A stretch of DNA of 64,000 nt from Arcobacter cloacae. Lineage in GTDB: Bacteria; Campylobacterota; Campylobacteria; Campylobacterales; Arcobacteraceae. The translations under genes were made by a program, and so were the position numbers. Numbering within the stretch: position 1 is the first letter of the stretch; each line of letters starts with the position of its first letter. Below are positions 1-64,000 of this stretch, in pieces. A model generated the notes under the pieces. It ran no database searches, was not told the DNA's origin, and saw only the letters and a program-made list of their open reading frames with translations. The stretch is from NCBI RefSeq assembly GCF_013201935.1, contig NZ_CP053833.1, positions 1,116,001-1,180,000 of the forward strand, read 5' to 3'.

Positions 1-1
1 A

Positions 2-511
2 AATCTAAAAACAGATTTTATAGATTCATATATTTTACATTCTCCAATTTATGAAGCAAACAAATTTCAAAGAGTTTGGCAAAAAATGGAAGAATTTTAT
101 GAGAAAAAAGAAGTTGGTTATCTTGGAATTAGTAACTGTTATGAATTGGATATTTTGAAATTTTTATTTTCAAATGCAAAAGTAAAACCTTCATTTGTTC
201 AAAATAGATTTTATTCACAAAGTGGATATGATAAAGAAATAAGAGCTTTTTGTGAAGAAAATAATATAATTTATCAAAGTTTTTGGTCATTAACTGCAAA
301 TCCACATATTTTAAATAGTGATATTTTGAGAAAAATATCGTTAAAATATAACAAATCAGAAGCATTGATTTTTTATAGATTTTTAAACTATATAAAGATT
401 GTTCCTTTAAATGGAACAACTTCATTAAATCATATGATTGAAGATTTAAAAATTAGTGAGTTTGAGTTATCAAAAGAAGAGATAGAAGATATTTCAAGTT
501 TATTAAAATAA
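2..511 (+). CDS. Aldo/keto reductase family protein, C-terminal part (5' end outside window)
   Basis: The frame is open from base 2, so the gene begins before the window; the ATG at 86 is internal. The visible 169 residues are the second half of an aldo/keto reductase (TIM barrel). DSYILHSP (about residues 7-14) matches the D-x-Y-hydrophobic-hydrophobic-H-x-P strand of the family, followed by a GISN motif (about 42) and a VQN-type strand (about 66). These enzymes reduce aldehydes and ketones with NADPH; the substrate cannot be named. The catalytic Asp, Tyr and Lys lie upstream and are not visible. It ends 10 bases before the PEBP gene, so the two may be co-transcribed. Confidence 0.8.
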   Translation, partial: NLKTDFIDSYILHSPIYEANKFQRVWQKMEEFYEKKEVGYLGISNCYELDILKFLFSNAKVKPSFVQNRFYSQSGYDKEIRAFCEENNIIYQSFWSLTANPHILNSDILRKISLKYNKSEALIFYRFLNYIKIVPLNGTTSLNHMIEDLKISEFELSKEEIEDISSLLK

Positions 512-521
512 GGGAGAGAAA

Positions 522-1049
522 ATGATTAAAAAAACAGTTTTAAGTTTGGTTTGTTGTGCTAGTTTTTTATTTGCTGATAATTTTACATTAAGTAGTTCTG
601 ATTTAAAAGGACAACTTACAAAAAAGCAAGAGTTCAATGGTTTTGGATGTACTGGAGAAAATATCTCACCACAGTTATCTTGGGAAAATGCACCAAAAGA
701 GACAAAATCATTTGCCGTAACTGTTTATGACCCAGATGCACCTACAGGTTCTGGATGGTGGCATTGGGTTGTTTTTGACATTTCTAAAGATAAAACAACA
801 TTACCTTCAGGATTTGGAAATAGTGATTCAAAAGATGCTATTCAAAGCATAACTGATTATGGCAAAAGTGGTTTTGGAGGAGCTTGTCCACCCCTTGGAG
901 ATAAAGCTCATAGATATATCTTTACAGTTCATGCACTTGATGTTGAAACTTTAGGGTTAGATAAGAATACAAATGCTGCAACGGTTGGTTATTACATAAA
1001 TTCACATACCATTTCTAAAGCTTCATTAATTTCATATTATAAAAGATAA
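522..1049 (+). CDS. YbhB/YbcL family (PEBP, Raf-kinase-inhibitor-like) secreted protein
   Basis: 175 residues with a Sec-type signal peptide (about 1-18, cut near FLFA-DN), so probably periplasmic. The phosphatidylethanolamine-binding-protein fold is shown by DPDAPTG (70-76) with the following WWHWVVFDI strand, and by the second signature GGACPP...GDKAHRY (119-132). Family members bind small anionic or phosphorylated ligands; the role of bacterial YbhB/YbcL proteins is unsettled. The ribosome site AGGGAGAG lies just before the ATG. The stop faces the stop of the LysR gene only 2 bases away, so the two transcription units converge. Confidence 0.9.
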   Translation: MIKKTVLSLVCCASFLFADNFTLSSSDLKGQLTKKQEFNGFGCTGENISPQLSWENAPKETKSFAVTVYDPDAPTGSGWWHWVVFDISKDKTTLPSGFGNSDSKDAIQSITDYGKSGFGGACPPLGDKAHRYIFTVHALDVETLGLDKNTNAATVGYYINSHTISKASLISYYKR

Positions 1050-1051
1050 AA

Positions 1052-1921
1052 CTATTTAAACTTACTTTTTAGAAACTCTATAAAGGTTTCAAAAAGTAGG
1101 TTTTTTGGTTTTTCTTTGTGATAAACTATATAAAATTCTCTTTTTAATTCTAAATTTTTTAGTTTTATTTCAAAAAGCTTTTTTTCATCTAACTCTTTTT
1201 TTACAGCCACTTTAGAAATAGCAGTTACAGTATTTGGATTATTTAAGATTATAGTTTTTATCTCTTCAAAATCTTGTAATTGCATAAAAATATCTAAATC
1301 ATTTGCTATTTTACCTATTTTATTTATGAAAATTTCCCTTGTTCCACTTCCTATTTCTCTTAAAATCCATCTTTTCTTAATACTATCAATAAAGGCATTT
1401 CTTTCTTGTTTTTCATCACTTGTAACAACTATTAATTCATCATCACACAGTTTCTCTTTTATTAAACTACTATTTTTTAAATCGACTTCAATAAGACCAA
1501 TATCTAGTTTAGAGTTTAAAATCATATCTACTATTTTTGTTGAATTTATAGTTAAAATATCTAGTTTTACATCTTCATATTTTGTTAAAAAATCAAAATA
1601 GATATTTGGCATTATGTAGTTTGATATGGTTTTACTTGCGGCTACTTTTATATTTCCAACAAGTTTATTTTCTAAAAAAATATTTTGAGCATCTATTAGT
1701 TTTAGATAATAAGGAAGAGTTTTTTCTTTGAAATATTTACCTTTTTCATTTAAGATTAGTTTTTTACCAATTCTATCAAAAAGCTGTTCATTTAGACTAT
1801 TTTCCAAAGATTTAATAGCCAATGAAATAGCAGATTGACTGATATTTAATTCATTTGCAACTTGTGTAACTTGAGGATTTTCGCTTAATTTATAAAAAAA
1901 GTTTAGTTCTTTTAGAGTCAT
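1052..1921 (-). CDS. LysR family transcriptional regulator
   Basis: 289 residues. The N-terminal winged helix-turn-helix (about 1-60, with NELNISQSAISLAIKSLE) is the LysR DNA-binding domain, and residues 90-289 form the effector-binding domain. It is divergent from the YeiH-family exporter at 2021, with a 99-bp AT-rich gap that must hold both promoters. In enterobacteria the LysR protein YeiE sits beside yeiH and controls sulfite-related functions; from position and family I infer a similar YeiE-like role for this gene. The effector is unknown. Normal length for the family. Confidence 0.9.
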   Translation of the reverse strand: MTLKELNFFYKLSENPQVTQVANELNISQSAISLAIKSLENSLNEQLFDRIGKKLILNEKGKYFKEKTLPYYLKLIDAQNIFLENKLVGNIKVAASKTISNYIMPNIYFDFLTKYEDVKLDILTINSTKIVDMILNSKLDIGLIEVDLKNSSLIKEKLCDDELIVVTSDEKQERNAFIDSIKKRWILREIGSGTREIFINKIGKIANDLDIFMQLQDFEEIKTIILNNPNTVTAISKVAVKKELDEKKLFEIKLKNLELKREFYIVYHKEKPKNLLFETFIEFLKSKFK

Positions 1922-1991
1922 AAGTTTCCTTATTAAAAATATTAATCATTATATTAAAAATAATATATTTTACAAATTAAAAAATTAGAGT

Positions 1992-2014
1992 TATACTTAC
2001 ATTAATAAAGGAGG
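1992..2014 (+). promoter_or_regulatory. Putative -10 box and strong ribosome site for the YeiH-family gene
   Basis: TATACT at 1992-1997 is a reasonable -10 element, and AAAGGAGG at 2007-2014 is an almost perfect Shine-Dalgarno sequence 6 bases before the ATG at 2021. It is the strongest ribosome site in this part of the window and fixes the start. The spacing implies a very short leader of about 15 bases. Confidence 0.5.
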
Positions 2015-2020
2015 TATATT

Positions 2021-3043
2021 ATGAAAACTAATAATCAAACTATCATAAATACTTTTTATGGCATTTTATTTGTAGGAGTTTTTGCAGTTTTTTCTATGTT
2101 TATTGCAAAATTAGATTTTTTTGAAAAATTAGGAATAAGTCCATTGATTGTTGGAATATTTCTAGGGATGATTTATGCAAATACAATAAAACTAAAATTC
2201 CCAAATCATTTTAAAAATGGAATAGTTTTTTCTACAAAATATATTTTAAGATTAGGAATTATTTTATATGGGTTTAGATTAACTTTTCAAAATCTACAAG
2301 AGGTTGGATTTAGTGGAGTTTTAATTGCTTTTTGTATTGTTTTTTTCACTTTTATCTTTGGATATATTGTAGGAACTAGGCTTTTGAAAATGGATAAAGA
2401 GTTAGCTATTTTGTGCAGTGCTGGAAGTTCTATTTGTGGCGCTGCTGCTGTTATGGCAACGCAAAGTGTTTTAAGAAATGAGGCTTATAAAAGTGCAATA
2501 GCTGTATCTTTTGTGGTGATTTTTGGAACAATAGGAATGTTTTTGATTCCTTTTTTAGATAAATTTGCTATTTTTGGTTTTACAAGTAGTGAAGTTGGAA
2601 TTTATATAGGAGCAATATTGCACGAAGTAGCTCATGTGGTAGCTGCTGGAAATGCTTTGGGTGAAGTTGTATCAACAAATGCAATTATTGAAAAGATGAT
2701 AAGAGTTATATTTTTAGTTCCATTTTTGATTTTATTATCTTTTTGGTTGATAAAAACTGGCTTTCATAATAAAAAAGAGAAATCAAAGGTTGTTATTCCA
2801 TGGTTTGCACTATTTTTTATAGTTGTAATTGGGTTTAACTCTTTAGGATTATTCGATGTAAAAACTGTTCAAACTATAAATTTTATAGATAATTTTGCTT
2901 TAACTATGGCAATGTGTGCTTTAGGAATGGAGACAAGTTTTGATAAGTTTAAAAATAGTGGGATGAAACCTTTTTATTTGTCTTTGATTTTATTTATTTG
3001 GTTGATTGTAATAGGATATATTTTAGTTAAATTTTTGTTTTAA
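2021..3043 (+). CDS. YeiH/UPF0324 family putative sulfate/sulfite exporter
   Basis: 340 residues with about ten hydrophobic segments. The GSSICGAAAVMAT stretch (about 146-158) and the Gly/His-rich GAILHEVAHVVAAG stretch (about 197-210) are typical of UPF0324/YeiH membrane proteins. Members are thought to export sulfonates or sulfur oxyanions, but evidence is limited. It is transcribed away from a LysR regulator, the arrangement seen for yeiE/yeiH, so it is probably the regulator's target. Its stop codon is built into the left arm of a hairpin terminator shared with the convergent DsbC-like gene. Confidence 0.88.
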   Translation: MKTNNQTIINTFYGILFVGVFAVFSMFIAKLDFFEKLGISPLIVGIFLGMIYANTIKLKFPNHFKNGIVFSTKYILRLGIILYGFRLTFQNLQEVGFSGVLIAFCIVFFTFIFGYIVGTRLLKMDKELAILCSAGSSICGAAAVMATQSVLRNEAYKSAIAVSFVVIFGTIGMFLIPFLDKFAIFGFTSSEVGIYIGAILHEVAHVVAAGNALGEVVSTNAIIEKMIRVIFLVPFLILLSFWLIKTGFHNKKEKSKVVIPWFALFFIVVIGFNSLGLFDVKTVQTINFIDNFALTMAMCALGMETSFDKFKNSGMKPFYLSLILFIWLIVIGYILVKFLF

Positions 3044-3070
3044 GATAAGTATCATTTGATACTTATCTTA
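3041..3070. terminator. Bidirectional hairpin terminator containing both stop codons
   Basis: TAAGATAAGTATCA (3041-3054) and TGATACTTATCTTA (3057-3070) are perfectly complementary: a 14-bp stem around two unpaired bases. The TAA of the YeiH-family gene (3041-3043) is in one arm and the stop of the convergent DsbC-like gene (3063-3065 on the plus strand) in the other. Flanking T/A tracts fit factor-independent termination in both directions. Confidence 0.8.
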
Positions 3071-3797
3071 CTTCTATTCCATATTTTTCAAGCATATGAA
3101 CCCAAACAATACTATTTCCATTTTTATCAAAAATAGTAGGAGTCCCTTGAACATTTAAATTCATTCCAATTTGAACTTGTTCTTCTAAATGTTTTTCAAG
3201 TTTTGTAAGTTGAGCTTGTGAATATTTTGCATTTTTTGCTTTATCTAAGTTTTCACTTGCATCAAACATTGCATCTATTTTTTGTGCAGTTGTTTTTTGA
3301 CTCATTACATATAAAGATAAATCTTTAGCGTTTTCATGTGACTCTAAAGGAAAATAGAAAACTCTAATTTTTACTTTATCTTTTATTTGAGGAAGGTATG
3401 ACTCAAATTTTTTACAATAAGGACACTCTGGATCTGTAAATAAAAAATATTCATCTTTACCATTTCCAAAAACAAAAGCCTCTTTTCCTCTAACTCCTGT
3501 TAAATCAACAGGTGCTGATACTTTCATTCCATTATTTACATCAATAACATCACCTGAAAGAATAAGTTTTTTATCTTTTGTTAGATAAATTTCATCCTTG
3601 TTACCTTGAACATCAATAGTTAAAATATATAAGCTTCCAATATCAAAAGCTTTTATTATTTTTATTTGTGCTTTTTTAAATAGTTCTAATTGTTCCATTT
3701 GAGTTATTTCTACTTTTGATACCTCTTTTGTTGAAGCATTTAAACCAAAAGATAATAGAACTAAACTAATTAATACCTTTTTTACTAAACCAAACAT
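3063..3797 (-). CDS. DsbC/DsbG-like periplasmic thiol:disulfide interchange protein
   Basis: 244 residues. A signal peptide (about 1-21, ending FGLNA) directs it to the periplasm. Residues 25-105 resemble the N-terminal dimerisation region of DsbC. The thioredoxin-fold part carries TDPECPYCKKFE with the redox pair C125-P-Y-C128, and VQGTPTIF near residue 216 has the cis-proline expected opposite the active site. The family isomerises or reduces wrongly formed disulfides. The CPYC dipeptide is unlike the CGYC of E. coli DsbC, so reductase versus isomerase activity is open. It stands alone, convergent with the exporter and divergent from the chemoreceptor. Confidence 0.85.
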   Translation of the reverse strand: MFGLVKKVLISLVLLSFGLNASTKEVSKVEITQMEQLELFKKAQIKIIKAFDIGSLYILTIDVQGNKDEIYLTKDKKLILSGDVIDVNNGMKVSAPVDLTGVRGKEAFVFGNGKDEYFLFTDPECPYCKKFESYLPQIKDKVKIRVFYFPLESHENAKDLSLYVMSQKTTAQKIDAMFDASENLDKAKNAKYSQAQLTKLEKHLEEQVQIGMNLNVQGTPTIFDKNGNSIVWVHMLEKYGIEVR

Positions 3798-3901
3798 TAC
3801 TGTTCCTAATATAAAATTTTTTGGCGTATTGTATCAATATTAGGTTAATAGTAAGTCTAAAAGTGATTGATTATATTTAAAACCAAATTAATAATTTTAT
3901 A

Positions 3902-3957
3902 AATGCTATTTTAATGCTATTTTAAAACAAAAATAACCAAAAAATAAGTGCTATTTC
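3902..3957. repeat. Helically phased AATGCTATTTT repeats upstream of the chemoreceptor gene
   Basis: AATGCTATTTT occurs twice back to back at 3902-3912 and 3913-3923. A third, two-mismatch copy (AGTGCTATTTC) lies at 3947-3957, 34 bases after the second. Offsets of 11 and 34 are close to one and three helical turns, as expected for a regulator binding one DNA face. The array lies 50-107 bases before the ATG at 4009, between two divergent genes. No regulator can be named. Confidence 0.4.
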
Positions 3958-4008
3958 TTTAAGTTTTTTTATGTAAAATAAATAAAATTTTAAAAATAAG
4001 GCAAAATT

Positions 4009-5304
4009 ATGGAAAATGCAAAAAAATATTTAATTGCATCTTATGCTGTTACTATATTTTCGATAGGTTTTTTGTCTTATTTATCCAGTTTGAACAGTCA
4101 AAATATTTTGATTTTTTCTTTAGTATTTATAGGTTTAATTTCTGTGATATTTTTTTATGGGATTAATCTTTTAAAAAGTAAAAAAGAAGAGATTATTTTT
4201 AGTGAAATAGAAAAAAAAGATAATTTTTTAGAAAATGAGTTTTTAGAAGATTTGAACAAAGTCTCTTTTGAATTTTCGAATAATATATTTAAATCAAAAA
4301 TAGATTCAAAAACTAATAATGAAGATTTTAAACAAATCGCAAACAATATAAACAAAAGTATTGATAATTTATCAAGTAGTTTTGAACAAATTTTAGATTT
4401 TTTTGAAAAATTTCAAAAAAATGATTTTACAGTAGAGATAAAAAACAATCAAACAGAACAATTAGAGTTATTAATACAAAGTGTAAATAAATTAAATGTA
4501 AAAATATCAAAAATGCTTTTAAGTAGTCTAAAAAATGGTACTTCTTTTAAACAAAATGCAGACAAATTAAGAAATAATATGGAGCTTTTAAGTACAAATA
4601 TCTTTAATCAAGCTGCTATTTTAGAACAAACATCTTCTTTAGTTGATGAGATTACAAAAAGTGTTAAAAACAATAGTGTTGATGTTGATAAAATGTTAAG
4701 TTATTCAAATGAACTTTTAATTTCTGTAAATAAAGGTTTTGATAGTGCTAAAAATAGTGCTAGTTTGATGGATAATATAAATGAAAAAACAAAAGCGATA
4801 CAAGAAGCAATTACAATAATTGATCAAATAGCTTTTCAAACAAATATTTTAAGTTTAAATGCAGCTGTTGAAGCAGCAACAGCAGGTGAAGCTGGAAAAG
4901 GATTTGCTGTTGTTGCACAAGAAGTAAGAAATCTTGCTAGTAGAAGTGCTCAAGCTGCAAAAGAGATAAAATCATTAGTTGAAAGTGCAACAAAAGAGAC
5001 AAACAATGGTAAAACGGCTTCTGTAGAGATGATAAAAGAGTACAATGTTTTGAGTGAAAATATCAATAAAACAAAAGGAATTATTGAAAATGTTTCTTTT
5101 TCTTTAAAAGAGCAAGAAAAAGGAATAGAGCAGGTTAATGTTGCGATTTTTGATTTAGATAAAGCAACTCAACAAAATGCCTTAAAAGCACAAGAAACAA
5201 AAGATATAGCAAATCAAAATGATGAAATGGCAACAACAATGGTTAGAGATACAAATAAAACAAATTTCTTTGGAAGAGATGAGTTTAATAATAGTAAGAA
5301 ATAG
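4009..5304 (+). CDS. Methyl-accepting chemotaxis protein with two N-terminal membrane helices
   Basis: 431 residues. Two hydrophobic segments (about 7-26 and 31-53) with only a few residues between them give a membrane anchor and essentially no periplasmic domain. A HAMP-like/linker helix follows. The cytoplasmic hairpin tip around residues 270-315 has the canonical [20 protein letters not shown] core that contacts CheA/CheW. There is no C-terminal CheR-binding pentapeptide. With no ligand-binding domain it must sense a cytoplasmic or membrane state, or work with a partner. The phased repeats at 3902-3957 may regulate it. AAGGC lies 8 bases before the ATG. Confidence 0.93.
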
Positions 5305-5308
5305 GTAA

Positions 5309-5343
5309 AAGAGGATTAAGAGTTTAACTCTTTTAATCTTCTT
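5309..5343. terminator. Imperfect hairpin between convergent chemoreceptor and DUF3095 genes
   Basis: AAGAGGATTAAGAGTT (from 5309) pairs with AACTCTTTTAATCTTCTT (to 5343), with one G-U pair and two bulged T. The minus-strand stop at 5316-5318 is inside the stem. It probably ends transcription from both sides. Confidence 0.5.
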
Positions 5344-6470
5344 TTCAAATCCTTAGCAGCCATAGCATAACCACCATTTGAGCTATCTACGAAGTGGATA
5401 TGTTTTCCATGTCTTTGAAAAATCAAACATGTCATTAAAGCCGAATCTGATTGATGAATTCCATAAACTAAATCATTTTGTAAAAATTTTTCATTTAAAA
5501 ATTTTTCAATTTTTTTAGTATCCTCTTTTTTCGTACAAATTACCATTCTTAGCATATCATCAAATTTTTCTGTGTCGGTTGTTCTGATAATTCTTTGTTT
5601 ATATTCTTTCCACTCTCCAATACCAAATTTCATCAAAAAAACACCCAAAAGATTCTCAATCATTAGTCTAAAAATATGAAATACTCTTGAAAATATATTA
5701 TTTGTGAAGATTGCAGCTTCAGTGTTTAGGATTTTTGGATGAAAAGATAAGATAAATTGTTCATCTTTTTGGATAGGATTCCTACTTTTAAAATCTCCTG
5801 CTATTTGTTCAATCTGTTTTAAGCAATTTTCATAAATCATACTTGAATTTTTCCCATTTATGCTTTTTATTAGTATGGAAATTGTTTCATCTTTAGGAGT
5901 TTTGATATTCTCCCATCGACACTCTAATCCTTCAAAATTTGCTGTGTAATCAAAAGAGAATTCTTCATCTATTTTGTAAGTTTCATACTCTTTTTTTAGT
6001 AAATCTTCTGCTAGTTGTAGTCCGTTTCCTCTTACTATTGCTTGTGTATATTCATTTGAAATTTTATATTTACAAACCTCTATAAAAGAGCCTTTTTCTT
6101 CAATCTCTTTAACACTTATATAACCAATTCTAAGATTTAAATCAAAAGCCTCTTTGGCTTTAAATCTTGCTTCTTGAAAAACTTTTTTTGCTTTTTCAAG
6201 AATTGATGGGGGAACTATTAAACTAGCTCCATCTCCTCCAAAAATGTATGGAAAATCAAGATTATTATCTATATTTAAAATTCCTATAATACATAGAGCT
6301 GAAATAAAGTTTACATCTTTATATGAGCCTTTTTCTATAGCTTTTGTAGAGTCTTGTATATCTGAAACCAAAACAATCCAATCAGATGGTATTTTTGTAT
6401 AATTTTTATCTTCCATGATTTTTGAAAAATCATCTATTTGTTTTAAATCTTTGTAAAAATCATTATTCAT
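5316..6470 (-). CDS. DUF3095 family protein (nucleotidyl-cyclase-like)
   Basis: 384 residues. The N-terminal stretch 'PSDWIVLVSDIQDSTKAIEKG' region (about 24-44), followed by 'YIFGGDGAS' (about 78-86), is the DUF3095 signature; both resemble the metal-binding Asp loop and the GGDG-like turn of class III adenylate/guanylate cyclases. No function is established for the family. It is the last gene of a minus-strand operon with HxlR and an AEC transporter, with 3-base gaps between genes. A cyclase-like role is inference from the two motifs. Confidence 0.75.
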   Translation of the reverse strand: MNNDFYKDLKQIDDFSKIMEDKNYTKIPSDWIVLVSDIQDSTKAIEKGSYKDVNFISALCIIGILNIDNNLDFPYIFGGDGASLIVPPSILEKAKKVFQEARFKAKEAFDLNLRIGYISVKEIEEKGSFIEVCKYKISNEYTQAIVRGNGLQLAEDLLKKEYETYKIDEEFSFDYTANFEGLECRWENIKTPKDETISILIKSINGKNSSMIYENCLKQIEQIAGDFKSRNPIQKDEQFILSFHPKILNTEAAIFTNNIFSRVFHIFRLMIENLLGVFLMKFGIGEWKEYKQRIIRTTDTEKFDDMLRMVICTKKEDTKKIEKFLNEKFLQNDLVYGIHQSDSALMTCLIFQRHGKHIHFVDSSNGGYAMAAKDLKRRLKELNS

Positions 6471-6473
6471 TTT

Positions 6474-7373
6474 TTATCCTATTAGTTTGTATAAAATGGC
6501 TGTTGTTAAAAAAGATATTATTATTCCATATCCAACTATTGCAGAACTAAGTCTTGGAGCAAGTCCTGCCATAGATGCTATTGCACCTGCTGTTATCATT
6601 GGAGCCATTCCTGCTTCCATTATTGAAACTATTGCTGCTTCGTTGTTCCATGAAAATATTTTGCATATAGCAATAGCAATAATAGGTGCAACTATAAGTT
6701 TTACTATTAAAGCTACGCTAAAAGGTTTTATATCCTCTTTTGGCATTTTAAATTGAAGTTGAAGACCAACTGCTACAAGTGCAATAGGGATAATTGTATT
6801 TGCAAAAGAGCTTAAAACCTTTGAAATCATAGGATTAAATTCTACACCTATTAAAAATAAAGCAACAATCAATGACAAAAAAGGTGGGAAAGTTAAAACT
6901 TTTAGAGTAATTATTTTAAAAGTAATTTTTGAATTATTTGAATAATAAGAGGCTATAAATGTTCCATAAGTAGCAAGTGCAATAAATGTTCCTAATTGGT
7001 CATAAACTAAAACATACGGCATAGCATTTTCACCCATGTAAGCGTTTATTATAGGAATTCCTAAAAATGAGCTATTTGTTAAAATAGCAACAAGCATCAA
7101 AGAACCTGTAACTTCCCTTGAAAAGGCAAAAAATTTTGATAAAACTAAAATTAAAATAGCACTAATACCCATAACAAACCAAGCTATGATAATAGGAATA
7201 ATCAAATCAACTGAAAAACTAAGTTTTGGAACTTGAATTAAAATCATAGCTGGAAGTGAAATATATATTGCAAATTGATTTAAAATAGTTGGAGCATCTT
7301 TTGAAAAGATATTTAACCTTCTTATGAAATAACCAATAGCAATAGCTAATAAAATTAGTACAAAATTTTCCAT
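6474..7373 (-). CDS. AEC (auxin efflux carrier) family transporter
   Basis: 299 residues with about ten transmembrane helices, Gly/Pro-rich near the middle of each half, as in the Membrane_trans/AEC family (malate or other organic anion export in bacteria). The C-terminal half contains IMEAGMAPMITAG, a common AEC motif. It lies 3 bases behind the HxlR stop and 3 bases before the DUF3095 start, so the three are one operon. Substrate not deducible. A second AEC gene is at 19673-20602. Confidence 0.88.
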   Translation of the reverse strand: MENFVLILLAIAIGYFIRRLNIFSKDAPTILNQFAIYISLPAMILIQVPKLSFSVDLIIPIIIAWFVMGISAILILVLSKFFAFSREVTGSLMLVAILTNSSFLGIPIINAYMGENAMPYVLVYDQLGTFIALATYGTFIASYYSNNSKITFKIITLKVLTFPPFLSLIVALFLIGVEFNPMISKVLSSFANTIIPIALVAVGLQLQFKMPKEDIKPFSVALIVKLIVAPIIAIAICKIFSWNNEAAIVSIMEAGMAPMITAGAIASMAGLAPRLSSAIVGYGIIISFLTTAILYKLIG

Positions 7374-7376
7374 ATT

Positions 7377-7748
7377 TTATTCACAAAAACTATTTTCACA
7401 CATATTTTCAGAAGTTACTTTTCCAAACTCTTTTACATAATCAATTCCCCATTTATGCATCTCTTCTAAAACAGGTTTTAGATTTTTCCCACATGAAGTT
7501 AGACTATAAACAACTTTTGGTGGAACTTCTGCGTATACTTCTCTGTGAATTATATTTTTTTCTTCTAACTCTTTTAATTTTATAGTTAGAGTTTTTTGAG
7601 TTATTTCATTTATTATTTCATGTAACTCTTTAAATCTTTTTTCACCATCAAGTAAATGCCAAATAATTGCTAACTTCCATCTATCATTGAAAATATCAAG
7701 GGTTACAGCAACACTACATCTATACTCTTTATCGTTTATATAATACAT
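7377..7748 (-). CDS. HxlR family winged-helix transcriptional regulator
   Basis: 123 residues. The whole protein is an HxlR-type winged helix: a Cys near the start (C11) followed by DIFNDRWKLAIIWHLLDG, then the recognition helix ITQKTLTIKLKELE and a wing. Several HxlR relatives (YodB, HypR, QorR) use a Cys near the N-terminus to sense quinones, diamide or aldehydes. C11 sits at the matching place, and the divergent operon at 7878 encodes quinone and electrophile reductases, so I infer thiol-based sensing. Its operator is probably the palindrome at 7801-7828. Confidence 0.92.
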   Translation of the reverse strand: MYYINDKEYRCSVAVTLDIFNDRWKLAIIWHLLDGEKRFKELHEIINEITQKTLTIKLKELEEKNIIHREVYAEVPPKVVYSLTSCGKNLKPVLEEMHKWGIDYVKEFGKVTSENMCENSFCE

Positions 7749-7800
7749 ATATCAATTCCTTAAACATAAAAATTTATTATATCATAAAGAGAATAAATAT

Positions 7801-7845
7801 CTCTTACTTACCTAAAGTAAAGTAAGAGTATATTAAGTTTATAAT
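7801..7845 (+). promoter_or_regulatory. Putative HxlR operator and -10 box of the detoxification operon
   Basis: CTCTTACTT (7801-7809) and AAGTAAGAG (7820-7828) are exact reverse complements with a 10-base spacer. TATAAT at 7840-7845 is a consensus -10 box 11 bases further on. The palindrome therefore covers the -35 region of the operon at 7878 and could also act on the divergent hxlR gene. Binding by HxlR is inferred from position. Confidence 0.6.
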
Positions 7846-7877
7846 GAATATAATTTTTAAAAATTTAAGGAGTTTAA

Positions 7878-8459
7878 ATGAAAAAAGTTTTGATTTTAAA
7901 TGGTCATCAATATTATGATGTGGTAGCAAAGGGTGAATTAACTCAACATTATATAGATACTGCAAATGATTTTTTTCTTAAAAATGGTTTTGAAGTAAAA
8001 CATACACATATTGAAAAAGGTTATGATGTAGAAGAAGAGTGCCAAAAATTTGAATGGGCTGATTATGTTTTATTTCAATATCCAGTTTATTGGATGGGTG
8101 TTCCTTGGATAACAAAAAAATATTTTGATGAAACATTTACTCAAGGAAGACATTACACAAGTGATGGAAGAAGTAGAAGTGATGAGAGTAAAACTTATGG
8201 AACAGGAGGTTTATTAAAAGGTAAAAAATATATGTTAAGTTTAACTTACAATTGTCCAACAAGTGAATTTGATAATCCAAAAGGTTTTTTTGATGGTTTA
8301 TCTTTAGACGAAGCACATATTGCAACTCACAAAACTTTCCAATTTTGTGGACTAGAGCCACTTAAAACTTATTCAGTTCATGATATTTTTAAAGGTGATT
8401 TAGATTTAAAAAAAGAGTTAGAGAAATTTGAAGCAGTTTTAACTGAAAACTTTTTATAG
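7878..8459 (+). CDS. NAD(P)H-dependent oxidoreductase, MdaB-like (flavodoxin fold)
   Basis: 193 residues. The flavodoxin-like fold shows as KKVLILNGHQ (FMN phosphate loop side), VLFQYPVYWMGVPWITKKYFDE (about 60-82) and YMLSLTYNCPTSEF; these closely follow MdaB/NQO-type quinone reductases, which reduce quinones by two electrons and avoid semiquinone formation. First gene of a four-gene operon with a YgiN-like monooxygenase 8 bases downstream. MdaB and YgiN are proposed to form a quinone redox cycle in E. coli, so the pairing supports the call. Confidence 0.9.
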   Translation: MKKVLILNGHQYYDVVAKGELTQHYIDTANDFFLKNGFEVKHTHIEKGYDVEEECQKFEWADYVLFQYPVYWMGVPWITKKYFDETFTQGRHYTSDGRSRSDESKTYGTGGLLKGKKYMLSLTYNCPTSEFDNPKGFFDGLSLDEAHIATHKTFQFCGLEPLKTYSVHDIFKGDLDLKKELEKFEAVLTENFL

Positions 8460-8467
8460 GAATAAAT

Positions 8468-8764
8468 ATGAAAAATATAGTTATAGTTGCAACAATAAAA
8501 GTAAAAGAAGCTTTTAAAGAGGAAGTTTATAATGAACTTTTAAAACTTCACAAAGCAACTCATGAATTTGATGAAGGTTGTATTCAGTATGATTTACATA
8601 AAGATTTAAGTGATGATTTTAGTTTTACTTTTGTAGAGACTTGGGAAAGTCAAGATTTTTTGTCTTTACATGAAGAAAAAGAGCATTTTAAAACTTTTGT
8701 ATCAAAAATTGAAAACAAAATAGAGGGATTAACAATCAACAAATTAGAAAAGTTAGAAATCTAA
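8468..8764 (+). CDS. Putative quinol monooxygenase (ABM domain, YgiN-like)
   Basis: 98 residues, one antibiotic-biosynthesis-monooxygenase (ABM) domain, a dimeric ferredoxin-like fold. Visible family features are VATIKVKEAFKEEV at the start, H-E-F-D-EGCIQYDLH in the middle and the ETWES motif (about 58-62). Relatives oxidise quinols or other aromatic reduced compounds without a cofactor. It is flanked in one operon by an MdaB-like quinone reductase and an old-yellow-enzyme gene. Confidence 0.88.
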   Translation: MKNIVIVATIKVKEAFKEEVYNELLKLHKATHEFDEGCIQYDLHKDLSDDFSFTFVETWESQDFLSLHEEKEHFKTFVSKIENKIEGLTINKLEKLEI

Positions 8765-8775
8765 AAGGATTTTTT

Positions 8776-9807
8776 ATGAGCCTATTATTAAAAAGTGCAA
8801 ATATTGGAACATTAGAGTTAAAAAATAGAGTTGTTATGCCACCTATGTGTATGTATAAAAGTGATGAGAGTGGAGAAATAAAAGATTTTCATAAATATCA
8901 TTATGTATCAAGAGCTTTAGGTGGGGTTGGATTTATTATTGTTGAAGCAACTGCAATTGAGCCAAAAGGAAGAATCTCATCAAATGATTTAGGTCTTTGG
9001 GATGATTCTTTAATAGAAAAACATAAACAATTAAATAAAGATATACACTCTTTTGGTGCAAAAACAGCAATTCAAATTGCCCACGCAGGAAGAAAATCGA
9101 CTGTTATTGACTCAACTCCAATAGCTCCAAGTTCAATTGCTTTTTCAAAAGAGGCTTTATATAAACTTCCAAAAGAAGTTTCAATAGAAGAGATAAAAGA
9201 TATTAAAGAACTATTTATAAAAGCAGCTTTTAGAGCAAAAGAGGCAAATTATGATGCAATTGAACTTCATTCAGCTCATGGTTATTTATTATGTGAGTTT
9301 TTATCACCACTTTCAAATAATAGAACAGATATTTATGGTGGAACTTTAGAAAATAGATGTAGATTAGTTTTAGAAATAGCTACTGAGATTAAACAAAAAT
9401 TAGATTTACCTTTGATTGTTAGAATTAGTGCTGATGAGTGGATGAAGGAAGGTTGGAATATTGAAGATTCTATTTATTTATCAAAAGAGTTAGAAAAAAT
9501 AGGAGTTGATGCAATTCATGTATCAAGTGGTGGAAATATAGAAAAACCAGATAATACTCCAATAATAGAAGCTTTATATCAATCTTTTTGGGCAAAAAAA
9601 ATAAAAGAAAATGTAAATATTCCTGTTATTGCAGTTGGATTAATTACAACAGCAATTGAAGGAGAATATCTACTTGAAAATGATTTTTGTGATTTTGTAG
9701 CATATGGTAGAGAGCTACTTAGAAATCCAAATCTTGTTTTTTATGTAGCAAATGAGTTTGAAGAAAAAGAGAAAATAAACAGCTCTTATCAAAGAGCTTT
9801 TGTATAA
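8776..9807 (+). CDS. NADH:flavin oxidoreductase, old yellow enzyme family (YqjM-like)
   Basis: 343 residues, a full-length FMN TIM barrel. LKNRVVMPPMCMY (about 16-28) is the thermophilic-like/YqjM OYE start including the active-site Cys, IQIAHAGR carries the usual flavin-side residues, and HSAHGYLL with FLSPLSNNRTDIYGG is the classic OYE signature. These enzymes reduce the activated C=C bond of enals, enones and quinones with NAD(P)H. Third gene of the HxlR-linked operon, with AAAAGGA 7 bases before the ATG. Confidence 0.93.
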   Translation: MSLLLKSANIGTLELKNRVVMPPMCMYKSDESGEIKDFHKYHYVSRALGGVGFIIVEATAIEPKGRISSNDLGLWDDSLIEKHKQLNKDIHSFGAKTAIQIAHAGRKSTVIDSTPIAPSSIAFSKEALYKLPKEVSIEEIKDIKELFIKAAFRAKEANYDAIELHSAHGYLLCEFLSPLSNNRTDIYGGTLENRCRLVLEIATEIKQKLDLPLIVRISADEWMKEGWNIEDSIYLSKELEKIGVDAIHVSSGGNIEKPDNTPIIEALYQSFWAKKIKENVNIPVIAVGLITTAIEGEYLLENDFCDFVAYGRELLRNPNLVFYVANEFEEKEKINSSYQRAFV

Positions 9808-9844
9808 TAAAAAAAAGAAAAAATTTAATTTAAAAGGAAAAATT

Positions 9845-10474
9845 ATGGAAAAAACATTTATGGAAGCTATGGATTTTAGACATGCTTGTAAAGTATTTGA
9901 TGAGAGTAAAAAAATCAATGATGAGGATATGAATTTCATTTTAGAAGCAGCTAGAAAATCTCCTAGTTCATTTGGTATGGAACCTTGGAAGTTTTTGGTT
10001 ATTACAAATGAAGAATTAAAAGCAAAATTAAGACCTCTTTGTTGGAATCAAGTTCAAATTACTTCTTGTTCTCATTTAGTTGTAGTTTTAGCTGCTATTG
10101 ATGCTGTTAAGCCAGAATTTGGTGAAGTTGAAAGAAAATTTAGAAGAAGAGAGATGCCACAAGATAAACTTGATATGTATTTGGGTTTATATGCGAATCA
10201 TTTAAAAGATACTTTATCAAGTGATGAAAAAGTTTTATCATGGACTTCTAAACAAACTTATATTGCTTTAGGAAATATGATGACAGCAGCTGCTATTAAA
10301 GAAATTGATTCTTGTCCTATTGAAGGATTTGAGAAAGAAAAAGTTGAAGAGATTTTAGGACTTGATACTAAAAAATTCCAAGTTAGTTGTATTTTGCCTT
10401 TTGGTTATAGAATAAATCCCCAATCAACTCAATTAAGAGAAGAACTTAAAAATATTGTTGAATTTATAAAATAA
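9845..10474 (+). CDS. NAD(P)H-dependent nitroreductase family protein
   Basis: 209 residues from the ATG at 9845, which is preceded by AAAAGGAAAAATT; the earlier in-frame ATG at 9800 lies within the end of the OYE gene region, lacks a ribosome site and would add a Lys-rich tail, so I reject it. Nitroreductase fold: FRHACKVFDESKKI at the start (Arg/Ser FMN phosphate contacts), ARKSPSSFGMEPWKF (about 37-51) and ALGNMMTAAAIKEIDSCPIEGF (about 140-161) are family hallmarks. Reduces nitro compounds or quinones using FMN. Last gene of the detoxification operon. Confidence 0.93.
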   Translation: MEKTFMEAMDFRHACKVFDESKKINDEDMNFILEAARKSPSSFGMEPWKFLVITNEELKAKLRPLCWNQVQITSCSHLVVVLAAIDAVKPEFGEVERKFRRREMPQDKLDMYLGLYANHLKDTLSSDEKVLSWTSKQTYIALGNMMTAAAIKEIDSCPIEGFEKEKVEEILGLDTKKFQVSCILPFGYRINPQSTQLREELKNIVEFIK

Positions 10475-10486
10475 TATTCTTTTGCT

Positions 10487-10528
10487 ACCTTTTTAATATA
10501 TAATCTTAATTATAAAAATTAAAAAGGT
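10487..10528 (+). promoter_or_regulatory. Promoter with an 11-bp inverted repeat ahead of the FIST gene
   Basis: TATAAT (10499-10504) is a consensus -10 box. It sits between ACCTTTTTAAT (10487-10497) and its exact reverse complement ATTAAAAAGGT (10518-10528). The right arm contains the AAAAGG ribosome site of the gene at 10535. The repeat could be an operator over the promoter, or a terminator of the preceding operon with a stem that masks the ribosome site in read-through transcripts. Confidence 0.5.
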
Positions 10529-10534
10529 CTCAAA

Positions 10535-11608
10535 ATGAAAGAGGGTATTTATTACGATTGTATAAATGATTTTTTGAATAAAAATAGAGATATTGAAACA
10601 AAAAAGCTTTTATTAGTAGCAGAATATACAAATTTTGAGTTGAAAAAATTAGAAAGTTATAGTGGAGAAATTATAGGAGCTGTTGTTCCTTTTATTGTTT
10701 ATAACAATGAATTTTTTAATAAAGGAATAATTTCTTGTGATTTAGAAGAAGAAAATAATTTTTTATTAATAGAAAATTTAAAAGAGTTTTCAATTGAAGA
10801 CTCTTTTTTTAAAAAAAGTAAATCCTTAGTTGTTTTAGTCGATGGACTTAGCTCTTATATTAGTGATTTTTTAGATAATCTTTTCCAAAATATTCCTGAA
10901 AATACTCAGGTTATAGGTGGTGGTGCTGGAAAGATGACTTTTGAGCGAGACCCAGTTATTTTTACAAAAAATCAGTTTTGTAAAGACTCTGCTATTATAA
11001 TCTCTTTAAATAAAAAATTAAATCTTGGAATACAAAATGGTTGGGAATATCTTGAAGGACCTTTTTTAACTACAAATTCAGAAAAAAACATCTTAAAAAC
11101 ATTAAATTTTAAAAATGCTTTTGAAGTATATAAACAAGTTGTAGAAAAAGATTCTGGTAAGAAATTTACTGATGATAATTTCTTTGATATTGCAAAATCT
11201 TATCCATTGGGGATTATAAAATACGATAAAGAAGTGATAGTTAGAGATCCAATTTTTGTTGATAGTGATAATAATATGGTTTTAGTTGGAGATATTCCAC
11301 AAAACTCAACAATAAATATTTTAAAAGGAAAAGAAGATAATTTGATAAAATCTTCTGGAATAGCCACAAAAAAAGCGATGGAACAAATAGACTTAAATAA
11401 CGAAAACTATTGCGTTGTAGTCTTTGATTGTATTTCAAGAGCTATTTTTTTAGGGGATAGATTTGTAGAAGAGTTAGAAGAGATGAAAAAAAATATAAAT
11501 CCTTCAAAAAACTTATTTGGGGCTTTAACTTTAGGTGAAATCGCAAATAATGGAGATGAGTATATTACTTTTTATAATAAAACTTGTGTAACGGGGATAT
11601 TATGCTAA
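10535..11608 (+). CDS. FIST domain sensory protein
   Basis: 357 residues with no signal peptide. The N-terminal FIST domain includes 'TQVIGGGAGKM' (about 124-134, the conserved GGGAG turn) and the C-terminal FIST_C domain ends with 'NLFGALTLGEIANNGD' (about 328-343). FIST proteins are proposed cytoplasmic sensors of small ligands, such as amino acids, that act with signal-transduction partners. That fits here: a histidine kinase gene overlaps its end by 7 bases and a response regulator follows, so the three form a likely sensing module. Confidence 0.88.
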   Translation: MKEGIYYDCINDFLNKNRDIETKKLLLVAEYTNFELKKLESYSGEIIGAVVPFIVYNNEFFNKGIISCDLEEENNFLLIENLKEFSIEDSFFKKSKSLVVLVDGLSSYISDFLDNLFQNIPENTQVIGGGAGKMTFERDPVIFTKNQFCKDSAIIISLNKKLNLGIQNGWEYLEGPFLTTNSEKNILKTLNFKNAFEVYKQVVEKDSGKKFTDDNFFDIAKSYPLGIIKYDKEVIVRDPIFVDSDNNMVLVGDIPQNSTINILKGKEDNLIKSSGIATKKAMEQIDLNNENYCVVVFDCISRAIFLGDRFVEELEEMKKNINPSKNLFGALTLGEIANNGDEYITFYNKTCVTGILC

Positions 11609-13131
11609 TAGAACAACTTTCAATAGCTTACAAATGTCATAGTTCAATTGGAAATAGTTTAAATCTAAAAGAGATGATACATGAAGTTTTAAGAACTTTT
11701 GTTAGTGAATCTTATGCTATTTATTCGGAATTTTTGATAAAAGATGAATTAAATAATTTGATAAAAATTGATAGTTTTGGAAGAATAAATAATTTTGATG
11801 CAAAAAAATATATTTCCTATACAAAATCTCTTGACCTAATAATAGATGATAATATAAGAGTTTTAAAAATAAATCTTGAAAATGGAACACTTTTTTTAGT
11901 TTTTAAAAATATATGTCAAGATTGTACTTTTTTTGTTTCAATGTTTGAGAGTTTAATTTCAAAGTTGAATATAAGTGTAAATGCTTGTATAAATTTTGAA
12001 AAGTTAGAAAAAACAAATGAACTTCTAAAAGAACAAAAAACAGAACTTATTAAAGCAAATAAAACAAAAGATGATTTTTTGGCAAATATGAGTCATGAAC
12101 TAAAAACACCACTTAATTCTATAATAGTTATCTCTTCAACAATGGCAAAAAATAAAGATAATAAACTTGATGAAACTCAATTGAAAAATATGAAAATAAT
12201 AAAAAAATGTTCTGAAGATTTAGCTATTTTAATAAATGATATTTTAGATATTTCAAAGATTGAAGCTGGTGCATTAAAATTAGAAATAGAAAAAATAGAT
12301 TTAAAAATTTTTATAGAAAATATTTTTGATTCTTTTGAAGCAGTTTTTTTAGAAAAAAATTTGATTTTAAAAAAAGAGATTAAAGCTTTAAATTTTCAAG
12401 TTTATAGTGATGAAAAAAGATTATCTCAGATTATTAAAAACTTTTTAACTAATGCTATGAAATTCACAAATGAAGGATTTATAACTATAAAATTATTAGA
12501 ATTTGAGAAATATTTTCAAATAGATATAGTTGATACAGGAATAGGAATAAATAATGAGAATCTTGAAAATATTTTTGATAGATTTCAACAAGTTGATGAT
12601 TCAAGAAGTAGAAAATATGGTGGAGCTGGTTTAGGGCTTTGTATATCAAAAGAGTTGGCTTCTATGTTAAATTGTAAATTAAAAGTAAAAAGTGAAATAT
12701 CAAAAGGTAGTACTTTCTCTTTATTAATACCTAAAAATATAGAAGAAGAAATTGTTGAAAATAGTATTATAAATCAAGAAGTTTTAGAAAAAAAAGTTGA
12801 TAAAACAGATTTATACAAGAGTTTAGATCTTAAAAATAGCAAAGAAATCTATGTTTTACATCTAAATAGTGTTGAGCAATTTAAAATAACAATAGCTTTA
12901 AAAAAATTTGGATTTTTAGTTCATCCTTTTTTCAATATAGAAGAGTTTTTTTCAAAAATTGATTTGTTGATATTGAATAAAAATAATATTTTTTTAATAG
13001 ATAAAAATATTGAAAAATTTGAATCAATACAAAAAAAATTTGAACACAATAAAAATCAGTTATTAGTTTTAGATGAACTTAAAAATAATGAAATTTTATT
13101 CGAAAAAATAAGAGAATTTTTAAATAAATAA
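11602..13131 (+). CDS. Hybrid-like cytoplasmic histidine kinase, partner of the FIST protein
   Basis: 509 residues from the ATG at 11602, which has GGGG 5 bases upstream and overlaps the FIST stop. No membrane segment. Residues 1-130 form an input region, then a coiled coil, HisKA with FLANMSHELKTPLNS (H165), and HATPase_c with an N-box (NFLTNAMKF), DTGIGI and GGAGLGL. The last 110 residues look like a receiver-type fold without clear phospho-acceptor acids, so it may be a degenerate receiver. Organisation and overlap suggest that it reads out the FIST sensor and phosphorylates the regulator at 13210. Confidence 0.9.
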   Translation: MLIEQLSIAYKCHSSIGNSLNLKEMIHEVLRTFVSESYAIYSEFLIKDELNNLIKIDSFGRINNFDAKKYISYTKSLDLIIDDNIRVLKINLENGTLFLVFKNICQDCTFFVSMFESLISKLNISVNACINFEKLEKTNELLKEQKTELIKANKTKDDFLANMSHELKTPLNSIIVISSTMAKNKDNKLDETQLKNMKIIKKCSEDLAILINDILDISKIEAGALKLEIEKIDLKIFIENIFDSFEAVFLEKNLILKKEIKALNFQVYSDEKRLSQIIKNFLTNAMKFTNEGFITIKLLEFEKYFQIDIVDTGIGINNENLENIFDRFQQVDDSRSRKYGGAGLGLCISKELASMLNCKLKVKSEISKGSTFSLLIPKNIEEEIVENSIINQEVLEKKVDKTDLYKSLDLKNSKEIYVLHLNSVEQFKITIALKKFGFLVHPFFNIEEFFSKIDLLILNKNNIFLIDKNIEKFESIQKKFEHNKNQLLVLDELKNNEILFEKIREFLNK

Positions 13132-13140
13132 AAAATGATA

Positions 13141-13164
13141 CTTTTGTAATACCCTTTTGTAATA
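13141..13164. repeat. Tandem CTTTTGTAATA direct repeat upstream of response regulator
   Basis: CTTTTGTAATA occurs at 13141-13151 and again at 13154-13164, a 13-base period in the gap between the histidine kinase stop and the regulator ATG at 13210. OmpR-type regulators bind tandem half-sites of this size, so autoregulation is plausible. The gap also suggests that the regulator has its own promoter. Confidence 0.45.
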
Positions 13165-13209
13165 AAATTCTTTTATAAAAATTTATTTTTAACATAAGGA
13201 TTAAAAGTT

Positions 13210-13893
13210 ATGAATGAGATATTTATAAAAGAGGGTTTAATAACAAAATCTTTATTATTTATAAGTGAAGATTCTTCTTTTGTGGAAGATATAAAAAAAA
13301 GTTTAAATAATAATAATGTTACATTTTTTGGGAATAATAAGTTTTATTTGTTAAACAGCATAATTAATGATTTTGATGTAATCATATTTGATAATAGAAA
13401 TAATAATTTAAAAAAATTCTTAGAAGTTTATCAATTAACAAAATCTTATAGATTTGATACGCCTATTATATTAATAGAAGATAAAATTAATGAAGATATT
13501 TTATTATATAAAACTCTAAATATTTATACAGTTTTAGAAAAAGATGTAAAAAAAGAGTTTTTATTTAAAATAATTTTGATTTGTCTTAATTTTTTAGATT
13601 CAAATAAAAAAATTCAGTTTGAAAATGGTTACCATTTTGATTTAAGTGCCGAAGAGTTATTTCATGACAAAAAAATTATTAAATTAACTAAAATAGAGAA
13701 AAAATTAATAAAATTATTGTCTTTACATCCCAATTCTTTAGTCTCATATGAAGATATTGCAAATGAAGTTTGGAAAGGGAAAGTATTTTCAATATACTCT
13801 TTGAGAAATGTTATAAATCATATTAGAGAGAAAACTAATGAGACTTTTATTAGAAATTTTTCAAATAGAGGTTATATTTTAAATACTATTTAA
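13210..13893 (+). CDS. OmpR-type response regulator with weakly conserved receiver
   Basis: 227 residues. The receiver (about 12-120) keeps an acidic pair (E20, D21), a candidate phospho-acceptor (D61 in VIIFDN) and a Lys (K111), but the Thr/Ser normally at the end of beta strand 4 is replaced within PIILIED. The C-terminal winged helix (about 130-227) has LTKIEKKLIKLL and the DNA-binding helix YSLRNVINHIREK, ending in RGYIL as in OmpR/PhoB. It follows the FIST/histidine kinase pair. Whether it is phosphorylated normally is uncertain. Confidence 0.85.
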   Translation: MNEIFIKEGLITKSLLFISEDSSFVEDIKKSLNNNNVTFFGNNKFYLLNSIINDFDVIIFDNRNNNLKKFLEVYQLTKSYRFDTPIILIEDKINEDILLYKTLNIYTVLEKDVKKEFLFKIILICLNFLDSNKKIQFENGYHFDLSAEELFHDKKIIKLTKIEKKLIKLLSLHPNSLVSYEDIANEVWKGKVFSIYSLRNVINHIREKTNETFIRNFSNRGYILNTI

Positions 13894-13914
13894 TAATTTT
13901 TTTTAAAAATAGTA

Positions 13915-13927
13915 TATAATAACTCTA
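13915..13927 (+). promoter_or_regulatory. -10 box directly before the PhnD-like gene: probable leaderless start
   Basis: TATAAT at 13915-13920 ends only 6 bases before the ATG at 13927. Transcription would begin at about the A of the ATG. No purine-rich ribosome site lies between them (AACTCT), which is consistent with a leaderless mRNA. Confidence 0.5.
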
Positions 13928-14835
13928 TGTTTAAAAAAATTAGTTTAATATTTATTATATCAATGTTATTTTTGTTTACAGCGTGTGAAGATGATTCTAA
14001 AAATTATAAACCTTCTTATCAAAAACAAAAGGTTATAGATAAAAAAATTTATACTTTTGGAATACATCCTTTGCATAATCCAAAATATCTTTTTGAGGTT
14101 TATCAACCTTTGGTAGATTATTTAAATAACAATTTAAAAAATAAAAATATAGAGATAAAATTAGAAGCTTCAAGAAATTATGACTTTTTTAATCAGAAAT
14201 TATTTTCAAGAGAGTTTGATTTTGCTCTTCCAAATCCTTATCAAACAATAAAAGCATTAGAAGTAGGATATAAAGTTTTTGCAAAAATGGGTGATGATGA
14301 AAACTTCAGAGGGATATTTTTAGTTAGAAAAGATAGTGGAATTAAAAATTTTGAAGATCTAAAAGGTAAAAAGATTAGTTATCCAGCTTCTACAGCATTA
14401 GCAGCGACAATTCTTCCTCAATATTTTTTATATGAAAATAAAATAGATATAAATAAAGATATAGAAAATATTTATGTTGGTTCTCAAGAATCATCTATTA
14501 TGAATGTATATTTAAAACAAAGTGATATAGCTGCAACTTGGCCTCCGCCTTGGGAAGCATTTATAAAACAAAGACCAGAAATAGCAAATGAAGTTGAAAT
14601 TATTTGGCAAACAAAGAATTTACCAAATAATAGTTTGGTTGCAAGAGATGATTTACCTGCTCAATTAGTAGAAGAGATAACTGGTTTATTTATTCAGTTA
14701 CATGAAAATGAAGAAGGAAAAAAGATTCTTGAAAAAATTGTACTTAGTAAATTTGAAATAGCAAATGAAAATACTTATAAGGTTGTAAAGGATTTTATTG
14801 TTGATTTTGAAAAAGATGTTAGGTTAATAAAATGA
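13927..14835 (+). CDS. PhnD/SsuA-type substrate-binding lipoprotein
   Basis: 302 residues. A lipoprotein signal with lipobox LFTAC (Cys20) places it at the outside face of a membrane. Residues 45-300 are a type II periplasmic binding protein of the phosphate/phosphite/phosphonate family: FGIHPLHNPKYLFEVYQPLVDYL, then FDFALPNPYQ, FEDLKGKKISYP and AATWPPPWEAF. No ABC permease or ATPase is nearby. Instead the gene overlaps by 4 bases (ATGA) with a membrane histidine kinase, so the protein probably presents a ligand to that sensor rather than feeding a transporter. Confidence 0.87.
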   Translation: MFKKISLIFIISMLFLFTACEDDSKNYKPSYQKQKVIDKKIYTFGIHPLHNPKYLFEVYQPLVDYLNNNLKNKNIEIKLEASRNYDFFNQKLFSREFDFALPNPYQTIKALEVGYKVFAKMGDDENFRGIFLVRKDSGIKNFEDLKGKKISYPASTALAATILPQYFLYENKIDINKDIENIYVGSQESSIMNVYLKQSDIAATWPPPWEAFIKQRPEIANEVEIIWQTKNLPNNSLVARDDLPAQLVEEITGLFIQLHENEEGKKILEKIVLSKFEIANENTYKVVKDFIVDFEKDVRLIK

Positions 14836-16484
14836 TAAATAAAATAATAGCTTTTTTCACAACTTCTATAAAAAGAAGATTGATAATTACAATAACTTTT
14901 GCACATGTTTTTTTAATGAGTATTTTTGTATATGATTTGATAAATAAACAAGAAGATTTTTTAAAAAAACAAAATATTGAACAAGTTAAAAGTTTGAGTA
15001 ATATGATAGAAAGAAATTCTATATCTTGGGTATTATCAAACGATTTTTTAGGATTAGAAGAATTAATATATTCTATTTCAAAATATCCAAATTTAGAATA
15101 TGCGATGGTTTTAAATAAAGAAGCAAAAGTTCTAGCCCATTCCCAAAAAGAGTTAGTAAATCTTTATTTGGCTGATGATATTAGTTTGGATTTTTTTAAT
15201 TCTCAAAAGATTGAACCTTCAATTCTTGTACAAAATGATGCAATTATAGATTATATTTCTCCAATAATTATGGAAAATCAACATATAGGTTGGGTTAGAA
15301 TCGGTTTAAATCAAGATTTGACTCTACAAAATTTAAAAAATATTTTTCAAGAGGGATTGTTTTTTATATTTTTAGCTATTGTTATTGGTTATTTATTTTC
15401 ATATTTTTTGGCTAAAAATATCACAAAAGATTTATATGATTTAATAAAAATAGCAAATCAAACTGCTACAGGAGATAAAAAGCAACGATCAAAAGTCTAT
15501 TTAAATAGAAAAGATGAATTAGGAATTTTATCAAAAGAGATAAATAAGATGCTTGATAAAATTGAAGAAGATGAAAAAAAACTTGAAATTACAAATATGC
15601 AATTAGAAAATGATATTGTTGAACTTGAAATTTTGGATAAAAAATTAAGTGAATTAAATCAAGATTTAGAGAAAAAAGTTGAAGAAAAAACTTATGAATT
15701 AAAACTTCTAAATGAAAATCTTGAAAAAGAGATTGAAGATGAAGTTGAACAAAATAGACAAAAAGATAATATGCTTTTCCAACAATCAAAAATGGCTTCA
15801 ATGGGTGAAATGATGGAAAATATTGCTCATCAATGGCGACAACCTTTAAGTTTTATATCTACAAGTGCTAGTGGAATAAGATTACATAAAGAGTTTAATA
15901 CTTTAAGTGATGAACTTTTAGATGAAGCTATTGAAAATATTATGAATAGCACACAATTTTTATCAAATACAATTGATGATTTTAGAGACTTTTATAAAAC
16001 AGACAAAGTTAAAAGTAAATTTAATGTAAAAGAGATTATAGAAAAAACTTTGAAACTTACAAGTTCAAGATTTACTAATCGTGCTATAAAAGTCATCAAA
16101 GATATAGATGAAATTTTTATATTTGGTTTTGAAAATGAACTAATTCAAGTTTTAGTAAATATTTTAAATAATGCAAGAGATGAGTTAGAAAAATTACCAA
16201 ATGATGAAAGATTTATTTTTGTTACATTAAAACAAAAAGAAGATAAAGTAATAATTTCTGTAAAAGATAATGCCGGTGGAGTTAATGAAAAAATCATAAA
16301 TAGGGTATTTGAACCATATTTTACAACTAAATCTGATGAAAAAGGTACAGGAATAGGGCTTTATATGTCAAATGAAATTATTACAAAACATTTTAATGGA
16401 AAAATACATGTTCAAAATGAAGTTTTTATCCATCAACAAAAAGAGTATAAAGGAGCAAACTTTGTTATAGAAGTTCCTTTATAG
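14832..16484 (+). CDS. Membrane sensor histidine kinase coupled to PhnD-like protein
   Basis: 550 residues. One transmembrane helix near 15-35, a periplasmic region to about 175, a second helix (about 176-197), a HAMP domain, a long Glu/Lys-rich coiled coil (about 245-320), HisKA with MASMGEMMENIAHQWRQPL (H333) and HATPase_c with ILNNARDEL, DNAGG and GTGIGLYMS. The ATGA overlap with the PhnD-like lipoprotein gene argues for a two-protein receptor. No regulator is directly adjacent, and the 3' end overlaps the opposing PAS kinase gene by 6 bases. Confidence 0.92.
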   Translation: MINKIIAFFTTSIKRRLIITITFAHVFLMSIFVYDLINKQEDFLKKQNIEQVKSLSNMIERNSISWVLSNDFLGLEELIYSISKYPNLEYAMVLNKEAKVLAHSQKELVNLYLADDISLDFFNSQKIEPSILVQNDAIIDYISPIIMENQHIGWVRIGLNQDLTLQNLKNIFQEGLFFIFLAIVIGYLFSYFLAKNITKDLYDLIKIANQTATGDKKQRSKVYLNRKDELGILSKEINKMLDKIEEDEKKLEITNMQLENDIVELEILDKKLSELNQDLEKKVEEKTYELKLLNENLEKEIEDEVEQNRQKDNMLFQQSKMASMGEMMENIAHQWRQPLSFISTSASGIRLHKEFNTLSDELLDEAIENIMNSTQFLSNTIDDFRDFYKTDKVKSKFNVKEIIEKTLKLTSSRFTNRAIKVIKDIDEIFIFGFENELIQVLVNILNNARDELEKLPNDERFIFVTLKQKEDKVIISVKDNAGGVNEKIINRVFEPYFTTKSDEKGTGIGLYMSNEIITKHFNGKIHVQNEVFIHQQKEYKGANFVIEVPL

Positions 16485-17528
16485 GTTTATTACTATAATA
16501 AAAACTGCTCCAGTGTTTTTATTTTCTACAAAAATTTCTCCTAAATTATCTTTTTCTAAAATATTTTTACAAATATAAAGACCCAATCCTGAGCCATTTT
16601 TTTTATTTTTAGTTGAAAAATATGGATTGAAAATTTTAGAGATAATTTTTTCATCTATTCCTTTTGCATTATCTTCTATAAAAATTTTTTGAGTTTGATT
16701 ATCTTCTTCAAAATATATTTTTATGGTAGGATTTGAAATATCTCTTTCTAAAAAAGCATCTTTTGCATTATTTAAGATATTTAAGACAGCTTGAATTAGT
16801 TCATTTTTAGGTAAATATCTTTTTTGTAAATTTTTATTTTTAATCTCTATTTTTATATTTTGAGATGAGAAAGATTTTTCAATCATATTAAAAACATTAT
16901 CTACAATTTCATTTAGACTTATTAGTTCTTTTTTTGTATCAATAGTAAAGAAATTTCTAAAGTCATCTATTGTTGCTGACATATATTGAATATATTTATT
17001 CATATCAGTTAGGCTATTGTTTAAAAAATCTTTATCTAGTTTGTTTGTATTATTCTTTAGTTTTATTCTTGTTAGCATACTTGAAATAGTTGATAATGGT
17101 TGTCTCCATTGGTGAGCAATCATAGAAATCATTTCTCCCATAGCAGAGAGTCTTGATTGATAAATTACCATTTTTTCTTTCTCTTTTAATTCTCTTAAAT
17201 CCAAAATAAAGATTATTTTGTACTCTTTTTCTTCATAAAATATATCTTTTATTTTTATAATTACAGGTATTGTAGTTCCATCTTTTGTAATCAAAGAGAT
17301 TTCTTGAAAAAGTTTTTCATTATATTTTATATATTTTTCTACAGAAGTAGGTATTAAAACACCAGTTGCTAATTTGTCTATTAGTTCAGTTTTTGTTTCA
17401 TAGCCCAAAATTTCCAATAAAGGTTGATTTATATTTTTAATAAAACCTTCTTGAAGTACTAATATTCCTTCTATTGTATTGTTTATTATTTCATTTAAAT
17501 TTATAAAAATTTGTTCTTGAGTTTTCAT
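16479..17528 (-). CDS. Cytoplasmic PAS histidine kinase
   Basis: 349 residues, no membrane helix. The N-terminal PAS domain (about 8-115) has NTIEGILVLQEGFI and the GYET turn. HisKA follows with MGEMISMIAHQWRQPLS (H139), then HATPase_c with VLNILNNAKDAF, DNAKGI and GSGLGLYIC. The H-box is nearly the same as that of the kinase it converges on, so the two are paralogous. Signal and partner regulator are unknown; candidates are the regulators at 13210 and 18935. Confidence 0.9.
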   Translation of the reverse strand: MKTQEQIFINLNEIINNTIEGILVLQEGFIKNINQPLLEILGYETKTELIDKLATGVLIPTSVEKYIKYNEKLFQEISLITKDGTTIPVIIKIKDIFYEEKEYKIIFILDLRELKEKEKMVIYQSRLSAMGEMISMIAHQWRQPLSTISSMLTRIKLKNNTNKLDKDFLNNSLTDMNKYIQYMSATIDDFRNFFTIDTKKELISLNEIVDNVFNMIEKSFSSQNIKIEIKNKNLQKRYLPKNELIQAVLNILNNAKDAFLERDISNPTIKIYFEEDNQTQKIFIEDNAKGIDEKIISKIFNPYFSTKNKKNGSGLGLYICKNILEKDNLGEIFVENKNTGAVFIIVINL

Positions 17529-17686
17529 GTTGACCTATATTTTTAATAAAGTTGTATAATATGCTAAAATCATTTAAAATAGATATAAATTGAAACACTT
17601 TATAATCTTTTGTTCTTTTTTTGATAAAAAGTTATTTTTCTAATAAAATTAATGATATTATAAGATATATCGATAAAGGATACATT

Positions 17687-17854
17687 ATGAAAAATTTATT
17701 TATTTTGATTGCTATAATTTTTATCTTTAATGGTTGTATTTTTAATAATCAACTTACTGAAGAAGATTGTAAAAAACAAGGTAAAATCTACAAAGAAAAA
17801 GAGGTTCTGAATTTAAGAACAGGTAAGAAAGAAATTAGAGCTGAATGTATATAA
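17687..17854 (+). CDS. Small lipoprotein, function unknown
   Basis: 55 residues from the ATG at 17687, with AAAGGATAC upstream; an upstream in-frame ATG at 17621 lacks a ribosome site. The sequence is a hydrophobic helix followed by lipobox FNGC (Cys17), then a short hydrophilic tail with C29 and C54. A TATAAT box lies at 17555-17560. It sits 22 bases before the CheA-like gene and could be in the same transcript. I do not recognise a family. Confidence 0.6.
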   Translation: MKNLFILIAIIFIFNGCIFNNQLTEEDCKKQGKIYKEKEVLNLRTGKKEIRAECI

Positions 17855-17876
17855 AAAATTATAACTAAGAGAAAAA

Positions 17877-18908
17877 ATGAAAAATACAAATGTAACAGTA
17901 GAATTACTAAAATTAGAAAAACTTTTAAATAAAGTAGGGGATTTGGTAATAACAAATTCTATGATGGCTCAATCTATTGAAAACTTACCTTCAAGCGATG
18001 AGAAAAAGAGTTTAATTGAAAAAATAACTCTTTTACAAAGACATATTGTTGAACTTCAAGACTATGCAACTGATATTAGAATGATTAAATTTGAAAGCAT
18101 GGGCGAGATATACACTAGTTATTTAAATGATATAACACCAAAAGATAAGAGTATAAAACTAAAAATAGTTGGTGGTGAAACTAAAGTTGATAAATCTTTA
18201 ATAGAACAACTAGATGATTTAATAAAAATGTTGATTTCAAATGCTGTTTCATATGGAATTGAGACAAAACAAGAAAGAATTCAAAAAGAAAAAAATGAAG
18301 AGGCAACTATCAGACTAATAGTAAGTCAACTAAATGGACAAATTTCTTTTAGTATTGAAGATGATGGAGAACATATAGAAGAAGAACTTGATAATCTTGA
18401 AATTATTAAAGAAGAGATTACTAAATTAAATGGTGATTTAGAAATAGCAAAAAATCAAAATGGTTCAATTTATACTATGATAGTTCCTTTAACACACTCT
18501 ATTTTAGATGGGCTAAATATAAAAATTGGAGATTCTTTATTTATTCTTCCTACTTCTTCTATCGTAGAATCAATTCAACCAACAAAAGAGATGATAAAGT
18601 ATGTAGGAGATGGAACAAGTCAATTATTAATGTTAAGAAATGAATTCATACCTATAATAAAATTATATGAGTATTTTAATATAACTGCTAAAGCAAAAAA
18701 ATTAGAAGATGGAATTTTGATTATAGTAAAATCAAATGAACAAAAAGCAGCATTTCTTATCGATGAGTTTTTACAGCAACAACAGGTTGTTTTAAAAGCT
18801 ATTGAAACAAACTTTAAAAAAATACAAAGTGTAGCAGGAGCTACTGTTCGAGGTGATGGAAGTATTGGTTTGATCATTGATGTTAAAACTATTCTTGAAG
18901 CTCACTAA
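17877..18908 (+). CDS. CheA-like scaffold lacking the phosphotransfer domain and ATPase motifs
   Basis: 343 residues, about half the length of CheA. It begins directly with a P3 dimerisation helix pair (LLKLEKLLNKVGDLVITNS), followed by a shrunken P4-like part (about 110-200) that keeps MLISNAVSYGIE and IEDDGE, then jumps into EIIKEEITKLNGDLE without the G-boxes that close over ATP. The C-terminal ~150 residues are a good P5/CheW-like domain ending in ATVRGDGSIGLIIDV. There is no P1 His domain. So it can probably bind receptors and CheW-type partners but not phosphorylate. Next to it is an OmpR-type regulator. Confidence 0.8.
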   Translation: MKNTNVTVELLKLEKLLNKVGDLVITNSMMAQSIENLPSSDEKKSLIEKITLLQRHIVELQDYATDIRMIKFESMGEIYTSYLNDITPKDKSIKLKIVGGETKVDKSLIEQLDDLIKMLISNAVSYGIETKQERIQKEKNEEATIRLIVSQLNGQISFSIEDDGEHIEEELDNLEIIKEEITKLNGDLEIAKNQNGSIYTMIVPLTHSILDGLNIKIGDSLFILPTSSIVESIQPTKEMIKYVGDGTSQLLMLRNEFIPIIKLYEYFNITAKAKKLEDGILIIVKSNEQKAAFLIDEFLQQQQVVLKAIETNFKKIQSVAGATVRGDGSIGLIIDVKTILEAH

Positions 18909-18934
18909 AACAGATAAATTATAAGGAAAATATT

Positions 18935-19687
18935 TTGTTAGATTATATTTTACTTGAAAAATATGGGAAAAAAATTTCAGTTTTGTTTGTTGAAGATGAT
19001 GATAGTTTACGAAAAGAGATGGGTTTTTTATTGGCTGATATTTTTGAAAATGTGGATATCTCTATAGATGGAGAGGAAGGATTTAGAAAATATAGTGAGT
19101 ATTATAAAAAGAATCTATCTTACTATGACTTGATAATAACAGATATTCAAATGCCAAATATGAATGGTATAAATCTAATAAAAAATATTTATAATTTAAA
19201 TCCTAAACAAAAAGTATTAGTTTTATCAGCACATAATGAGAGTGATTATTTACTAGAACTTGTAAATCTAGGCATAGCTCAATTTATTCTAAAACCTGTT
19301 GATTATGATAGTTTTTTAGAAATCATATTTAAAGTATCACAAAATATTTATGAAAAAAAATATAAAAAAGAATCAAAAGATACTCCTTTTGTAAGATTAA
19401 CACAGGAGTTATTTTGGAATAAAGAATTAAAGCAACTAATTTTTAAAAATCAGATATTAAAATTAACAAAAAAAGAATTTTTATTGCTTGATTTACTTTT
19501 AAAATATCCCGAAAAAGTCTATACTAATGAGGAAATTATAAATTTTTTGTGGTCAGGTGAGCTAAATTTGGAGATACAAATATCTAATCTAAAAAACTTA
19601 ATTTCAAGACTTAGAAAAAAAGTTCCAGATTTAGATATAAAAAATAACTATGGTTTTGGTTATAGTATTAAACTAACTAGTGTATAA
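18935..19687 (+). CDS. OmpR-type response regulator (TTG start)
   Basis: 250 residues. The TTG at 18935 is preceded by AAGGA at 18923-18927, and no better ATG exists upstream. The receiver is canonical: FVEDD (E20, D21, D22), LIITDIQMPNMNG with D70, LSAH with S98 and FILKPVD with K120. The C-terminal winged helix (about 150-248) contains LTKKEFLLLDLLLKYPEKVYTNEEI and ends NNYGFGYSI. It follows the CheA-like gene by 26 bases and overlaps the convergent AEC gene by 15 bases. Confidence 0.92.
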   Translation: MLDYILLEKYGKKISVLFVEDDDSLRKEMGFLLADIFENVDISIDGEEGFRKYSEYYKKNLSYYDLIITDIQMPNMNGINLIKNIYNLNPKQKVLVLSAHNESDYLLELVNLGIAQFILKPVDYDSFLEIIFKVSQNIYEKKYKKESKDTPFVRLTQELFWNKELKQLIFKNQILKLTKKEFLLLDLLLKYPEKVYTNEEIINFLWSGELNLEIQISNLKNLISRLRKKVPDLDIKNNYGFGYSIKLTSV

Positions 19688-20602
19688 ATAAACCATCATT
19701 GGTATATAAAAAAGTGATACTAATGTTGAAATAAAAACAGCAAGAGATATTTTTTCTGGTTTTACATCAAGTAAGGTAGCAACAGTTACTGTATTTCCAG
19801 CAAGTGGAACAATAGAAAAAATAAACATTAGTAAGTAAAAATCTTTATTTAAAAAATTCAAAAAGTTTTTATCAATATAAATAAAAATGAGAATTAAAAC
19901 AGGCCAAATTACAAACTTTATAAACAAACTATAAAAAATAAATTTTTTATCAAAACCACCATTAGTTCTTATTTTCTCCATGCCCATACCTAAAAACATC
20001 ATTCCTAAAATCGCATAAGTACCTTTTAAATAGTCTGAATAATCCAAAAATATTTCAGGCATTTTAAATTCTAAGATATTTAATATAACTCCTAATAAAA
20101 AAGCATATAAAACAGGAAGTTTAATAACTTTTATAAGACTTTGTTTAGCCGTAAAATTACCTTTTGCAGTTATGTAGTAACCAACTGAGTTTTGGTATAA
20201 AAGTGAAGCTAAAACGGTAAATATAAAAACATCTACAATTGAAGGCTCTAAAAACAGTATAGCAAGAGGAATTCCAATATTTCCTGTATTTCCTGTGGCT
20301 GTACTAAAAGCTAATAGATTAGAAGTGTTGTCTTGATAAATTTTCTTGAAAAAAGATAAAGAGATAAAAGCGATAATTGTACTAAGTAAAAAAAAGAAAA
20401 TAGGTAAAAATATAACTGAAGCTTCAAGTTTTACATTAAGTGTTGCATTAAAAACTATAATAGGAGCTAATATAAAAAGTAAGATTTTAGCGATGCTTTC
20501 TTTATCACATTTTAAAAAAACAGTAGAAAAAAGACCTAGTAATATACTAAAATAAAGAGGAAGAATTTTCCCCAAAAGTGTTAAAAAAACGCTCATATTC
20601 AC
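19673..20602 (-). CDS. AEC family transporter (second copy)
   Basis: 309 residues, about ten transmembrane helices. GNTGNIGIPLAILFL (about 103-117) and the C-terminal PLAGNTVTVATLLDVKPEK stretch are typical of the auxin-efflux-carrier/permease family. It is only distantly similar to the AEC protein at 6474 and stands alone. Its 3' end overlaps the regulator at 18935 by 15 bases, so the two mRNAs are antisense there. Substrate unknown. Confidence 0.87.
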   Translation of the reverse strand: MNMSVFLTLLGKILPLYFSILLGLFSTVFLKCDKESIAKILLFILAPIIVFNATLNVKLEASVIFLPIFFFLLSTIIAFISLSFFKKIYQDNTSNLLAFSTATGNTGNIGIPLAILFLEPSIVDVFIFTVLASLLYQNSVGYYITAKGNFTAKQSLIKVIKLPVLYAFLLGVILNILEFKMPEIFLDYSDYLKGTYAILGMMFLGMGMEKIRTNGGFDKKFIFYSLFIKFVIWPVLILIFIYIDKNFLNFLNKDFYLLMFIFSIVPLAGNTVTVATLLDVKPEKISLAVFISTLVSLFYIPMMVYLYTS

Positions 20603-20653
20603 CCTTGTTAAAAGATGAATAGTAGCATTTTATTATGTATAAAATATGTAGAT

Positions 20654-21571
20654 TTAAGGATTATTAAAAGTTACATTTCCTAGTAATTCAGAACTTAAAA
20701 GTGTAGCTTCTAAATTATTATAATTAAAATAATCTCCACAAATTCCTAGATTTTTTTCACTATTTAAAAAGTATGGCATATCTAAAGAGCTTTTTGCAAA
20801 GGCATATTTCCACAAGTGTGGAATAATCTCAAACTTATTTAATTCTTCTTGAAGTTCTTCATCTAAATTTTCTAAAAATATCTCATAAATATCCTCTTTT
20901 GATTTATGATTTACACAATTAGCAAATTCCCTAGAAGAGTGAATTATGTAAGAGCTAAAATCTTTTAAGCCATATTTTTTTGAGTTATCTATGATATTTT
21001 CTATATCAGGATTTTCATAAAATCTATTTTGGTCTAATTTTATATTTTTATTTGAATATAAAATAACTGAAAAAACAGAATCATATTTAATATTTGCAAC
21101 TTTTTGCTCAAAATCATTTGGAAGTTCAATATCAAGTTCTAAAATCTGAGGTGCTGGAATTGATATAAATAATAAATCAAAATCTTCATAGATTTTATGA
21201 TTTTCATCTTGTAAAATCCATTTATTATTGAAATTTTGAGCTTTTACAATTTTTGTATTTTTTACTAAATCTTTTTCATCTATTAAAAACTTACAAATAG
21301 AGTTTATCCCATTTTTAGGAATAAACTCATCATATTTAGCTTTTAAAACACCATTTTTTACCAAATCTAAACAAAAAAGTTTTAAATCATCAGTTATTGG
21401 AACTAAGCTTGAAGTTCCATGGTCTATAAATTTATCTTCTATATATTTAGTGCTGAGTCGTCCACCAACTCCCCTTGATTTTTCAAAAATAGTTATATTT
21501 TCATATTTTTCTTTTAGGTTATTGTATAAATTACAGCCAGATAATCCAGCTCCTATAATTGCTATTTTCAT
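20654..21571 (-). CDS. NAD(P)/FAD-dependent oxidoreductase (RenI/amine-oxidase-like)
   Basis: 305 residues. The N-terminal dinucleotide-binding motif KIAIIGAGLSGCNLYNNL is followed by an acidic strand end (IFEKS) and RGVGGRLSTKY, the pattern of amine-oxidase-like FAD proteins annotated as RenI-like. The C-terminal stretch LGICGDYFNYNNLEATLLS is a second FAD contact. Substrate unknown. It starts 9 bases after the UbiB-like gene stop and is the last member of a three-gene operon. Confidence 0.85.
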   Translation of the reverse strand: MKIAIIGAGLSGCNLYNNLKEKYENITIFEKSRGVGGRLSTKYIEDKFIDHGTSSLVPITDDLKLFCLDLVKNGVLKAKYDEFIPKNGINSICKFLIDEKDLVKNTKIVKAQNFNNKWILQDENHKIYEDFDLLFISIPAPQILELDIELPNDFEQKVANIKYDSVFSVILYSNKNIKLDQNRFYENPDIENIIDNSKKYGLKDFSSYIIHSSREFANCVNHKSKEDIYEIFLENLDEELQEELNKFEIIPHLWKYAFAKSSLDMPYFLNSEKNLGICGDYFNYNNLEATLLSSELLGNVTFNNP

Positions 21572-21580
21572 TTTAAACCT

Positions 21581-23137
21581 TTATTTATAAACTAATTTTA
21601 TTACGCCAATTGCAAAAATAACTAAAGCATAATCTTTTAAATCTTTATCATATAAAACCATAAATATAGATGTGAAAATCAAAGCAAATGATAAAATAAT
21701 TGGTTTTATAAAATCTTTAATTTCTTTACTTATATATTCAAGTTGAGAGTTTGAAACCTCGATTTTAAGCTCTCCAATACTTGCTTGTTTTATAACTGAT
21801 TTTAAATCTTTTAAAGAAAAAGGAATTGATTTTATCTCATCAATTATTGTTTCAACAACACTATCACTAGCTCCCAAAGCCTTTGGAATATTTTTTTGTA
21901 AAATTGGTAAAATATCTTTTATTCCATTGAAGTTTTCTATATAAGTTGTTCCAAGTCCTTCTATAATCGCACTAACTCTTAAAATATAAATAGCATCACT
22001 TGGAAGTTTAAAAGGAAAATTTCTTGTACTTTCTAAAACTTCAAAGGCAAGTTTTTGCATAGATTCACTGCTTAAATTCTCATTTGAAAAAATATCAAAC
22101 ATTTTATCTGTAAACATAGCTAATTCATGAACAGGAGCTTCATGGGCTATTGTTCCAAGGCGTTTACTAGCACTAATATAAAGCTCATAATCCCTCTCAT
22201 TTGCAGCTTTTATAAGCTCAATTATTGCAACTCTTATATTATTTGGAATTGATTTCACCATTCCAAAATCAAGTAAAATTAACTCTCCTTGTTTGTTTAC
22301 AAGTAGATTTCCAGGATGTGGATCTGCATGAAAATATCCATTTATAAGCATTTGTGTTGTGTAAAAATCCACAAGTTTTGAGATTATTTCATTAAAATCA
22401 ATATTCTCTTTTAGTAAATTTTCTTTATCATCAAACCTAAATCCCTCTTCATAACTCATAACCAAAGCATCATCGCTACAAAATTCACTAAAAGCTTTTG
22501 GAAATTTTACTCCACTATCTTTATAGGTTTGTGAAAACTTTTGTAAATTTCCTAGTTCATGGGTCAAACTAACTTCTTGTAAAATCATAGATGAAAACTC
22601 AGAAACTACAGCTTCAATAGAGTTTTTTGTATAGTGAGAAAAGAGAGGTTTAAAAATAGTGTTAAAAAAATTTATGATTTTTATATCAGCTTTTACTCTT
22701 TTTTTTATACCAACTCTTAGAAGTTTTACAGCAACTTTTTCACCACTTTTTAAATATGCTATATGAACTTGCCCAATTGATGCAGATGCTATAGGAGTGT
22801 TTTGAAATGATGAAAAAGGATTATTTTTAAAAGCTTTATTAAAAACTTTTTCATATTCATCTTTACTCATACTAGGAAGTTGGTCGTGAAGCTCTTTTAA
22901 CTCTTCTAAATACTCTTTTGAGAAAAAATCAGCCCTAGTTGCTAAAACTTGCGCTAATTTTATAAAACTAGCTCCAAGATTTATAGTTGTTTCTTTTAGT
23001 TTTTTTGCACTTAAAGGCTTAAAAAAAAGAAAACTAGGCCTCTTTTTTATAACCAAATAAATAGTTAATAAAAATGAAAAAACACTATAAACTCTTTTTG
23101 GAGAGTAAAGATTTAGGTTTTTAAAAAAAGTTTTTAT
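21581..23137 (-). CDS. ABC1/UbiB (AarF) atypical kinase-like protein; probable ATA start
   Basis: The ABC1 kinase-like core shows as ASIGQVH (Ala-rich nucleotide loop), VAVKLL (Lys of beta 3), HADPHPGN (catalytic loop) and LDFGM; two C-terminal membrane helices follow (about 475-515). The usual KxGQ motif reads FIKLAQVLATR, a Gly-to-Ala change. UbiB proteins support quinone biosynthesis. The conventional start is a TTG at 23056, but the frame stays open upstream with coding-like sequence (TFFKNLNLYSPKRV). An ATA at 23135-23137 overlaps the previous stop as ATAA and has AGAGGA 6 bases upstream, so I place the start there (518 residues). Confidence 0.8.
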   Translation of the reverse strand: MKTFFKNLNLYSPKRVYSVFSFLLTIYLVIKKRPSFLFFKPLSAKKLKETTINLGASFIKLAQVLATRADFFSKEYLEELKELHDQLPSMSKDEYEKVFNKAFKNNPFSSFQNTPIASASIGQVHIAYLKSGEKVAVKLLRVGIKKRVKADIKIINFFNTIFKPLFSHYTKNSIEAVVSEFSSMILQEVSLTHELGNLQKFSQTYKDSGVKFPKAFSEFCSDDALVMSYEEGFRFDDKENLLKENIDFNEIISKLVDFYTTQMLINGYFHADPHPGNLLVNKQGELILLDFGMVKSIPNNIRVAIIELIKAANERDYELYISASKRLGTIAHEAPVHELAMFTDKMFDIFSNENLSSESMQKLAFEVLESTRNFPFKLPSDAIYILRVSAIIEGLGTTYIENFNGIKDILPILQKNIPKALGASDSVVETIIDEIKSIPFSLKDLKSVIKQASIGELKIEVSNSQLEYISKEIKDFIKPIILSFALIFTSIFMVLYDKDLKDYALVIFAIGVIKLVYK

Positions 23138-23397
23138 TTTAAATCCTCTTTGAGTTTTTGTAAATCTTCTTTAGTTGCAAGTCCTAATTCATCAATAATC
23201 TCTTTTAGAGTTGATTTAAGTTCAGCTTTAAACTTCTCATCACTCTCTTTGCCTTTTTGCTCTAGTGATTCTAAAAAACTTTTTACATCTTTTGTATCTA
23301 GTTTTCCTTTTTCCTCAAGCTTTTTTAACTCATCTTCGATTTTTTCTTTTAAAACCAAAGCCCCACCAAGTCCTGTAAAAATAAGTTCTTTTAGCAT
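23134..23397 (-). CDS. Small coiled-coil, phasin-superfamily-like protein
   Basis: 87 residues. A short hydrophobic Gly-rich start (ELIFTGLGGALVLKEKIEDEL) is followed by a nearly uninterrupted Lys/Glu coiled coil, the layout of phasin/PhaF-like small proteins. It immediately precedes the UbiB-like gene with a stop/start overlap, and Gly-rich coiled-coil genes of this sort often travel with ubiB-like genes. Molecular role unknown; binding to a membrane or to the kinase-like protein is conceivable but only inference. Confidence 0.7.
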   Translation of the reverse strand: MLKELIFTGLGGALVLKEKIEDELKKLEEKGKLDTKDVKSFLESLEQKGKESDEKFKAELKSTLKEIIDELGLATKEDLQKLKEDLK

Positions 23398-23470
23398 TTT
23401 AAATCCTTTTTGTTTATTCTATGACGATTTTTGATATTTTGGTATGTTTAATTTGTAAGTTAGTTTTAAT

Positions 23471-25420
23471 TTAGAAAGTATCTTTGTATTTTTCTCTAAT
23501 ATTTAAAAATTTATCTAAATTTGCAAAGAAAATATCTATTAATTTAGGGTCGAAATGTTTTCCTTTTTCATTTTCTAAAAAAGCAAAAATCTCTTCATCC
23601 TTCCAAGCTTTTTTATAACATCTATCACTTCCTAGCGCATCAAAAACATCACAAATAGCAGTGATTCTTCCATAAATACTAATCTCTTCTTCTTTTAAGC
23701 CAACTGGATAACCACTTCCATCCCATTTTTCATGATGCTCTTTTGCTACAATAGCAGCCATTTTCAGTAAAGGTCTATCCGAACCTTTTAATAAATCATA
23801 ACCTTTTATAGCGTGAGTTTTCATAAGTTCTAGTTCTAAACCGTTTAATTTTCCCGCTTTATGTAAAATAGAATCAGGAATTGCTACTTTTCCAATATCA
23901 TGCATAGGACTTGCTTGTTTTAGTAACTCGCACTCTTCTTCTTTTAATCTGCCAGATAAATTAGCCAATAAATAAGAGTATTCAGCAACTCTTTTTACAT
24001 GATTCCCTGTCTCTTTACTTCTACTTTCTCCAATAGTTCCCATAGTAAAGATAATTTCTCTTTGAATATCTTCAATATCTTTATTTGCGGTTATATCCTT
24101 TCTAACTGCACTATATCCTACATGATTTCCTTTTGAATCAAAGTATGGTTCAAACTCTGCTTCAACCCAATAATAACCACCATCTTTTTTCTTGTTTTTA
24201 ACTTCAAGATTTACTTTTTCACCTTTTTTTAAACAATCCCATAGATATTTAAAAGTCTCTTTTGGCATATCAGGATGTCTTATAATATTGTGATTTTTAC
24301 CTATTAATTCATGTTTTTTATATCCACTAATCTTACAAAAAGCTTCACTTACATGGATTATTATTCCTTTTAAATCAGTTTTTGAAAAGATTACGTTTTT
24401 GTCATAAATATCTAAAAGGGAGTTTAAATACTCTTTTTGTTTTCTTATTTTATGGGTTTTTACTTTTACTTTACTATTTAAATACTTTACGTAATTTCTA
24501 TTGATTAGATATAAAAAAGCAAGGGTAATTATAATAATAAGTGTAATGATTGCAAAAAGAAAATTTACTTCCATTTCACTAATTTTTGAAGTATCAATAT
24601 CCTCTTTTTTTATAAAAAAGAAGAAATATCCCATATCTCCACCATGAACATCTTTTATCTCATCTTTTACAACAAAATATTCATCAAATATCATGTAATC
24701 TTCAATCTTTAAAAAATCATATATTCCATAATTCTCAACTTTTTTCATAAGTTCTTTATTTGCATTTAAATTTGCAATATAATTTTTACCTATAAAAAGT
24801 TTTGTAAATGGCTCTATAAATCTATTTGTATAATCTTCATGTAATACAAATAAAGGTTCGATATTTTTATTTTTGAATTCTTGGGCTATGGAATTGAATT
24901 TTGAAATCATCTCAATCATTCCAATAAAATTTTTATTTTTATCATAAATTGGAAGCATTGTTTTGAAAGTCATATCAAATCTTCCAGTACTAATAGTTAT
25001 CATTTCTCTTGGATTTTTTATCATATCAGCAATATCAAGTCTAGCAGCGGCTGCATTATCACCAATTTTATTGGTCCAACTTCTGTAAAAACTATATCCA
25101 TTTTTATCAATAATTTGAATCCATAAATTCTTATTATCGCTAAAATGTTGAATGTTCTCTAACTCTTCTTGGAAATTAATAAGATTTCTATCATTTTTTA
25201 AAAGAGCTTCTCTTACAGAATTGTCTCTGCTTATTAGGTATGTAATAGCAGAAGTATTACCTTTTTTCTTCGAAACTTCGTCTGCAAATAATTTTTTTAT
25301 CTCTTGAGTTTTAAAATTATAAATTTCAGATGTAAGTTGTTTTTTCTTATTTTCATAAATAAAAAATAGTAAAAAAATAGTAAAAAATAATAAAATAAAT
25401 ATAAATAAAAGTTTTTTCAT
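23471..25420 (-). CDS. Membrane-bound PAS/HD-GYP cyclic-di-GMP phosphodiesterase
   Basis: 649 residues. A transmembrane helix at about 3-22, a periplasmic Cache-like domain (about 30-275), a second helix (about 285-305), an Aer-type PAS domain (about 335-450, with NHNIIRHPDMP) and an HD-GYP domain (about 455-640). The hydrolase carries SPMHDIGKVAIPD (HD), KEHHEKWDGSGYP (GYP) and AICDVFDAL, all intact. HD-GYP enzymes degrade cyclic-di-GMP. The last PAS-HD-GYP part is very similar to that of the protein at 42763, so they are paralogues. It stands at the downstream end of the stress gene set. Confidence 0.93.
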   Translation of the reverse strand: MKKLLFIFILLFFTIFLLFFIYENKKKQLTSEIYNFKTQEIKKLFADEVSKKKGNTSAITYLISRDNSVREALLKNDRNLINFQEELENIQHFSDNKNLWIQIIDKNGYSFYRSWTNKIGDNAAAARLDIADMIKNPREMITISTGRFDMTFKTMLPIYDKNKNFIGMIEMISKFNSIAQEFKNKNIEPLFVLHEDYTNRFIEPFTKLFIGKNYIANLNANKELMKKVENYGIYDFLKIEDYMIFDEYFVVKDEIKDVHGGDMGYFFFFIKKEDIDTSKISEMEVNFLFAIITLIIIITLAFLYLINRNYVKYLNSKVKVKTHKIRKQKEYLNSLLDIYDKNVIFSKTDLKGIIIHVSEAFCKISGYKKHELIGKNHNIIRHPDMPKETFKYLWDCLKKGEKVNLEVKNKKKDGGYYWVEAEFEPYFDSKGNHVGYSAVRKDITANKDIEDIQREIIFTMGTIGESRSKETGNHVKRVAEYSYLLANLSGRLKEEECELLKQASPMHDIGKVAIPDSILHKAGKLNGLELELMKTHAIKGYDLLKGSDRPLLKMAAIVAKEHHEKWDGSGYPVGLKEEEISIYGRITAICDVFDALGSDRCYKKAWKDEEIFAFLENEKGKHFDPKLIDIFFANLDKFLNIREKYKDTF

Positions 25421-25469
25421 GCCCGCATTATAGCCTAATTTAGGCTTTTGTTAGATGAAAAAATTTATT

Positions 25470-25778
25470 TTACCAAGGACCTTGAAATTTAATAACTTTA
25501 TGAGATACTTTCTTTTTATGTTTTGTAGCTTTGCCTTGAACTCTTTTTCTCCACATTTTAAAACTGCTTTTTTTCATCAAAGTTCGCATTTTCTTTTTCA
25601 CTTGATTTTCAGTTAAACCATAAAGCTCGAAAATAGTATCAAAGGTAGTTCTATCTTGCCATGCCATTTCAATAAGTCGGTTTAAATCCTCTTCTTGAAA
25701 TGGTGTTAAATCTTTTTTTTGTTTTTTTGGCTTTTTTGTAAAGTCTAGTTTTAATCTCTCTTTTTTTTCAAAATACAT
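25470..25778 (-). CDS. TIGR03643 family (DUF2805) protein
   Basis: 102 residues, very basic. LNRLIEMAWQDRTTFDTIF and SSFKMWRKRVQGKATKH are the TIGR03643/DUF2805 signature, with an HTH-like middle part (GLTENQVKKKMRTLMKK). The family is uncharacterised, but its genes co-occur with photolyase/cryptochrome, lipocalin and DUF1365 genes in light-stress loci, as here. It starts 3 bases after the lipocalin stop, so the two are co-transcribed. A DNA-binding role would fit the charge but is not shown. Confidence 0.85.
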   Translation of the reverse strand: MYFEKKERLKLDFTKKPKKQKKDLTPFQEEDLNRLIEMAWQDRTTFDTIFELYGLTENQVKKKMRTLMKKSSFKMWRKRVQGKATKHKKKVSHKVIKFQGPW

Positions 25779-25781
25779 GAT

Positions 25782-26303
25782 TTACTCCTGAATAGTCCAA
25801 ATAAATTTTGAAGTATCAAATCCTAAAGTTGGAAGTTTTTGTAAAATCTCATTTTTTACCTCTTCTGAAATAGTTTTTTCTCTTGCTAAAATCCATAAAT
25901 ATTCACGACTAGGAGTTCCAACAACTGCATAACTATAGTTTTCATCAAGCATTAAAACCCAATAATCCCCGTAAAATGGTCTAAAAAAACTAACTTTTAA
26001 TTTACTATTTGACCCATCAATTGCATAGGCTCTACCTGTTGCTTCTTTTTTCTCATTTGTTTGGATTTTTGTACATCTATTGATTACTTTTATTGTTTTT
26101 TCATCCATCATTGAGTAGTTTGCAGTTACATTTTTACAATCTCTTTCAAAAAAGTGTTCATACCTTGCAATTTTATACCAAGAGCCTAAATACTTATTTA
26201 GTTCTACTTTTTGTACAGTTTGTAAAGGGGGATTTTTTGAAGAACAAGCTGTAAATAAAAATAGGGCAAAAATAGGTGTTAAGAGTTTAAAAAAGTTTTT
26301 CAT
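25782..26303 (-). CDS. Lipocalin family lipoprotein (Blc-like)
   Basis: 173 residues. A lipoprotein signal with lipobox FTAC (Cys20) is followed by a lipocalin barrel: YLGSWYKIARYEHFFERDC (the GxW motif and first strand), VINRCTK, YWVLMLDENYSYAVVGTP and LWILAREKTIS. Bacterial Blc-type lipocalins bind lipids or lysophospholipids at the outer membrane. It lies in the set of photolyase and radical SAM genes; a second lipocalin is at 36071. Confidence 0.92.
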   Translation of the reverse strand: MKNFFKLLTPIFALFLFTACSSKNPPLQTVQKVELNKYLGSWYKIARYEHFFERDCKNVTANYSMMDEKTIKVINRCTKIQTNEKKEATGRAYAIDGSNSKLKVSFFRPFYGDYWVLMLDENYSYAVVGTPSREYLWILAREKTISEEVKNEILQKLPTLGFDTSKFIWTIQE

Positions 26304-26367
26304 AAAACAATCCTTTTTATTTTAGTATATAAAAAAACAGATTTTTTTGATATAGCTTTTATGTTTT

Positions 26368-27099
26368 TTAATCAAGAAATTCACTCATATAAGTTCTATA
26401 AAGTAGGGGAACCATTTGGGTTTGAAGTTTTGGATTGATTCTTTCTTTTATGGTAACTCCACTAAAAAAACTTTTCCAAAGTTTTTGAAACTTTTGTTCA
26501 TTTGATGAATAATTTGGTTCATCAAAAAAAGCAACTTCTTGAACTGAAAAATCATTTTCTATTTTCACAAAAGCTAGTTTTCTATTTAGGTCGTGAATTA
26601 TGAAATTTTGATTGTTAAATCTTTTTAAAAAGTGTTTTCCTAAAAAGTAAAGTACATTAAATTTTGACTCAACTTTTGCATATAAAGTTCCATCTTCTAA
26701 CTCTTCAAATCTTATAAATCCAGTTAATTTATGTACATTTCTAAATAACTCTTTTTCAAGGGAATTTAGATAAAAAACACAAGAGTTATTGATGTTGTAT
26801 AACTGCTTTGTCTCTTTGAAACCAATAATAATATACTCCAATAAATAGAGTTCAAACTCTTTTGAATCACACATAAAAATATTTAAAATTCTTTGGATTA
26901 ACTCTTTTGGAAATTTTGTTTTTATGGCATTTAAGACTTTTATAGCATTATCTTTTGAAGTTTTTAGTTCTAAAATCTCTTCAAAAATCATCTCATTTGG
27001 AAGAGTTTTATTGATTTTTATAGGTTTTAATTTTTTATAATAAACCTCATAAACCAAAGATAAAAATCCCTCAAAACTTCCATCATAAACTAAAATCAT
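26368..27099 (-). CDS. TIGR03915 family putative DNA repair protein
   Basis: 243 residues. It opens MILVYDGSFEGFLSLVYEVYY, the TIGR03915 start, and contains LTGFIRFEELEDGTLYAKV and FLGKHFLKRF in the middle. In other bacteria this domain is next to or fused with a uracil-DNA-glycosylase-like domain and always linked to the radical SAM protein TIGR03916. Here the glycosylase domain is absent and the start overlaps the radical SAM stop by 4 bases (ATGA). The pair is thought to modify or repair DNA; the chemistry is unknown. Confidence 0.88.
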   Translation of the reverse strand: MILVYDGSFEGFLSLVYEVYYKKLKPIKINKTLPNEMIFEEILELKTSKDNAIKVLNAIKTKFPKELIQRILNIFMCDSKEFELYLLEYIIIGFKETKQLYNINNSCVFYLNSLEKELFRNVHKLTGFIRFEELEDGTLYAKVESKFNVLYFLGKHFLKRFNNQNFIIHDLNRKLAFVKIENDFSVQEVAFFDEPNYSSNEQKFQKLWKSFFSGVTIKERINPKLQTQMVPLLYRTYMSEFLD

Positions 27100-28331
27100 A
27101 ATTCCCCCGTAAGTGAGCTAATATCAAAAAGAGAGGGTTGGATTAGTTTTTTTGGTTCAGGTTTTGTAAGTGCTAGTTTTAGACTTTCTCTATAAAATGG
27201 AACTTGTCTTTGAAACTCTTTGTTGCAAGTGATAAAATATTTTGCTTTTTTGATTGAAATTTTTAGTTTTTTTAAATCATCAAAAGTGAGTTTTTTAAAT
27301 CTTCTAGCACTTAAAATCTTCATAACACCCCTTGCTCCAATTCCTGGAATTCTTAATAATTCCTCTTTTGAAGCTATGTTTATTTCCATAGGAAAATATT
27401 TTAGATTATTCAATGCCCAAAATGTTTTTGGGTCAAGTTCTTCATCCAAATTTGGAAACTCATCGGTAACTATTTCATCCCAAGAAAAGTCATAAAATCT
27501 AAGCAACCAATCAGCTTGATAAAGTCGATGTTCCCTTAAAAGTGGAGGTTTTGTGATTATTGAGGGAAGATTTTTGTCATTGTTTACTGGAATATAAGCA
27601 CTATAATAAACCCTTTTTAAAAGCGCTTTATCGTATAAAGCGGAGCTTAGTTTTAAAATATCTCTATCACTTTCAGGTGTTGCACCAACTATTAGTTGCG
27701 TACTCATTCCTATTGGTTTTTGTTCCTTTGCTAGACTTAAATCCCGTGCAAATTTTAGTGGTTGTAAAACTTTTTCTTTTGTTTTATTTGGTGCTAGAAG
27801 TTTTAGGGATTTATCACTTGGAAGCTCTATATTTGAACTTACTCTATTTGCTAATTTTACAATTTGTTCAACTAATTCCATAGAACATCCAGGGATTAAT
27901 TTCACATGAATATAACCATTAAATCTATATTCATATCGTAAAATCTTTAAAGCTTTTAAAATCAAAGTCATAGTATGGTCTTCGTTTTTTACAATTCCAG
28001 AGCTTAAAAAAAGACCTTCTATATAGTTTCTTTTATAAAAATTGATTGTAATGTCTGCTAATTCTCTTGGGCTAAAAACAGCTCTTGGAATGTCGTTTGA
28101 AATACGATTTATACAATATGCACAATCATAAATACAAATATTTGTAAGTAATACTTTTAGAAGTGATACACATCTTCCATCAGGTGTGAAAGTGTGGCAA
28201 ATTCCACTTGTGTGAGTTGCTCCTAGTTCTCCTTTTTTGAAGCTTGTTTCAACTCCACTTGAAGAGCAAGAGACATCATATTTTGCACTATTGCTAAGGA
28301 TTTCCATTTTTTCATAAATATCTGTTTTCAT
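27096..28331 (-). CDS. Putative DNA modification/repair radical SAM protein (TIGR03916)
   Basis: 411 residues. The radical SAM Fe-S motif C-x3-C-x2-C is at C66, C70 and C73 (NICIYDCAYCINR), followed by the SAM barrel. A helix-hairpin-helix near residues 325-345 (LLRIPGIGARGVMKIL) points to DNA binding. It belongs to the TIGR03916 family, distantly like spore photoproduct lyase, and is coupled to the TIGR03915 partner. Three further cysteines in the N-terminal part (C22, C45, C54) could hold a second metal. It is 43 bases downstream of the photolyase-like gene. Confidence 0.92.
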   Translation of the reverse strand: MKTDIYEKMEILSNSAKYDVSCSSSGVETSFKKGELGATHTSGICHTFTPDGRCVSLLKVLLTNICIYDCAYCINRISNDIPRAVFSPRELADITINFYKRNYIEGLFLSSGIVKNEDHTMTLILKALKILRYEYRFNGYIHVKLIPGCSMELVEQIVKLANRVSSNIELPSDKSLKLLAPNKTKEKVLQPLKFARDLSLAKEQKPIGMSTQLIVGATPESDRDILKLSSALYDKALLKRVYYSAYIPVNNDKNLPSIITKPPLLREHRLYQADWLLRFYDFSWDEIVTDEFPNLDEELDPKTFWALNNLKYFPMEINIASKEELLRIPGIGARGVMKILSARRFKKLTFDDLKKLKISIKKAKYFITCNKEFQRQVPFYRESLKLALTKPEPKKLIQPSLFDISSLTGEL

Positions 28332-28374
28332 TTTTGTATTTTAGTAAAACTAAAAAAATTCCTTTGAAAATATT

Positions 28375-29769
28375 TCAATTTGTAATGAAAAGTTTTTCTA
28401 AAAAATTATTTGCGATTTTTAGATGATTTTCTAGCTTTTCTTTGGGCATTTTATTTAGAAGTGCAATTTGCATTTTCATTCGTGGATTTTTGTCAAATTT
28501 AAAAGAATACTTATATAAAAATCTCCAATAAAGTGCATCTATAATCTTGCACCACTCTTCTTTTTTATCATAATCACTCATCTTTAAAAGATAGTTAGAA
28601 CTAGCAATATAAGGTTTTGTAGTGATACTTCCACCATCACTAAAACCACTCATTCCATAAACATTTCCAACCATCACCCAATCGTAAGCATCGATGTAAT
28701 TTTTCATAAAAAACTCATAAACCTCATTTGGTTTGATTTCAAGTAATAAAAAGATATTTCCTAAAATCATAAGTCTTTCAATATGGTGATTATAAGCTGT
28801 AAGATTTAGTTTTAAAATAGTGTCATCAAGGATTTTTATGCCACTTTTAGCTTCTAAAATCTTTTTTGGCATAGAGTTTGTAAACTCAAAAAAGTTTGAG
28901 TTTCGTAAGAGTATTCCATCATCTTCATAAACTCGAAGCATAAACTCACGCCAACCTATGATTTGTCGTATGAAACCTTCTTTTGCATTGTAAGGAGCAT
29001 CAAAATTTACTATTTTTTCTATTAACTCATGTAAATCAAGTAAACCAATATTTAAACTACTTGAAATATTTGAATGAAATAAAAAGTTTTGATTTATATC
29101 TTTTGTAATTGCATCTTGAAAAGAGCCAAAATTCTCAAATTTCTCTTTTAAAAAGTAGTCTAGTTGTAAAGAAGCTTCATCAAAAGTTGTAGGATAATAA
29201 AAGTTCTCACAAACTCCAACACTTTTAAATTTTTTACAGTAAATCAAAGCCTCTTTTACAAACTCATTTTCAAAAGCTAAAGTAGGGGGAATTTTTATCT
29301 CCTTTGGAAGTTTTTTTCTATTATCCTCATCAAAACTGTATTTATCAAAAAGAGGTTTTCCATTAAGCATGAAAATATTCAACTCTTTTCTTCTATTTAT
29401 ATAAAACTTGTGCAAAAACTTGTTTTTATCTTTTGGGTTTATAAAGTTTGGATTTTTGATTGTTGTGATGTTTGAAAAGTTTTTATAAACCTTTTTTTCC
29501 AAATAATTATCAAAAAGTTCATAAACAAAAATCTCTTCATTTTTATAAATTTCAAGATAACTCTCATCTTCAAAATACTCAACTAAAATATTATTTTGTT
29601 TCAAATAACTCTCATAAAACTTCATACTAGCTCTATGTAAAACAAGTTTTTGAATATGAAAATCATATTGGCTAAAAAACAGAGGTTCTTCTATTAAAAG
29701 AACTTTTTTATTTACAAAGTTTGATAGGTTTTTAAATAATTGGTTTGGGTAAAGGATAAATGTTTTCAT
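28375..29769 (-). CDS. Photolyase/cryptochrome-like protein of the PhrB (FeS-BCP) family, lacking cluster cysteines
   Basis: 464 residues. The N-terminal Rossmann domain (about 1-130) has the start ILYPNQLF, and the C-terminal helical FAD domain carries RQIIGWREFMLRVY (about 267-280), VGNVYGMSGFSDGG, ASSNYLLKMSDY and DALYWRFLYKY...NPRM, all typical of PhrB-type bacterial cryptochromes and (6-4) photolyases. That family normally has four C-terminal cysteines binding a 4Fe-4S cluster. This protein has only three Cys in total, two of them near 177-185, and just one (in EEWCKIID) in the cluster region, so the cluster is almost surely absent. Shorter than the ~500-residue norm. Confidence 0.87.
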   Translation of the reverse strand: MKTFILYPNQLFKNLSNFVNKKVLLIEEPLFFSQYDFHIQKLVLHRASMKFYESYLKQNNILVEYFEDESYLEIYKNEEIFVYELFDNYLEKKVYKNFSNITTIKNPNFINPKDKNKFLHKFYINRRKELNIFMLNGKPLFDKYSFDEDNRKKLPKEIKIPPTLAFENEFVKEALIYCKKFKSVGVCENFYYPTTFDEASLQLDYFLKEKFENFGSFQDAITKDINQNFLFHSNISSSLNIGLLDLHELIEKIVNFDAPYNAKEGFIRQIIGWREFMLRVYEDDGILLRNSNFFEFTNSMPKKILEAKSGIKILDDTILKLNLTAYNHHIERLMILGNIFLLLEIKPNEVYEFFMKNYIDAYDWVMVGNVYGMSGFSDGGSITTKPYIASSNYLLKMSDYDKKEEWCKIIDALYWRFLYKYSFKFDKNPRMKMQIALLNKMPKEKLENHLKIANNFLEKLFITN

Positions 29770-29916
29770 AAAAATAGTTTATTAGATTTGAAGTTTATTT
29801 TGTACAAATTGTTTGTTAATTGATGAATTTTAATAATGTAATTTTCTAAATTATATAGATATAATTTTTTTATTAAGTTATTTCAAGAGAAAAGAAATAA
29901 ATAAAGTAAAGTTTAT

Positions 29917-29943
29917 GCATTCCCAAGCTTGAGCTTGGGAACG
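29917..29943 (+). repeat. REP palindrome 1
   Basis: 27-bp element starting GCATTCCCAAGCT and ending AGCTTGGGAACG. TTCCCAAGCT (29920-29929) and AGCTTGGGAA (29932-29941) pair perfectly; the ends (GCA versus CG) do not, giving REP-type polarity. The central two bases are TG. It is in the same orientation as the copy at 31210 and opposite to that at 30607, and it lies 26 bases before the lipoprotein gene. Confidence 0.8.
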
Positions 29944-29969
29944 ATGAAAATGCAATAAAAGAGGTAAAG

Positions 29970-30557
29970 ATGAAAATAAAATATATAACACTTGCAATAC
30001 TTGCAATGTTTGGTTTTAGCGGATGTAACGAAGAATATGCAAAAGTACCGTTTAGTGTACCTGTAGATTTTTCTAACAAAGGCACGGTTTATGAGACCAA
30101 CTTTCAAGCACCTTGGAATATTTGGGGGTCGTGGGTGAAGTTTGCCTTAGTGGCTCGTTATGAGCGAGATATTGAACTCACAGATGAGCAAAGAAGCATT
30201 TTCTATGCTATTGGTAGTGGAAAGAGAGATAATATTCCAATACCAAAAGAAGAAAATAAATACTTCAAATTCAAAGTTACTCTTACTCCACTTGGTTGGG
30301 CTAGTAATAATGTGATAATTTTGACTGGTCATTATTATGACTCTAAGGTTATTAGGCATGAGTTTAAAGATGGTGAAAAAATAGAGTTTGTAGTATCAGT
30401 GCCTTTATATGGATGGGGAACAGCAAAAAATATCATGGCGGCGGATTTACAAAGACTACGAAACTATCATATACGGGTAGAGAGCTTGGAAGATATAGAA
30501 CTTCCAAAAGATTTAATTCTTGAATTTGGAATAAATAGAAATAGCACAAAACGTTAA
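29970..30557 (+). CDS. Lipoprotein, DUF5625-like, with atypical codon usage
   Basis: 195 residues. A signal peptide with lipobox FSGC (about Cys19) makes it a lipoprotein. The mature part is beta-rich, with many Trp/Tyr/Phe, and resembles the DUF5625 family; I hold that assignment loosely. Codon use differs from the neighbours: Arg is CGT, CGA and CGG as well as AGA, and G/C content is visibly higher. The gene lies between REP palindromes 1 and 2, on the plus strand inside a minus-strand gene set, which suggests acquisition with the REP/transposase unit. AGAGGTAAAG precedes the ATG. No function known. Confidence 0.65.
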   Translation: MKIKYITLAILAMFGFSGCNEEYAKVPFSVPVDFSNKGTVYETNFQAPWNIWGSWVKFALVARYERDIELTDEQRSIFYAIGSGKRDNIPIPKEENKYFKFKVTLTPLGWASNNVIILTGHYYDSKVIRHEFKDGEKIEFVVSVPLYGWGTAKNIMAADLQRLRNYHIRVESLEDIELPKDLILEFGINRNSTKR

Positions 30558-30582
30558 AACAACAAATTAAAAGGAAAAAACA

Positions 30583-30639
30583 ATGGCAACAACATATTAC
30601 TTCTCTCGTTCCCAAGCTCCAGCTTGGGAATGCATATAA
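30583..30639 (+). pseudogene. Start of an interrupted gene reading into REP 2
   Basis: AAAAGGAAAAAACA followed by ATG at 30583 looks like a genuine gene start. The first eight codons give MATTYYFS. The frame then enters REP palindrome 2 at 30607 and stops at 30637-30639, right after the repeat, giving only 18 residues. The simplest reading is a downstream partner of the DUF5625-like gene whose body was replaced by the REP/RAYT unit. The original product is not recognisable. Confidence 0.45.
30607..30633 (-). repeat. REP palindrome 2 (inverted)
   Basis: 27-bp copy in opposite orientation to those at 29917 and 31210: CGTTCCCAAGCT ... AGCTTGGGAATGC on the plus strand. Read on the minus strand it is identical to the copy at 31210-31236. 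It lies 33 bases before the transposase gene, and together copies 2 and 3 bracket that gene as an inverted pair. Confidence 0.8.
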
Positions 30640-30666
30640 AAACCAAATAAAGTAAGACAAATAAAA

Positions 30667-31200
30667 ATGGGCAGAAGTAGATATAAAATATATGAACCAA
30701 CATATCCACATTTTATAACTTGTACTATTTTACATTGGATACCAATATTTACAAGAACTGAAACAACCAATATTATATTTGATAGTTTAAAATTTCTTCA
30801 AAAAGAAGATAATCTAAAAATATATGCTTATGTAATTCTTGAAAATCATCTCCATATAATTGTGTCAAGTGATGATGTTTCAAAAACAATTAAAAAATTT
30901 AAATCCTTTACCGCAAAAGAGATATTAAAATATCTTCAAAATAAAAATGTAAAAACTATTTTAGAACAATTGGCTTTTTATAAAAAAGCACATAAAACTC
31001 AAACAACTTATCAACTTTGGCAAGAAGGATACCAACCAAAACTTATAAAAGATGAAAAAATGATGATAGAAACTATAAACTATATTCATCAAAATCCAGT
31101 AAAAAGAGGATATGTTGATGTTGCAAAACATTGGAGATATTCAAGTGCAAGGGATTATGAAGATGAAAAAGGTTTGATAGATATTGAGAGATTGTTTTAG
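30667..31200 (+). CDS. REP-associated tyrosine transposase (RAYT, Y1/HUH family)
   Basis: 177 residues, full length for the family. The HUH motif is HLHIIV (about 62-67), and the catalytic-Tyr helix is ETINYIHQNPVKRGYV followed by WRYSSARDY (about 136-162), the standard RAYT/IS200-like end. RAYT proteins cut and join single-stranded DNA at REP hairpins and are tied to the spread of those repeats. It is bracketed by inverted REP copies at 30607 and 31210, and the stop is 9 bases before REP 3. Everything needed for activity appears intact. Confidence 0.9.
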   Translation: MGRSRYKIYEPTYPHFITCTILHWIPIFTRTETTNIIFDSLKFLQKEDNLKIYAYVILENHLHIIVSSDDVSKTIKKFKSFTAKEILKYLQNKNVKTILEQLAFYKKAHKTQTTYQLWQEGYQPKLIKDEKMMIETINYIHQNPVKRGYVDVAKHWRYSSARDYEDEKGLIDIERLF

Positions 31201-31209
31201 TATAAGTAT

Positions 31210-31236
31210 GCATTCCCAAGCTGGAGCTTGGGAACG
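31210..31236 (+). repeat. REP palindrome 3
   Basis: 27-bp copy starting GCATTCCCAAGCT and ending AGCTTGGGAACG with GG at the centre, 9 bases after the RAYT stop and 34 bases before the end of the convergent EAL gene. As a hairpin it may also act as a terminator for both. Confidence 0.8.
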
Positions 31237-31270
31237 AAGAGGAATGCTTGTATTAAAGTAATAAATTTTC

Positions 31271-32326
31271 TCAAATAACCCTAATAATCTCAGCACTAGG
31301 TTTCGCAAAATAATACCCTTGTGCGTAATCAACACCTATCTCTTTTACTTTTTCAAGTTCATAAGGAGTTTCAACCCCCTCAGCTAATAATTTTATACCA
31401 TTTTCAGTACAAATTGTTCGTAAAGCTCTATAAATAGACTGTTTCATAGTATCTTTATCTATATTTTCTATGATATTTCTATCAACTTTTATGATGTCAG
31501 GTTTTATATCTATAATCATATTAAGTGAAGAGTATCCCTCACCAACATCATCAAGTGCAATTAAAAAACCTTTACTTCTATAGTAATTTAAAATAGTTTT
31601 TAAATGTTCTTTATCTTTTACATTTTGTGTTTCAACTACTTCAAAAACTATATTTTTTGGGTCAAAGTCTAGCTGTTTTGCCCATTTTACAGTTGAAGCT
31701 AGACAAAATTCTGGGTCATAAATAGAAGTTGGAATAAAATTTATAAAAACTTTTGCATCTATTTTTTTAACAGCTGTTGTTTTAAGTGCCGTTTCTCTAC
31801 ACATTCTATCCAGGGTAAAATTCATATCATTTCTTGCTGATTTTTTAAATAATTGGTCTGGATACATAAGCTCACCATTTGGTAAAACTCCACGTGTTAA
31901 GGCTTCATAAGCAAATATTTTATTTGTGTTTATATCAATTATTGGTTGAAAGTGAGCAGTTAAACTGCTATTTTCAAGAATATCAAAAAAGTTTCTATCT
32001 TCTATAAAATGCAAATATCTGTTCATTGGTTTTGCAAAAAATATAGTTCCTAAAGAGAGTTGATTATCTTCATTTTCTATGAAGATTTTAATTTCATCTT
32101 TTTCTAAATCATTAAAATTTGTATTGAAAAAATCAAAATTCTCCTCAAAAAAAAGTTTTGGATTCTCTTCTTCAATAGTTACAATTCCATCTATTTTTGA
32201 AGTTTCAAACCCCAAACTTTTTAGAAGATTTGAAGATTTTATCACTAACTCTGTTATTTGAGTTATGAAGTGAATCTTGCTTTTTTTCTCACTTATAGAA
32301 AATATATCTTTGCATTTACAAGCCAT
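31271..32326 (-). CDS. EAL domain cyclic-di-GMP phosphodiesterase
   Basis: 351 residues. The N-terminal ~120 residues begin MACKCKD and form an unassigned sensory part. The EAL domain (about 122-351) keeps the catalytic EALTR (141-145), VFINF with the metal Asn, FEVVE, the loop DDVGEGYSSL (about 262-271; normally DDFGxGYSS), IKVD and AEGVET, so hydrolysis of cyclic-di-GMP is likely. It starts 3 bases after the DUF3833 stop and is the last gene of the long minus-strand operon. The Cys pair at residues 3 and 5 could bind metal or sense redox; this is inference. Confidence 0.9.
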   Translation of the reverse strand: MACKCKDIFSISEKKSKIHFITQITELVIKSSNLLKSLGFETSKIDGIVTIEEENPKLFFEENFDFFNTNFNDLEKDEIKIFIENEDNQLSLGTIFFAKPMNRYLHFIEDRNFFDILENSSLTAHFQPIIDINTNKIFAYEALTRGVLPNGELMYPDQLFKKSARNDMNFTLDRMCRETALKTTAVKKIDAKVFINFIPTSIYDPEFCLASTVKWAKQLDFDPKNIVFEVVETQNVKDKEHLKTILNYYRSKGFLIALDDVGEGYSSLNMIIDIKPDIIKVDRNIIENIDKDTMKQSIYRALRTICTENGIKLLAEGVETPYELEKVKEIGVDYAQGYYFAKPSAEIIRVI

Positions 32327-32329
32327 TTT

Positions 32330-32857
32330 TTAATCCTTGATTATAGTAATTACAATTTCACCAACAACAAAACCAAATTTTTTTAGTTTTGAGTGATTTA
32401 TAATAACTCCATCATCTTGTAAATGAAGCCAATCTTGAACACTCAAATCAATAGTTGAGTTTTTATAAGGAGTTCTCATAACATAGTCAATCATTACTGT
32501 ATTTCCATTTGCTATCATTGGGCTTTCTCCAATAATATCATTTGCAGTTGCTATAAATTTTTTATCTCCTGTTGGTTTTAAAGTCCAAATCCTTTTCATC
32601 TCTTCACCATCATCATAAACAAAATACTCATCAAGTGTTCCAATACCATTTTTATCCCAAGAACCAACCATTGTTCCTTTGAATGTTCTTGTTATTTTTC
32701 CACTTCTATCTTTTACAAGTCCATAGGCTCTTAGTTTTCCATTGAAATATTCTTGTGGAATAAACTCTGGTTTTGTGTTATTAAAATCTTCTATTTTCAT
32801 TGCTGTACATCCTGTTAGTAGTATGGTTGTTAAAAAAACTAATATTAAATTTTTCAT
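32330..32857 (-). CDS. DUF3833 family lipoprotein
   Basis: 175 residues with lipobox LTGC (Cys17). The DUF3833 body shows as YFNGKLRAYGLVKDRSGK, FKGTMVGSWD, GTLDEYFVYDDGE and RIWTLKP. The family is uncharacterised but is a constant companion of DUF1365, cyclopropane-synthase-like and FAD-oxidoreductase genes in photo-oxidative stress loci, exactly the neighbours here. Its start overlaps the stop of the methyltransferase gene by 4 bases. Confidence 0.88.
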   Translation of the reverse strand: MKNLILVFLTTILLTGCTAMKIEDFNNTKPEFIPQEYFNGKLRAYGLVKDRSGKITRTFKGTMVGSWDKNGIGTLDEYFVYDDGEEMKRIWTLKPTGDKKFIATANDIIGESPMIANGNTVMIDYVMRTPYKNSTIDLSVQDWLHLQDDGVIINHSKLKKFGFVVGEIVITIIKD

Positions 32858-34080
32858 GCTATTAATCCTTTATTTAAATCTATATTTTGGTCTCTTGTGA
32901 AAACCAATTGATGAAGATTTATGTTTCTTGTTAAAAATGCAGCCTCACAATAGTTTAAATACATTTTCCACATTCGTATAAAATATTCATCAAAACCTAA
33001 TTTTTTAACTTCTTCTAATTTTTTTTCAAAATTCTCATGCCAAATATTCAAAGTTTTTGCATAATCTTCTGTAAACTCTTCAAGATGATTTAAATTTAAT
33101 CTTGTATGTTTTGACGTCACTTCAAGGATTTTAGAGATACTTGGAAGATGACCTCCTGGGAAGATATATTTTTGTATAAAATCAGTCCCTTTTGAGTAAG
33201 CTTTATATCTTTGGTCTGGCATTGTGATTACTTGAAGAACTAAAACTCCATTTGGTTTTAGTAGCTCTTGACACTTTTTAAAGAAGATATGAAAATACTC
33301 TTTGCCCACAGCTTCAAACATTTCAACAGCAATTATTGCATCAAATTTTCCGTTTAAATCTCTATAATCTTTTAGTAAAATGTCAATTTTATCTTCTATC
33401 TTATGCTCTTTAAATCTATCTTCACAAAGTTTTTTTTGCTCAACACTTAAAGTTACCGTTGTAACATCACAACCTTTATCATTTGCCAAATGAAGTGCCA
33501 TAGCTCCCCAACCTGAGCCAATTTCTAAAACTTTAGAACCTTCTTTTAAGTTTAGTTTTGATGAAAGTTTTTCAAGTTTGTTTTTTTGTGCTTCGTATAA
33601 ATCTTGGTTTTTATCTGTAAATACAGCGCTTGAATACATCATTGTTTCATCAAGCATTAGTTTATAAAATTCATTTGATAAGTCATAGTGCGCTGAGATA
33701 TTTTTTCTTGAGTTTGTTTTTGAGTTTTTTCTTAAACTATGTTTGATTTTATTAAAAATAGGCATTAGATTTATTAGTCTGTTTTTTTCATTTTCACTTG
33801 TAGTTCCAAGATATTTTGCATTTAAAAGTGCTAGTTTTATTAGTTTTGTAAGATTTGAAGTTTCAAAATCTTTGTCAATGTAACTTTCACAAAAACCAAT
33901 ATCTCCATAAAGTATGGTTCTACTAAAAAATCTATTGTTATATATTTCTAAAGTTATTTTTTCTTCAACCTTTTTTTCTCCATAAAGTTCGATAGTTCCA
34001 TCTTTATAGACTACTTGTAATGTTCCTATTTTTATTTTTGAAAAGAAGTTATCTCCAAATTTATTCCATAATTTTTGCAT
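32854..34080 (-). CDS. Cyclopropane-fatty-acyl-phospholipid synthase family methyltransferase
   Basis: 408 residues. The N-terminal helical part (about 1-120) is followed by a SAM-dependent methyltransferase: VLEIGSGWGAMALHLA (SAM loop, about 186-201), VTLSVEQKKLCEDR and IIAVEMFEAVGKEYF. The C-terminal part retains FPGGHLPS, typical of the family. Classic members add a methylene group across a fatty-acid double bond in membrane phospholipids. In loci with DUF1365 and an FAD oxidoreductase the lipid product may be different (furan fatty acids have been linked to such genes), which I infer only. Confidence 0.9.
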   Translation of the reverse strand: MQKLWNKFGDNFFSKIKIGTLQVVYKDGTIELYGEKKVEEKITLEIYNNRFFSRTILYGDIGFCESYIDKDFETSNLTKLIKLALLNAKYLGTTSENEKNRLINLMPIFNKIKHSLRKNSKTNSRKNISAHYDLSNEFYKLMLDETMMYSSAVFTDKNQDLYEAQKNKLEKLSSKLNLKEGSKVLEIGSGWGAMALHLANDKGCDVTTVTLSVEQKKLCEDRFKEHKIEDKIDILLKDYRDLNGKFDAIIAVEMFEAVGKEYFHIFFKKCQELLKPNGVLVLQVITMPDQRYKAYSKGTDFIQKYIFPGGHLPSISKILEVTSKHTRLNLNHLEEFTEDYAKTLNIWHENFEKKLEEVKKLGFDEYFIRMWKMYLNYCEAAFLTRNINLHQLVFTRDQNIDLNKGLIA

Positions 34081-34082
34081 TT

Positions 34083-34835
34083 TTAATACCTCCTTATTTT
34101 GTCATTTTCTCTTGGAAAATAGATTTTTAACCCTTTTAAATAAAGCCTAAGAGCATGATAATAAGTTCTGCTTACCACTAAAAAAGTGCTGAACATATAT
34201 CGAAAAAATATTTTTAGTATATTTTTAAAAGTGTAGGGCTTTGCTTTTGAGTTAAAAATCGCTGTTAATTTATGTTGTTTATCTTCGTATAAATCTATTT
34301 TTATAAATAATTTGTTTTCATCATACTTTAGCTCAAACTCATAAACTCCCTCACACTCAAAAAAAGGTGAAACATACATATCTTTTTTTACAACTCCAAA
34401 ATATGAATTTCCTTTCTTTTCTAATTGAACAGGATAAACAACACGACCGTTGTTGTAGTTATGAACTTCAGCTAAAATATGAGTTGGAAGGTTTTCTTTA
34501 TCAAATAAAACCAAAACACTAATTGGATTAAAAACAAAGTTTAAAACTCTTGGAAGTGTAATAAATCTCATTTTAGATGTTGTTTTTAAGTTAAACTTTT
34601 TTAAAAGCTCTTCTATATTTTTCATAAAATCCGTAGTTCTTCCAAAGTGGTCAAAACTTTGCAGACTCATAAAATTTAGTTTGTTTATAGAAAAAATTTT
34701 GTTTTCTAAATTTTTTAAATCAAACACATCAATATCAAGCAGATAAAAGTTATATTTAAAATCATGCTTTTTAGGAAGAAATCTTTTGTGATAGATAGTT
34801 CCTTCAAAAATATTGTGATTTGAGATATTTGCCAT
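34083..34835 (-). CDS. DUF1365 family protein
   Basis: 250 residues. NIFEGTIYHKRFLPKKHDFKY at the start, FGRTTDFMKNIEELL, 'FITLPRVLNFVFNPISVLVLFD' (about 91-112) and VSPFFECEGVYEF are the DUF1365 hallmarks. It starts directly after the FAD oxidoreductase stop and ends 2 bases before the methyltransferase start, so the three act together, probably on membrane fatty acids. Biochemical function unproven. Confidence 0.9.
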   Translation of the reverse strand: MANISNHNIFEGTIYHKRFLPKKHDFKYNFYLLDIDVFDLKNLENKIFSINKLNFMSLQSFDHFGRTTDFMKNIEELLKKFNLKTTSKMRFITLPRVLNFVFNPISVLVLFDKENLPTHILAEVHNYNNGRVVYPVQLEKKGNSYFGVVKKDMYVSPFFECEGVYEFELKYDENKLFIKIDLYEDKQHKLTAIFNSKAKPYTFKNILKIFFRYMFSTFLVVSRTYYHALRLYLKGLKIYFPRENDKIRRY

Positions 34836-36074
34836 TTAAAATTCACATCCAAGTTTTGAAGCTACTTTTGTAGCGCTTAAAAGTCCATCTTCATGGAAAC
34901 CATATCTCCAATAAGCCCCTGCAAAATAAGTGTTATTATGTCCACAAATCTCATCTTTTCTACTTTGCATCTGTATTGCAGATGAGTTAAATTGAGGATG
35001 TTCATAAGAGATTTTTTCAATCACGTTATTTATACTTTGTGTTTCATTTAATGATACAAAATAATCTTTTTTTGTTTTTAGATTTTGCAAAGTATTTATC
35101 CAATAACTAAGTGTTACAACTTGATTTTGTTTGTTAGAACTTGTATAGTTCCAAGCTGCATACATTTTTTTGTTTGGATATAAAATACTATTGTCATTGT
35201 GTAAAACAGCACTATTTTCTTTATATTTAAAAGCACTTAAAATCTCTATCTCTTTTTGTGTTGGGTTTTCTAAAATCTCTAAAGCTTGTGGAGCATGCAT
35301 AGCTAATACAACTTTGTCATAAAAAGTTTTAGTTCCATTTTTATGAATCAAATAAACCCCATTTTCTTCCCTTTGAATAGTTATAACATCAGAGTTTAGA
35401 AAGATTTTTCCAGAGATTTTCTCTTTTATCTTATTTACATAATTTATACTTCCATTACTAACAGTAAGCCATTGATGATGAGTTGAAACACCTAAAAGTC
35501 CATGGTTTTTAAAAAATGTTAAAAATGTTCTTGCTGGAAAATTATTCATTTCATTACTTGGCGTTGACCAAATAGCAGCTCCCATAGGAAGTAGATATCT
35601 TTGTTTAAAAGCATTTGAATAATCTTTTATATATTCACCTAAAGTTTTATCTAAATCATCGTGATTTTGTTTTAAATCTTCATTTGCTTTTTTATTAAAA
35701 TCTAAAATATCTTTTATCATTTTATAGTGAGTTAGAGAAAAAAGGTTTCTTTTTTGAGCAAACATTCCCTTTATTGATGAGCCATTGTAAGCTTTATTTA
35801 TATCTTTGTCCCAAAAAGCAAAACTCATATCAGAGTTTTCTATCTTTACATCTAACTCTTTAAATAGTTTTGTCAAAAGTGGATAAGTAGGGTGATTAAA
35901 AACTAAAAAACCAGTATCAACCCCAAAGACTTTATCTTCATCTTGAACCATTGTAGTTCTAGCGTGACCTCCTAATCTATCCTCTTTTTCATATAAATCA
36001 ACTTCATATTTTTTGCTTAAAATATAGGCACTTCCAAGTCCGCTTATTCCTGCTCCTAAAACTGCTATTTTCAT
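34836..36074 (-). CDS. FAD-dependent oxidoreductase (flavin amine oxidase-like) of the DUF1365 locus
   Basis: 412 residues. KIAVLGAGISGLGSAYIL is the dinucleotide-binding start; VDLYEKEDRLGGHARTT, DTGFLVFNHPTYP and VVLAMHAPQALEIL are typical of the NAD/FAD-binding proteins in CFA-synthase-like loci. The C-terminal FAD contact is YFAGAYWRYGFHEDGLLS. It probably oxidises or desaturates a lipid-bound substrate with its neighbours. Start overlaps the lipocalin stop by 4 bases. Confidence 0.9.
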   Translation of the reverse strand: MKIAVLGAGISGLGSAYILSKKYEVDLYEKEDRLGGHARTTMVQDEDKVFGVDTGFLVFNHPTYPLLTKLFKELDVKIENSDMSFAFWDKDINKAYNGSSIKGMFAQKRNLFSLTHYKMIKDILDFNKKANEDLKQNHDDLDKTLGEYIKDYSNAFKQRYLLPMGAAIWSTPSNEMNNFPARTFLTFFKNHGLLGVSTHHQWLTVSNGSINYVNKIKEKISGKIFLNSDVITIQREENGVYLIHKNGTKTFYDKVVLAMHAPQALEILENPTQKEIEILSAFKYKENSAVLHNDNSILYPNKKMYAAWNYTSSNKQNQVVTLSYWINTLQNLKTKKDYFVSLNETQSINNVIEKISYEHPQFNSSAIQMQSRKDEICGHNNTYFAGAYWRYGFHEDGLLSATKVASKLGCEF

Positions 36075-36559
36075 TTATATCTTCCTTTTGGGTCAAGTTT
36101 TGTAAAAATTAATTTTGAAATATCCATTTTGTTTTTTAAATCATCTAATATTTTTTCTAATTCATTTTTATCTATATTTGGTGTTCTACTCATAATCCAA
36201 AGATTTGAATAATCATCATTTGAAACAACAGCTGTTTTATAATCATTTAAATATTCGATTTTATATGAAGCTCTAAAAATAAAAAAATATCTCATAAAAA
36301 GTTGATTATTTTCTAGTTTTGCAAAACCGTTGTATTCTATTAGTTTTCCATCTAATTCATTTTCAAAACATCTATTATAAACATCATAAGTATTATTCTC
36401 TTGAAGTTTGTACTCCACACTAGAAGCTACACAAGAGGTTTGAAATTTATTTTCAATTCTTGCAATTTCATACCAAAGTCCAGAAAATTTTTTAATATCA
36501 ACAAGAGTATTTGCAAAGATTGATGAAGAAAAAAATATTGCCAAAAATAAAAACTTCAC
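36071..36559 (-). CDS. Lipocalin family protein (second copy, secreted)
   Basis: 162 residues. Signal peptide about 1-16 (ending SSIFA), without a lipobox, so periplasmic rather than lipidated. The lipocalin fold shows as FSGLWYEIARIENKFQTSC (GxW), VYNRCFE, and NLWIMSRTPN. It shares the family with the lipoprotein at 25782 but is not closely similar. AAAGGAG and a -10 TATAAT lie upstream, so it starts the operon running to the EAL gene. Confidence 0.92.
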   Translation of the reverse strand: MKFLFLAIFFSSSIFANTLVDIKKFSGLWYEIARIENKFQTSCVASSVEYKLQENNTYDVYNRCFENELDGKLIEYNGFAKLENNQLFMRYFFIFRASYKIEYLNDYKTAVVSNDDYSNLWIMSRTPNIDKNELEKILDDLKNKMDISKLIFTKLDPKGRYK

Positions 36560-36564
36560 AAATA

Positions 36565-36596
36565 CTCCTTTTACTTAAACAACGTAATTTATTATA
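36565..36596 (-). promoter_or_regulatory. Promoter and ribosome site of the lipocalin-to-EAL operon
   Basis: On the minus strand TATAAT (36596 down to 36591) is a consensus -10 box, followed by AAAAGGAG (36572 down to 36565) and the start codon at 36559. The operon therefore has its own vegetative-type promoter downstream of the MFS gene. I see no obvious extracytoplasmic-sigma-type element. Confidence 0.5.
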
Positions 36597-36617
36597 AAAA
36601 AAGAGAGTTTTGTATGC

Positions 36618-37880
36618 TTATTTTGTCACTTTATATTTTAATAATAAAATAATAGAAAGAAATTTGAATAAAACGGGCAATATCGAGTATAAAAAGATAA
36701 TTGCTAAAATTGATAACTGATTTATATTTTCTGTTTCAAAATTTGTAAATTCTAAACTTATAAAAGAAATAGCAACAGCTAAAGATAAAGATAGTTTTGT
36801 AATCATTGCCCAAAACCCAAATAAAACTCCTGTTATATCTTCATTTTTTTGTTTTGTTTCATTTGCCACATCAGCTTGAATAGAAGAGGGCAATGCCATA
36901 TCAGCTCCTAAACACATTCCTGTTATAACACAAATAATCGCAAAATATAAAAAATCCCCTTCCTTTAAAAAAGGCACGAAACTAAAAGCACTAATTGCAA
37001 TAATAATTGAAAAAATCCAAGTAGATTTTTTTGAGATTTTAGTTGAAAGTTTTATCCAAAAAGGAAAAATAATAATTGCACTTAAAAAATAGATTATCAA
37101 AAAAAGTCCAGTTTTTTCTTCTAAAACTAATACATATTTTACGAAAAATAAAAACAGAGTTGCTGGAAGTGCATTTGCAAGATTATTTAGTAAAAAAGCA
37201 AAAAATAGTTTTTTGTGATGTGGATAGTTTATAAAAAAAGTTTTTAAAGATTTGAAGAAATTGTTAGAAATTATATTTTTATTTTTTATCTCTAAAGATT
37301 TTAATTTTGTATAAAAAATAGTTAAAATTATTGGAAAAATAATCAAAATAGTATAAAGTAAAAGTTCTAAACTCTTTTTTGAATCATCTGAAACTAAAAA
37401 AATATATGGAATTAATAAAGAGATTAAAACTCCAACTATTATGAAAATTTCCCTTGAAAAAGCAAGTTTTGTATTTTCACTTTCATTATTACTCAAAATA
37501 GAGTTTAAACTTAAATATGGAATTAAAACAAAACTATAAGAAATATATGTAATTATTGAAAATAGAAATAACCAAAAATAGTTGTAATAAATAGGTTTTA
37601 TTAAAAAAAATAGTCCAAAAATTAAAAAAATAGAAGAGATAAAAATAATATTAAATTTTGTGCTGTAAATATCACAAAATCTTCCTATAAATGGATCGGC
37701 AAGCATATCAATCAATCTTGCAATTAATAAAATAGTACCAACAACTCCAACACTTAAACCAATATGTTCAACATAAAAGGTAGGCAGATAAATATATAAA
37801 GGAAAACCCAAAAAAGCAATAGGAATTCCAAGGATGCCATAAAGGAAAACTGTTTTGCTTTTTAGGGTATTATTATTCAT
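36618..37880 (-). CDS. MFS transporter (GPH/MelB-like)
   Basis: 420 residues, about twelve transmembrane helices. RLIDMLADPFIGRFCD (about 50-65) is the conserved loop of the glycoside-pentoside-hexuronide type of MFS carriers, and GADMALPSSIQADVANET in the second half repeats the pattern. Such carriers also occur in DUF1365/CFA-synthase-like loci, where the substrate is unknown. Transcribed with the genes on both sides in the same direction. Confidence 0.87.
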   Translation of the reverse strand: MNNNTLKSKTVFLYGILGIPIAFLGFPLYIYLPTFYVEHIGLSVGVVGTILLIARLIDMLADPFIGRFCDIYSTKFNIIFISSIFLIFGLFFLIKPIYYNYFWLFLFSIITYISYSFVLIPYLSLNSILSNNESENTKLAFSREIFIIVGVLISLLIPYIFLVSDDSKKSLELLLYTILIIFPIILTIFYTKLKSLEIKNKNIISNNFFKSLKTFFINYPHHKKLFFAFLLNNLANALPATLFLFFVKYVLVLEEKTGLFLIIYFLSAIIIFPFWIKLSTKISKKSTWIFSIIIAISAFSFVPFLKEGDFLYFAIICVITGMCLGADMALPSSIQADVANETKQKNEDITGVLFGFWAMITKLSLSLAVAISFISLEFTNFETENINQLSILAIIFLYSILPVLFKFLSIILLLKYKVTK

Positions 37881-37926
37881 TAAAATCTAATCTTTTTTAT
37901 ATATTTCACAAGAATTTTTATTTTAA

Positions 37927-38685
37927 TCATTTTAAAAACTTTTTTGTTATAGAAAAACTCAAACTATATGGTAGAAAGCTAAGTATTTTTAGAAACTTTG
38001 ATAAAATAAAAGGAAATGAAATTTCAAATTTGTAGGGCTTATTTAAACCTTCAAATATCTTTTTAGCTGCATAGTTTACTTCCATTAATTGAGGCATTTC
38101 AAAATCATTTTTAGCTGTTAATCTTGTTTTTACAAACCCATGATTTATGATTTGCACATAAATATTTTTTCTTTGTAATTCAGGTTGTAAAGATTGTGTA
38201 AGATTTACTAAAGCAGCTTTTGATGCACTATAAGCTCCACCATAAGGTAATCCAAAACAACTCGCTAAACTTGCATTTAAAACAATAGTTGATCTGTTTT
38301 TTTGTTTTTCCAAATAAGCAATAAGTGGTTTTAAAACTCTTAAAACACCTAAATAATTTATGTCTATCATGGATTCAAAATTTGAAATATCCCATTGCTC
38401 GTAAGTCATTGATTCATAGACTCCTGCATTGTAAAAACAGATATCTAAACCATTAAAAATATTAAATGCTCTATCCACACTTTTAATAACATTTTCGTTA
38501 TTTAAAACATCTATATTTAAAAGTTCTAAATTATCTGCATAAGTTGATTTTAGATTTAATAGCTCATTAGAATTTTCTATATTTCTTGAACTTGCTATTA
38601 CTTGATAATTATTTTGTAACCACAACTTAACTAACTCTAAACCAATACCACTACTAGCACCGATAATCCAAACTCTTTTTGCCAT
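37927..38685 (-). CDS. Short-chain dehydrogenase/reductase (SDR)
   Basis: 252 residues from the ATG at 38685. The TTG three codons upstream (38694) is too close to the AAAGG ribosome site, so I prefer the ATG. SDR motifs: VWIIGASSGIG (NADP loop), YNAG (about 88-91), a catalytic Ser (NASLASC), and Y-x3-K in YSASKAAL. The C-terminal part ends with hydrophobic segments. Oxidoreductase of unknown substrate, first gene of the stress set; SDR genes regularly accompany DUF1365 genes. Confidence 0.88.
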   Translation of the reverse strand: MAKRVWIIGASSGIGLELVKLWLQNNYQVIASSRNIENSNELLNLKSTYADNLELLNIDVLNNENVIKSVDRAFNIFNGLDICFYNAGVYESMTYEQWDISNFESMIDINYLGVLRVLKPLIAYLEKQKNRSTIVLNASLASCFGLPYGGAYSASKAALVNLTQSLQPELQRKNIYVQIINHGFVKTRLTAKNDFEMPQLMEVNYAAKKIFEGLNKPYKFEISFPFILSKFLKILSFLPYSLSFSITKKFLK

Positions 38686-38898
38686 GATAAACAACCTTTG
38701 TTTATTTAAGCTAGCAAATACTAACTTGAAATGATTATATGTTAATAAAAAGATTTTTTGTATTGCTTATATGTTCATTGATAAAATATAAAAATTATTT
38801 TATTTTTGAGATTTTCAATTTTCATTATATATCAATATAAGAAATAAAATGATAAAATATATAACTAACAATTTAAAAAAATAACAAAAAGGTAACAT

Positions 38899-40395
38899 AT
38901 GCTAAACCTCGGGGAAATCGAAAAATGGTTAAAAGAACATTCAATTAATAACTATGTGATTTCAGAAGATTTATATGTGTCAGTTCAAGGTAATGTGAAT
39001 TTAAATGAAAGACTTAATGGAAAGAAGATTCCTATTAAGTTTGATAGAATTGAAGGATATTTTGATATAAGTAACAATAAACTTACTTCTTTAGAAGGTT
39101 GTCCCAAAACAGTAGCTAGAGATTTTAACTGTTCTCGAAATAATTTAATTTCTTTATTTGATTGTCCAACTGAAGTGGGTGATTTTGATTGTTCTTATAA
39201 TCAGTTAAAAACTTTATCTTACGCACCAAAAGAAGTGAGAGGAAGTTTTAATTGTTCTTATAATGAATTAAAATCTATAAAAGCAAGTCCTAGAACAATA
39301 AAAGGGCATTTCAAGTGTAACGACAATAAATTAGTATCTCTTGAAGGTGGACCGAAAAATATAGATACATATTTTGACTGTTCAAATAATATTATTGAGA
39401 GATTAACAGGTGGACCTGTTAGTGTAAAACATGACTATATATGTTACGGAAATAATCTATCTGATTTAGAAGGCTTGGCTGATGAAATAGGTGGAGACTT
39501 ATTAACTGATGTTAAACTTAATAATCTAACAGCTAGATATGATGATGAAGAAAAATATTGGAAATATAAAGGTTCTGAAGTAATCTCTCATATTTATAAA
39601 CCAATGGTAGCTCTTGTAAGTAATGAAGATATTATCAATTGGCTACAAAAATATGATATTAAAAATTATACTATTTTGTCTGATAGTTCTGTTGATGTTG
39701 CCGGTGATGTTAAATTATCAGGAAGATTAACAAACCTTTTTAAATTACCTATTAATTTCAATAATGTTGAAGGTGATTTTGATATTAGTGAGAATGAATT
39801 AGTATCTTTAGAAGGAAGTCCTAAAAAAGTTGGAGGAAGCTTTTTAGCCCATAAAAATGAGTTAAACTCTCTAAAAGGTGGTCCAAAAGAGATAAAAGGT
39901 AGTTTTATTATTTTACATAACAATATAACTTCTTTATTAAATTCTCCTACTATGGTAAAAGGAGATTACATCTGTTCTCATAATCCTTTAAGAACACTAG
40001 AAGGCTTAGGAACAGTTTTAGGTTATGTATTTACAGGTGTATATATTCCAAGACTTAAATGTCAAAAATATAATTATAAAGGTATCACTACTTATAAATA
40101 TCCAGGTGACTCTGTTATGAAATATTTGGATGAAGAGTATATCTCTTTAACTGATGAAGAAAAAGCATTTGAAGCAACAAAAAAGAATTTAGAAAAAGTA
40201 ATAAAAAAGATGCTAAATGCAGGAACTTTAACAAAAGAGATGGTTACAGATACCTTGATTAAAAACCTAACAAAATATCAATTAGACCAATTAAAAACAA
40301 AAGTTTTATGGATTAAAAATCCGCCAAATGAAGATAATAGCGATGTTATAAGTGAAGATGATATTATGAAACTAGCTTTTGAAAAAGAGTTATAA
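38899..40395 (+). CDS. Leucine-rich-repeat protein with internal duplication
   Basis: 498 residues without signal peptide. Two modules of the same design: each opens with an ~30-residue cap (IEKWLKEHSINNY... from about 6; IINWLQKYDIKNY... from about 240) and then runs of ~20-residue repeats with the pattern G-x-F-D-x-S-x-N-x-L-x-S-L-E-G-x-P-K. The first module has about seven repeats, the second about five. A C-terminal charged helical part (about 400-498) follows. Looks like a cytoplasmic protein-binding scaffold; similar proteins occur in phages and bacteria, but no function can be assigned. Confidence 0.7.
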   Translation: MLNLGEIEKWLKEHSINNYVISEDLYVSVQGNVNLNERLNGKKIPIKFDRIEGYFDISNNKLTSLEGCPKTVARDFNCSRNNLISLFDCPTEVGDFDCSYNQLKTLSYAPKEVRGSFNCSYNELKSIKASPRTIKGHFKCNDNKLVSLEGGPKNIDTYFDCSNNIIERLTGGPVSVKHDYICYGNNLSDLEGLADEIGGDLLTDVKLNNLTARYDDEEKYWKYKGSEVISHIYKPMVALVSNEDIINWLQKYDIKNYTILSDSSVDVAGDVKLSGRLTNLFKLPINFNNVEGDFDISENELVSLEGSPKKVGGSFLAHKNELNSLKGGPKEIKGSFIILHNNITSLLNSPTMVKGDYICSHNPLRTLEGLGTVLGYVFTGVYIPRLKCQKYNYKGITTYKYPGDSVMKYLDEEYISLTDEEKAFEATKKNLEKVIKKMLNAGTLTKEMVTDTLIKNLTKYQLDQLKTKVLWIKNPPNEDNSDVISEDDIMKLAFEKEL

Positions 40396-40423
40396 AATAG
40401 ATTGATTAAGTCCTAAATATATT

Positions 40424-40444
40424 TTTTTGGATATAATCCAAAAA
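40424..40444 (+). promoter_or_regulatory. Promoter within a short inverted repeat ahead of the ABC-F gene
   Basis: TATAAT at 40432-40437 is a consensus -10 box about 50 bases before the ATG at 40487. It is embedded in TTTTTGGAT (40424-40432) / ATCCAAAAA (40436-40444), an inverted repeat around three bases, which could also serve as a terminator for the upstream LRR gene. Confidence 0.45.
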
Positions 40445-40486
40445 TTAATACATTAAGTAAATAAAATAAATGGAGAAAATTACAAT

Positions 40487-42082
40487 ATGGTTCAAACTGT
40501 AAATCTTAAAAAAGCTTTTGGTCCAAGAGTTTTATTTCAAGATATAAATTTAAAATTAGATGCTGGAAAAAGATACGGTCTAATTGGTGCAAATGGTGCT
40601 GGAAAAACTACATTTTTAAAAATATTATCAGGTCAAGAAGATGCAACTGAGGGTGAAGTACAAGTTCAAAGTGGAAAAAAAGTAGGTGTTTTATCGCAAA
40701 ATCAATTTGCTTATGAAAATAATACTATTTTTGATGCTGTTCTTTTAGGAAATAAAAGATTACATGATGCTGTAAAAGAAAAAGAAGAACTTTATATGAG
40801 TCCTGAATTTACTGATGAAGTAAATAATAGACTTGCAGAACTTGAAATTATTTGTTGTGAAGAAGATCCAACTTATGAGTATGATGTAAAAATTACTAGA
40901 ATTTTAGAAGATTTAGGGTTTCCTGCAAGTCAACACCAAGATTTAATGAGTACTTTAACAGGTGGAGATAAATTTAAAGTTTTATTAGCACAAGTTTTAT
41001 ATCCAAAACCAGATATTCTATTTTTAGATGAGCCAACAAATAACCTTGATATTGAAACAATTGGATGGTTAGAGAATCAATTACAACACCATGATGGAAC
41101 AATGGTTGTAATTTCTCATGATAGACACTTTTTAAATGCTGTTTGTACGCATATTTTAGATGTTGACTTTAAACAAATTAGAGAGTTTACTGGAACTTAT
41201 GATGATTGGTATATTGCTTCAACTTTAATTGCAAAACAAAATGAAAAAGATGTAAATAAGAAATTAAAAGAGAAGGAAGAGTTAGAAAAGTTTATTGCTA
41301 GATTTAGTGCAAATGCTTCTAAAGCAAAACAAGCAACTTCAAGACAAAAACAACTTGAAAAATTAGATATAGGTGCAATTCAAATTTCAAGTAGAAGAGA
41401 TCCATCAATTATCTTTAAACAAAAAAGAGAAGTTGGTAAAGAGTTATTAACAGTTAAAAATATTTGTAAATCTTATGATGGAAGAGTTGTTTTAGATAAT
41501 ATTAATTTTACAGTAGAAAAAGGTGATAAAATTGCACTTATTGGAACAAATGGTATTGGTAAAACTACGCTTTGTGAAATTTTAGAAGGAAACATAAAAC
41601 CAGATTCTGGAGAAGTTTTATGGGGTGCAACTATTCAAAATTCATATTTCCCACAAAATGCAACTGATATTATAAAAGGTGATATGACACTTTATGACTG
41701 GTTAAGAAATTGCGATAGAGATGCTGATATTTCTGAAATTAGAAATTGCCTTGGAAGAATGTTATTTAACGGTCAAGAACAAGAGAAAAAAGTTGATTCT
41801 TGTTCAGGGGGAGAAAAACATAGAATGATGCTTTCTAAAATTATGTTAGAGCAAGGGAATTTCTTAGTTTTAGATGAACCAACAAACCACCTAGACTTAG
41901 AGGCTATTATTGCTTTAGGTGAAGGTTTACATGATTATGCAGGTTCTGTAATTTGTGTATCTCATGATAGGGAATTATTAGATGCTTATGCAAATAGAAT
42001 CATTGAAATTCAACCAGGTGGAACAATAGTTGATTTTAAAGGTACTTATGAAGAGTATATTGAGTCTAAAGAGCAAGCGTAA
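40487..42082 (+). CDS. ABC-F family ATPase (YbiT-like)
   Basis: 531 residues, two ABC domains on one chain and no membrane part. Walker A: GLIGANGAGKTT (about 32-43) and ALIGTNGIGKTT (about 350-361). Signatures: LTGGDKF and CSGGEKH; Walker B: ILFLDEPTNNLD and FLVLDEPTNHLD. The ~80-residue linker between domains is the Lys/Glu-rich helical arm that reaches into the ribosome in ABC-F proteins. Length and linker fit YbiT; translation regulation is the family role. Followed by a strong terminator. Confidence 0.93.
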   Translation: MVQTVNLKKAFGPRVLFQDINLKLDAGKRYGLIGANGAGKTTFLKILSGQEDATEGEVQVQSGKKVGVLSQNQFAYENNTIFDAVLLGNKRLHDAVKEKEELYMSPEFTDEVNNRLAELEIICCEEDPTYEYDVKITRILEDLGFPASQHQDLMSTLTGGDKFKVLLAQVLYPKPDILFLDEPTNNLDIETIGWLENQLQHHDGTMVVISHDRHFLNAVCTHILDVDFKQIREFTGTYDDWYIASTLIAKQNEKDVNKKLKEKEELEKFIARFSANASKAKQATSRQKQLEKLDIGAIQISSRRDPSIIFKQKREVGKELLTVKNICKSYDGRVVLDNINFTVEKGDKIALIGTNGIGKTTLCEILEGNIKPDSGEVLWGATIQNSYFPQNATDIIKGDMTLYDWLRNCDRDADISEIRNCLGRMLFNGQEQEKKVDSCSGGEKHRMMLSKIMLEQGNFLVLDEPTNHLDLEAIIALGEGLHDYAGSVICVSHDRELLDAYANRIIEIQPGGTIVDFKGTYEEYIESKEQA

Positions 42083-42101
42083 GTTTGTTTTTTAGAGTAA
42101 T

Positions 42102-42139
42102 AAAAAAAGGGGAAGATTTTATATCTTCCCCTTTTTTTT
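42102..42139. terminator. Strong bidirectional rho-independent terminator
   Basis: GGGGAAGAT (42109-42117), loop TTTAT, ATCTTCCCC (42123-42131). Seven A precede and eight T follow the stem, so it works for the ABC-F gene on the plus strand and the thioesterase gene on the minus strand. It is the clearest intrinsic terminator in the window. Confidence 0.9.
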
Positions 42140-42159
42140 ATAATAGTAAAAAAATGTTA

Positions 42160-42633
42160 CTATTTTGAATGTCTTGATGCCATTCTCATCTCTCTTCTAG
42201 CAATTGCATCGTTATATCTTCTTTTATCATCTTCAGTTACTAATTCTAGTTTAGGAACTGGAGCTGGTTTACCATTTTCATCAACAGCAATCATTGTAAA
42301 GTAACATACATTTGTATTTTTAATAGTATGGTCTTTTATATCTTCTGAAATAACTTTGATACCAATTTCCATAGAAGTTCTACCTGTATAATTAACAGAA
42401 GCATGGAAAGTAACAAGAGAACCTATTTTAATTGGATCTTTAAATAAAACCATGTCAACTGATAATGTTACTGCATACATTCCTGTATATCTTGCTGCAC
42501 ATGCATAAGCAACATGGTCTAACATTTTTAAAATTTCACCACCGTGAACATTTTTACCAGAAAAGTTTGCTTTATCTGGAGTCATTAACATAGTCATTGT
42601 AAGAGATTTTTCTCTTTTTACTTCTTCACTCAT
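42160..42633 (-). CDS. Acyl-CoA thioesterase (YciA-like, hotdog fold)
   Basis: 157 residues. The hotdog fold with N-F-S-G-K-NVHGGEILKMLDHVAYACAARY (about 18-44) carries the catalytic Asp in the helix of the YciA/BACH family, and VTLSVDMVLFKDPIKIGSLVTFHA follows. Hydrolyses acyl-CoA thioesters in the cytoplasm. Single gene, convergent with the ABC-F gene. Confidence 0.92.
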   Translation of the reverse strand: MSEEVKREKSLTMTMLMTPDKANFSGKNVHGGEILKMLDHVAYACAARYTGMYAVTLSVDMVLFKDPIKIGSLVTFHASVNYTGRTSMEIGIKVISEDIKDHTIKNTNVCYFTMIAVDENGKPAPVPKLELVTEDDKRRYNDAIARREMRMASRHSK

Positions 42634-42762
42634 CTTTTAAACCTTATGTTATAATTATTGAAATATGCAATATTATAAAATAAAAAGATAGTATAAGTGT
42701 AGCAATTGTACAAATTATTAATATAGATTAAAAAAGTATAGAAAAAAGTAACATTTTAATTT

Positions 42763-44952
42763 CTAATTTTTATATTTATCTCTAATATCCTTAAATTGTT
42801 GAATATTATCAAAAAATAAATCTACAAGTTTTGGGTCAAAATGCTTAGCCCTTTCATTCTTAAATAATTCAAATATTTTCTCATCTTCCCATGCTTTTTT
42901 ATAACATCTATCACTTCCAAGAGCATCAAATACATCTGCAATTGCAGTTATTCTTCCATAAATATGAATCTCTTCCCCTTTTAATCTATGAGGATATCCA
43001 CTACCATTCCATTTCTCATGGTGTTCTTTTGCTACTATTGCTGCTGCTTTTAAAATTTCTCTATTTGAATCTTTTAAAATGTTATAACCTATCATTGAGT
43101 GTTCTTTCATAATTTCAAACTCTTCAGTAGTTAATTTTCCTGGTTTTTTCAAAATCGAATCAGGAATACCAACTTTGCCTATATCATGCATAGGAGAAGC
43201 TACAAGTAAGATATTTGCTTGTTGTTCGTCTAAACCATAAAGGATTGCTAATAATTTTGAGTATTCAGCAACTCTTTTTACATGGTTTCCTGTCTCTTTA
43301 CTTCTTGTTTCTCCAATTTCTCCCATTTTATATATAATCTCTTTTTGAGTTGATTGTATCTCTTCATTAAGATTAAAAAGTTCTGTTAAATCATTTATTA
43401 TCCACATATACTCTATTGTTTTATGATTATCATCTTTTATTGGAACAATAGTTATATTTATCCAGTATGTTTTTCCAGATTTTGACTTGTTTTTTAAAAT
43501 ACCATTGAATATGATTTTATCTTCTAATAAAGACTCTAAATTCTTAAAAATCTCATTTTCTGTCTCTATATTTTTAAATATTCTATAATCAGACCCTATT
43601 AACTCTTTTTTAGTAAATTCAGTTAATTCAACAAATTTATTATTTACATAATTTATTTTTCCATCTGAATCTGTTCTTAGTAATATTGAACTAATATCTA
43701 TAGCTTTTTCATACTCTCTTGCTAGTTTAATTGAGTGATTTAAATCTTTTTGAGAACCTTCTAATTTAAGTTGAAAATACTCTTTTACATCTTCTTGTTC
43801 AGTGATGTCATTTTTTAGTGCTATAAACTCTTCAATATCTCCATTTTTATCTAAAATAGGTTTTATTAAAGCATCAATCCAATAGTAGCTTCCATCTTTC
43901 TTTTTGTTTTTTATTTTTCCTGTCCAACTCTTTTTTTCATTTTTTATGGTATTCCAAATTTCTTGATATAACTCTTTTTTATTATCAGGATGACCTACTA
44001 TATTGTGATTTTTACCGATTAATTCTTTTTTAGAATAACCAGACAATAAACAAAATTGTTCATTTACATAAGTAATGATTCCTTTTTCATCTGTTTTTGA
44101 AACAATTGACCTTTCATCAACAGCATTTTTATACTGTTTTAAAAGTTGAGAAGAACGATTTAATTCTTTTTGTTTTCTTCTATAATCAATCCATAAATCA
44201 ATTTTTAAATTCATTTCTTCTATAACAAATGGTTTTTTAATTACATCAACAGCACCAGCTTTATATGAATCTCTTGTTATTGTAATATTTATAGTTCCAC
44301 TAATAATAATTACAGGAATCTTTAATTCAGAAATTATTAATTCATTATTCTTTTGTAAGAAATCTATTCCATTAGCTTTTTTTAATTCCACATCTAAAAT
44401 CATTAAATCAGGTTGTTCTTCTTGAATTATTTTTAATGCATCTTTTTCATTTGATGCTAAAATAACATTGTAATTTCTATTTTCTAATAAATCTTTTAGC
44501 TGCTGTTGAATTACAAAAGAATCATCAATTACTAAAATAGTCTCATTTTTATTATGTTCTATTTTGTTAATCATTTCTATAATTTGTTCAATTTTTTGGA
44601 ATAAAAAATTATCTTTTATAATAAAATCTATAATCCCTTTTTTAAAAGAAAACTCCCTTTTTTCTTCATCTTTTTGACTAGTTAAAATAAAAGTTTTAAT
44701 AGAGGTATTTTCTAAATCTTCAAATAAATCATAACCTTTTCCATCAGGTAAATTTATGTCTAATATAAGATAATCAATAGAGTTTGTTTTTATTATTTTT
44801 CTTGCTTCTTTTAAATTATAAGCATTATATGTTTTGTAGTTGGAATTATTGAATTCTTTAGTTAAAAGATTATTTATTGTTTTTGAATCATCTACAATTA
44901 AAATTTTACACTTGCTTTCATCAAAAACAAAACTATTTTTTTTACTATTCAA
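42763..44952 (-). CDS. Two-receiver, two-PAS, HD-GYP cyclic-di-GMP phosphodiesterase
   Basis: 729 residues, soluble. Domain order: receiver 1 (about 14-125; LILDINLPDG), receiver 2 (about 140-260; ILVIDDS, LMILDVEL, KKPF), PAS 1 (about 285-395, Aer-like 'NHNIVGHPDN'), PAS 2 (about 410-520), HD-GYP (about 530-725; SPMHDIGKVGIPD, KEHHEKWNGSGYP, AIADVFDAL). All HD-GYP metal ligands appear intact, so it should degrade cyclic-di-GMP under control of phosphorylation and PAS input. No kinase is adjacent; the nearest upstream genes are a chemoreceptor and a PAS protein. Confidence 0.93.
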   Translation of the reverse strand: MNSKKNSFVFDESKCKILIVDDSKTINNLLTKEFNNSNYKTYNAYNLKEARKIIKTNSIDYLILDINLPDGKGYDLFEDLENTSIKTFILTSQKDEEKREFSFKKGIIDFIIKDNFLFQKIEQIIEMINKIEHNKNETILVIDDSFVIQQQLKDLLENRNYNVILASNEKDALKIIQEEQPDLMILDVELKKANGIDFLQKNNELIISELKIPVIIISGTINITITRDSYKAGAVDVIKKPFVIEEMNLKIDLWIDYRRKQKELNRSSQLLKQYKNAVDERSIVSKTDEKGIITYVNEQFCLLSGYSKKELIGKNHNIVGHPDNKKELYQEIWNTIKNEKKSWTGKIKNKKKDGSYYWIDALIKPILDKNGDIEEFIALKNDITEQEDVKEYFQLKLEGSQKDLNHSIKLAREYEKAIDISSILLRTDSDGKINYVNNKFVELTEFTKKELIGSDYRIFKNIETENEIFKNLESLLEDKIIFNGILKNKSKSGKTYWINITIVPIKDDNHKTIEYMWIINDLTELFNLNEEIQSTQKEIIYKMGEIGETRSKETGNHVKRVAEYSKLLAILYGLDEQQANILLVASPMHDIGKVGIPDSILKKPGKLTTEEFEIMKEHSMIGYNILKDSNREILKAAAIVAKEHHEKWNGSGYPHRLKGEEIHIYGRITAIADVFDALGSDRCYKKAWEDEKIFELFKNERAKHFDPKLVDLFFDNIQQFKDIRDKYKN

Positions 44953-45036
44953 TCATAATTCCCATAAAAAGTTATTTTATATAAACACGAATATCATAAT
45001 ATATAAAATAACTTTATTATTTCCTGAGTTTATAGT

Positions 45037-46293
45037 TTATTTTTTCATTTTGACACTATTTTTCCCATCAAACTCTTTTTCATTAGCATTATTTACTATT
45101 AATTTTGAAATTCTATCTGTTAAGACAGCAACATCATGAGTTTGTGAAGCAATAGATGCATTTTCTTGAGTTTGTCTATCAATTTGGCTTATAGCATCAT
45201 TTATTTGCTCAATCCCTGATAGTTGCTCTTTAGAAGCATTTTGAATACCTGAAATAAGCTCTATTGTAAGAGTAATATTTTCATTTAGATTTTTATAATC
45301 AAGTATCATATTATTTGCTATTTCTTTTCCTTCATTAGCTTTTTTAGTAGCATTTTCAACTATTGATTTTATCTCTTTAGCAGCATCAGCACTTCGATTT
45401 GCTAAGTTTCTTACTTCAGCAGCAACTACAGCAAAACCACGTCCAGCTTCACCAGCAGTAGCAGCTTCAACAGCAGCATTAAGTGAAAGGATATTTGTTT
45501 GAAATGCAATTTGGTCTATTACAGTGATTGCTTCATTGATTGTACTAACTTGGTTATTTATCTCTTCCATAGAAGTAGTTGTTTTTGTAGCTAGTTTTTC
45601 ACCTTGATTTGCTGCAATTGTAACCTCATTTGCTAGATTTGCCATTTTTGTAATGTTTTCAGTATTATTTTTAATGTTACTCGTAATCTCTTCAAGAGCT
45701 GCTGCTGTTTCTTCTAAAGAACTAGCAGCTTGAGTTGAACTTATATTTAATTTATCTACATTTGCTAGTAAAATATCAGAACTATTATCTAAAGTTAGTC
45801 CATTTGATTTATTTTCTATTAACATTTCAGTTATTGTACTTCTTAGTGTGTTTATACCTTCAAATAAAACTTTAAAATCATTGTCAACTAATGAGGTATC
45901 TAGTTTTCTCATATAATTGAAGTTACTATATTCATTTAAAATATTAGTTATCTCATTTATTGTAAATTTTAAGTTATCAACTAAAGTATTTATTGTTTTA
46001 GCAATATAATTTAATTTTGTATTAGATGTTTCAGTGTGAAAAATTTTATCTCCAATTAAACCGTTTCCTATTTTTTCAGAAACTAGCATCAATTCTCCAT
46101 AAATTAAAAGTTCATCATTATGCTTTTGATTTAAAATTTCGCAGATAGAATCTAATTTATCTTTTATTTTTTTGTTATAACCATCACATTGAAATTCATC
46201 TATTGTCAAAGAATTTATATCATCTTTTAAATAGTTTTCTATATTATCCAAGATATTAAGTATCTTATCATTATTGTTATTTTTAAAAAACAT
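45037..46293 (-). CDS. Soluble methyl-accepting chemotaxis protein
   Basis: 418 residues with no transmembrane helix. The N-terminal ~150 residues are helical, the methyl-accepting domain spans about 170-400, and the tip [20 protein letters not shown] (about 253-272) is canonical. It starts 7 bases after the stop of an Aer-like PAS protein gene. This resembles bipartite energy-taxis receptors such as CetA/CetB of Campylobacter, in which a PAS protein signals to a separate receptor; here the receptor is cytoplasmic, whereas CetA is membrane-bound. Confidence 0.92.
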
Positions 46294-46300
46294 ATTTAAC

Positions 46301-46687
46301 CTAATTTAGTTTTGAATAGAGTTTTATAGCATTTGATATCTCTTCTTCTGTCGGTTTTACTCTAACAGATATAAATCTTTTTTCACCATTAACAGTTTTA
46401 GAAGGGTAAGCAGTTGCATTTACCCAATAATATCCTCCATCTTTTGTTCTATTTTTTACAATACCTTTCCAAATTTTACCATTTCTAATTGTGTTCCATA
46501 AATCTTCAAAAGCAGCTTTTGGCATATCTTTATGTCTAACTAAATTATGGGGATTTCCTATCAATTCTTCTTTTGTAAAACCTGCAATTTTGCAGAAATC
46601 ATCATTTGCATATTTGATAATACCTTTTTCGTTTGTTTCAGATACAATCATAATTTTTTTACATAATTTTATCTCTTTTTCATTCAT
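46301..46687 (-). CDS. Aer-like PAS domain protein (CetB-like)
   Basis: 128 residues from the ATG at 46687, which has AGAAGGA upstream; an in-frame ATG at 46708 lacks such a site. It is a single PAS domain with [42 protein letters not shown] and [13 protein letters not shown], the pattern of Aer/CetB redox-sensing PAS domains that bind FAD. No output domain, so it must act through the chemoreceptor encoded directly downstream. Redox or energy sensing is inferred from family. Confidence 0.88.
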
Positions 46688-46863
46688 TAATAATCCTTCT
46701 TTTAACACATAATTATTATTTTAATTAAAGTACTTGTAGATTTTTAATATAAGTTTACTTAATATCAGTGTAAGTTTATAAGTTTATTTAATAATGAATA
46801 GTTATTTATTACTTAATTTCACAAGAAATAATACTATATCATTATTTTAATTTTATTATGGAA

Positions 46864-48819
<1,956 letters not shown>

Positions 48820-48923
48820 TCATTTTGGGATTTTTTAAGAGCTATTATACTTAATTGATTTAGTAGAAAAGATAAATAAGCTATAATTAAAATCTTAATA
48901 TTTAAAATAAAGAAAGAGTATTG

Positions 48924-49292
48924 ATGAGTTATTTAGATATTTGTATAATTGGTTGGAATTTAAATGCTTTAATGTTTGTAGTTAATTTTTTGATAGCAAT
49001 TAGAGTAATTTCCACACAAGATAGATCTAAACTTCACGAAGAGAGTTTAGTTTTAAAAGAGTTAAAAGAGGAGTTAGAAATATATTATCCTTATAGAACT
49101 TACATAACAATTTTAACTTATGTGATTCCTTTTACAGCATTTTTTAGAATGAGTTTTAGACTAATAGAGATGTTTTTTTCTTTCAAAAAAATCAAAATGC
49201 TAAAATGTTTGATTATATGGTATATAAATATAACTATGATATTCAAAAGGCTAAGAATAACGATAATTAGGACTTTATTAGAATCTAAATAA
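48924..49292 (+). CDS. Small membrane protein, function unknown
   Basis: 122 residues from the ATG at 48924 (a TTG immediately upstream is also possible), with AGAAAGAG before it. Hydrophobic segments at about 8-27 and 60-80 flank a Glu/Lys-rich helix (HEESLVLKELKEELE), and a basic, hydrophobic C-terminal tail follows. I recognise no family. It is divergent from ligA and is the last ordinary chromosomal gene before the accessory region. Confidence 0.6.
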   Translation: MSYLDICIIGWNLNALMFVVNFLIAIRVISTQDRSKLHEESLVLKELKEELEIYYPYRTYITILTYVIPFTAFFRMSFRLIEMFFSFKKIKMLKCLIIWYINITMIFKRLRITIIRTLLESK

Positions 49293-49375
49293 AACTGTTT
49301 TAGCCCAGAGGGACAAAATAGGGGACAGATTTCCTCTCTTTATATTAATCTTTTGATATTAAATTACCCAAAAAA

Positions 49376-49405
49376 AAGAGAAAAAGTTATGATACTTTTT
49401 CTCTT
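49376..49405. terminator. Hairpin terminator at the edge of the accessory region
   Basis: AAGAGAAAAAGT (49376-49387) and ACTTTTTCTCTT (49394-49405) form a perfect 12-bp stem with loop TATGAT. A run of A precedes it. It could end the small membrane gene on one side and the element's leftmost minus-strand genes on the other. Confidence 0.65.
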
Positions 49406-49517
49406 AATCAGTTAGTCAGACTGATTGGAGTTTTATCTCGTTTGAATCAAGAAAAAACTATAATGAAATATATTAGAATTGTCAATAAAATGAACTTACT
49501 TAAAAAATTAGATTGTT

Positions 49518-49757
49518 TTAGTAAGGATTGATTGATAGAATGTATTTTAGTTGTTTTGTTGTGATCTTATAATTCTTTTTGAAAGTATTTAATTCTTCTT
49601 TAGTAGCTTCTTTTTGTATAATATCAATTATATATTTATCTAATTCATTGAAAATTTTTTTCCCATTAAATAACTCACATAAATCTTGAATTGAGATATG
49701 ATTCTTTTTATTCCCAATAGAACAGTTAATTGTTGCTAATAAACTAGGACTATACAT
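49518..49757 (-). CDS. Hypothetical protein, 79 residues
   Basis: Unrecognised. Two short helical parts: SIQDLCELFNGKKIFNELDKYIIDII and EELNTFKKNYKITTKQLKYIL. Charged and soluble, with no motif I can place. It is the leftmost gene of the accessory region, on the strand of the broken integrase and 25 bases after the 48-residue ORF. The ribosome site is weak, so this is a modest call. Confidence 0.45.
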   Translation of the reverse strand: MYSPSLLATINCSIGNKKNHISIQDLCELFNGKKIFNELDKYIIDIIQKEATKEELNTFKKNYKITTKQLKYILSINPY

Positions 49758-49782
49758 TTAAAATTTTTTTATATGAAAAGAA

Positions 49783-49929
49783 TCATAGAATATTGTATTT
49801 TCTAGAAGTTGCTTTTTTAATTAGCTTGATATCAATTGGAGTTTTTATTAATCTTTTTCTTTCATTATTAGTAAGTTTTTTAGGTGGAAAAACTACAATA
49901 ATTTTATTATTTCTAATTAATAATGCCAT
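49783..49929 (-). CDS. Hypothetical small basic protein, 48 residues
   Basis: ATG at 49929 down to a TGA at 49783-49785, preceded by AAAGAG. The product starts MALLIRNNKIIVVFPPKKLT and is rich in Lys/Arg afterwards. It lies 38 bases beyond the integrase stop in the same direction, as small genes at the end of integrative elements often do. No family recognised. Confidence 0.4.
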   Translation of the reverse strand: MALLIRNNKIIVVFPPKKLTNNERKRLIKTPIDIKLIKKATSRKYNIL

Positions 49930-49967
49930 ATTAAACTCTTTCTAACTAATTTATATAATAAAAATGT

Positions 49968-50557
49968 TTAGAAGTTTAGAACAATTTTAGATAAGTTCTC
50001 AATTCTTTTTTCATCATCTTCTTTTACAAATCTAGCATAAACTTTCATAGTAATAGATATATCTTTATGTCCCAACATTTGAGAAATCCAAAGTATATTA
50101 TGACCTGCAGTTATCATACTACTTGCAAAAGTATGCCTTAAATTGTATAAATTTCTATCTTTAATATTAATATCAAATAGTAATTTTTTAAAACGCTTTG
50201 CAATAACTATATGAGAATAAAAAGGTTTTTTATAGTTTGATATAAATAAATATGTATCAGATATATTTAACTCTTGTAATGATTTCAATTTTTTTTCAAG
50301 AGCTGGAATAATATCAACATACCTAACACTTGATTGAGTTTTAACATTTCCAATTTTTCCTCTTACTGTTGTTTTATCAACAGCAATTCGTTTTTTTTCA
50401 AAGTTTATATCATTCCAAGTTAATGAAATTATTTCTCCAGGTCTCATTCCTGTGCATAACATTATGTAAATAAAATAATATAGATTTCCTTTTGCATTAT
50501 CTAAAATTTTTAATATTTCATCTTTGTTAAATGGATGAATTTCTGTTTCTGAAAATT
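49968..50557 (-). pseudogene. Tyrosine integrase, C-terminal part (gene cut by IS21-family element)
   Basis: Catalytic half of a phage-type integrase. From the insertion point the frame reads FSETEIHPFNKDEI, then TGMRPGEIISLTW (first catalytic Arg), YNLRHTFASSM (Arg/His of box II, with Tyr where the first His usually is), LGHKDISIT (His) and KVYARF (nucleophilic Tyr). The ATG at 50462 is an internal Met, not a real start. Joined to the other half (53078-53654) across one AAAATT copy, this gives one 386-residue protein. In its present state it is inactive. Confidence 0.88.
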
Positions 50558-50621
50558 TTGATTGAAATTTGACCCACTTTTTTGATTAAAAATGACCCAC
50601 CTGCAGATTGAAATTATAACA

Positions 50622-51461
50622 TTAAATTTCGTTATTTTTATTCTCTAAATTTTGTTTCTTTTTACTTTTTGGCAATAAATCTTTCATTCTATAACTTGGA
50701 CCATTTATTAAAAATGGATGTGAATGATGTAAAAGTCTATCTAGTATTGCTGTTGCTATCACATCATCATTAAATATCTGTCCCCATTCTTGAAATTCTT
50801 TATTTGATGTAATTATTGTTGAAGATTTTTCATATCTCTTTGAAATAAGTCTAAAAAAAAGTGATGCTACTTCTCTTGAAAGGTCTAAGTATCCAATTTC
50901 ATCAATTATTAGTAACTCTATTCTACTCATACTTTCAAGATAATCTGTTATAGTATTAGAGTGATTTGCAGCTATTAGTTCATTGGTTAAATCTTCAGCA
51001 CTTATAAATTTTACTCTTCTTCTTTGTTTGGTGGCTTCAAGTCCTAATGCTATTGAAAGATGAGTTTTTCCAACTCCTGGAGCACCAACTAAAAGTACAT
51101 TTGTAGCACTATCTAAAAAGCTTAGAGTTGCTAATTCTCGTATTAGTTTTTCATCTATTTGAGGTTGAAAGCTAAAATCAAACTCATCCAAAGTTGCCAT
51201 ATATTTGAATCCTGCTTTTTTAATTCTAGCATTTACACTTCTATCTACTCTATCAACTATTTGTTGTTGCAATAGTTTATACAGATAATCTTGATATGAT
51301 AGTTTTGCTTTAGCAGCATCAAGTGCTGCACTTTCATAATTATCTGCCACTGATGAAAGAGATAAAAGTTTACAATAACTCTCTATATTTGCTTTTAGTG
51401 AACCATTCTCTAAATTAACTGGTCCACTGTTTCTTAAGTTTGTAGTATTTTTATTTCTCAT
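50622..51461 (-). CDS. istB: IS21-family helper ATPase IstB
   Basis: 279 residues. DnaA/DnaC-like AAA+ ATPase with Walker A VLLVGAPGVGKTHL (about 123-136), Walker B LLIIDEIGYLD and STIITSNKEFQEW (sensor 1). IstB activates the transposase and target choice. Its start overlaps the istA stop by 4 bases (ATGA), the usual IS21 coupling. Full length, no frameshift. Confidence 0.95.
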   Translation of the reverse strand: MRNKNTTNLRNSGPVNLENGSLKANIESYCKLLSLSSVADNYESAALDAAKAKLSYQDYLYKLLQQQIVDRVDRSVNARIKKAGFKYMATLDEFDFSFQPQIDEKLIRELATLSFLDSATNVLLVGAPGVGKTHLSIALGLEATKQRRRVKFISAEDLTNELIAANHSNTITDYLESMSRIELLIIDEIGYLDLSREVASLFFRLISKRYEKSSTIITSNKEFQEWGQIFNDDVIATAILDRLLHHSHPFLINGPSYRMKDLLPKSKKKQNLENKNNEI

Positions 51462-52960
51462 ATTTTATAATCTCCTAAATCTCTTTTTATATTTGCTTGG
51501 GGTAATTTGATATTAAACAGATTTAACTGTTCATTTTTTGGCTTGGTTTGATGTGTAATTGTTCCTTTGATAAAAGAGAAGCTATAAATATTTAAACTAA
51601 TTGCTTCTTCCATTGCCATAATACAATCAGCCTCATCGTAGTATTCAAACAAGTTTGCTATTTTATAAAGGTGATAAGCTGGGCTAATTCTTTTTTGAAC
51701 TTTAATATTTTCAATGAATTTATGAATATTTATGTAGTTAGCAAATCTTTTTATAAGTCTTGATATTGAAATTGCAATTGAATCAAACTGATTTTCTTTT
51801 CTATATCCATTGAAATGCTCTTTATTAACAAGGACTTCACCTTTTTTAAGGCTAATTGTATGAGTTGCTATTAGTTTATTTTTACTTGAGTATATTTGCA
51901 AAGTTGTTCCATATAATACTCTTAACCAAACCTCTTTACTTGCAAAGTAATGTGGAACTGAATATTTATTACCTTTGTAAGAGACTAAACATTCAGAATT
52001 TGCCTTTCTAAACTCTTCTTTAAATCCAACATATCGTTTTAATTCCCCAGTTATTGGATTTATTGGTAGTGGTTTTAAAAAACTTTGTTCCTCTTTTTCA
52101 AAGAGTATTTTTGAAATTTGTTTAGTTGTGCCATGAATCTCTAAATTATGCTCATCTTGAAATTGTTTTAATCGTTCTCTTAAATCTTCAAAGCTTTTAA
52201 ATTCATTACCACTAATAAAATGTGTTTCAAGATAACTAAAAGGTGATTCAACTTTACCTTTACTCCATGGATGTGATGGCATACTTCTTGTTGGTTTTAT
52301 TCCATACAATCCACACAATGATAAAAATCTTGGATTCCAAATAAGATTATCTTTAGAAGCATTTGTTATAAATACTGTTGCATTATCAACTTGTATTCTT
52401 TCACAAACTCCTCCAAAGAAGATAAAACTCTCTTCTAATGCTGTATATACATCACTTCCTGATACATTTAAACTTACATCATAAAATTTATATCTACTAA
52501 ATCCTAAGATTGTTTGATGTATATTTATTTTTACAAGATTTTCACCAATAGTAACTGTATATGGACTCCAATCATATTGCATCTGTTCAGCTGGTTTTGT
52601 TTCATATCTCATGTAAGCATGAGGTGAATTTTTACTTACATCGTTTGCTATTGGTTTTAAAATTTCTCTTATGTAAGCATATAAAGCATATTGACTTCCT
52701 CTATATCCTTTTGATTTTATATCTTTTAAAATTCTACTAGCTTTTAAATTTTTCTTTAAAAATGACTCTTTGATAAAATCAATAAATGGTTCAACTGCTT
52801 CATTTATTTTTTTCTCACCTCTGTTATATAAAGGTAATTCATCATTTAATAATGCTTTTTTTACAGTATTTCTACTAATACCTAACATTAAAGCAATTGT
52901 TCTAGTTCCTAAGTTTGGATCTTTCTTTTTTAGATTACGAATAGTTACCCAATCCTCCAT
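51458..52960 (-). CDS. istA: IS21-family transposase IstA
   Basis: 500 residues from the ATG at 52960; the in-frame ATG at 52969 directly abuts the AAAGGAG ribosome site, so the second Met is better placed. An N-terminal helix-turn-helix (about 1-40; RTIALMLGISRNTVKKAL) precedes an rve-type integrase core with catalytic acids in MQYDWSP, QVDNATV and KGKVES (DDE). The C-terminal part has the IstA beta-barrel (KYSVPHYF). Joins IS ends to target DNA. Intact. Confidence 0.95.
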   Translation of the reverse strand: MEDWVTIRNLKKKDPNLGTRTIALMLGISRNTVKKALLNDELPLYNRGEKKINEAVEPFIDFIKESFLKKNLKASRILKDIKSKGYRGSQYALYAYIREILKPIANDVSKNSPHAYMRYETKPAEQMQYDWSPYTVTIGENLVKINIHQTILGFSRYKFYDVSLNVSGSDVYTALEESFIFFGGVCERIQVDNATVFITNASKDNLIWNPRFLSLCGLYGIKPTRSMPSHPWSKGKVESPFSYLETHFISGNEFKSFEDLRERLKQFQDEHNLEIHGTTKQISKILFEKEEQSFLKPLPINPITGELKRYVGFKEEFRKANSECLVSYKGNKYSVPHYFASKEVWLRVLYGTTLQIYSSKNKLIATHTISLKKGEVLVNKEHFNGYRKENQFDSIAISISRLIKRFANYINIHKFIENIKVQKRISPAYHLYKIANLFEYYDEADCIMAMEEAISLNIYSFSFIKGTITHQTKPKNEQLNLFNIKLPQANIKRDLGDYKI

Positions 52961-53077
52961 ACTAATCATCTCCTTTTACCTTTCTTCATAATTATTATTT
53001 TTATGAGAAAAGAGTATGTTTTTTTAGTTTACAGGTGGGTCAAAAGTTTTCAAAATAGTGGGTCAATTTTCAGTCAA

Positions 53078-53654
53078 AAAATTCAGTTTCTTCTAATTCA
53101 TCTAATTTTTTAAATTTTTTATTTATAGAAGAGGGATATTTTACTTTTGATAGAGGATTTATATTAATAATGTCATTTTCAAAAGCTTTATTTAGAATTA
53201 AATTTAAAATAGAGCGATATCTTATTACTGTATGAGTACTATATTTATCTAGAAGCTTATTTTGCCACTCTTCGAGTTGTAAAGGTTTAATTTCGTCTAT
53301 ATTGTATTTTAAAAAGTAGGGTTTAATTTGTTTTTCATAAATAGAGTAATTTGCTTCATAAATGTGTTCTCTAACACTTCCTTTGTATATTTCAAAGAAT
53401 TTGATTGAAAACTCATTAAATAGAATATCTTTTTTTAGATATTCTATTATTGTATTTCCAGTAAGAGTTTTAAAAATTTCTGGAATAATATTTCTTTTTA
53501 ATTCTTTTAGATTTGTTTCATTTGCTACTAATCCAGTGCTTCTTTTTATTCTTTTCCCATTATAAATAAAATCTAAATAGTACTTGTTATATCTCGTTCT
53601 TATAGTTACTCTTACATTATCGTAAATAAATTTTAGAATTAAATTTTTATTCAT
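53078..53654 (-). pseudogene. Tyrosine integrase, N-terminal part (gene cut by IS21-family element)
   Basis: About 192 residues of the element's integrase: an arm-binding-like start (VRVTIRTRYNKYYLDFIYNGKRIKRSTGL) and a core-binding SAM-like domain (about 70-170, with THTVIRYRSILNLILNKAFENDI). After ELEETEF the reading frame runs into the insertion sequence and stops at once. Its ATG overlaps the stop of the upstream HTH gene (53651). The matching C-terminal half is at 49968-50557. Confidence 0.88.
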
Positions 53655-53992
53655 AAAATCCCCTTTAAAATTTTAGATGAAACTTTACTAAGAACAATTT
53701 TTTCTTTTTCTTTTTTCTTAATAATTTTTATTTTATTAATGTAATTCATCTTAAATTCGATCAAAGCTTCTGGAATAAATTCTATTTTGTTGTGTTCGTT
53801 TATAATGTAATGTTCATTAAGTTTAAATTCTCCTGTTTCGATGTAATCATTGATTTCTTCAGCTGAGACCTTTAAAAATTTTGCAACAGCACTTTTTGTT
53901 ATTAGCTTAGGAAGTAATAGTTGTATTAATAACTCTAATCTTTGTAAAGATTTTGTGATTTGTTTTAATATATTTTCAAGTGATTCAAACAT
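53651..53992 (-). CDS. Small helix-turn-helix protein upstream of integrase (excisionase-like position)
   Basis: 113 residues. An N-terminal coiled coil (ENILKQITKSLQRLELLIQLL) precedes an HTH: LITKSAVAKFLKVSAEEINDYIETGEF (about 30-56), followed by a short wing and a Lys-rich tail. The 4-base overlap with the integrase start suggests a directionality factor or regulator, but excisionase function is inference only. AAAGGAGAATAAA precedes the ATG. Confidence 0.65.
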   Translation of the reverse strand: MFESLENILKQITKSLQRLELLIQLLLPKLITKSAVAKFLKVSAEEINDYIETGEFKLNEHYIINEHNKIEFIPEALIEFKMNYINKIKIIKKKEKEKIVLSKVSSKILKGIL

Positions 53993-54064
53993 TTTATTCT
54001 CCTTTTATTTTTTATATATTCATATTTTTTGAGTTATCGTAAGATATCTTGTAAATCGTATTCA

Positions 54065-55483
54065 TTATAGAACTCTATTAATGGAGTTATCTTGGTTATC
54101 TTGCCTATCTGAGGTATTTAGCAGCTCAAAGACTAATTTATTATTTTGTTTGGGAACTCTTGTAGCTTTCCAATGCTTATCTTTACCACTTTGGATGATT
54201 TTATTAGCTTTATCTTTGTTATATCCTATATCAATTAAAAAGCTTAAAATATCACTATATTTTGGTTTTTCTTTACATGAGGTAATGAATTTTATAATCT
54301 CTTCTTTGATTTCAAAATCTTCTTTTGTCTCCATTGCATAGTCCACATCAACTTTTGTAAGTGTATTGTCTGGGTTATATTTAAAAGCTATGTGGTTAGA
54401 TGTATTGTTCCTATTTTTACTAGGAATTAGGATAAAAGTTTGCTTATCTTCATTTTTTTTTAATATGAATGATGATGCAATATCTTCAGCAAATGCACTA
54501 CTACCAGCAAATTCAGGATTAAAATCTTTTTGAAGTTTTCCTTGATGATGTAGAAAAATAATTGTTGCATTATTTTTTCTAAGTTCTTTTAAAATATTCA
54601 TTAGTTCAGTTACATCTTTATGGCTATTCCTATCTCCTATAACGAAATTTTTTATTGAATCAAATATAATCAAAAAATCTTTTAAATCCTTTTTCTTTAA
54701 TTCATTAATAATTTGAAAAAGAGTTTTACTATTTAATTCAACAAAGTAATTTAATCTATTTCCAAATTTTTCTTTTAAAATATGAATATTTCTTGAATTC
54801 AGAGTGACTTCTGAGTTATCACCATCAAGATATAAGACTCTTTCAATTTTATTTTCATTTAAAAGCATATTACAAAGAGAAATAGTTATTAATGATTTTC
54901 CAACACCAGGTAATGAAATTATAGAAGTAATATCATTTTTAATGATAAAATCATCATAGAGAAATTCAATTTGTTTATTTTTAATTTTTTCAGTATTTAA
55001 ATCATATTTACTTATAAATGCTTCAAATTTATCATCAATTAACTTTAAATCTTTTATTTCTTTAATTGACTGTATTTTATCTTGTAAAATTTGTAAATCA
55101 TTTATATATTGAAAATTTCCTTCTTTTATTTTTGAAGCAATAACGGTTATTTGTCTTTCTAAGCTATATATTTTTAGCATTTTTAAATAGTCGGTTAAAG
55201 ATGATAGAGGTGTTGTTGTAATTACATCAATATAGAAATTTTCTTGGATTTTTACTTGATTTCTAAGATAAACTGTTTTTTCATCAATTGGTCTATCATT
55301 TTTGTATTGATCAACTATACTATTAAAAATAAACCCATGTTGTTCAAAATAAAAATCATTCGAATCTATTATTGAAATAGCTTCATTGATTTTATCAACT
55401 TCTGGATAAGATATAAGTGTACTTAATATAGCTCTTTCAATACCGATTAAGCAGTCAAAACTGTATTTTGTGTTAAACTCCAT
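54065..55483 (-). CDS. DnaB-N/RecA-like ATPase, probable element replication protein
   Basis: 472 residues. Residues 10-110 resemble the DnaB N-terminal domain (IGIERAILSTLISYPE... DFYFEQHGFIFNSI). A RecA-like ATPase follows with Walker A ISLPGVGKSLI (about 191-201) and Walker B DFLIIFDSI (about 270-278), plus FLHHQGK and SSAFAEDIASSF as in RepA/AAA_25 helicases. The C-terminal ~80 residues look like a winged helix (EEIIKFITSCKEKPKYSDIL). This layout fits plasmid or satellite replication initiators/helicases rather than the host DnaB. Confidence 0.75.
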   Translation of the reverse strand: MEFNTKYSFDCLIGIERAILSTLISYPEVDKINEAISIIDSNDFYFEQHGFIFNSIVDQYKNDRPIDEKTVYLRNQVKIQENFYIDVITTTPLSSLTDYLKMLKIYSLERQITVIASKIKEGNFQYINDLQILQDKIQSIKEIKDLKLIDDKFEAFISKYDLNTEKIKNKQIEFLYDDFIIKNDITSIISLPGVGKSLITISLCNMLLNENKIERVLYLDGDNSEVTLNSRNIHILKEKFGNRLNYFVELNSKTLFQIINELKKKDLKDFLIIFDSIKNFVIGDRNSHKDVTELMNILKELRKNNATIIFLHHQGKLQKDFNPEFAGSSAFAEDIASSFILKKNEDKQTFILIPSKNRNNTSNHIAFKYNPDNTLTKVDVDYAMETKEDFEIKEEIIKFITSCKEKPKYSDILSFLIDIGYNKDKANKIIQSGKDKHWKATRVPKQNNKLVFELLNTSDRQDNQDNSINRVL

Positions 55484-55511
55484 ATGTTTGTTTCCTTATT
55501 TTATTTAGTCT

Positions 55512-56006
55512 TTAAAAATCTAAAATTAATTGATATTGTTTTTGATTTTTAGTTTTAGATATTTTGACTAGTTTGTTAATTTCTTCATCCAAAGAATCTT
55601 CAAAAAAATTGTTATTATTAGTTTTATAATACAATGCTATGTAATGACTAATTTTGACGGTAAATGCAACAGATGATCTTCCAATACTTGCTAGTATTGA
55701 AGCAAGATCAGTCATATCATCATTTTGTAAAGCTTTAATAATTTGATGTTCTCTAAGTTCTCTTAAACCGAAGTAAGGAATATTATTTTTAATTATATTT
55801 AATAAAATAGAATCAATTGAATTACAAATTTCATCTTGATATCTTGTATCTAGAAATAAATCTGCTCTATATTTTTTTACGAAATTATTATAAGCAGAAA
55901 AACCTCCGAAAATTAAATTTTTAATGAATGTTATTTTTTCATTAGTTAAGCTTAAATATAGCTTATTTTTGTTAATATTTTTCAGTAAAGGTTGATTTAT
56001 AGACAT
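55512..56006 (-). CDS. Hypothetical element protein, 164 residues
   Basis: Unrecognised. Mostly helical; a middle part (DSILLNIIKNNIPYFGLRELREHQIIKALQNDDMTDLASILASIGRS, described in pieces) resembles an HTH-containing bundle, but I cannot place it. It starts with a good AAAGGAG and ends 28 bases before the replication ATPase, so the two are likely co-transcribed and may work together in replication. Confidence 0.5.
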   Translation of the reverse strand: MSINQPLLKNINKNKLYLSLTNEKITFIKNLIFGGFSAYNNFVKKYRADLFLDTRYQDEICNSIDSILLNIIKNNIPYFGLRELREHQIIKALQNDDMTDLASILASIGRSSVAFTVKISHYIALYYKTNNNNFFEDSLDEEINKLVKISKTKNQKQYQLILDF

Positions 56007-56176
56007 GTTTCTCCTTTTTTAACCCATTCCACTACTAAAAAATGGGTGTATTAAATTAAATATATCAATATATGAAAAATTTAATTAATTGTTCACAATA
56101 TGATATATTAATATATGAAATTATATCAATTGTGAAACATTATGTCAATATGTTTTAATTAAATAAAGGATTTTGT

Positions 56177-56728
56177 TTGCATTTTGAAAACATTATGAAT
56201 AGATTGTTTTTATCTTTAGGAGTTAATAATTCCGCTCAATTTTGTGAATTAATTGGTGTTAATCGTAGTGTTTTTAGTAATTGGAAAACAAGAGGTAAGA
56301 TTCCATATGAAGAAATAATTTCATTATGTAATAAATTTGAAATAAGTAGTGACTATATTTTTTTTGATAGAAAGAATACTCTTCATATGGATTTACAATA
56401 TACTTTGAAAGGTAGATTGTATACAAAAACTAAAGATTCTTCTTTAAAATATTTTCAATCAGAACTTCTTTTATTACATGATGTTTTATCTTCTAATATT
56501 TTATTTGGATCTAAGAATGAACTAGTTAATTTTATTCAAAATTATAAAACAAATGTATTAGATCAATTAATTATTTCAAATAAAACTAAAGATAATGTTT
56601 CATCTTTTATTTATGAGTTAACTGATGAAGAATTTGAATATTTACAAAAAAATAAAGATGAGTTTTTATTAATTATGTTTGAATTTAGAAATTGGGCGAA
56701 TAAACTTTTTACTTTTCATAATTTATAA
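56177..56728 (+). CDS. Phage CI-like repressor (helix-turn-helix)
   Basis: 183 residues from a TTG at 56177, which has AAAGGA 6 bases upstream; the ATG at 56195 is the alternative. The N-terminal ~65 residues match the bacteriophage CI helix-turn-helix domain: FCELIGVNRSVFSNWKTRGKIPYEEII with EISSDYIFF. The C-terminal ~110 residues have no peptidase motif, so it is not a LexA-type self-cleaving repressor. It is divergent from the replication genes, as expected for a repressor of the element. Its 3' end overlaps the next gene on the other strand by 6 bases. Confidence 0.75.
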   Translation: MHFENIMNRLFLSLGVNNSAQFCELIGVNRSVFSNWKTRGKIPYEEIISLCNKFEISSDYIFFDRKNTLHMDLQYTLKGRLYTKTKDSSLKYFQSELLLLHDVLSSNILFGSKNELVNFIQNYKTNVLDQLIISNKTKDNVSSFIYELTDEEFEYLQKNKDEFLLIMFEFRNWANKLFTFHNL

Positions 56729-56917
56729 ATTATTTCTATACCATTCAAGGAAACTTTCCTTGAAATAGAATACTCTTATATTACCTTCAATATATTTTTT
56801 AATTTCAAATAATTCTTGTGGTATTAAATTTTTTCTTCGCCATGATAATAATGTTCTAGGTGTAACTTTAATTACTTCTGCAGCTTTTCTTTCACTAATT
56901 TTTTCTTGACCTTTCAT
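56723..56917 (-). CDS. Small MerR/AlpA-like DNA-binding protein
   Basis: 64 residues from the ATG at 56917, 7 bases after AAGGA; a TTG at 56923 abuts that site and is less likely. ISERKAAEVIKVTPRTLLSWRRKNLIP is a helix-turn-helix of the excisionase/AlpA kind, followed by a short wing. It converges on the CI-like repressor gene, so the two could form a switch. Function inferred from fold and place. Confidence 0.6.
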   Translation of the reverse strand: MKGQEKISERKAAEVIKVTPRTLLSWRRKNLIPQELFEIKKYIEGNIRVFYFKESFLEWYRNNL

Positions 56918-57038
56918 TTTCAATCCTTTTTTAATTTATTTACTAATATTCAGAGATTTTTTGAAAAAATTTTAGAAAATCTCATAAATATTTTTAAAAA
57001 TCTCTGAATACATATAAATAAAATTATTAGGAGTATTA

Positions 57039-57539
57039 ATGACAAAAAACAATTTAGTTGATCCGGAATTGAGTTCAAAAATTCAATTACTTACAAAACT
57101 TTCTTTGGAACAGAAGAAAAAATTAATAAATTGGTTTAATAAACAAAACTTAGAAGTTCAATTATTAATATTTGAGGAGCAAAGAAATCAGTTCTTTAAA
57201 TTAAAAAATGATGGAGCAGATAAAAGTCTTATATCATTTGCTTCATTTTTATTAGCTATCAAAGAGTTTTATGACAAAGAACATCAATTAAAATCAAAAA
57301 ATAAAAGTCAAACTTTAGATAAACTAGGAAATATTTCAAAAATTGAAAGTATTAAATTAAAAAGAGAAAAATATAATGCTAAATCAGAAAAACTTTTATC
57401 TTATCAAAGTGTGATAAAAAAACTTCATGATGATTGTTTTAGTCTAAGAGATATACAAGATCATCTTTTAAAAAGATATAGATTTAAGGTCTCTCATACA
57501 CTTATTTCTAAACATATTAAAGAACATATTGGATATTAA
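57039..57539 (+). CDS. Hypothetical element protein with C-terminal HTH
   Basis: 166 residues. The first ~60 are helical (SLEQKKKLINWFNKQNLEVQL), the middle is charged, and the end, CFSLRDIQDHLLKRYRFKVSHTLISKHI, reads like a helix-turn-helix. TAGGAG precedes the ATG. It heads a tight three-gene set (to 58272). I do not recognise the family; a DNA-binding role in mobilisation or partition would fit but is a guess. Confidence 0.5.
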   Translation: MTKNNLVDPELSSKIQLLTKLSLEQKKKLINWFNKQNLEVQLLIFEEQRNQFFKLKNDGADKSLISFASFLLAIKEFYDKEHQLKSKNKSQTLDKLGNISKIESIKLKREKYNAKSEKLLSYQSVIKKLHDDCFSLRDIQDHLLKRYRFKVSHTLISKHIKEHIGY

Positions 57540-57549
57540 GAGGTCTAAT

Positions 57550-57951
57550 ATGTTTAATGAATCAACTTTTATAAGTATGTTAGTATTTATTTTTATTATT
57601 GGAAATTTTACTGGAGTTTTTATTTATACTCTAATTCAAAATAAATTTGTAAATAACCTAGAAAAAAGAATCCAAGATCATATGAAGAACTATGAATATA
57701 TAGTTCTTGAAAACACTGATAAGATAATTGATGAATTTGAAGAGTTTATTGAAATATCAAAAAAACTCTCAAATGATACTTTGAAAATCCAAAATGAAAT
57801 TTTAAATGTTAATACAAATACAAAAAATCAATTTGATAAATTCTATGATGAAATAAATCAAGCTCAAATTACAAGATTAAGACTAGAAAATGAAATTGTG
57901 AAGCTAAAAAATATAATAAATCGACAAAATAAGCAAAAGAAGGAGAAATAA
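57550..57951 (+). CDS. Hypothetical membrane-anchored coiled-coil protein
   Basis: 133 residues from the ATG at 57550 (AAGAGG 6 bases upstream). One N-terminal transmembrane helix (about 7-29, MLVFIFIIGNFTGVFIYTLI) is followed by a ~100-residue coiled coil ending in Lys-rich sequence. The shape recalls Rz/spanin, MCP-like or conjugation accessory proteins, none with real support. It lies between two other unassigned genes in the same direction; its stop (TAA) shares one base region with the next start. Confidence 0.5.
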   Translation: MFNESTFISMLVFIFIIGNFTGVFIYTLIQNKFVNNLEKRIQDHMKNYEYIVLENTDKIIDEFEEFIEISKKLSNDTLKIQNEILNVNTNTKNQFDKFYDEINQAQITRLRLENEIVKLKNIINRQNKQKKEK

Positions 57952-58272
57952 ATGGCTTATCCAACAGAAATGTATGAAGATATGTTTAGAAAAAAAACTG
58001 GAGCTTATTTCACAAAAGAAGAAAAGAAATATATAATTGATTTTGGTGATGCGAATAATATGTCCTCTTCAAAAAGAATATATATTCAAGCAATTTACTG
58101 TATGAAAAGATTAGTTCCCATATTAATTATTAGACTTATAGTTCAAATAAAAGTAAAAAAAACTTTTAAAAAAGAAGAAGCTCCTGAAAGTTTTCAAATA
58201 TTGTATAAAGAATTTGCAGAAATTATTTTACTAACAGCAATGAAAAAATATTCTACAAATAGTGTGAAGTAA
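57952..58272 (+). CDS. Hypothetical element protein, 106 residues
   Basis: It begins MAYPTEMYEDMFRKKTGAYF directly after the previous stop, with AGGAG 7 bases before the ATG. A basic, partly hydrophobic middle (KRLVPILIIRLIVQIKVKK) could lie at a membrane. No recognisable domain. Last of the three-gene set. Confidence 0.45.
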   Translation: MAYPTEMYEDMFRKKTGAYFTKEEKKYIIDFGDANNMSSSKRIYIQAIYCMKRLVPILIIRLIVQIKVKKTFKKEEAPESFQILYKEFAEIILLTAMKKYSTNSVK

Positions 58273-58288
58273 AAAATTAAAATGAAAC

Positions 58289-58340
58289 GATTAAATCAAT
58301 TAATCATATCAATTATGGTATGATTATTCAAAATAATCGT
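58289..58340 (+). promoter_or_regulatory. Overlapping palindromes and -10 box before the Fic gene
   Basis: Three inverted repeats crowd this stretch: GATTAA/TTAATC (58289-58294 and 58300-58305), AATCATA/TATGATT (58302-58308 and 58319-58325) and ATGATTATT/AATAATCGT (58320-58328 and 58332-58340, one mismatch). TATGAT at 58319-58324 is a likely -10 box. The gene starts at 58359. The arrangement suggests a tightly repressed promoter. Confidence 0.45.
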
Positions 58341-58358
58341 ATCATTTAGGAAAATCTA

Positions 58359-59486
58359 ATGAAAAAATGGATTTGGCAACAAGAAAACTATCCAAACTTT
58401 ACCTATGACTTTAAAAAATTAGAAGATTTAATTCAAAAAATATCACTAGAGCAGGGTTATTTAATAGCTTTAACACAAACTATGAATAAAGATAATATTA
58501 TTCAAAGACAAGCTGATGCACTTTTTAATGAAGCTATAAACACTGCATTAATTGAAGGAGAAGTTTTAAATAGAGATAGTGTAAAAGCTTCAATTGCTAA
58601 AAAATTTGGATTCAATGATGTTGATTATAAAAAATTAGATGAAAATACTAATAATCTTGTAGAAATTATTATTGATGCAAATACAAACTATCATGAAGAT
58701 TTAACATTAGAGCGACTTTTTGGTTGGCATAATGCACTTTTTCCAAAAGGTTATAGTGGATTAAATAAAATTAATACAGCATCTTTTAGAGGTGAAGAAA
58801 CTATGCAAATAGTTGGTGGATATGCAGGAAATGAAATTATATATTATGAAGCACCTCCAAGAGCTAATCTTGAAAATGAAATGCAAAACTTTTTAAATTG
58901 GTTTAATAGTACAAATGAGAGTTTAATTAAAGCTTGTATTGCTCATCTTTGGTTTGTAATAATTCATCCTTTTGATGATGGAAATGGAAGAATTACAAGA
59001 GCAATTACTGATTTAGTTTTATCAAAAATAGAAAACTCAACGATTTCAAGACTTTATTCAATGTCTAGTGCAATAAATGCTAATAGAAAAGCTTATTATA
59101 AAGCATTAGAACATACAACAGGATATATTCAAAAAGAAGATAATTTTCTTGATATTACTCTTTGGTGTGAATGGTTTTTACAAACTTTGTATGAAGCTTT
59201 ACTTGAAACAAAAACAAAATTAAATTTTATAGTTATAAAGACAAAGTTTTGGGATAAAAATAAAGATAAAAATCTAAATGCTAGACAAATAAAAGTTTTA
59301 AATTTTATTCTTGATATTGGAATAGAAAATTTTAAAGGTAATTTGTCAAAGAAAAAATATATGTCAATCTCAAGTAGTTCTTCTACAACAGCTTCAAGAG
59401 ATATTTCTGAACTTTTAGAAATAGGGTGTATCAAACAAGTCGAGGGAACTTTAGGACGAAATGTAAGTTATAAAATTGTTATATAA
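58359..59486 (+). CDS. Fic family protein, class II (DUF4172-Fic)
   Basis: 375 residues. The N-terminal DUF4172-like part starts KKWIWQQENYPNFTYD. The inhibitory motif (S/T)xxxE(G/N) is TALIEG (62-67), marking a class II, self-inhibited Fic. The catalytic motif HPFDDGNGR (203-211) is complete. A C-terminal winged helix (about 300-375) with SSSSTTASRDISELLEIG likely binds DNA. Fic enzymes transfer AMP to protein hydroxyls. The palindromes just upstream may be its own operator, read by the winged helix. Confidence 0.92.
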   Translation: MKKWIWQQENYPNFTYDFKKLEDLIQKISLEQGYLIALTQTMNKDNIIQRQADALFNEAINTALIEGEVLNRDSVKASIAKKFGFNDVDYKKLDENTNNLVEIIIDANTNYHEDLTLERLFGWHNALFPKGYSGLNKINTASFRGEETMQIVGGYAGNEIIYYEAPPRANLENEMQNFLNWFNSTNESLIKACIAHLWFVIIHPFDDGNGRITRAITDLVLSKIENSTISRLYSMSSAINANRKAYYKALEHTTGYIQKEDNFLDITLWCEWFLQTLYEALLETKTKLNFIVIKTKFWDKNKDKNLNARQIKVLNFILDIGIENFKGNLSKKKYMSISSSSSTTASRDISELLEIGCIKQVEGTLGRNVSYKIVI

Positions 59487-59538
59487 TGGTTTTTATCATT
59501 TATATAACTTGATAAAATTTAGAAAGAATAGGATTTAA

Positions 59539-59637
59539 ATGGAAGATTTTCAAAATGAAGTAATTGGTTTTACAATTATTGCTGTTGTAGTAATTATGTT
59601 AGCTTATTATGAAGCAAAAATTAGAAAAAGAGATTAA
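59539..59637 (+). CDS. Small membrane peptide, 32 residues
   Basis: ATG at 59539 preceded by AGGATTTAA; stop at 59635-59637. The peptide is acidic at the start (MEDFQNEVI), has a hydrophobic helix (GFTIIAVVVIMLAYY) and ends basic (KIRKRD), so N-out/C-in insertion is predicted. It lies between the Fic and nuclease genes in the same direction. It looks like the small membrane peptides of toxin systems, but nothing proves that role. Confidence 0.5.
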   Translation: MEDFQNEVIGFTIIAVVVIMLAYYEAKIRKRD

Positions 59638-59662
59638 GTTTTTTAGAATTAAAAGGTATTAA

Positions 59663-60709
59663 ATGTCTCTTGAAAAAAATATATTACTTAATGTTTTAAA
59701 TCAGGAAGTAGTTTTTGAAGAATATTTTTGTAATTTATTAAAAGAAGAAAAGTTTTTTAATAAATTTATTGATTTTATTAGTAGTAAAAATGACATACTT
59801 AAAAATAAAAATATTAACTATAAAATGTTTTATACAGAATATAATCTTCAAATTAAAGAAAAGAATTTTGGTAGGGCAGATATATTTTTGGATTTAGGTA
59901 GTGAAAAAATTATATTTGAAATCAAAAATAAAGTTTATACAAATTTAACACATAAACAACCAGAAATGTATTTAGACTATTTGAAAAAAGTGAATAAAAA
60001 AAACTTTGATACTTTTTTATTATTCATACTTCCTAAAAGATATGCTTATGAAGAATTATTACATGATAGATGGAGCAATAAATCATTTTATTATAAAGAA
60101 AATATAAAAAATCAAATTTTTTATTGGGAAGATTTTGTTAAAACTTTAAAATATGAAAAAAATCCATTTGTAAAAGCTTTCTATGAATTTTGTATATATT
60201 GGTTTGATATGGAATCTATAACTTTTACAAAAGATGAAAAGAATCAACTTATTAATTTAAAAGGAAATAGTATGCAAATAATTGAAAATGAAACATTACC
60301 TACTTTATTAGCAAAAATAGAAAGATGTTTGATTAGAATTGGTTCTGATAAATTAAAATGGGAACAAATTAGTTCTAAAAAAGGAGAATATATATCGGGA
60401 CACTCTTATCACAAAAAAATAAATTCTTATTCACTCGTCTTAGGTTTAGATTATGATATGTGGAGTGAGTTTAAACAGCCAATTAATATTTCAATCTCTA
60501 ATTATAAAGATAGTTCTGAACATTTTGAAAAACCAAATATTAATGATGTAAATTTTGAGATATTTGAAATTAAGGAAAATAGCACTTGGAATGATTTTTT
60601 TGCATATGTAGTTCAGTTAGATTTTTCCATAGATGATGAAAGTTTTGAAGATAAGATAATTGAATTAATTAAAAGAATCGAAAAATCATTAAAAACAAAA
60701 ACTAACTAA
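59663..60709 (+). CDS. PD-(D/E)XK nuclease family protein
   Basis: 348 residues. The nuclease core is in the N-terminal half: RADIFLDLGSEKIIFEIKNK gives D73, E86 and K88, with E59 or E65 as candidate first acid, and HKQPEMYLDYL (Gln/Glu helix) follows. This matches the PDDEXK_4 type found in defence-related loci. The C-terminal half (about 195-348) is a separate domain without known motifs. Same direction as Fic and the 32-residue peptide, 25 bases downstream of the latter. Target unknown. Confidence 0.8.
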   Translation: MSLEKNILLNVLNQEVVFEEYFCNLLKEEKFFNKFIDFISSKNDILKNKNINYKMFYTEYNLQIKEKNFGRADIFLDLGSEKIIFEIKNKVYTNLTHKQPEMYLDYLKKVNKKNFDTFLLFILPKRYAYEELLHDRWSNKSFYYKENIKNQIFYWEDFVKTLKYEKNPFVKAFYEFCIYWFDMESITFTKDEKNQLINLKGNSMQIIENETLPTLLAKIERCLIRIGSDKLKWEQISSKKGEYISGHSYHKKINSYSLVLGLDYDMWSEFKQPINISISNYKDSSEHFEKPNINDVNFEIFEIKENSTWNDFFAYVVQLDFSIDDESFEDKIIELIKRIEKSLKTKTN

Positions 60710-61267
60710 TTTTATAAAAAATCACTAAACATATAAAAGAGTTTTCTGTAAACTCTTTTGTAAACAACTGTAAATTATCTTGTAAATTCAAATTTTCTAA
60801 ATTTGTAAACTAAACTTTTTCAATACTCTATTTTATGGTACTTTCTTAATTACTCAAAAAAATAGGGAAACGGTAGTAAAAAATTATTAACATTTTATTT
60901 CTAAATAAAAAGCAATTTCACTTTACAAAATAGCTGTTAGAATTCTCTTTTATAAACCTCTTACATGGTTGTAAGCATTGAATCAACACAATGACTAAAG
61001 TTGAGTTAGAATTTAAAGTTTACCAGTAACTTTTATTACTAGACTATATTAAAAACTGTGAAGCATAAAGTAAAGTTTTCAGAACTTTTTTAAAAACTGT
61101 TTAGCCATTTGTATAAATGGTAAGGAAAAAAATACCTTTATTTAGTTTTATTAGATCTATTAAAAATCTAATCTTTGTTTGATGCTTTCAAAGAAAAATA
61201 AAAAGTAGAAAGACTCAACGCATACCTATAAAATAGAGATAGGAAAAAACTAAGAAATTATAATTAA
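60710..61267. other. 558-bp non-coding stretch before the recombinase
   Basis: No open frame of note on either strand. The left part holds five phased TGTAAA repeats (60747-60810). The right part holds several short hairpins: CCATTT/AAATGG (61105-61120, loop GTAT), AAGG/CCTT (61122-61138) and ATTAGAT/ATCTAAT (61150-61172). No tRNA or known RNA is recognisable. Candidates are a recombination or replication site, or a structured RNA made toward the recombinase gene. Confidence 0.55.
60747..60810 (+). repeat. Five phased TGTAAA(C/T) direct repeats (iteron-like)
   Basis: TGTAAAC at 60747 and 60759, TGTAAAT at 60769 and 60781, TGTAAAC at 60804, all in the same orientation. Steps of 12, 10, 12 and 23 bases put them on one face of the helix. 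Such arrays serve as iterons for replication proteins, integrase arm sites or repressor sites. Confidence 0.55.
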
Positions 61268-62206
61268 ATGGAAAATTCAATGAGAGGAAGTGTTTATTAT
61301 CAAAGTGCTGTTTTAACAAAAGTAATCTTCTTTGAAGGTGCAAAAAAAATAAATAGAATTAATCCAAATCATGAACATTATTTATGTATTGCTTCTTTTA
61401 AAACTATGCAGAGTTATAAAAAAGTTTGGGATAACTTCTTTAACTATTTAAAAGAACATTTTAAAGTAAAAAACTTTGAACTAATTACAAGTGAACATGT
61501 AAAAAGCTATATTGAATATAAAATAGAATATTACCCTAGTAAACAATATCTTGAAAAAATCATATCTGCTCTTGGTAAACTTGAAATTGCACTAAATAGA
61601 TACTCAAAAGATAAATATGATAATCCAATTACTTATGATTTTAAAATAAGACAAGAACTACTAAATAATGCAAGAGATTTAAAATTAGTTGCTAATAACT
61701 ATCATAATAGAGTTTATGTAAATCCTACTCTTGTAATTACTAATTTAAAAAATATCAATCATCAAATAGCTGCATCAATTCAACTTGAAGGAGGTGCAAG
61801 AAGTGAAGGTGTAACTTTGATTAAAGAAGAACAATTAAAAGGATACAAAATTGATGATATTACTAAACAAACTGTTGGTGTAGTTGAAACAAAAGAAAAA
61901 GGTGGAAAAGTTGGTGATGTATTAATATCTATAAATACTTACCAAAAATTAGAAAACTATTTTCTTGAAAATAATACAAATACCTTTAAAATCAAATACC
62001 AAGATTACTTAGATGATATAAAAAATAGTTGTAAAAAAGTAAATGCTACTTATCAAGGATCTCATGGATTTAGATGGACTTTTGCTCAAAATAGAGTAAG
62101 AGAATATCAAAAACATGATTATACCTATGAACAAGCCTTACAAGGTGTTAGTTGGGAGATGAAACATTATAGAGCTAGTATTACTGAACATTATTTAGGG
62201 AAATAA
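61268..62206 (+). CDS. Divergent tyrosine recombinase
   Basis: 312 residues. The N-terminal core-binding part (about 30-130) has SFKTMQSYKKVWDNFFNYL. Catalytic signatures remain: R178 in GGARSEGVTL, HGFR (H266, R269), a His near 300 (EMKHYRAS) and Y309 in TEHYLG very close to the end. Box order fits a tyrosine recombinase, but the spacing and the ending differ from XerC/D and from the broken integrase at 49968. Such proteins occur on Campylobacterota plasmids and islands. It follows the repeat-rich stretch, a possible target site. Confidence 0.72.
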   Translation: MENSMRGSVYYQSAVLTKVIFFEGAKKINRINPNHEHYLCIASFKTMQSYKKVWDNFFNYLKEHFKVKNFELITSEHVKSYIEYKIEYYPSKQYLEKIISALGKLEIALNRYSKDKYDNPITYDFKIRQELLNNARDLKLVANNYHNRVYVNPTLVITNLKNINHQIAASIQLEGGARSEGVTLIKEEQLKGYKIDDITKQTVGVVETKEKGGKVGDVLISINTYQKLENYFLENNTNTFKIKYQDYLDDIKNSCKKVNATYQGSHGFRWTFAQNRVREYQKHDYTYEQALQGVSWEMKHYRASITEHYLGK

Positions 62207-62287
62207 AATTTATATAAAATAAATCTATTTAGTATTTATCATAAATATTAAGCTATATTTTATAAAATTTACCATTTTAAAAATATA

Positions 62288-62366
62288 TTTAGTATATAAA
62301 CTAAATGTAAAGTAAATATTAATTTTACTATTTATATAATTAGTCATATTTAACTTATATACTAAA
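62288..62366. promoter_or_regulatory. Putative HipB operators
   Basis: TTTAGTATATAAACTAAA at 62288-62305 is a palindrome (TTTAGT/ACTAAA). Its 12-base half TTTAGTATATAA recurs as the exact reverse complement TTATATACTAAA at 62355-62366, and a shorter TTTAGTAT is at 62228-62235. The array ends 25 bases before the hipB-like ATG (62392), as expected for autorepression. Binding is inferred. Confidence 0.6.
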
Positions 62367-62391
62367 TAAATGTATTAATAAAAGAGTAAAA

Positions 62392-62604
62392 ATGGAACCA
62401 ACGGTTAATAAAATAGGAAGAATTATAAAAAAAAGAAGAAAAGAGTTAAATCTTGAATTGAAAGATTTACAGGATTATTCAGGGATAAATTATGCTTCAA
62501 TTTCTGATATTGAAAATGGAAAAGCAAATCCAACAATTAAAACTCTTGAAAAGCTTTTAGATGTATTAGGTATGCAAATAAATATTGAAGTTGTGAGTAA
62601 ATAA
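62392..62604 (+). CDS. HipB-like antitoxin/repressor
   Basis: 70 residues, an Xre-type helix-turn-helix: IGRIIKKRRKELNLELKDLQDYSGINYASISDIENGKANPT region (about 7-48), followed by LEKLLDVLGMQINIEV, a dimer strand typical of HipB. First gene of a three-gene toxin-antitoxin operon; its stop overlaps the next start by one base (TAATG). It probably represses the operon through the palindromes upstream. Confidence 0.88.
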   Translation: MEPTVNKIGRIIKKRRKELNLELKDLQDYSGINYASISDIENGKANPTIKTLEKLLDVLGMQINIEVVSK

Positions 62605-62930
62605 TGCAAAGAGCTAAAGTTTTTAGAAATAATATATTTGCTGGATTACTTAGTAAGTTTAGTGAAAGTGAATATAGTTTTGTTTATGATAAAGAGTATT
62701 TAAAGTTACCAAATATAAAACCTATTAGTTTAACTTTGCCTTTACAAGAAAAAGAGTTTAAATCAAATCATCTATTTCCTTTTTTTTATAACTTATTAGC
62801 AGAAGGTAAATTGAAAGATATCCAATGTCATGAACTTAGGATTGATAAAAATGATGATTTTTCAAGATTAATTCTTACTACAAAAGAGAATACTATTGGT
62901 TCAATTACAATTTTAAAAGATGAGATATAA
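62604..62930 (+). CDS. HipS-like protein (HipA N-terminal subdomain as separate gene)
   Basis: 108 residues corresponding to the N-terminal subdomain of HipA: RAKVFRNNIFAGLLSKF, FVYDKEYL, PISLTLPLQEKEFKSNHLFPFFYNLLAEG. In classic HipA this is fused to the kinase; here it is separate, as HipS in HipBST systems, where HipS neutralises the kinase HipT. One-base overlap with hipB, 2-base gap to the kinase. Confidence 0.85.
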   Translation: MQRAKVFRNNIFAGLLSKFSESEYSFVYDKEYLKLPNIKPISLTLPLQEKEFKSNHLFPFFYNLLAEGKLKDIQCHELRIDKNDDFSRLILTTKENTIGSITILKDEI

Positions 62931-62932
62931 AT

Positions 62933-63931
62933 ATGCAAAATAATACTTGTTTAGGTTGTTTAGCAACTAATAAAAAATTAACTAATAACTATTGTCCTAA
63001 ATGTATAAAAGAACTTTTTGATGGAATAACTCCAAATCCATTAAATTTTGATAGGGTTGAATTTATTAAAAAAAGAGCTGAATTATCTTCTAGAATGTCA
63101 ATCTCTGGAGTTCAAGATAAAATCTCTTTAACTTTTGAAAAAAAAGATTTAGTTCCAACAGCAAATAATGGAAAATATATTTTAAAACCAATTACAAGTG
63201 GAGATGGACATATTCAAAATGAAAAAGATATTGTTGCAAATGAACATATCTCAATGCTTATTTCAAAAAATATATTTAATATTCCAACAGCAACTTGTGG
63301 ATTAATTCAATTTAGTGATAAAGAACTTGCATATATTACTAAAAGATTTGATTATGATGAAACAGGAATAAAATATGATCAAGAAGATTTTGCAGGAGTT
63401 TTAGAAGTATCCCCATTTACTCATGGTGAGAATTATAAATATGATGCTTGTAGTTATCTTGATTGTGCAAGGATGATAAAAAAACATGTTGCAACAAGTA
63501 TGGTTTCAATTGAAGACTTTTTTAAAAGAATAATTTTAAATTATCTAATTTGTAATGGTGATGCCCACTTAAAAAACTTTTCACTGTATAGTAAACCAGA
63601 TTCAAATGAATATTTCTTAACTCCAAATTATGATTTATTAAATACTAGATTTCATGTAAATGAGAAATATGGTGATATGGCACTAGATTTATTAGATGAT
63701 TATACATCTACTTATGAAAAATATGGATATTACACTTATGATGATTTTAAAACCTTTGCAAAATATATAGATTTACCAGAAATTAGATTTAATAAAATCA
63801 TGAAATTTATAAAAGATTCATATCCTAAAGTTGAAGAACTAATCAATAAATCATTTTTAAGCCAAGAGGCAAAAGAGTTTTATATAGAAAACTATAAAGA
63901 TAGGATGAAAAGGTTAGGAATAAATAAATAG
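62933..63931 (+). CDS. HipT/HipA-like serine/threonine kinase toxin with N-terminal zinc ribbon
   Basis: 332 residues, lacking the N-terminal HipA subdomain that the previous gene supplies. It begins with C6-x2-C9 and C21-x2-C24 (CLGC...CPKC), a zinc-ribbon-like addition. The Gly-rich loop SISGVQDKISL (56-66) holds S56 and S58 at the places of the regulatory autophosphorylated serines. Catalytic loop NGDAHLKN has D210 and N215; metal-binding D234 is in PNYDLL. HipA/HipT kinases phosphorylate aminoacyl-tRNA synthetases and stop growth; the target here is unknown. The gene is complete. Confidence 0.88.
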   Translation: MQNNTCLGCLATNKKLTNNYCPKCIKELFDGITPNPLNFDRVEFIKKRAELSSRMSISGVQDKISLTFEKKDLVPTANNGKYILKPITSGDGHIQNEKDIVANEHISMLISKNIFNIPTATCGLIQFSDKELAYITKRFDYDETGIKYDQEDFAGVLEVSPFTHGENYKYDACSYLDCARMIKKHVATSMVSIEDFFKRIILNYLICNGDAHLKNFSLYSKPDSNEYFLTPNYDLLNTRFHVNEKYGDMALDLLDDYTSTYEKYGYYTYDDFKTFAKYIDLPEIRFNKIMKFIKDSYPKVEELINKSFLSQEAKEFYIENYKDRMKRLGINK

Positions 63932-64000
63932 ATTTTTCATTGACAGTTACAGCTAAAATTTTGACATTTTTTATAGGGTGTCCACATTTGCCAAATTTAT

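Follow-up and report, generated by a model that had tools for sequence, protein, structure and literature searches.

Known RAYT systems and related elements

RAYTs have been described as domesticated, vertically inherited genes whose own mobility has not been seen (PMC2817692, PMC8266576, PMC8049555); Nunvar 2010 reported RAYTs without changes of chromosomal location (PMC2817692), and Corneloup 2021 found RAYT mobility to be without evidence (PMC8266576). In the REPtrons of E. coli and the gammaproteobacteria (PMC2817692, PMC8266576, 4er8) a single-copy Y1 HUH gene lies between two inverted hairpins, as it does at the locus analysed here, which is part of a 64,000-nucleotide stretch of Arcobacter cloacae DNA (the window). 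Both systems have a mismatch near the stem and a RAYT that co-evolves with its palindrome. They differ in the hairpin head, which is GTAG/GTGG in REPtrons and (G)TATGCA here, and in that here the palindromes are undispersed in their own genome and the block occupies different sites in relatives. In published REPs of five subclasses the foot bears GT[AG]G (PMC6006769).

Several other elements resemble the locus in part. The TIRtrons of Di Nocera 2013 (PMC3733652) have a RAYT-like gene (TIRYT) between inverted repeats that are not of the GTAG type and are present in few copies, as here; their TIRs are described as long and with other motifs, whereas ours are short single hairpins, and the two families may overlap. 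The TnpA-Y1 genes of subclass 2.6, mainly from Bacteroidetes, and of class 3, from Planctomycetes, Acidobacteria and Proteobacteria, are likewise Y1 HUH genes with hairpins devoid of GT[AG]G, but their structures, as set apart by the published descriptions, are weaker or CnGA-footed, unlike those reported here (Quentin 2018, PMC6006769). IS200/IS605 elements (IS608, ISDra2) share with the RAYT unit the HUH-Tyr fold, hairpins at both ends and differing sites; unlike them, the RAYT unit is mostly single copy per genome and has at its two ends one hairpin in opposite orientations, an arrangement that REPtrons share. REPINs (Bertels and Rainey 2011, PMC3116915) are non-autonomous pairs of inverted palindromes with a short spacer, much like doublets of a related genome, G020, which differ from REPINs in their few copies and in combining two stem types (AACG and AAGCT). 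REP or RAYT-like elements were already noted in Epsilonproteobacteria (PMC6006769, PMC3733652).

Our analysis favours reading positions 30606 to 31237 of the window as an intact, low-copy, IS-like REP-RAYT unit which probably moved as a block by single-stranded DNA hairpin chemistry, and which belongs to a widespread RAYT family with no GTAG head on its hairpins. The unit represents a variant of the known RAYT kind in a genome without dispersed REPs.

The RAYT gene and its flanking palindromes

The gene at 30667-31200 (+ strand, 177 aa) is, judging from its sequence and modelled fold, a RAYT (TnpA-REP, a Y1 HUH transposase). As the initial annotation had proposed, the HUH motif (H61-L-H63, 30847-30855) and the catalytic Tyr139 (31081-31083) are intact, and H61, H63 and Y139 are invariant in an alignment of 28 members. 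The protein scores 104 bits against NCBIfam NF047646 (REP_Tyr_transpos; REP-associated tyrosine transposase; cutoff 80) and 28.6 against Pfam Y1_Tnp PF01797 (cutoff 23), and falls below the cutoff of the IS200 transposase model (18.9 against 55 bits). The sole PDB sequence match with E < 0.01 was 4er8, in which the E. coli RAYT is in complex with a REP hairpin; it was also the best structural match of the predicted fold, followed by the ISDra2 and IS608 transposases, in a model of moderate confidence made from 28 relatives (mean pLDDT 74). No other Y1 transposase was found in the genome, and this RAYT is nearly missing from plasmids (8/72,556) and phages (1/50,697).

The gene is bracketed by two palindromes, P2 (30606-30636, - strand), which forms the upstream end of the RAYT unit and is the point where homology with the relative G029 starts, and P3 (31207-31237, + strand), which forms its downstream end. 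P3 copies P2 exactly in inverted orientation, and the common repeat TATGCATTCCCAAGCTGGAGCTTGGGAACGA measures 31 nt and not 27 as first annotated. The suspected third copy near 29917 is real too: P1 (29914-29944, + strand; TATGCATTCCCAAGCTTGAGCTTGGGAACGA) differs from P2 and P3 in one loop base, is identical at the same locus of the closest relative, G002, and probably marks where an upstream unit, since lost, once ended. Exact matches to TCCCAAGCTNNAGCTTGGGA occur three times in the window (29921-29940, 30610-30629 and 31214-31233) and not at all in dinucleotide-shuffled sequence; TTCCCAAGCTNNAGCTTGGGAA is present three times in the window as well. A gapped palindrome pattern with a 7-nt spacer had no match, because in reality 2 nt separate the two 9-nt arms. 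In P2 and P3 the heads (TATGCA) point to the RAYT and the tails (CGAG) point away from it. As single-stranded DNA, P1 to P3 fold into hairpins of -9.1 to -9.6 kcal/mol (z -4.2 to -5.8 against shuffles) with an A•C mismatch on the TATGCA strand, the opposite strand having a G-T wobble in its place. The RAYT locus gave no match in Rfam.

Over 180 bp around P1 (window 29769-29950, compared with locus L123) the window equals G002 exactly, and the adjoining coding DNA is about 5% different. This identity suggests either recent exchange or strong constraint.

A conserved hairpin frame with an inner stem that follows the RAYT tree

Matching inverted palindromes flank most of about 100 RAYT relatives from Campylobacterota, Pseudomonadota and other phyla. 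One automatic search of 100 RAYT loci detected P2 in 72, P3 in 73 and both in 61, and the inner arm was equal at 48 of these 61 loci. The frame of 210 palindromes reads (G)TATGCA-TTCCCA-stem-TGGGAA-CGAG, with G (0.67), T (0.90), A (0.89), T (0.89) and G (0.90) at foot positions -7 to -3. GT[AG]G is missing at the hairpin foot, with (G)TATGCA there instead and CGAG as the tail, and GTATG might be the counterpart of the GT[AG]G head. A literature search with the palindrome sequence returned unrelated texts only.

Stem positions 7-9 are variable, mostly in complementary fashion, and 30 distinct palindromes gave 33 double compensatory cells against 7.6 when shuffled (0/500 shuffles). Beyond the constant A•C mismatch, the next pair was C:G, A:T or G:C in 205 of the 210 palindromes; since this outer pair is complementary although it played no part in choosing them, selection appears to act on a hairpin that has a mismatch close to its foot. 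On the RAYT tree the inner stem requires 25 changes, compared with a mean of 34.4 for shuffled labels, and 19 compared with 25.5 when only Campylobacterota are considered, in both cases with 0/500 shuffles as low. Thus the inner stem follows the RAYT tree, and palindrome and RAYT co-evolve. Campylobacterota stand on one side of this tree and mostly Pseudomonadota on the other, so that this sample gives no indication that transfer between the two sides took place recently.

Ordinary terminators or other host signals that lie beside the RAYT by chance would account for perfect hairpins near gene ends, such as those about 5-20 bp from a presumed pgi stop codon in six genomes of the genus. This explanation is scarcely credible for a family with asymmetric conserved flanks, whose inverted pairs match in the inner stem and co-evolve with the RAYT, and whose three members in this genome all lie at this one locus. 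We rejected termination as the sole explanation because of these flanks and because the window's hairpins have no T run next to them; an additional terminator role is possible.

Copy number and distribution

P1 to P3 are all the palindromes of the 2.81-Mb genome and lie within 1.3 kb, for which p is ~7e-7 if three points fall at random in a 2.8-Mb genome. The genome-wide counts are pattern searches: allowing up to two mismatches returned P1 to P3 and one asymmetric, chance-like match, and the frame ATTCCCA-N-TGGGAAYGA, with the inner stem free, returned exactly P1 to P3. Nothing is therefore dispersed. From the REPtron of the initial annotation, the RAYT bracketed by inverted REP-like hairpins stands, and the REP family in its own genome and the GTAG head do not.

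One genome per species was searched among the relatives. Within the genus, the palindrome (at most one mismatch) occurs in 10 of 31 genomes and an intact RAYT, patchily, in 2; as 8 of the 10 palindrome-bearing genomes are without RAYT, the expected restriction to RAYT genomes was not found. Among the 397 phylum members searched, the RAYT occurs in 26 genomes, a family palindrome in 53 and both in 17, an association with an odds ratio of 17.6 (P = 1.4e-10, uncorrected for kinship), and the median number of palindrome copies is 3 with RAYT and 0 without. The initial annotation had set its proposal against two outcomes, an absence of further copies and palindromes without RAYT in relatives. Taken literally both were observed, yet this standard was too strict, because palindrome and RAYT are strongly associated phylum-wide and RAYT remnants lie at palindromes in genomes that have no intact gene. 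A scan of named genomes yielded 118 RAYT relatives, of which the best 80 were kept (55-79% identity); palindromes surround the gene in most of them. Twenty genomes reached via RAYT relatives had 0 to 110 copies of the frame pattern; some reached 50-110, and several had only the two palindromes flanking the RAYT.

These numbers could be those of a conventional REPtron, with a domesticated, vertically kept and immobile RAYT, hairpins that are REPs able to spread, and a low copy number that reflects recent arrival or decay. The single-copy RAYT, its near absence from plasmids and phages, the 50-110 palindromes in other genomes of the family and the marine gammaproteobacterial REPtrons with REPs clustered near the gene, read as recent arrivals (PMC2817692, PMC8266576), all agree with it. 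We nevertheless consider it unlikely, given the patchy occurrence (2/31 genomes), the hairpins without GTAG head and the block at differing chromosomal places in close relatives, where homology stops at the hairpins.

In addition, the six palindromes near gene ends mentioned above (L127, L128, L131, L133, L134 and L135) have on their other side mostly a differing small ORF, in several cases in the direction of a second gene; we take the two genes to be pgi and guaA. At L198 (relative G314, near 423-2911), a gene weakly matching a Tle1-type phospholipase domain of type VI secretion and some small lipoprotein-like ORFs have a palindrome downstream of them.

The block at different sites in relatives

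At a different locus, adjoining a LysR-type gene, the relative G029 carries a unit that shares 94% identity with the window's. Homology between the two starts and stops at the palindromes; the native DNA past the LysR gene is kept in relatives, from which G029 diverges about 8 bases outside P3. Two Sulfuricurvum assemblies (L034/L037) have only the unit in common, at 90% DNA identity and with no further homologous ORF within about 3 kb on either side, and L079/L097 and L061/L092 are likewise unit-only pairs (80-85%). Other pairs have flanks in common, which matches the prediction of vertical descent. Since the unit lies at differing sites in relatives, comparison of the loci shows an apparent relocation of the whole P-RAYT-P unit as a block, at low frequency.

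A near-identical second unit within one genome was not found: the paralogues in G401, G259, G288 and G233 have diverged, so that recent transposition was not caught in the act, and the moved blocks could also be explained by transfer between lineages with recombination. We recovered no clean two-sided empty site. On the P2 side the rest of the truncated gene is gone in the window and in G029, so the hairpins have also been sites of deletion or recombination. A serious rival to block transposition is that the RAYT unit travels as a passenger of larger, horizontally exchanged islands, in the window a type-I-secretion/RTX cluster, with the hairpins as breakpoints of deletion or recombination and without any transposition. 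The loss of the rest of the cut gene, the fragments of the same cluster type that both units abut, and an exchange at the same locus between this genome and G002, with breakpoints at P1 and P3, are what such islands would leave. We give this explanation real weight but doubt it, because in L034/L037 and the other pairs the unit alone is common over about 3 kb per side and because in G029 native sequence joins the P3 tail precisely.

The search for a target sequence revealed no common target. TTAC, seen in the window, G029 and G072, was dropped as a candidate, being present in 5 of 25 P2 tails where 3.3 were expected and thus not enriched.

Neighbouring genes and remnants

The unit of the window lies among the remains of a type-I-secretion/RTX cluster, with a photolyase-like gene on one side and an EAL gene on the other. 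Just a short intergenic stretch separates these two genes in the relative G010, and the block of the window is therefore an insertion relative to G010. At the same place G002 has identical P1 and P3 with a different gene between them, a P2 of another stem type and, in place of an intact RAYT, two scraps of it; homology at P3 with both G029 and G002 stops a few bases past the palindrome. The neighbouring gene, which is context outside the minimal unit (29970-30557, + strand), encodes a lipoprotein-like protein of 195 aa with no family in Pfam or NCBIfam. Its homologues (50-57% identity) occur in three other genomes of the family, and the G072 homologue is flanked by a type-I-secretion ABC transporter gene and by a giant RTX gene starting MATTYY. 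A six-codon scrap of such an RTX gene start (MATTYY, 30583-30600, + strand), cut by the RAYT unit at P2, shares its start and ribosome-binding context with the longer G072 gene (L192). The G029 unit cuts the start of another gene from a type-I-secretion/RTX-type cluster; the scrap before that gene resembles, by sequence, the end of an HlyD-type gene, and gave no match in Pfam.

Remnants of the RAYT were found at palindromes in genomes without the intact gene. G020 has doublets of one AACG-type and one AAGCT-type palindrome, with spacers from the RAYT 3' end, which alternate with small ORFs. The simplest account of these REPIN-like doublets is that they are units with an internal deletion, and the comparison shows paired palindromes and remnants as the apparent products of internal deletion. 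The two G020 arrays (L129 2620-4160 and L130 2240-3800) contain doublets of about 100 bp and ORFs that are unrelated, membrane or immunity-like.

A further reading would make the hairpins exchange points for gene cassettes, shuffled by the RAYT via single-stranded hairpins somewhat as in integron attC. It derives from the immunity-like small genes between successive units (P1-gene-P2 of the window, the G020 doublets and an array in G072) and from the swapped contents between identical P1 and P3 in the window and G002. Such a role is possible but thinly supported, and we give it a slim chance.

Possible mechanism and meaning

If the unit moves as a block, each of its inverted palindromes would fold on one strand of single-stranded DNA, forming a hairpin of 9 bp whose foot has the A•C mismatch and one more pair. 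If it acts like E. coli TnpA-REP and the IS200/IS605 enzymes, the RAYT would recognise the hairpin and its flanks, TATGCA on the 5' side and CGAG on the 3' side; Tyr139 might cut near the tails, within about 10 bases of the stem, and the cut ends would be joined elsewhere, at a new site. In its own genome the unit has seeded no dispersed REPs.

A block found at unrelated sites, with 2 to 110 palindrome copies per genome, would connect insertion sequences with REP families as a living intermediate, and such a family makes it possible to test how REPs originate in small genomes with few copies. For the question of how the enzyme picks its cutting site, the head without GTAG provides a contrast. 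The main interest of the locus, which is moderate, is its bearing on whether REPtrons move as units.

Finally, the RTX scrap begins an 18-codon leader (MATTYYFSRSQAPAWECI, window 30583-30636) that runs through the P2 hairpin and ends before the RAYT, and an ATG lies just upstream of P2 in G029 and L037 as well. A leader through P2 might affect RAYT expression, or it might be due to chance.
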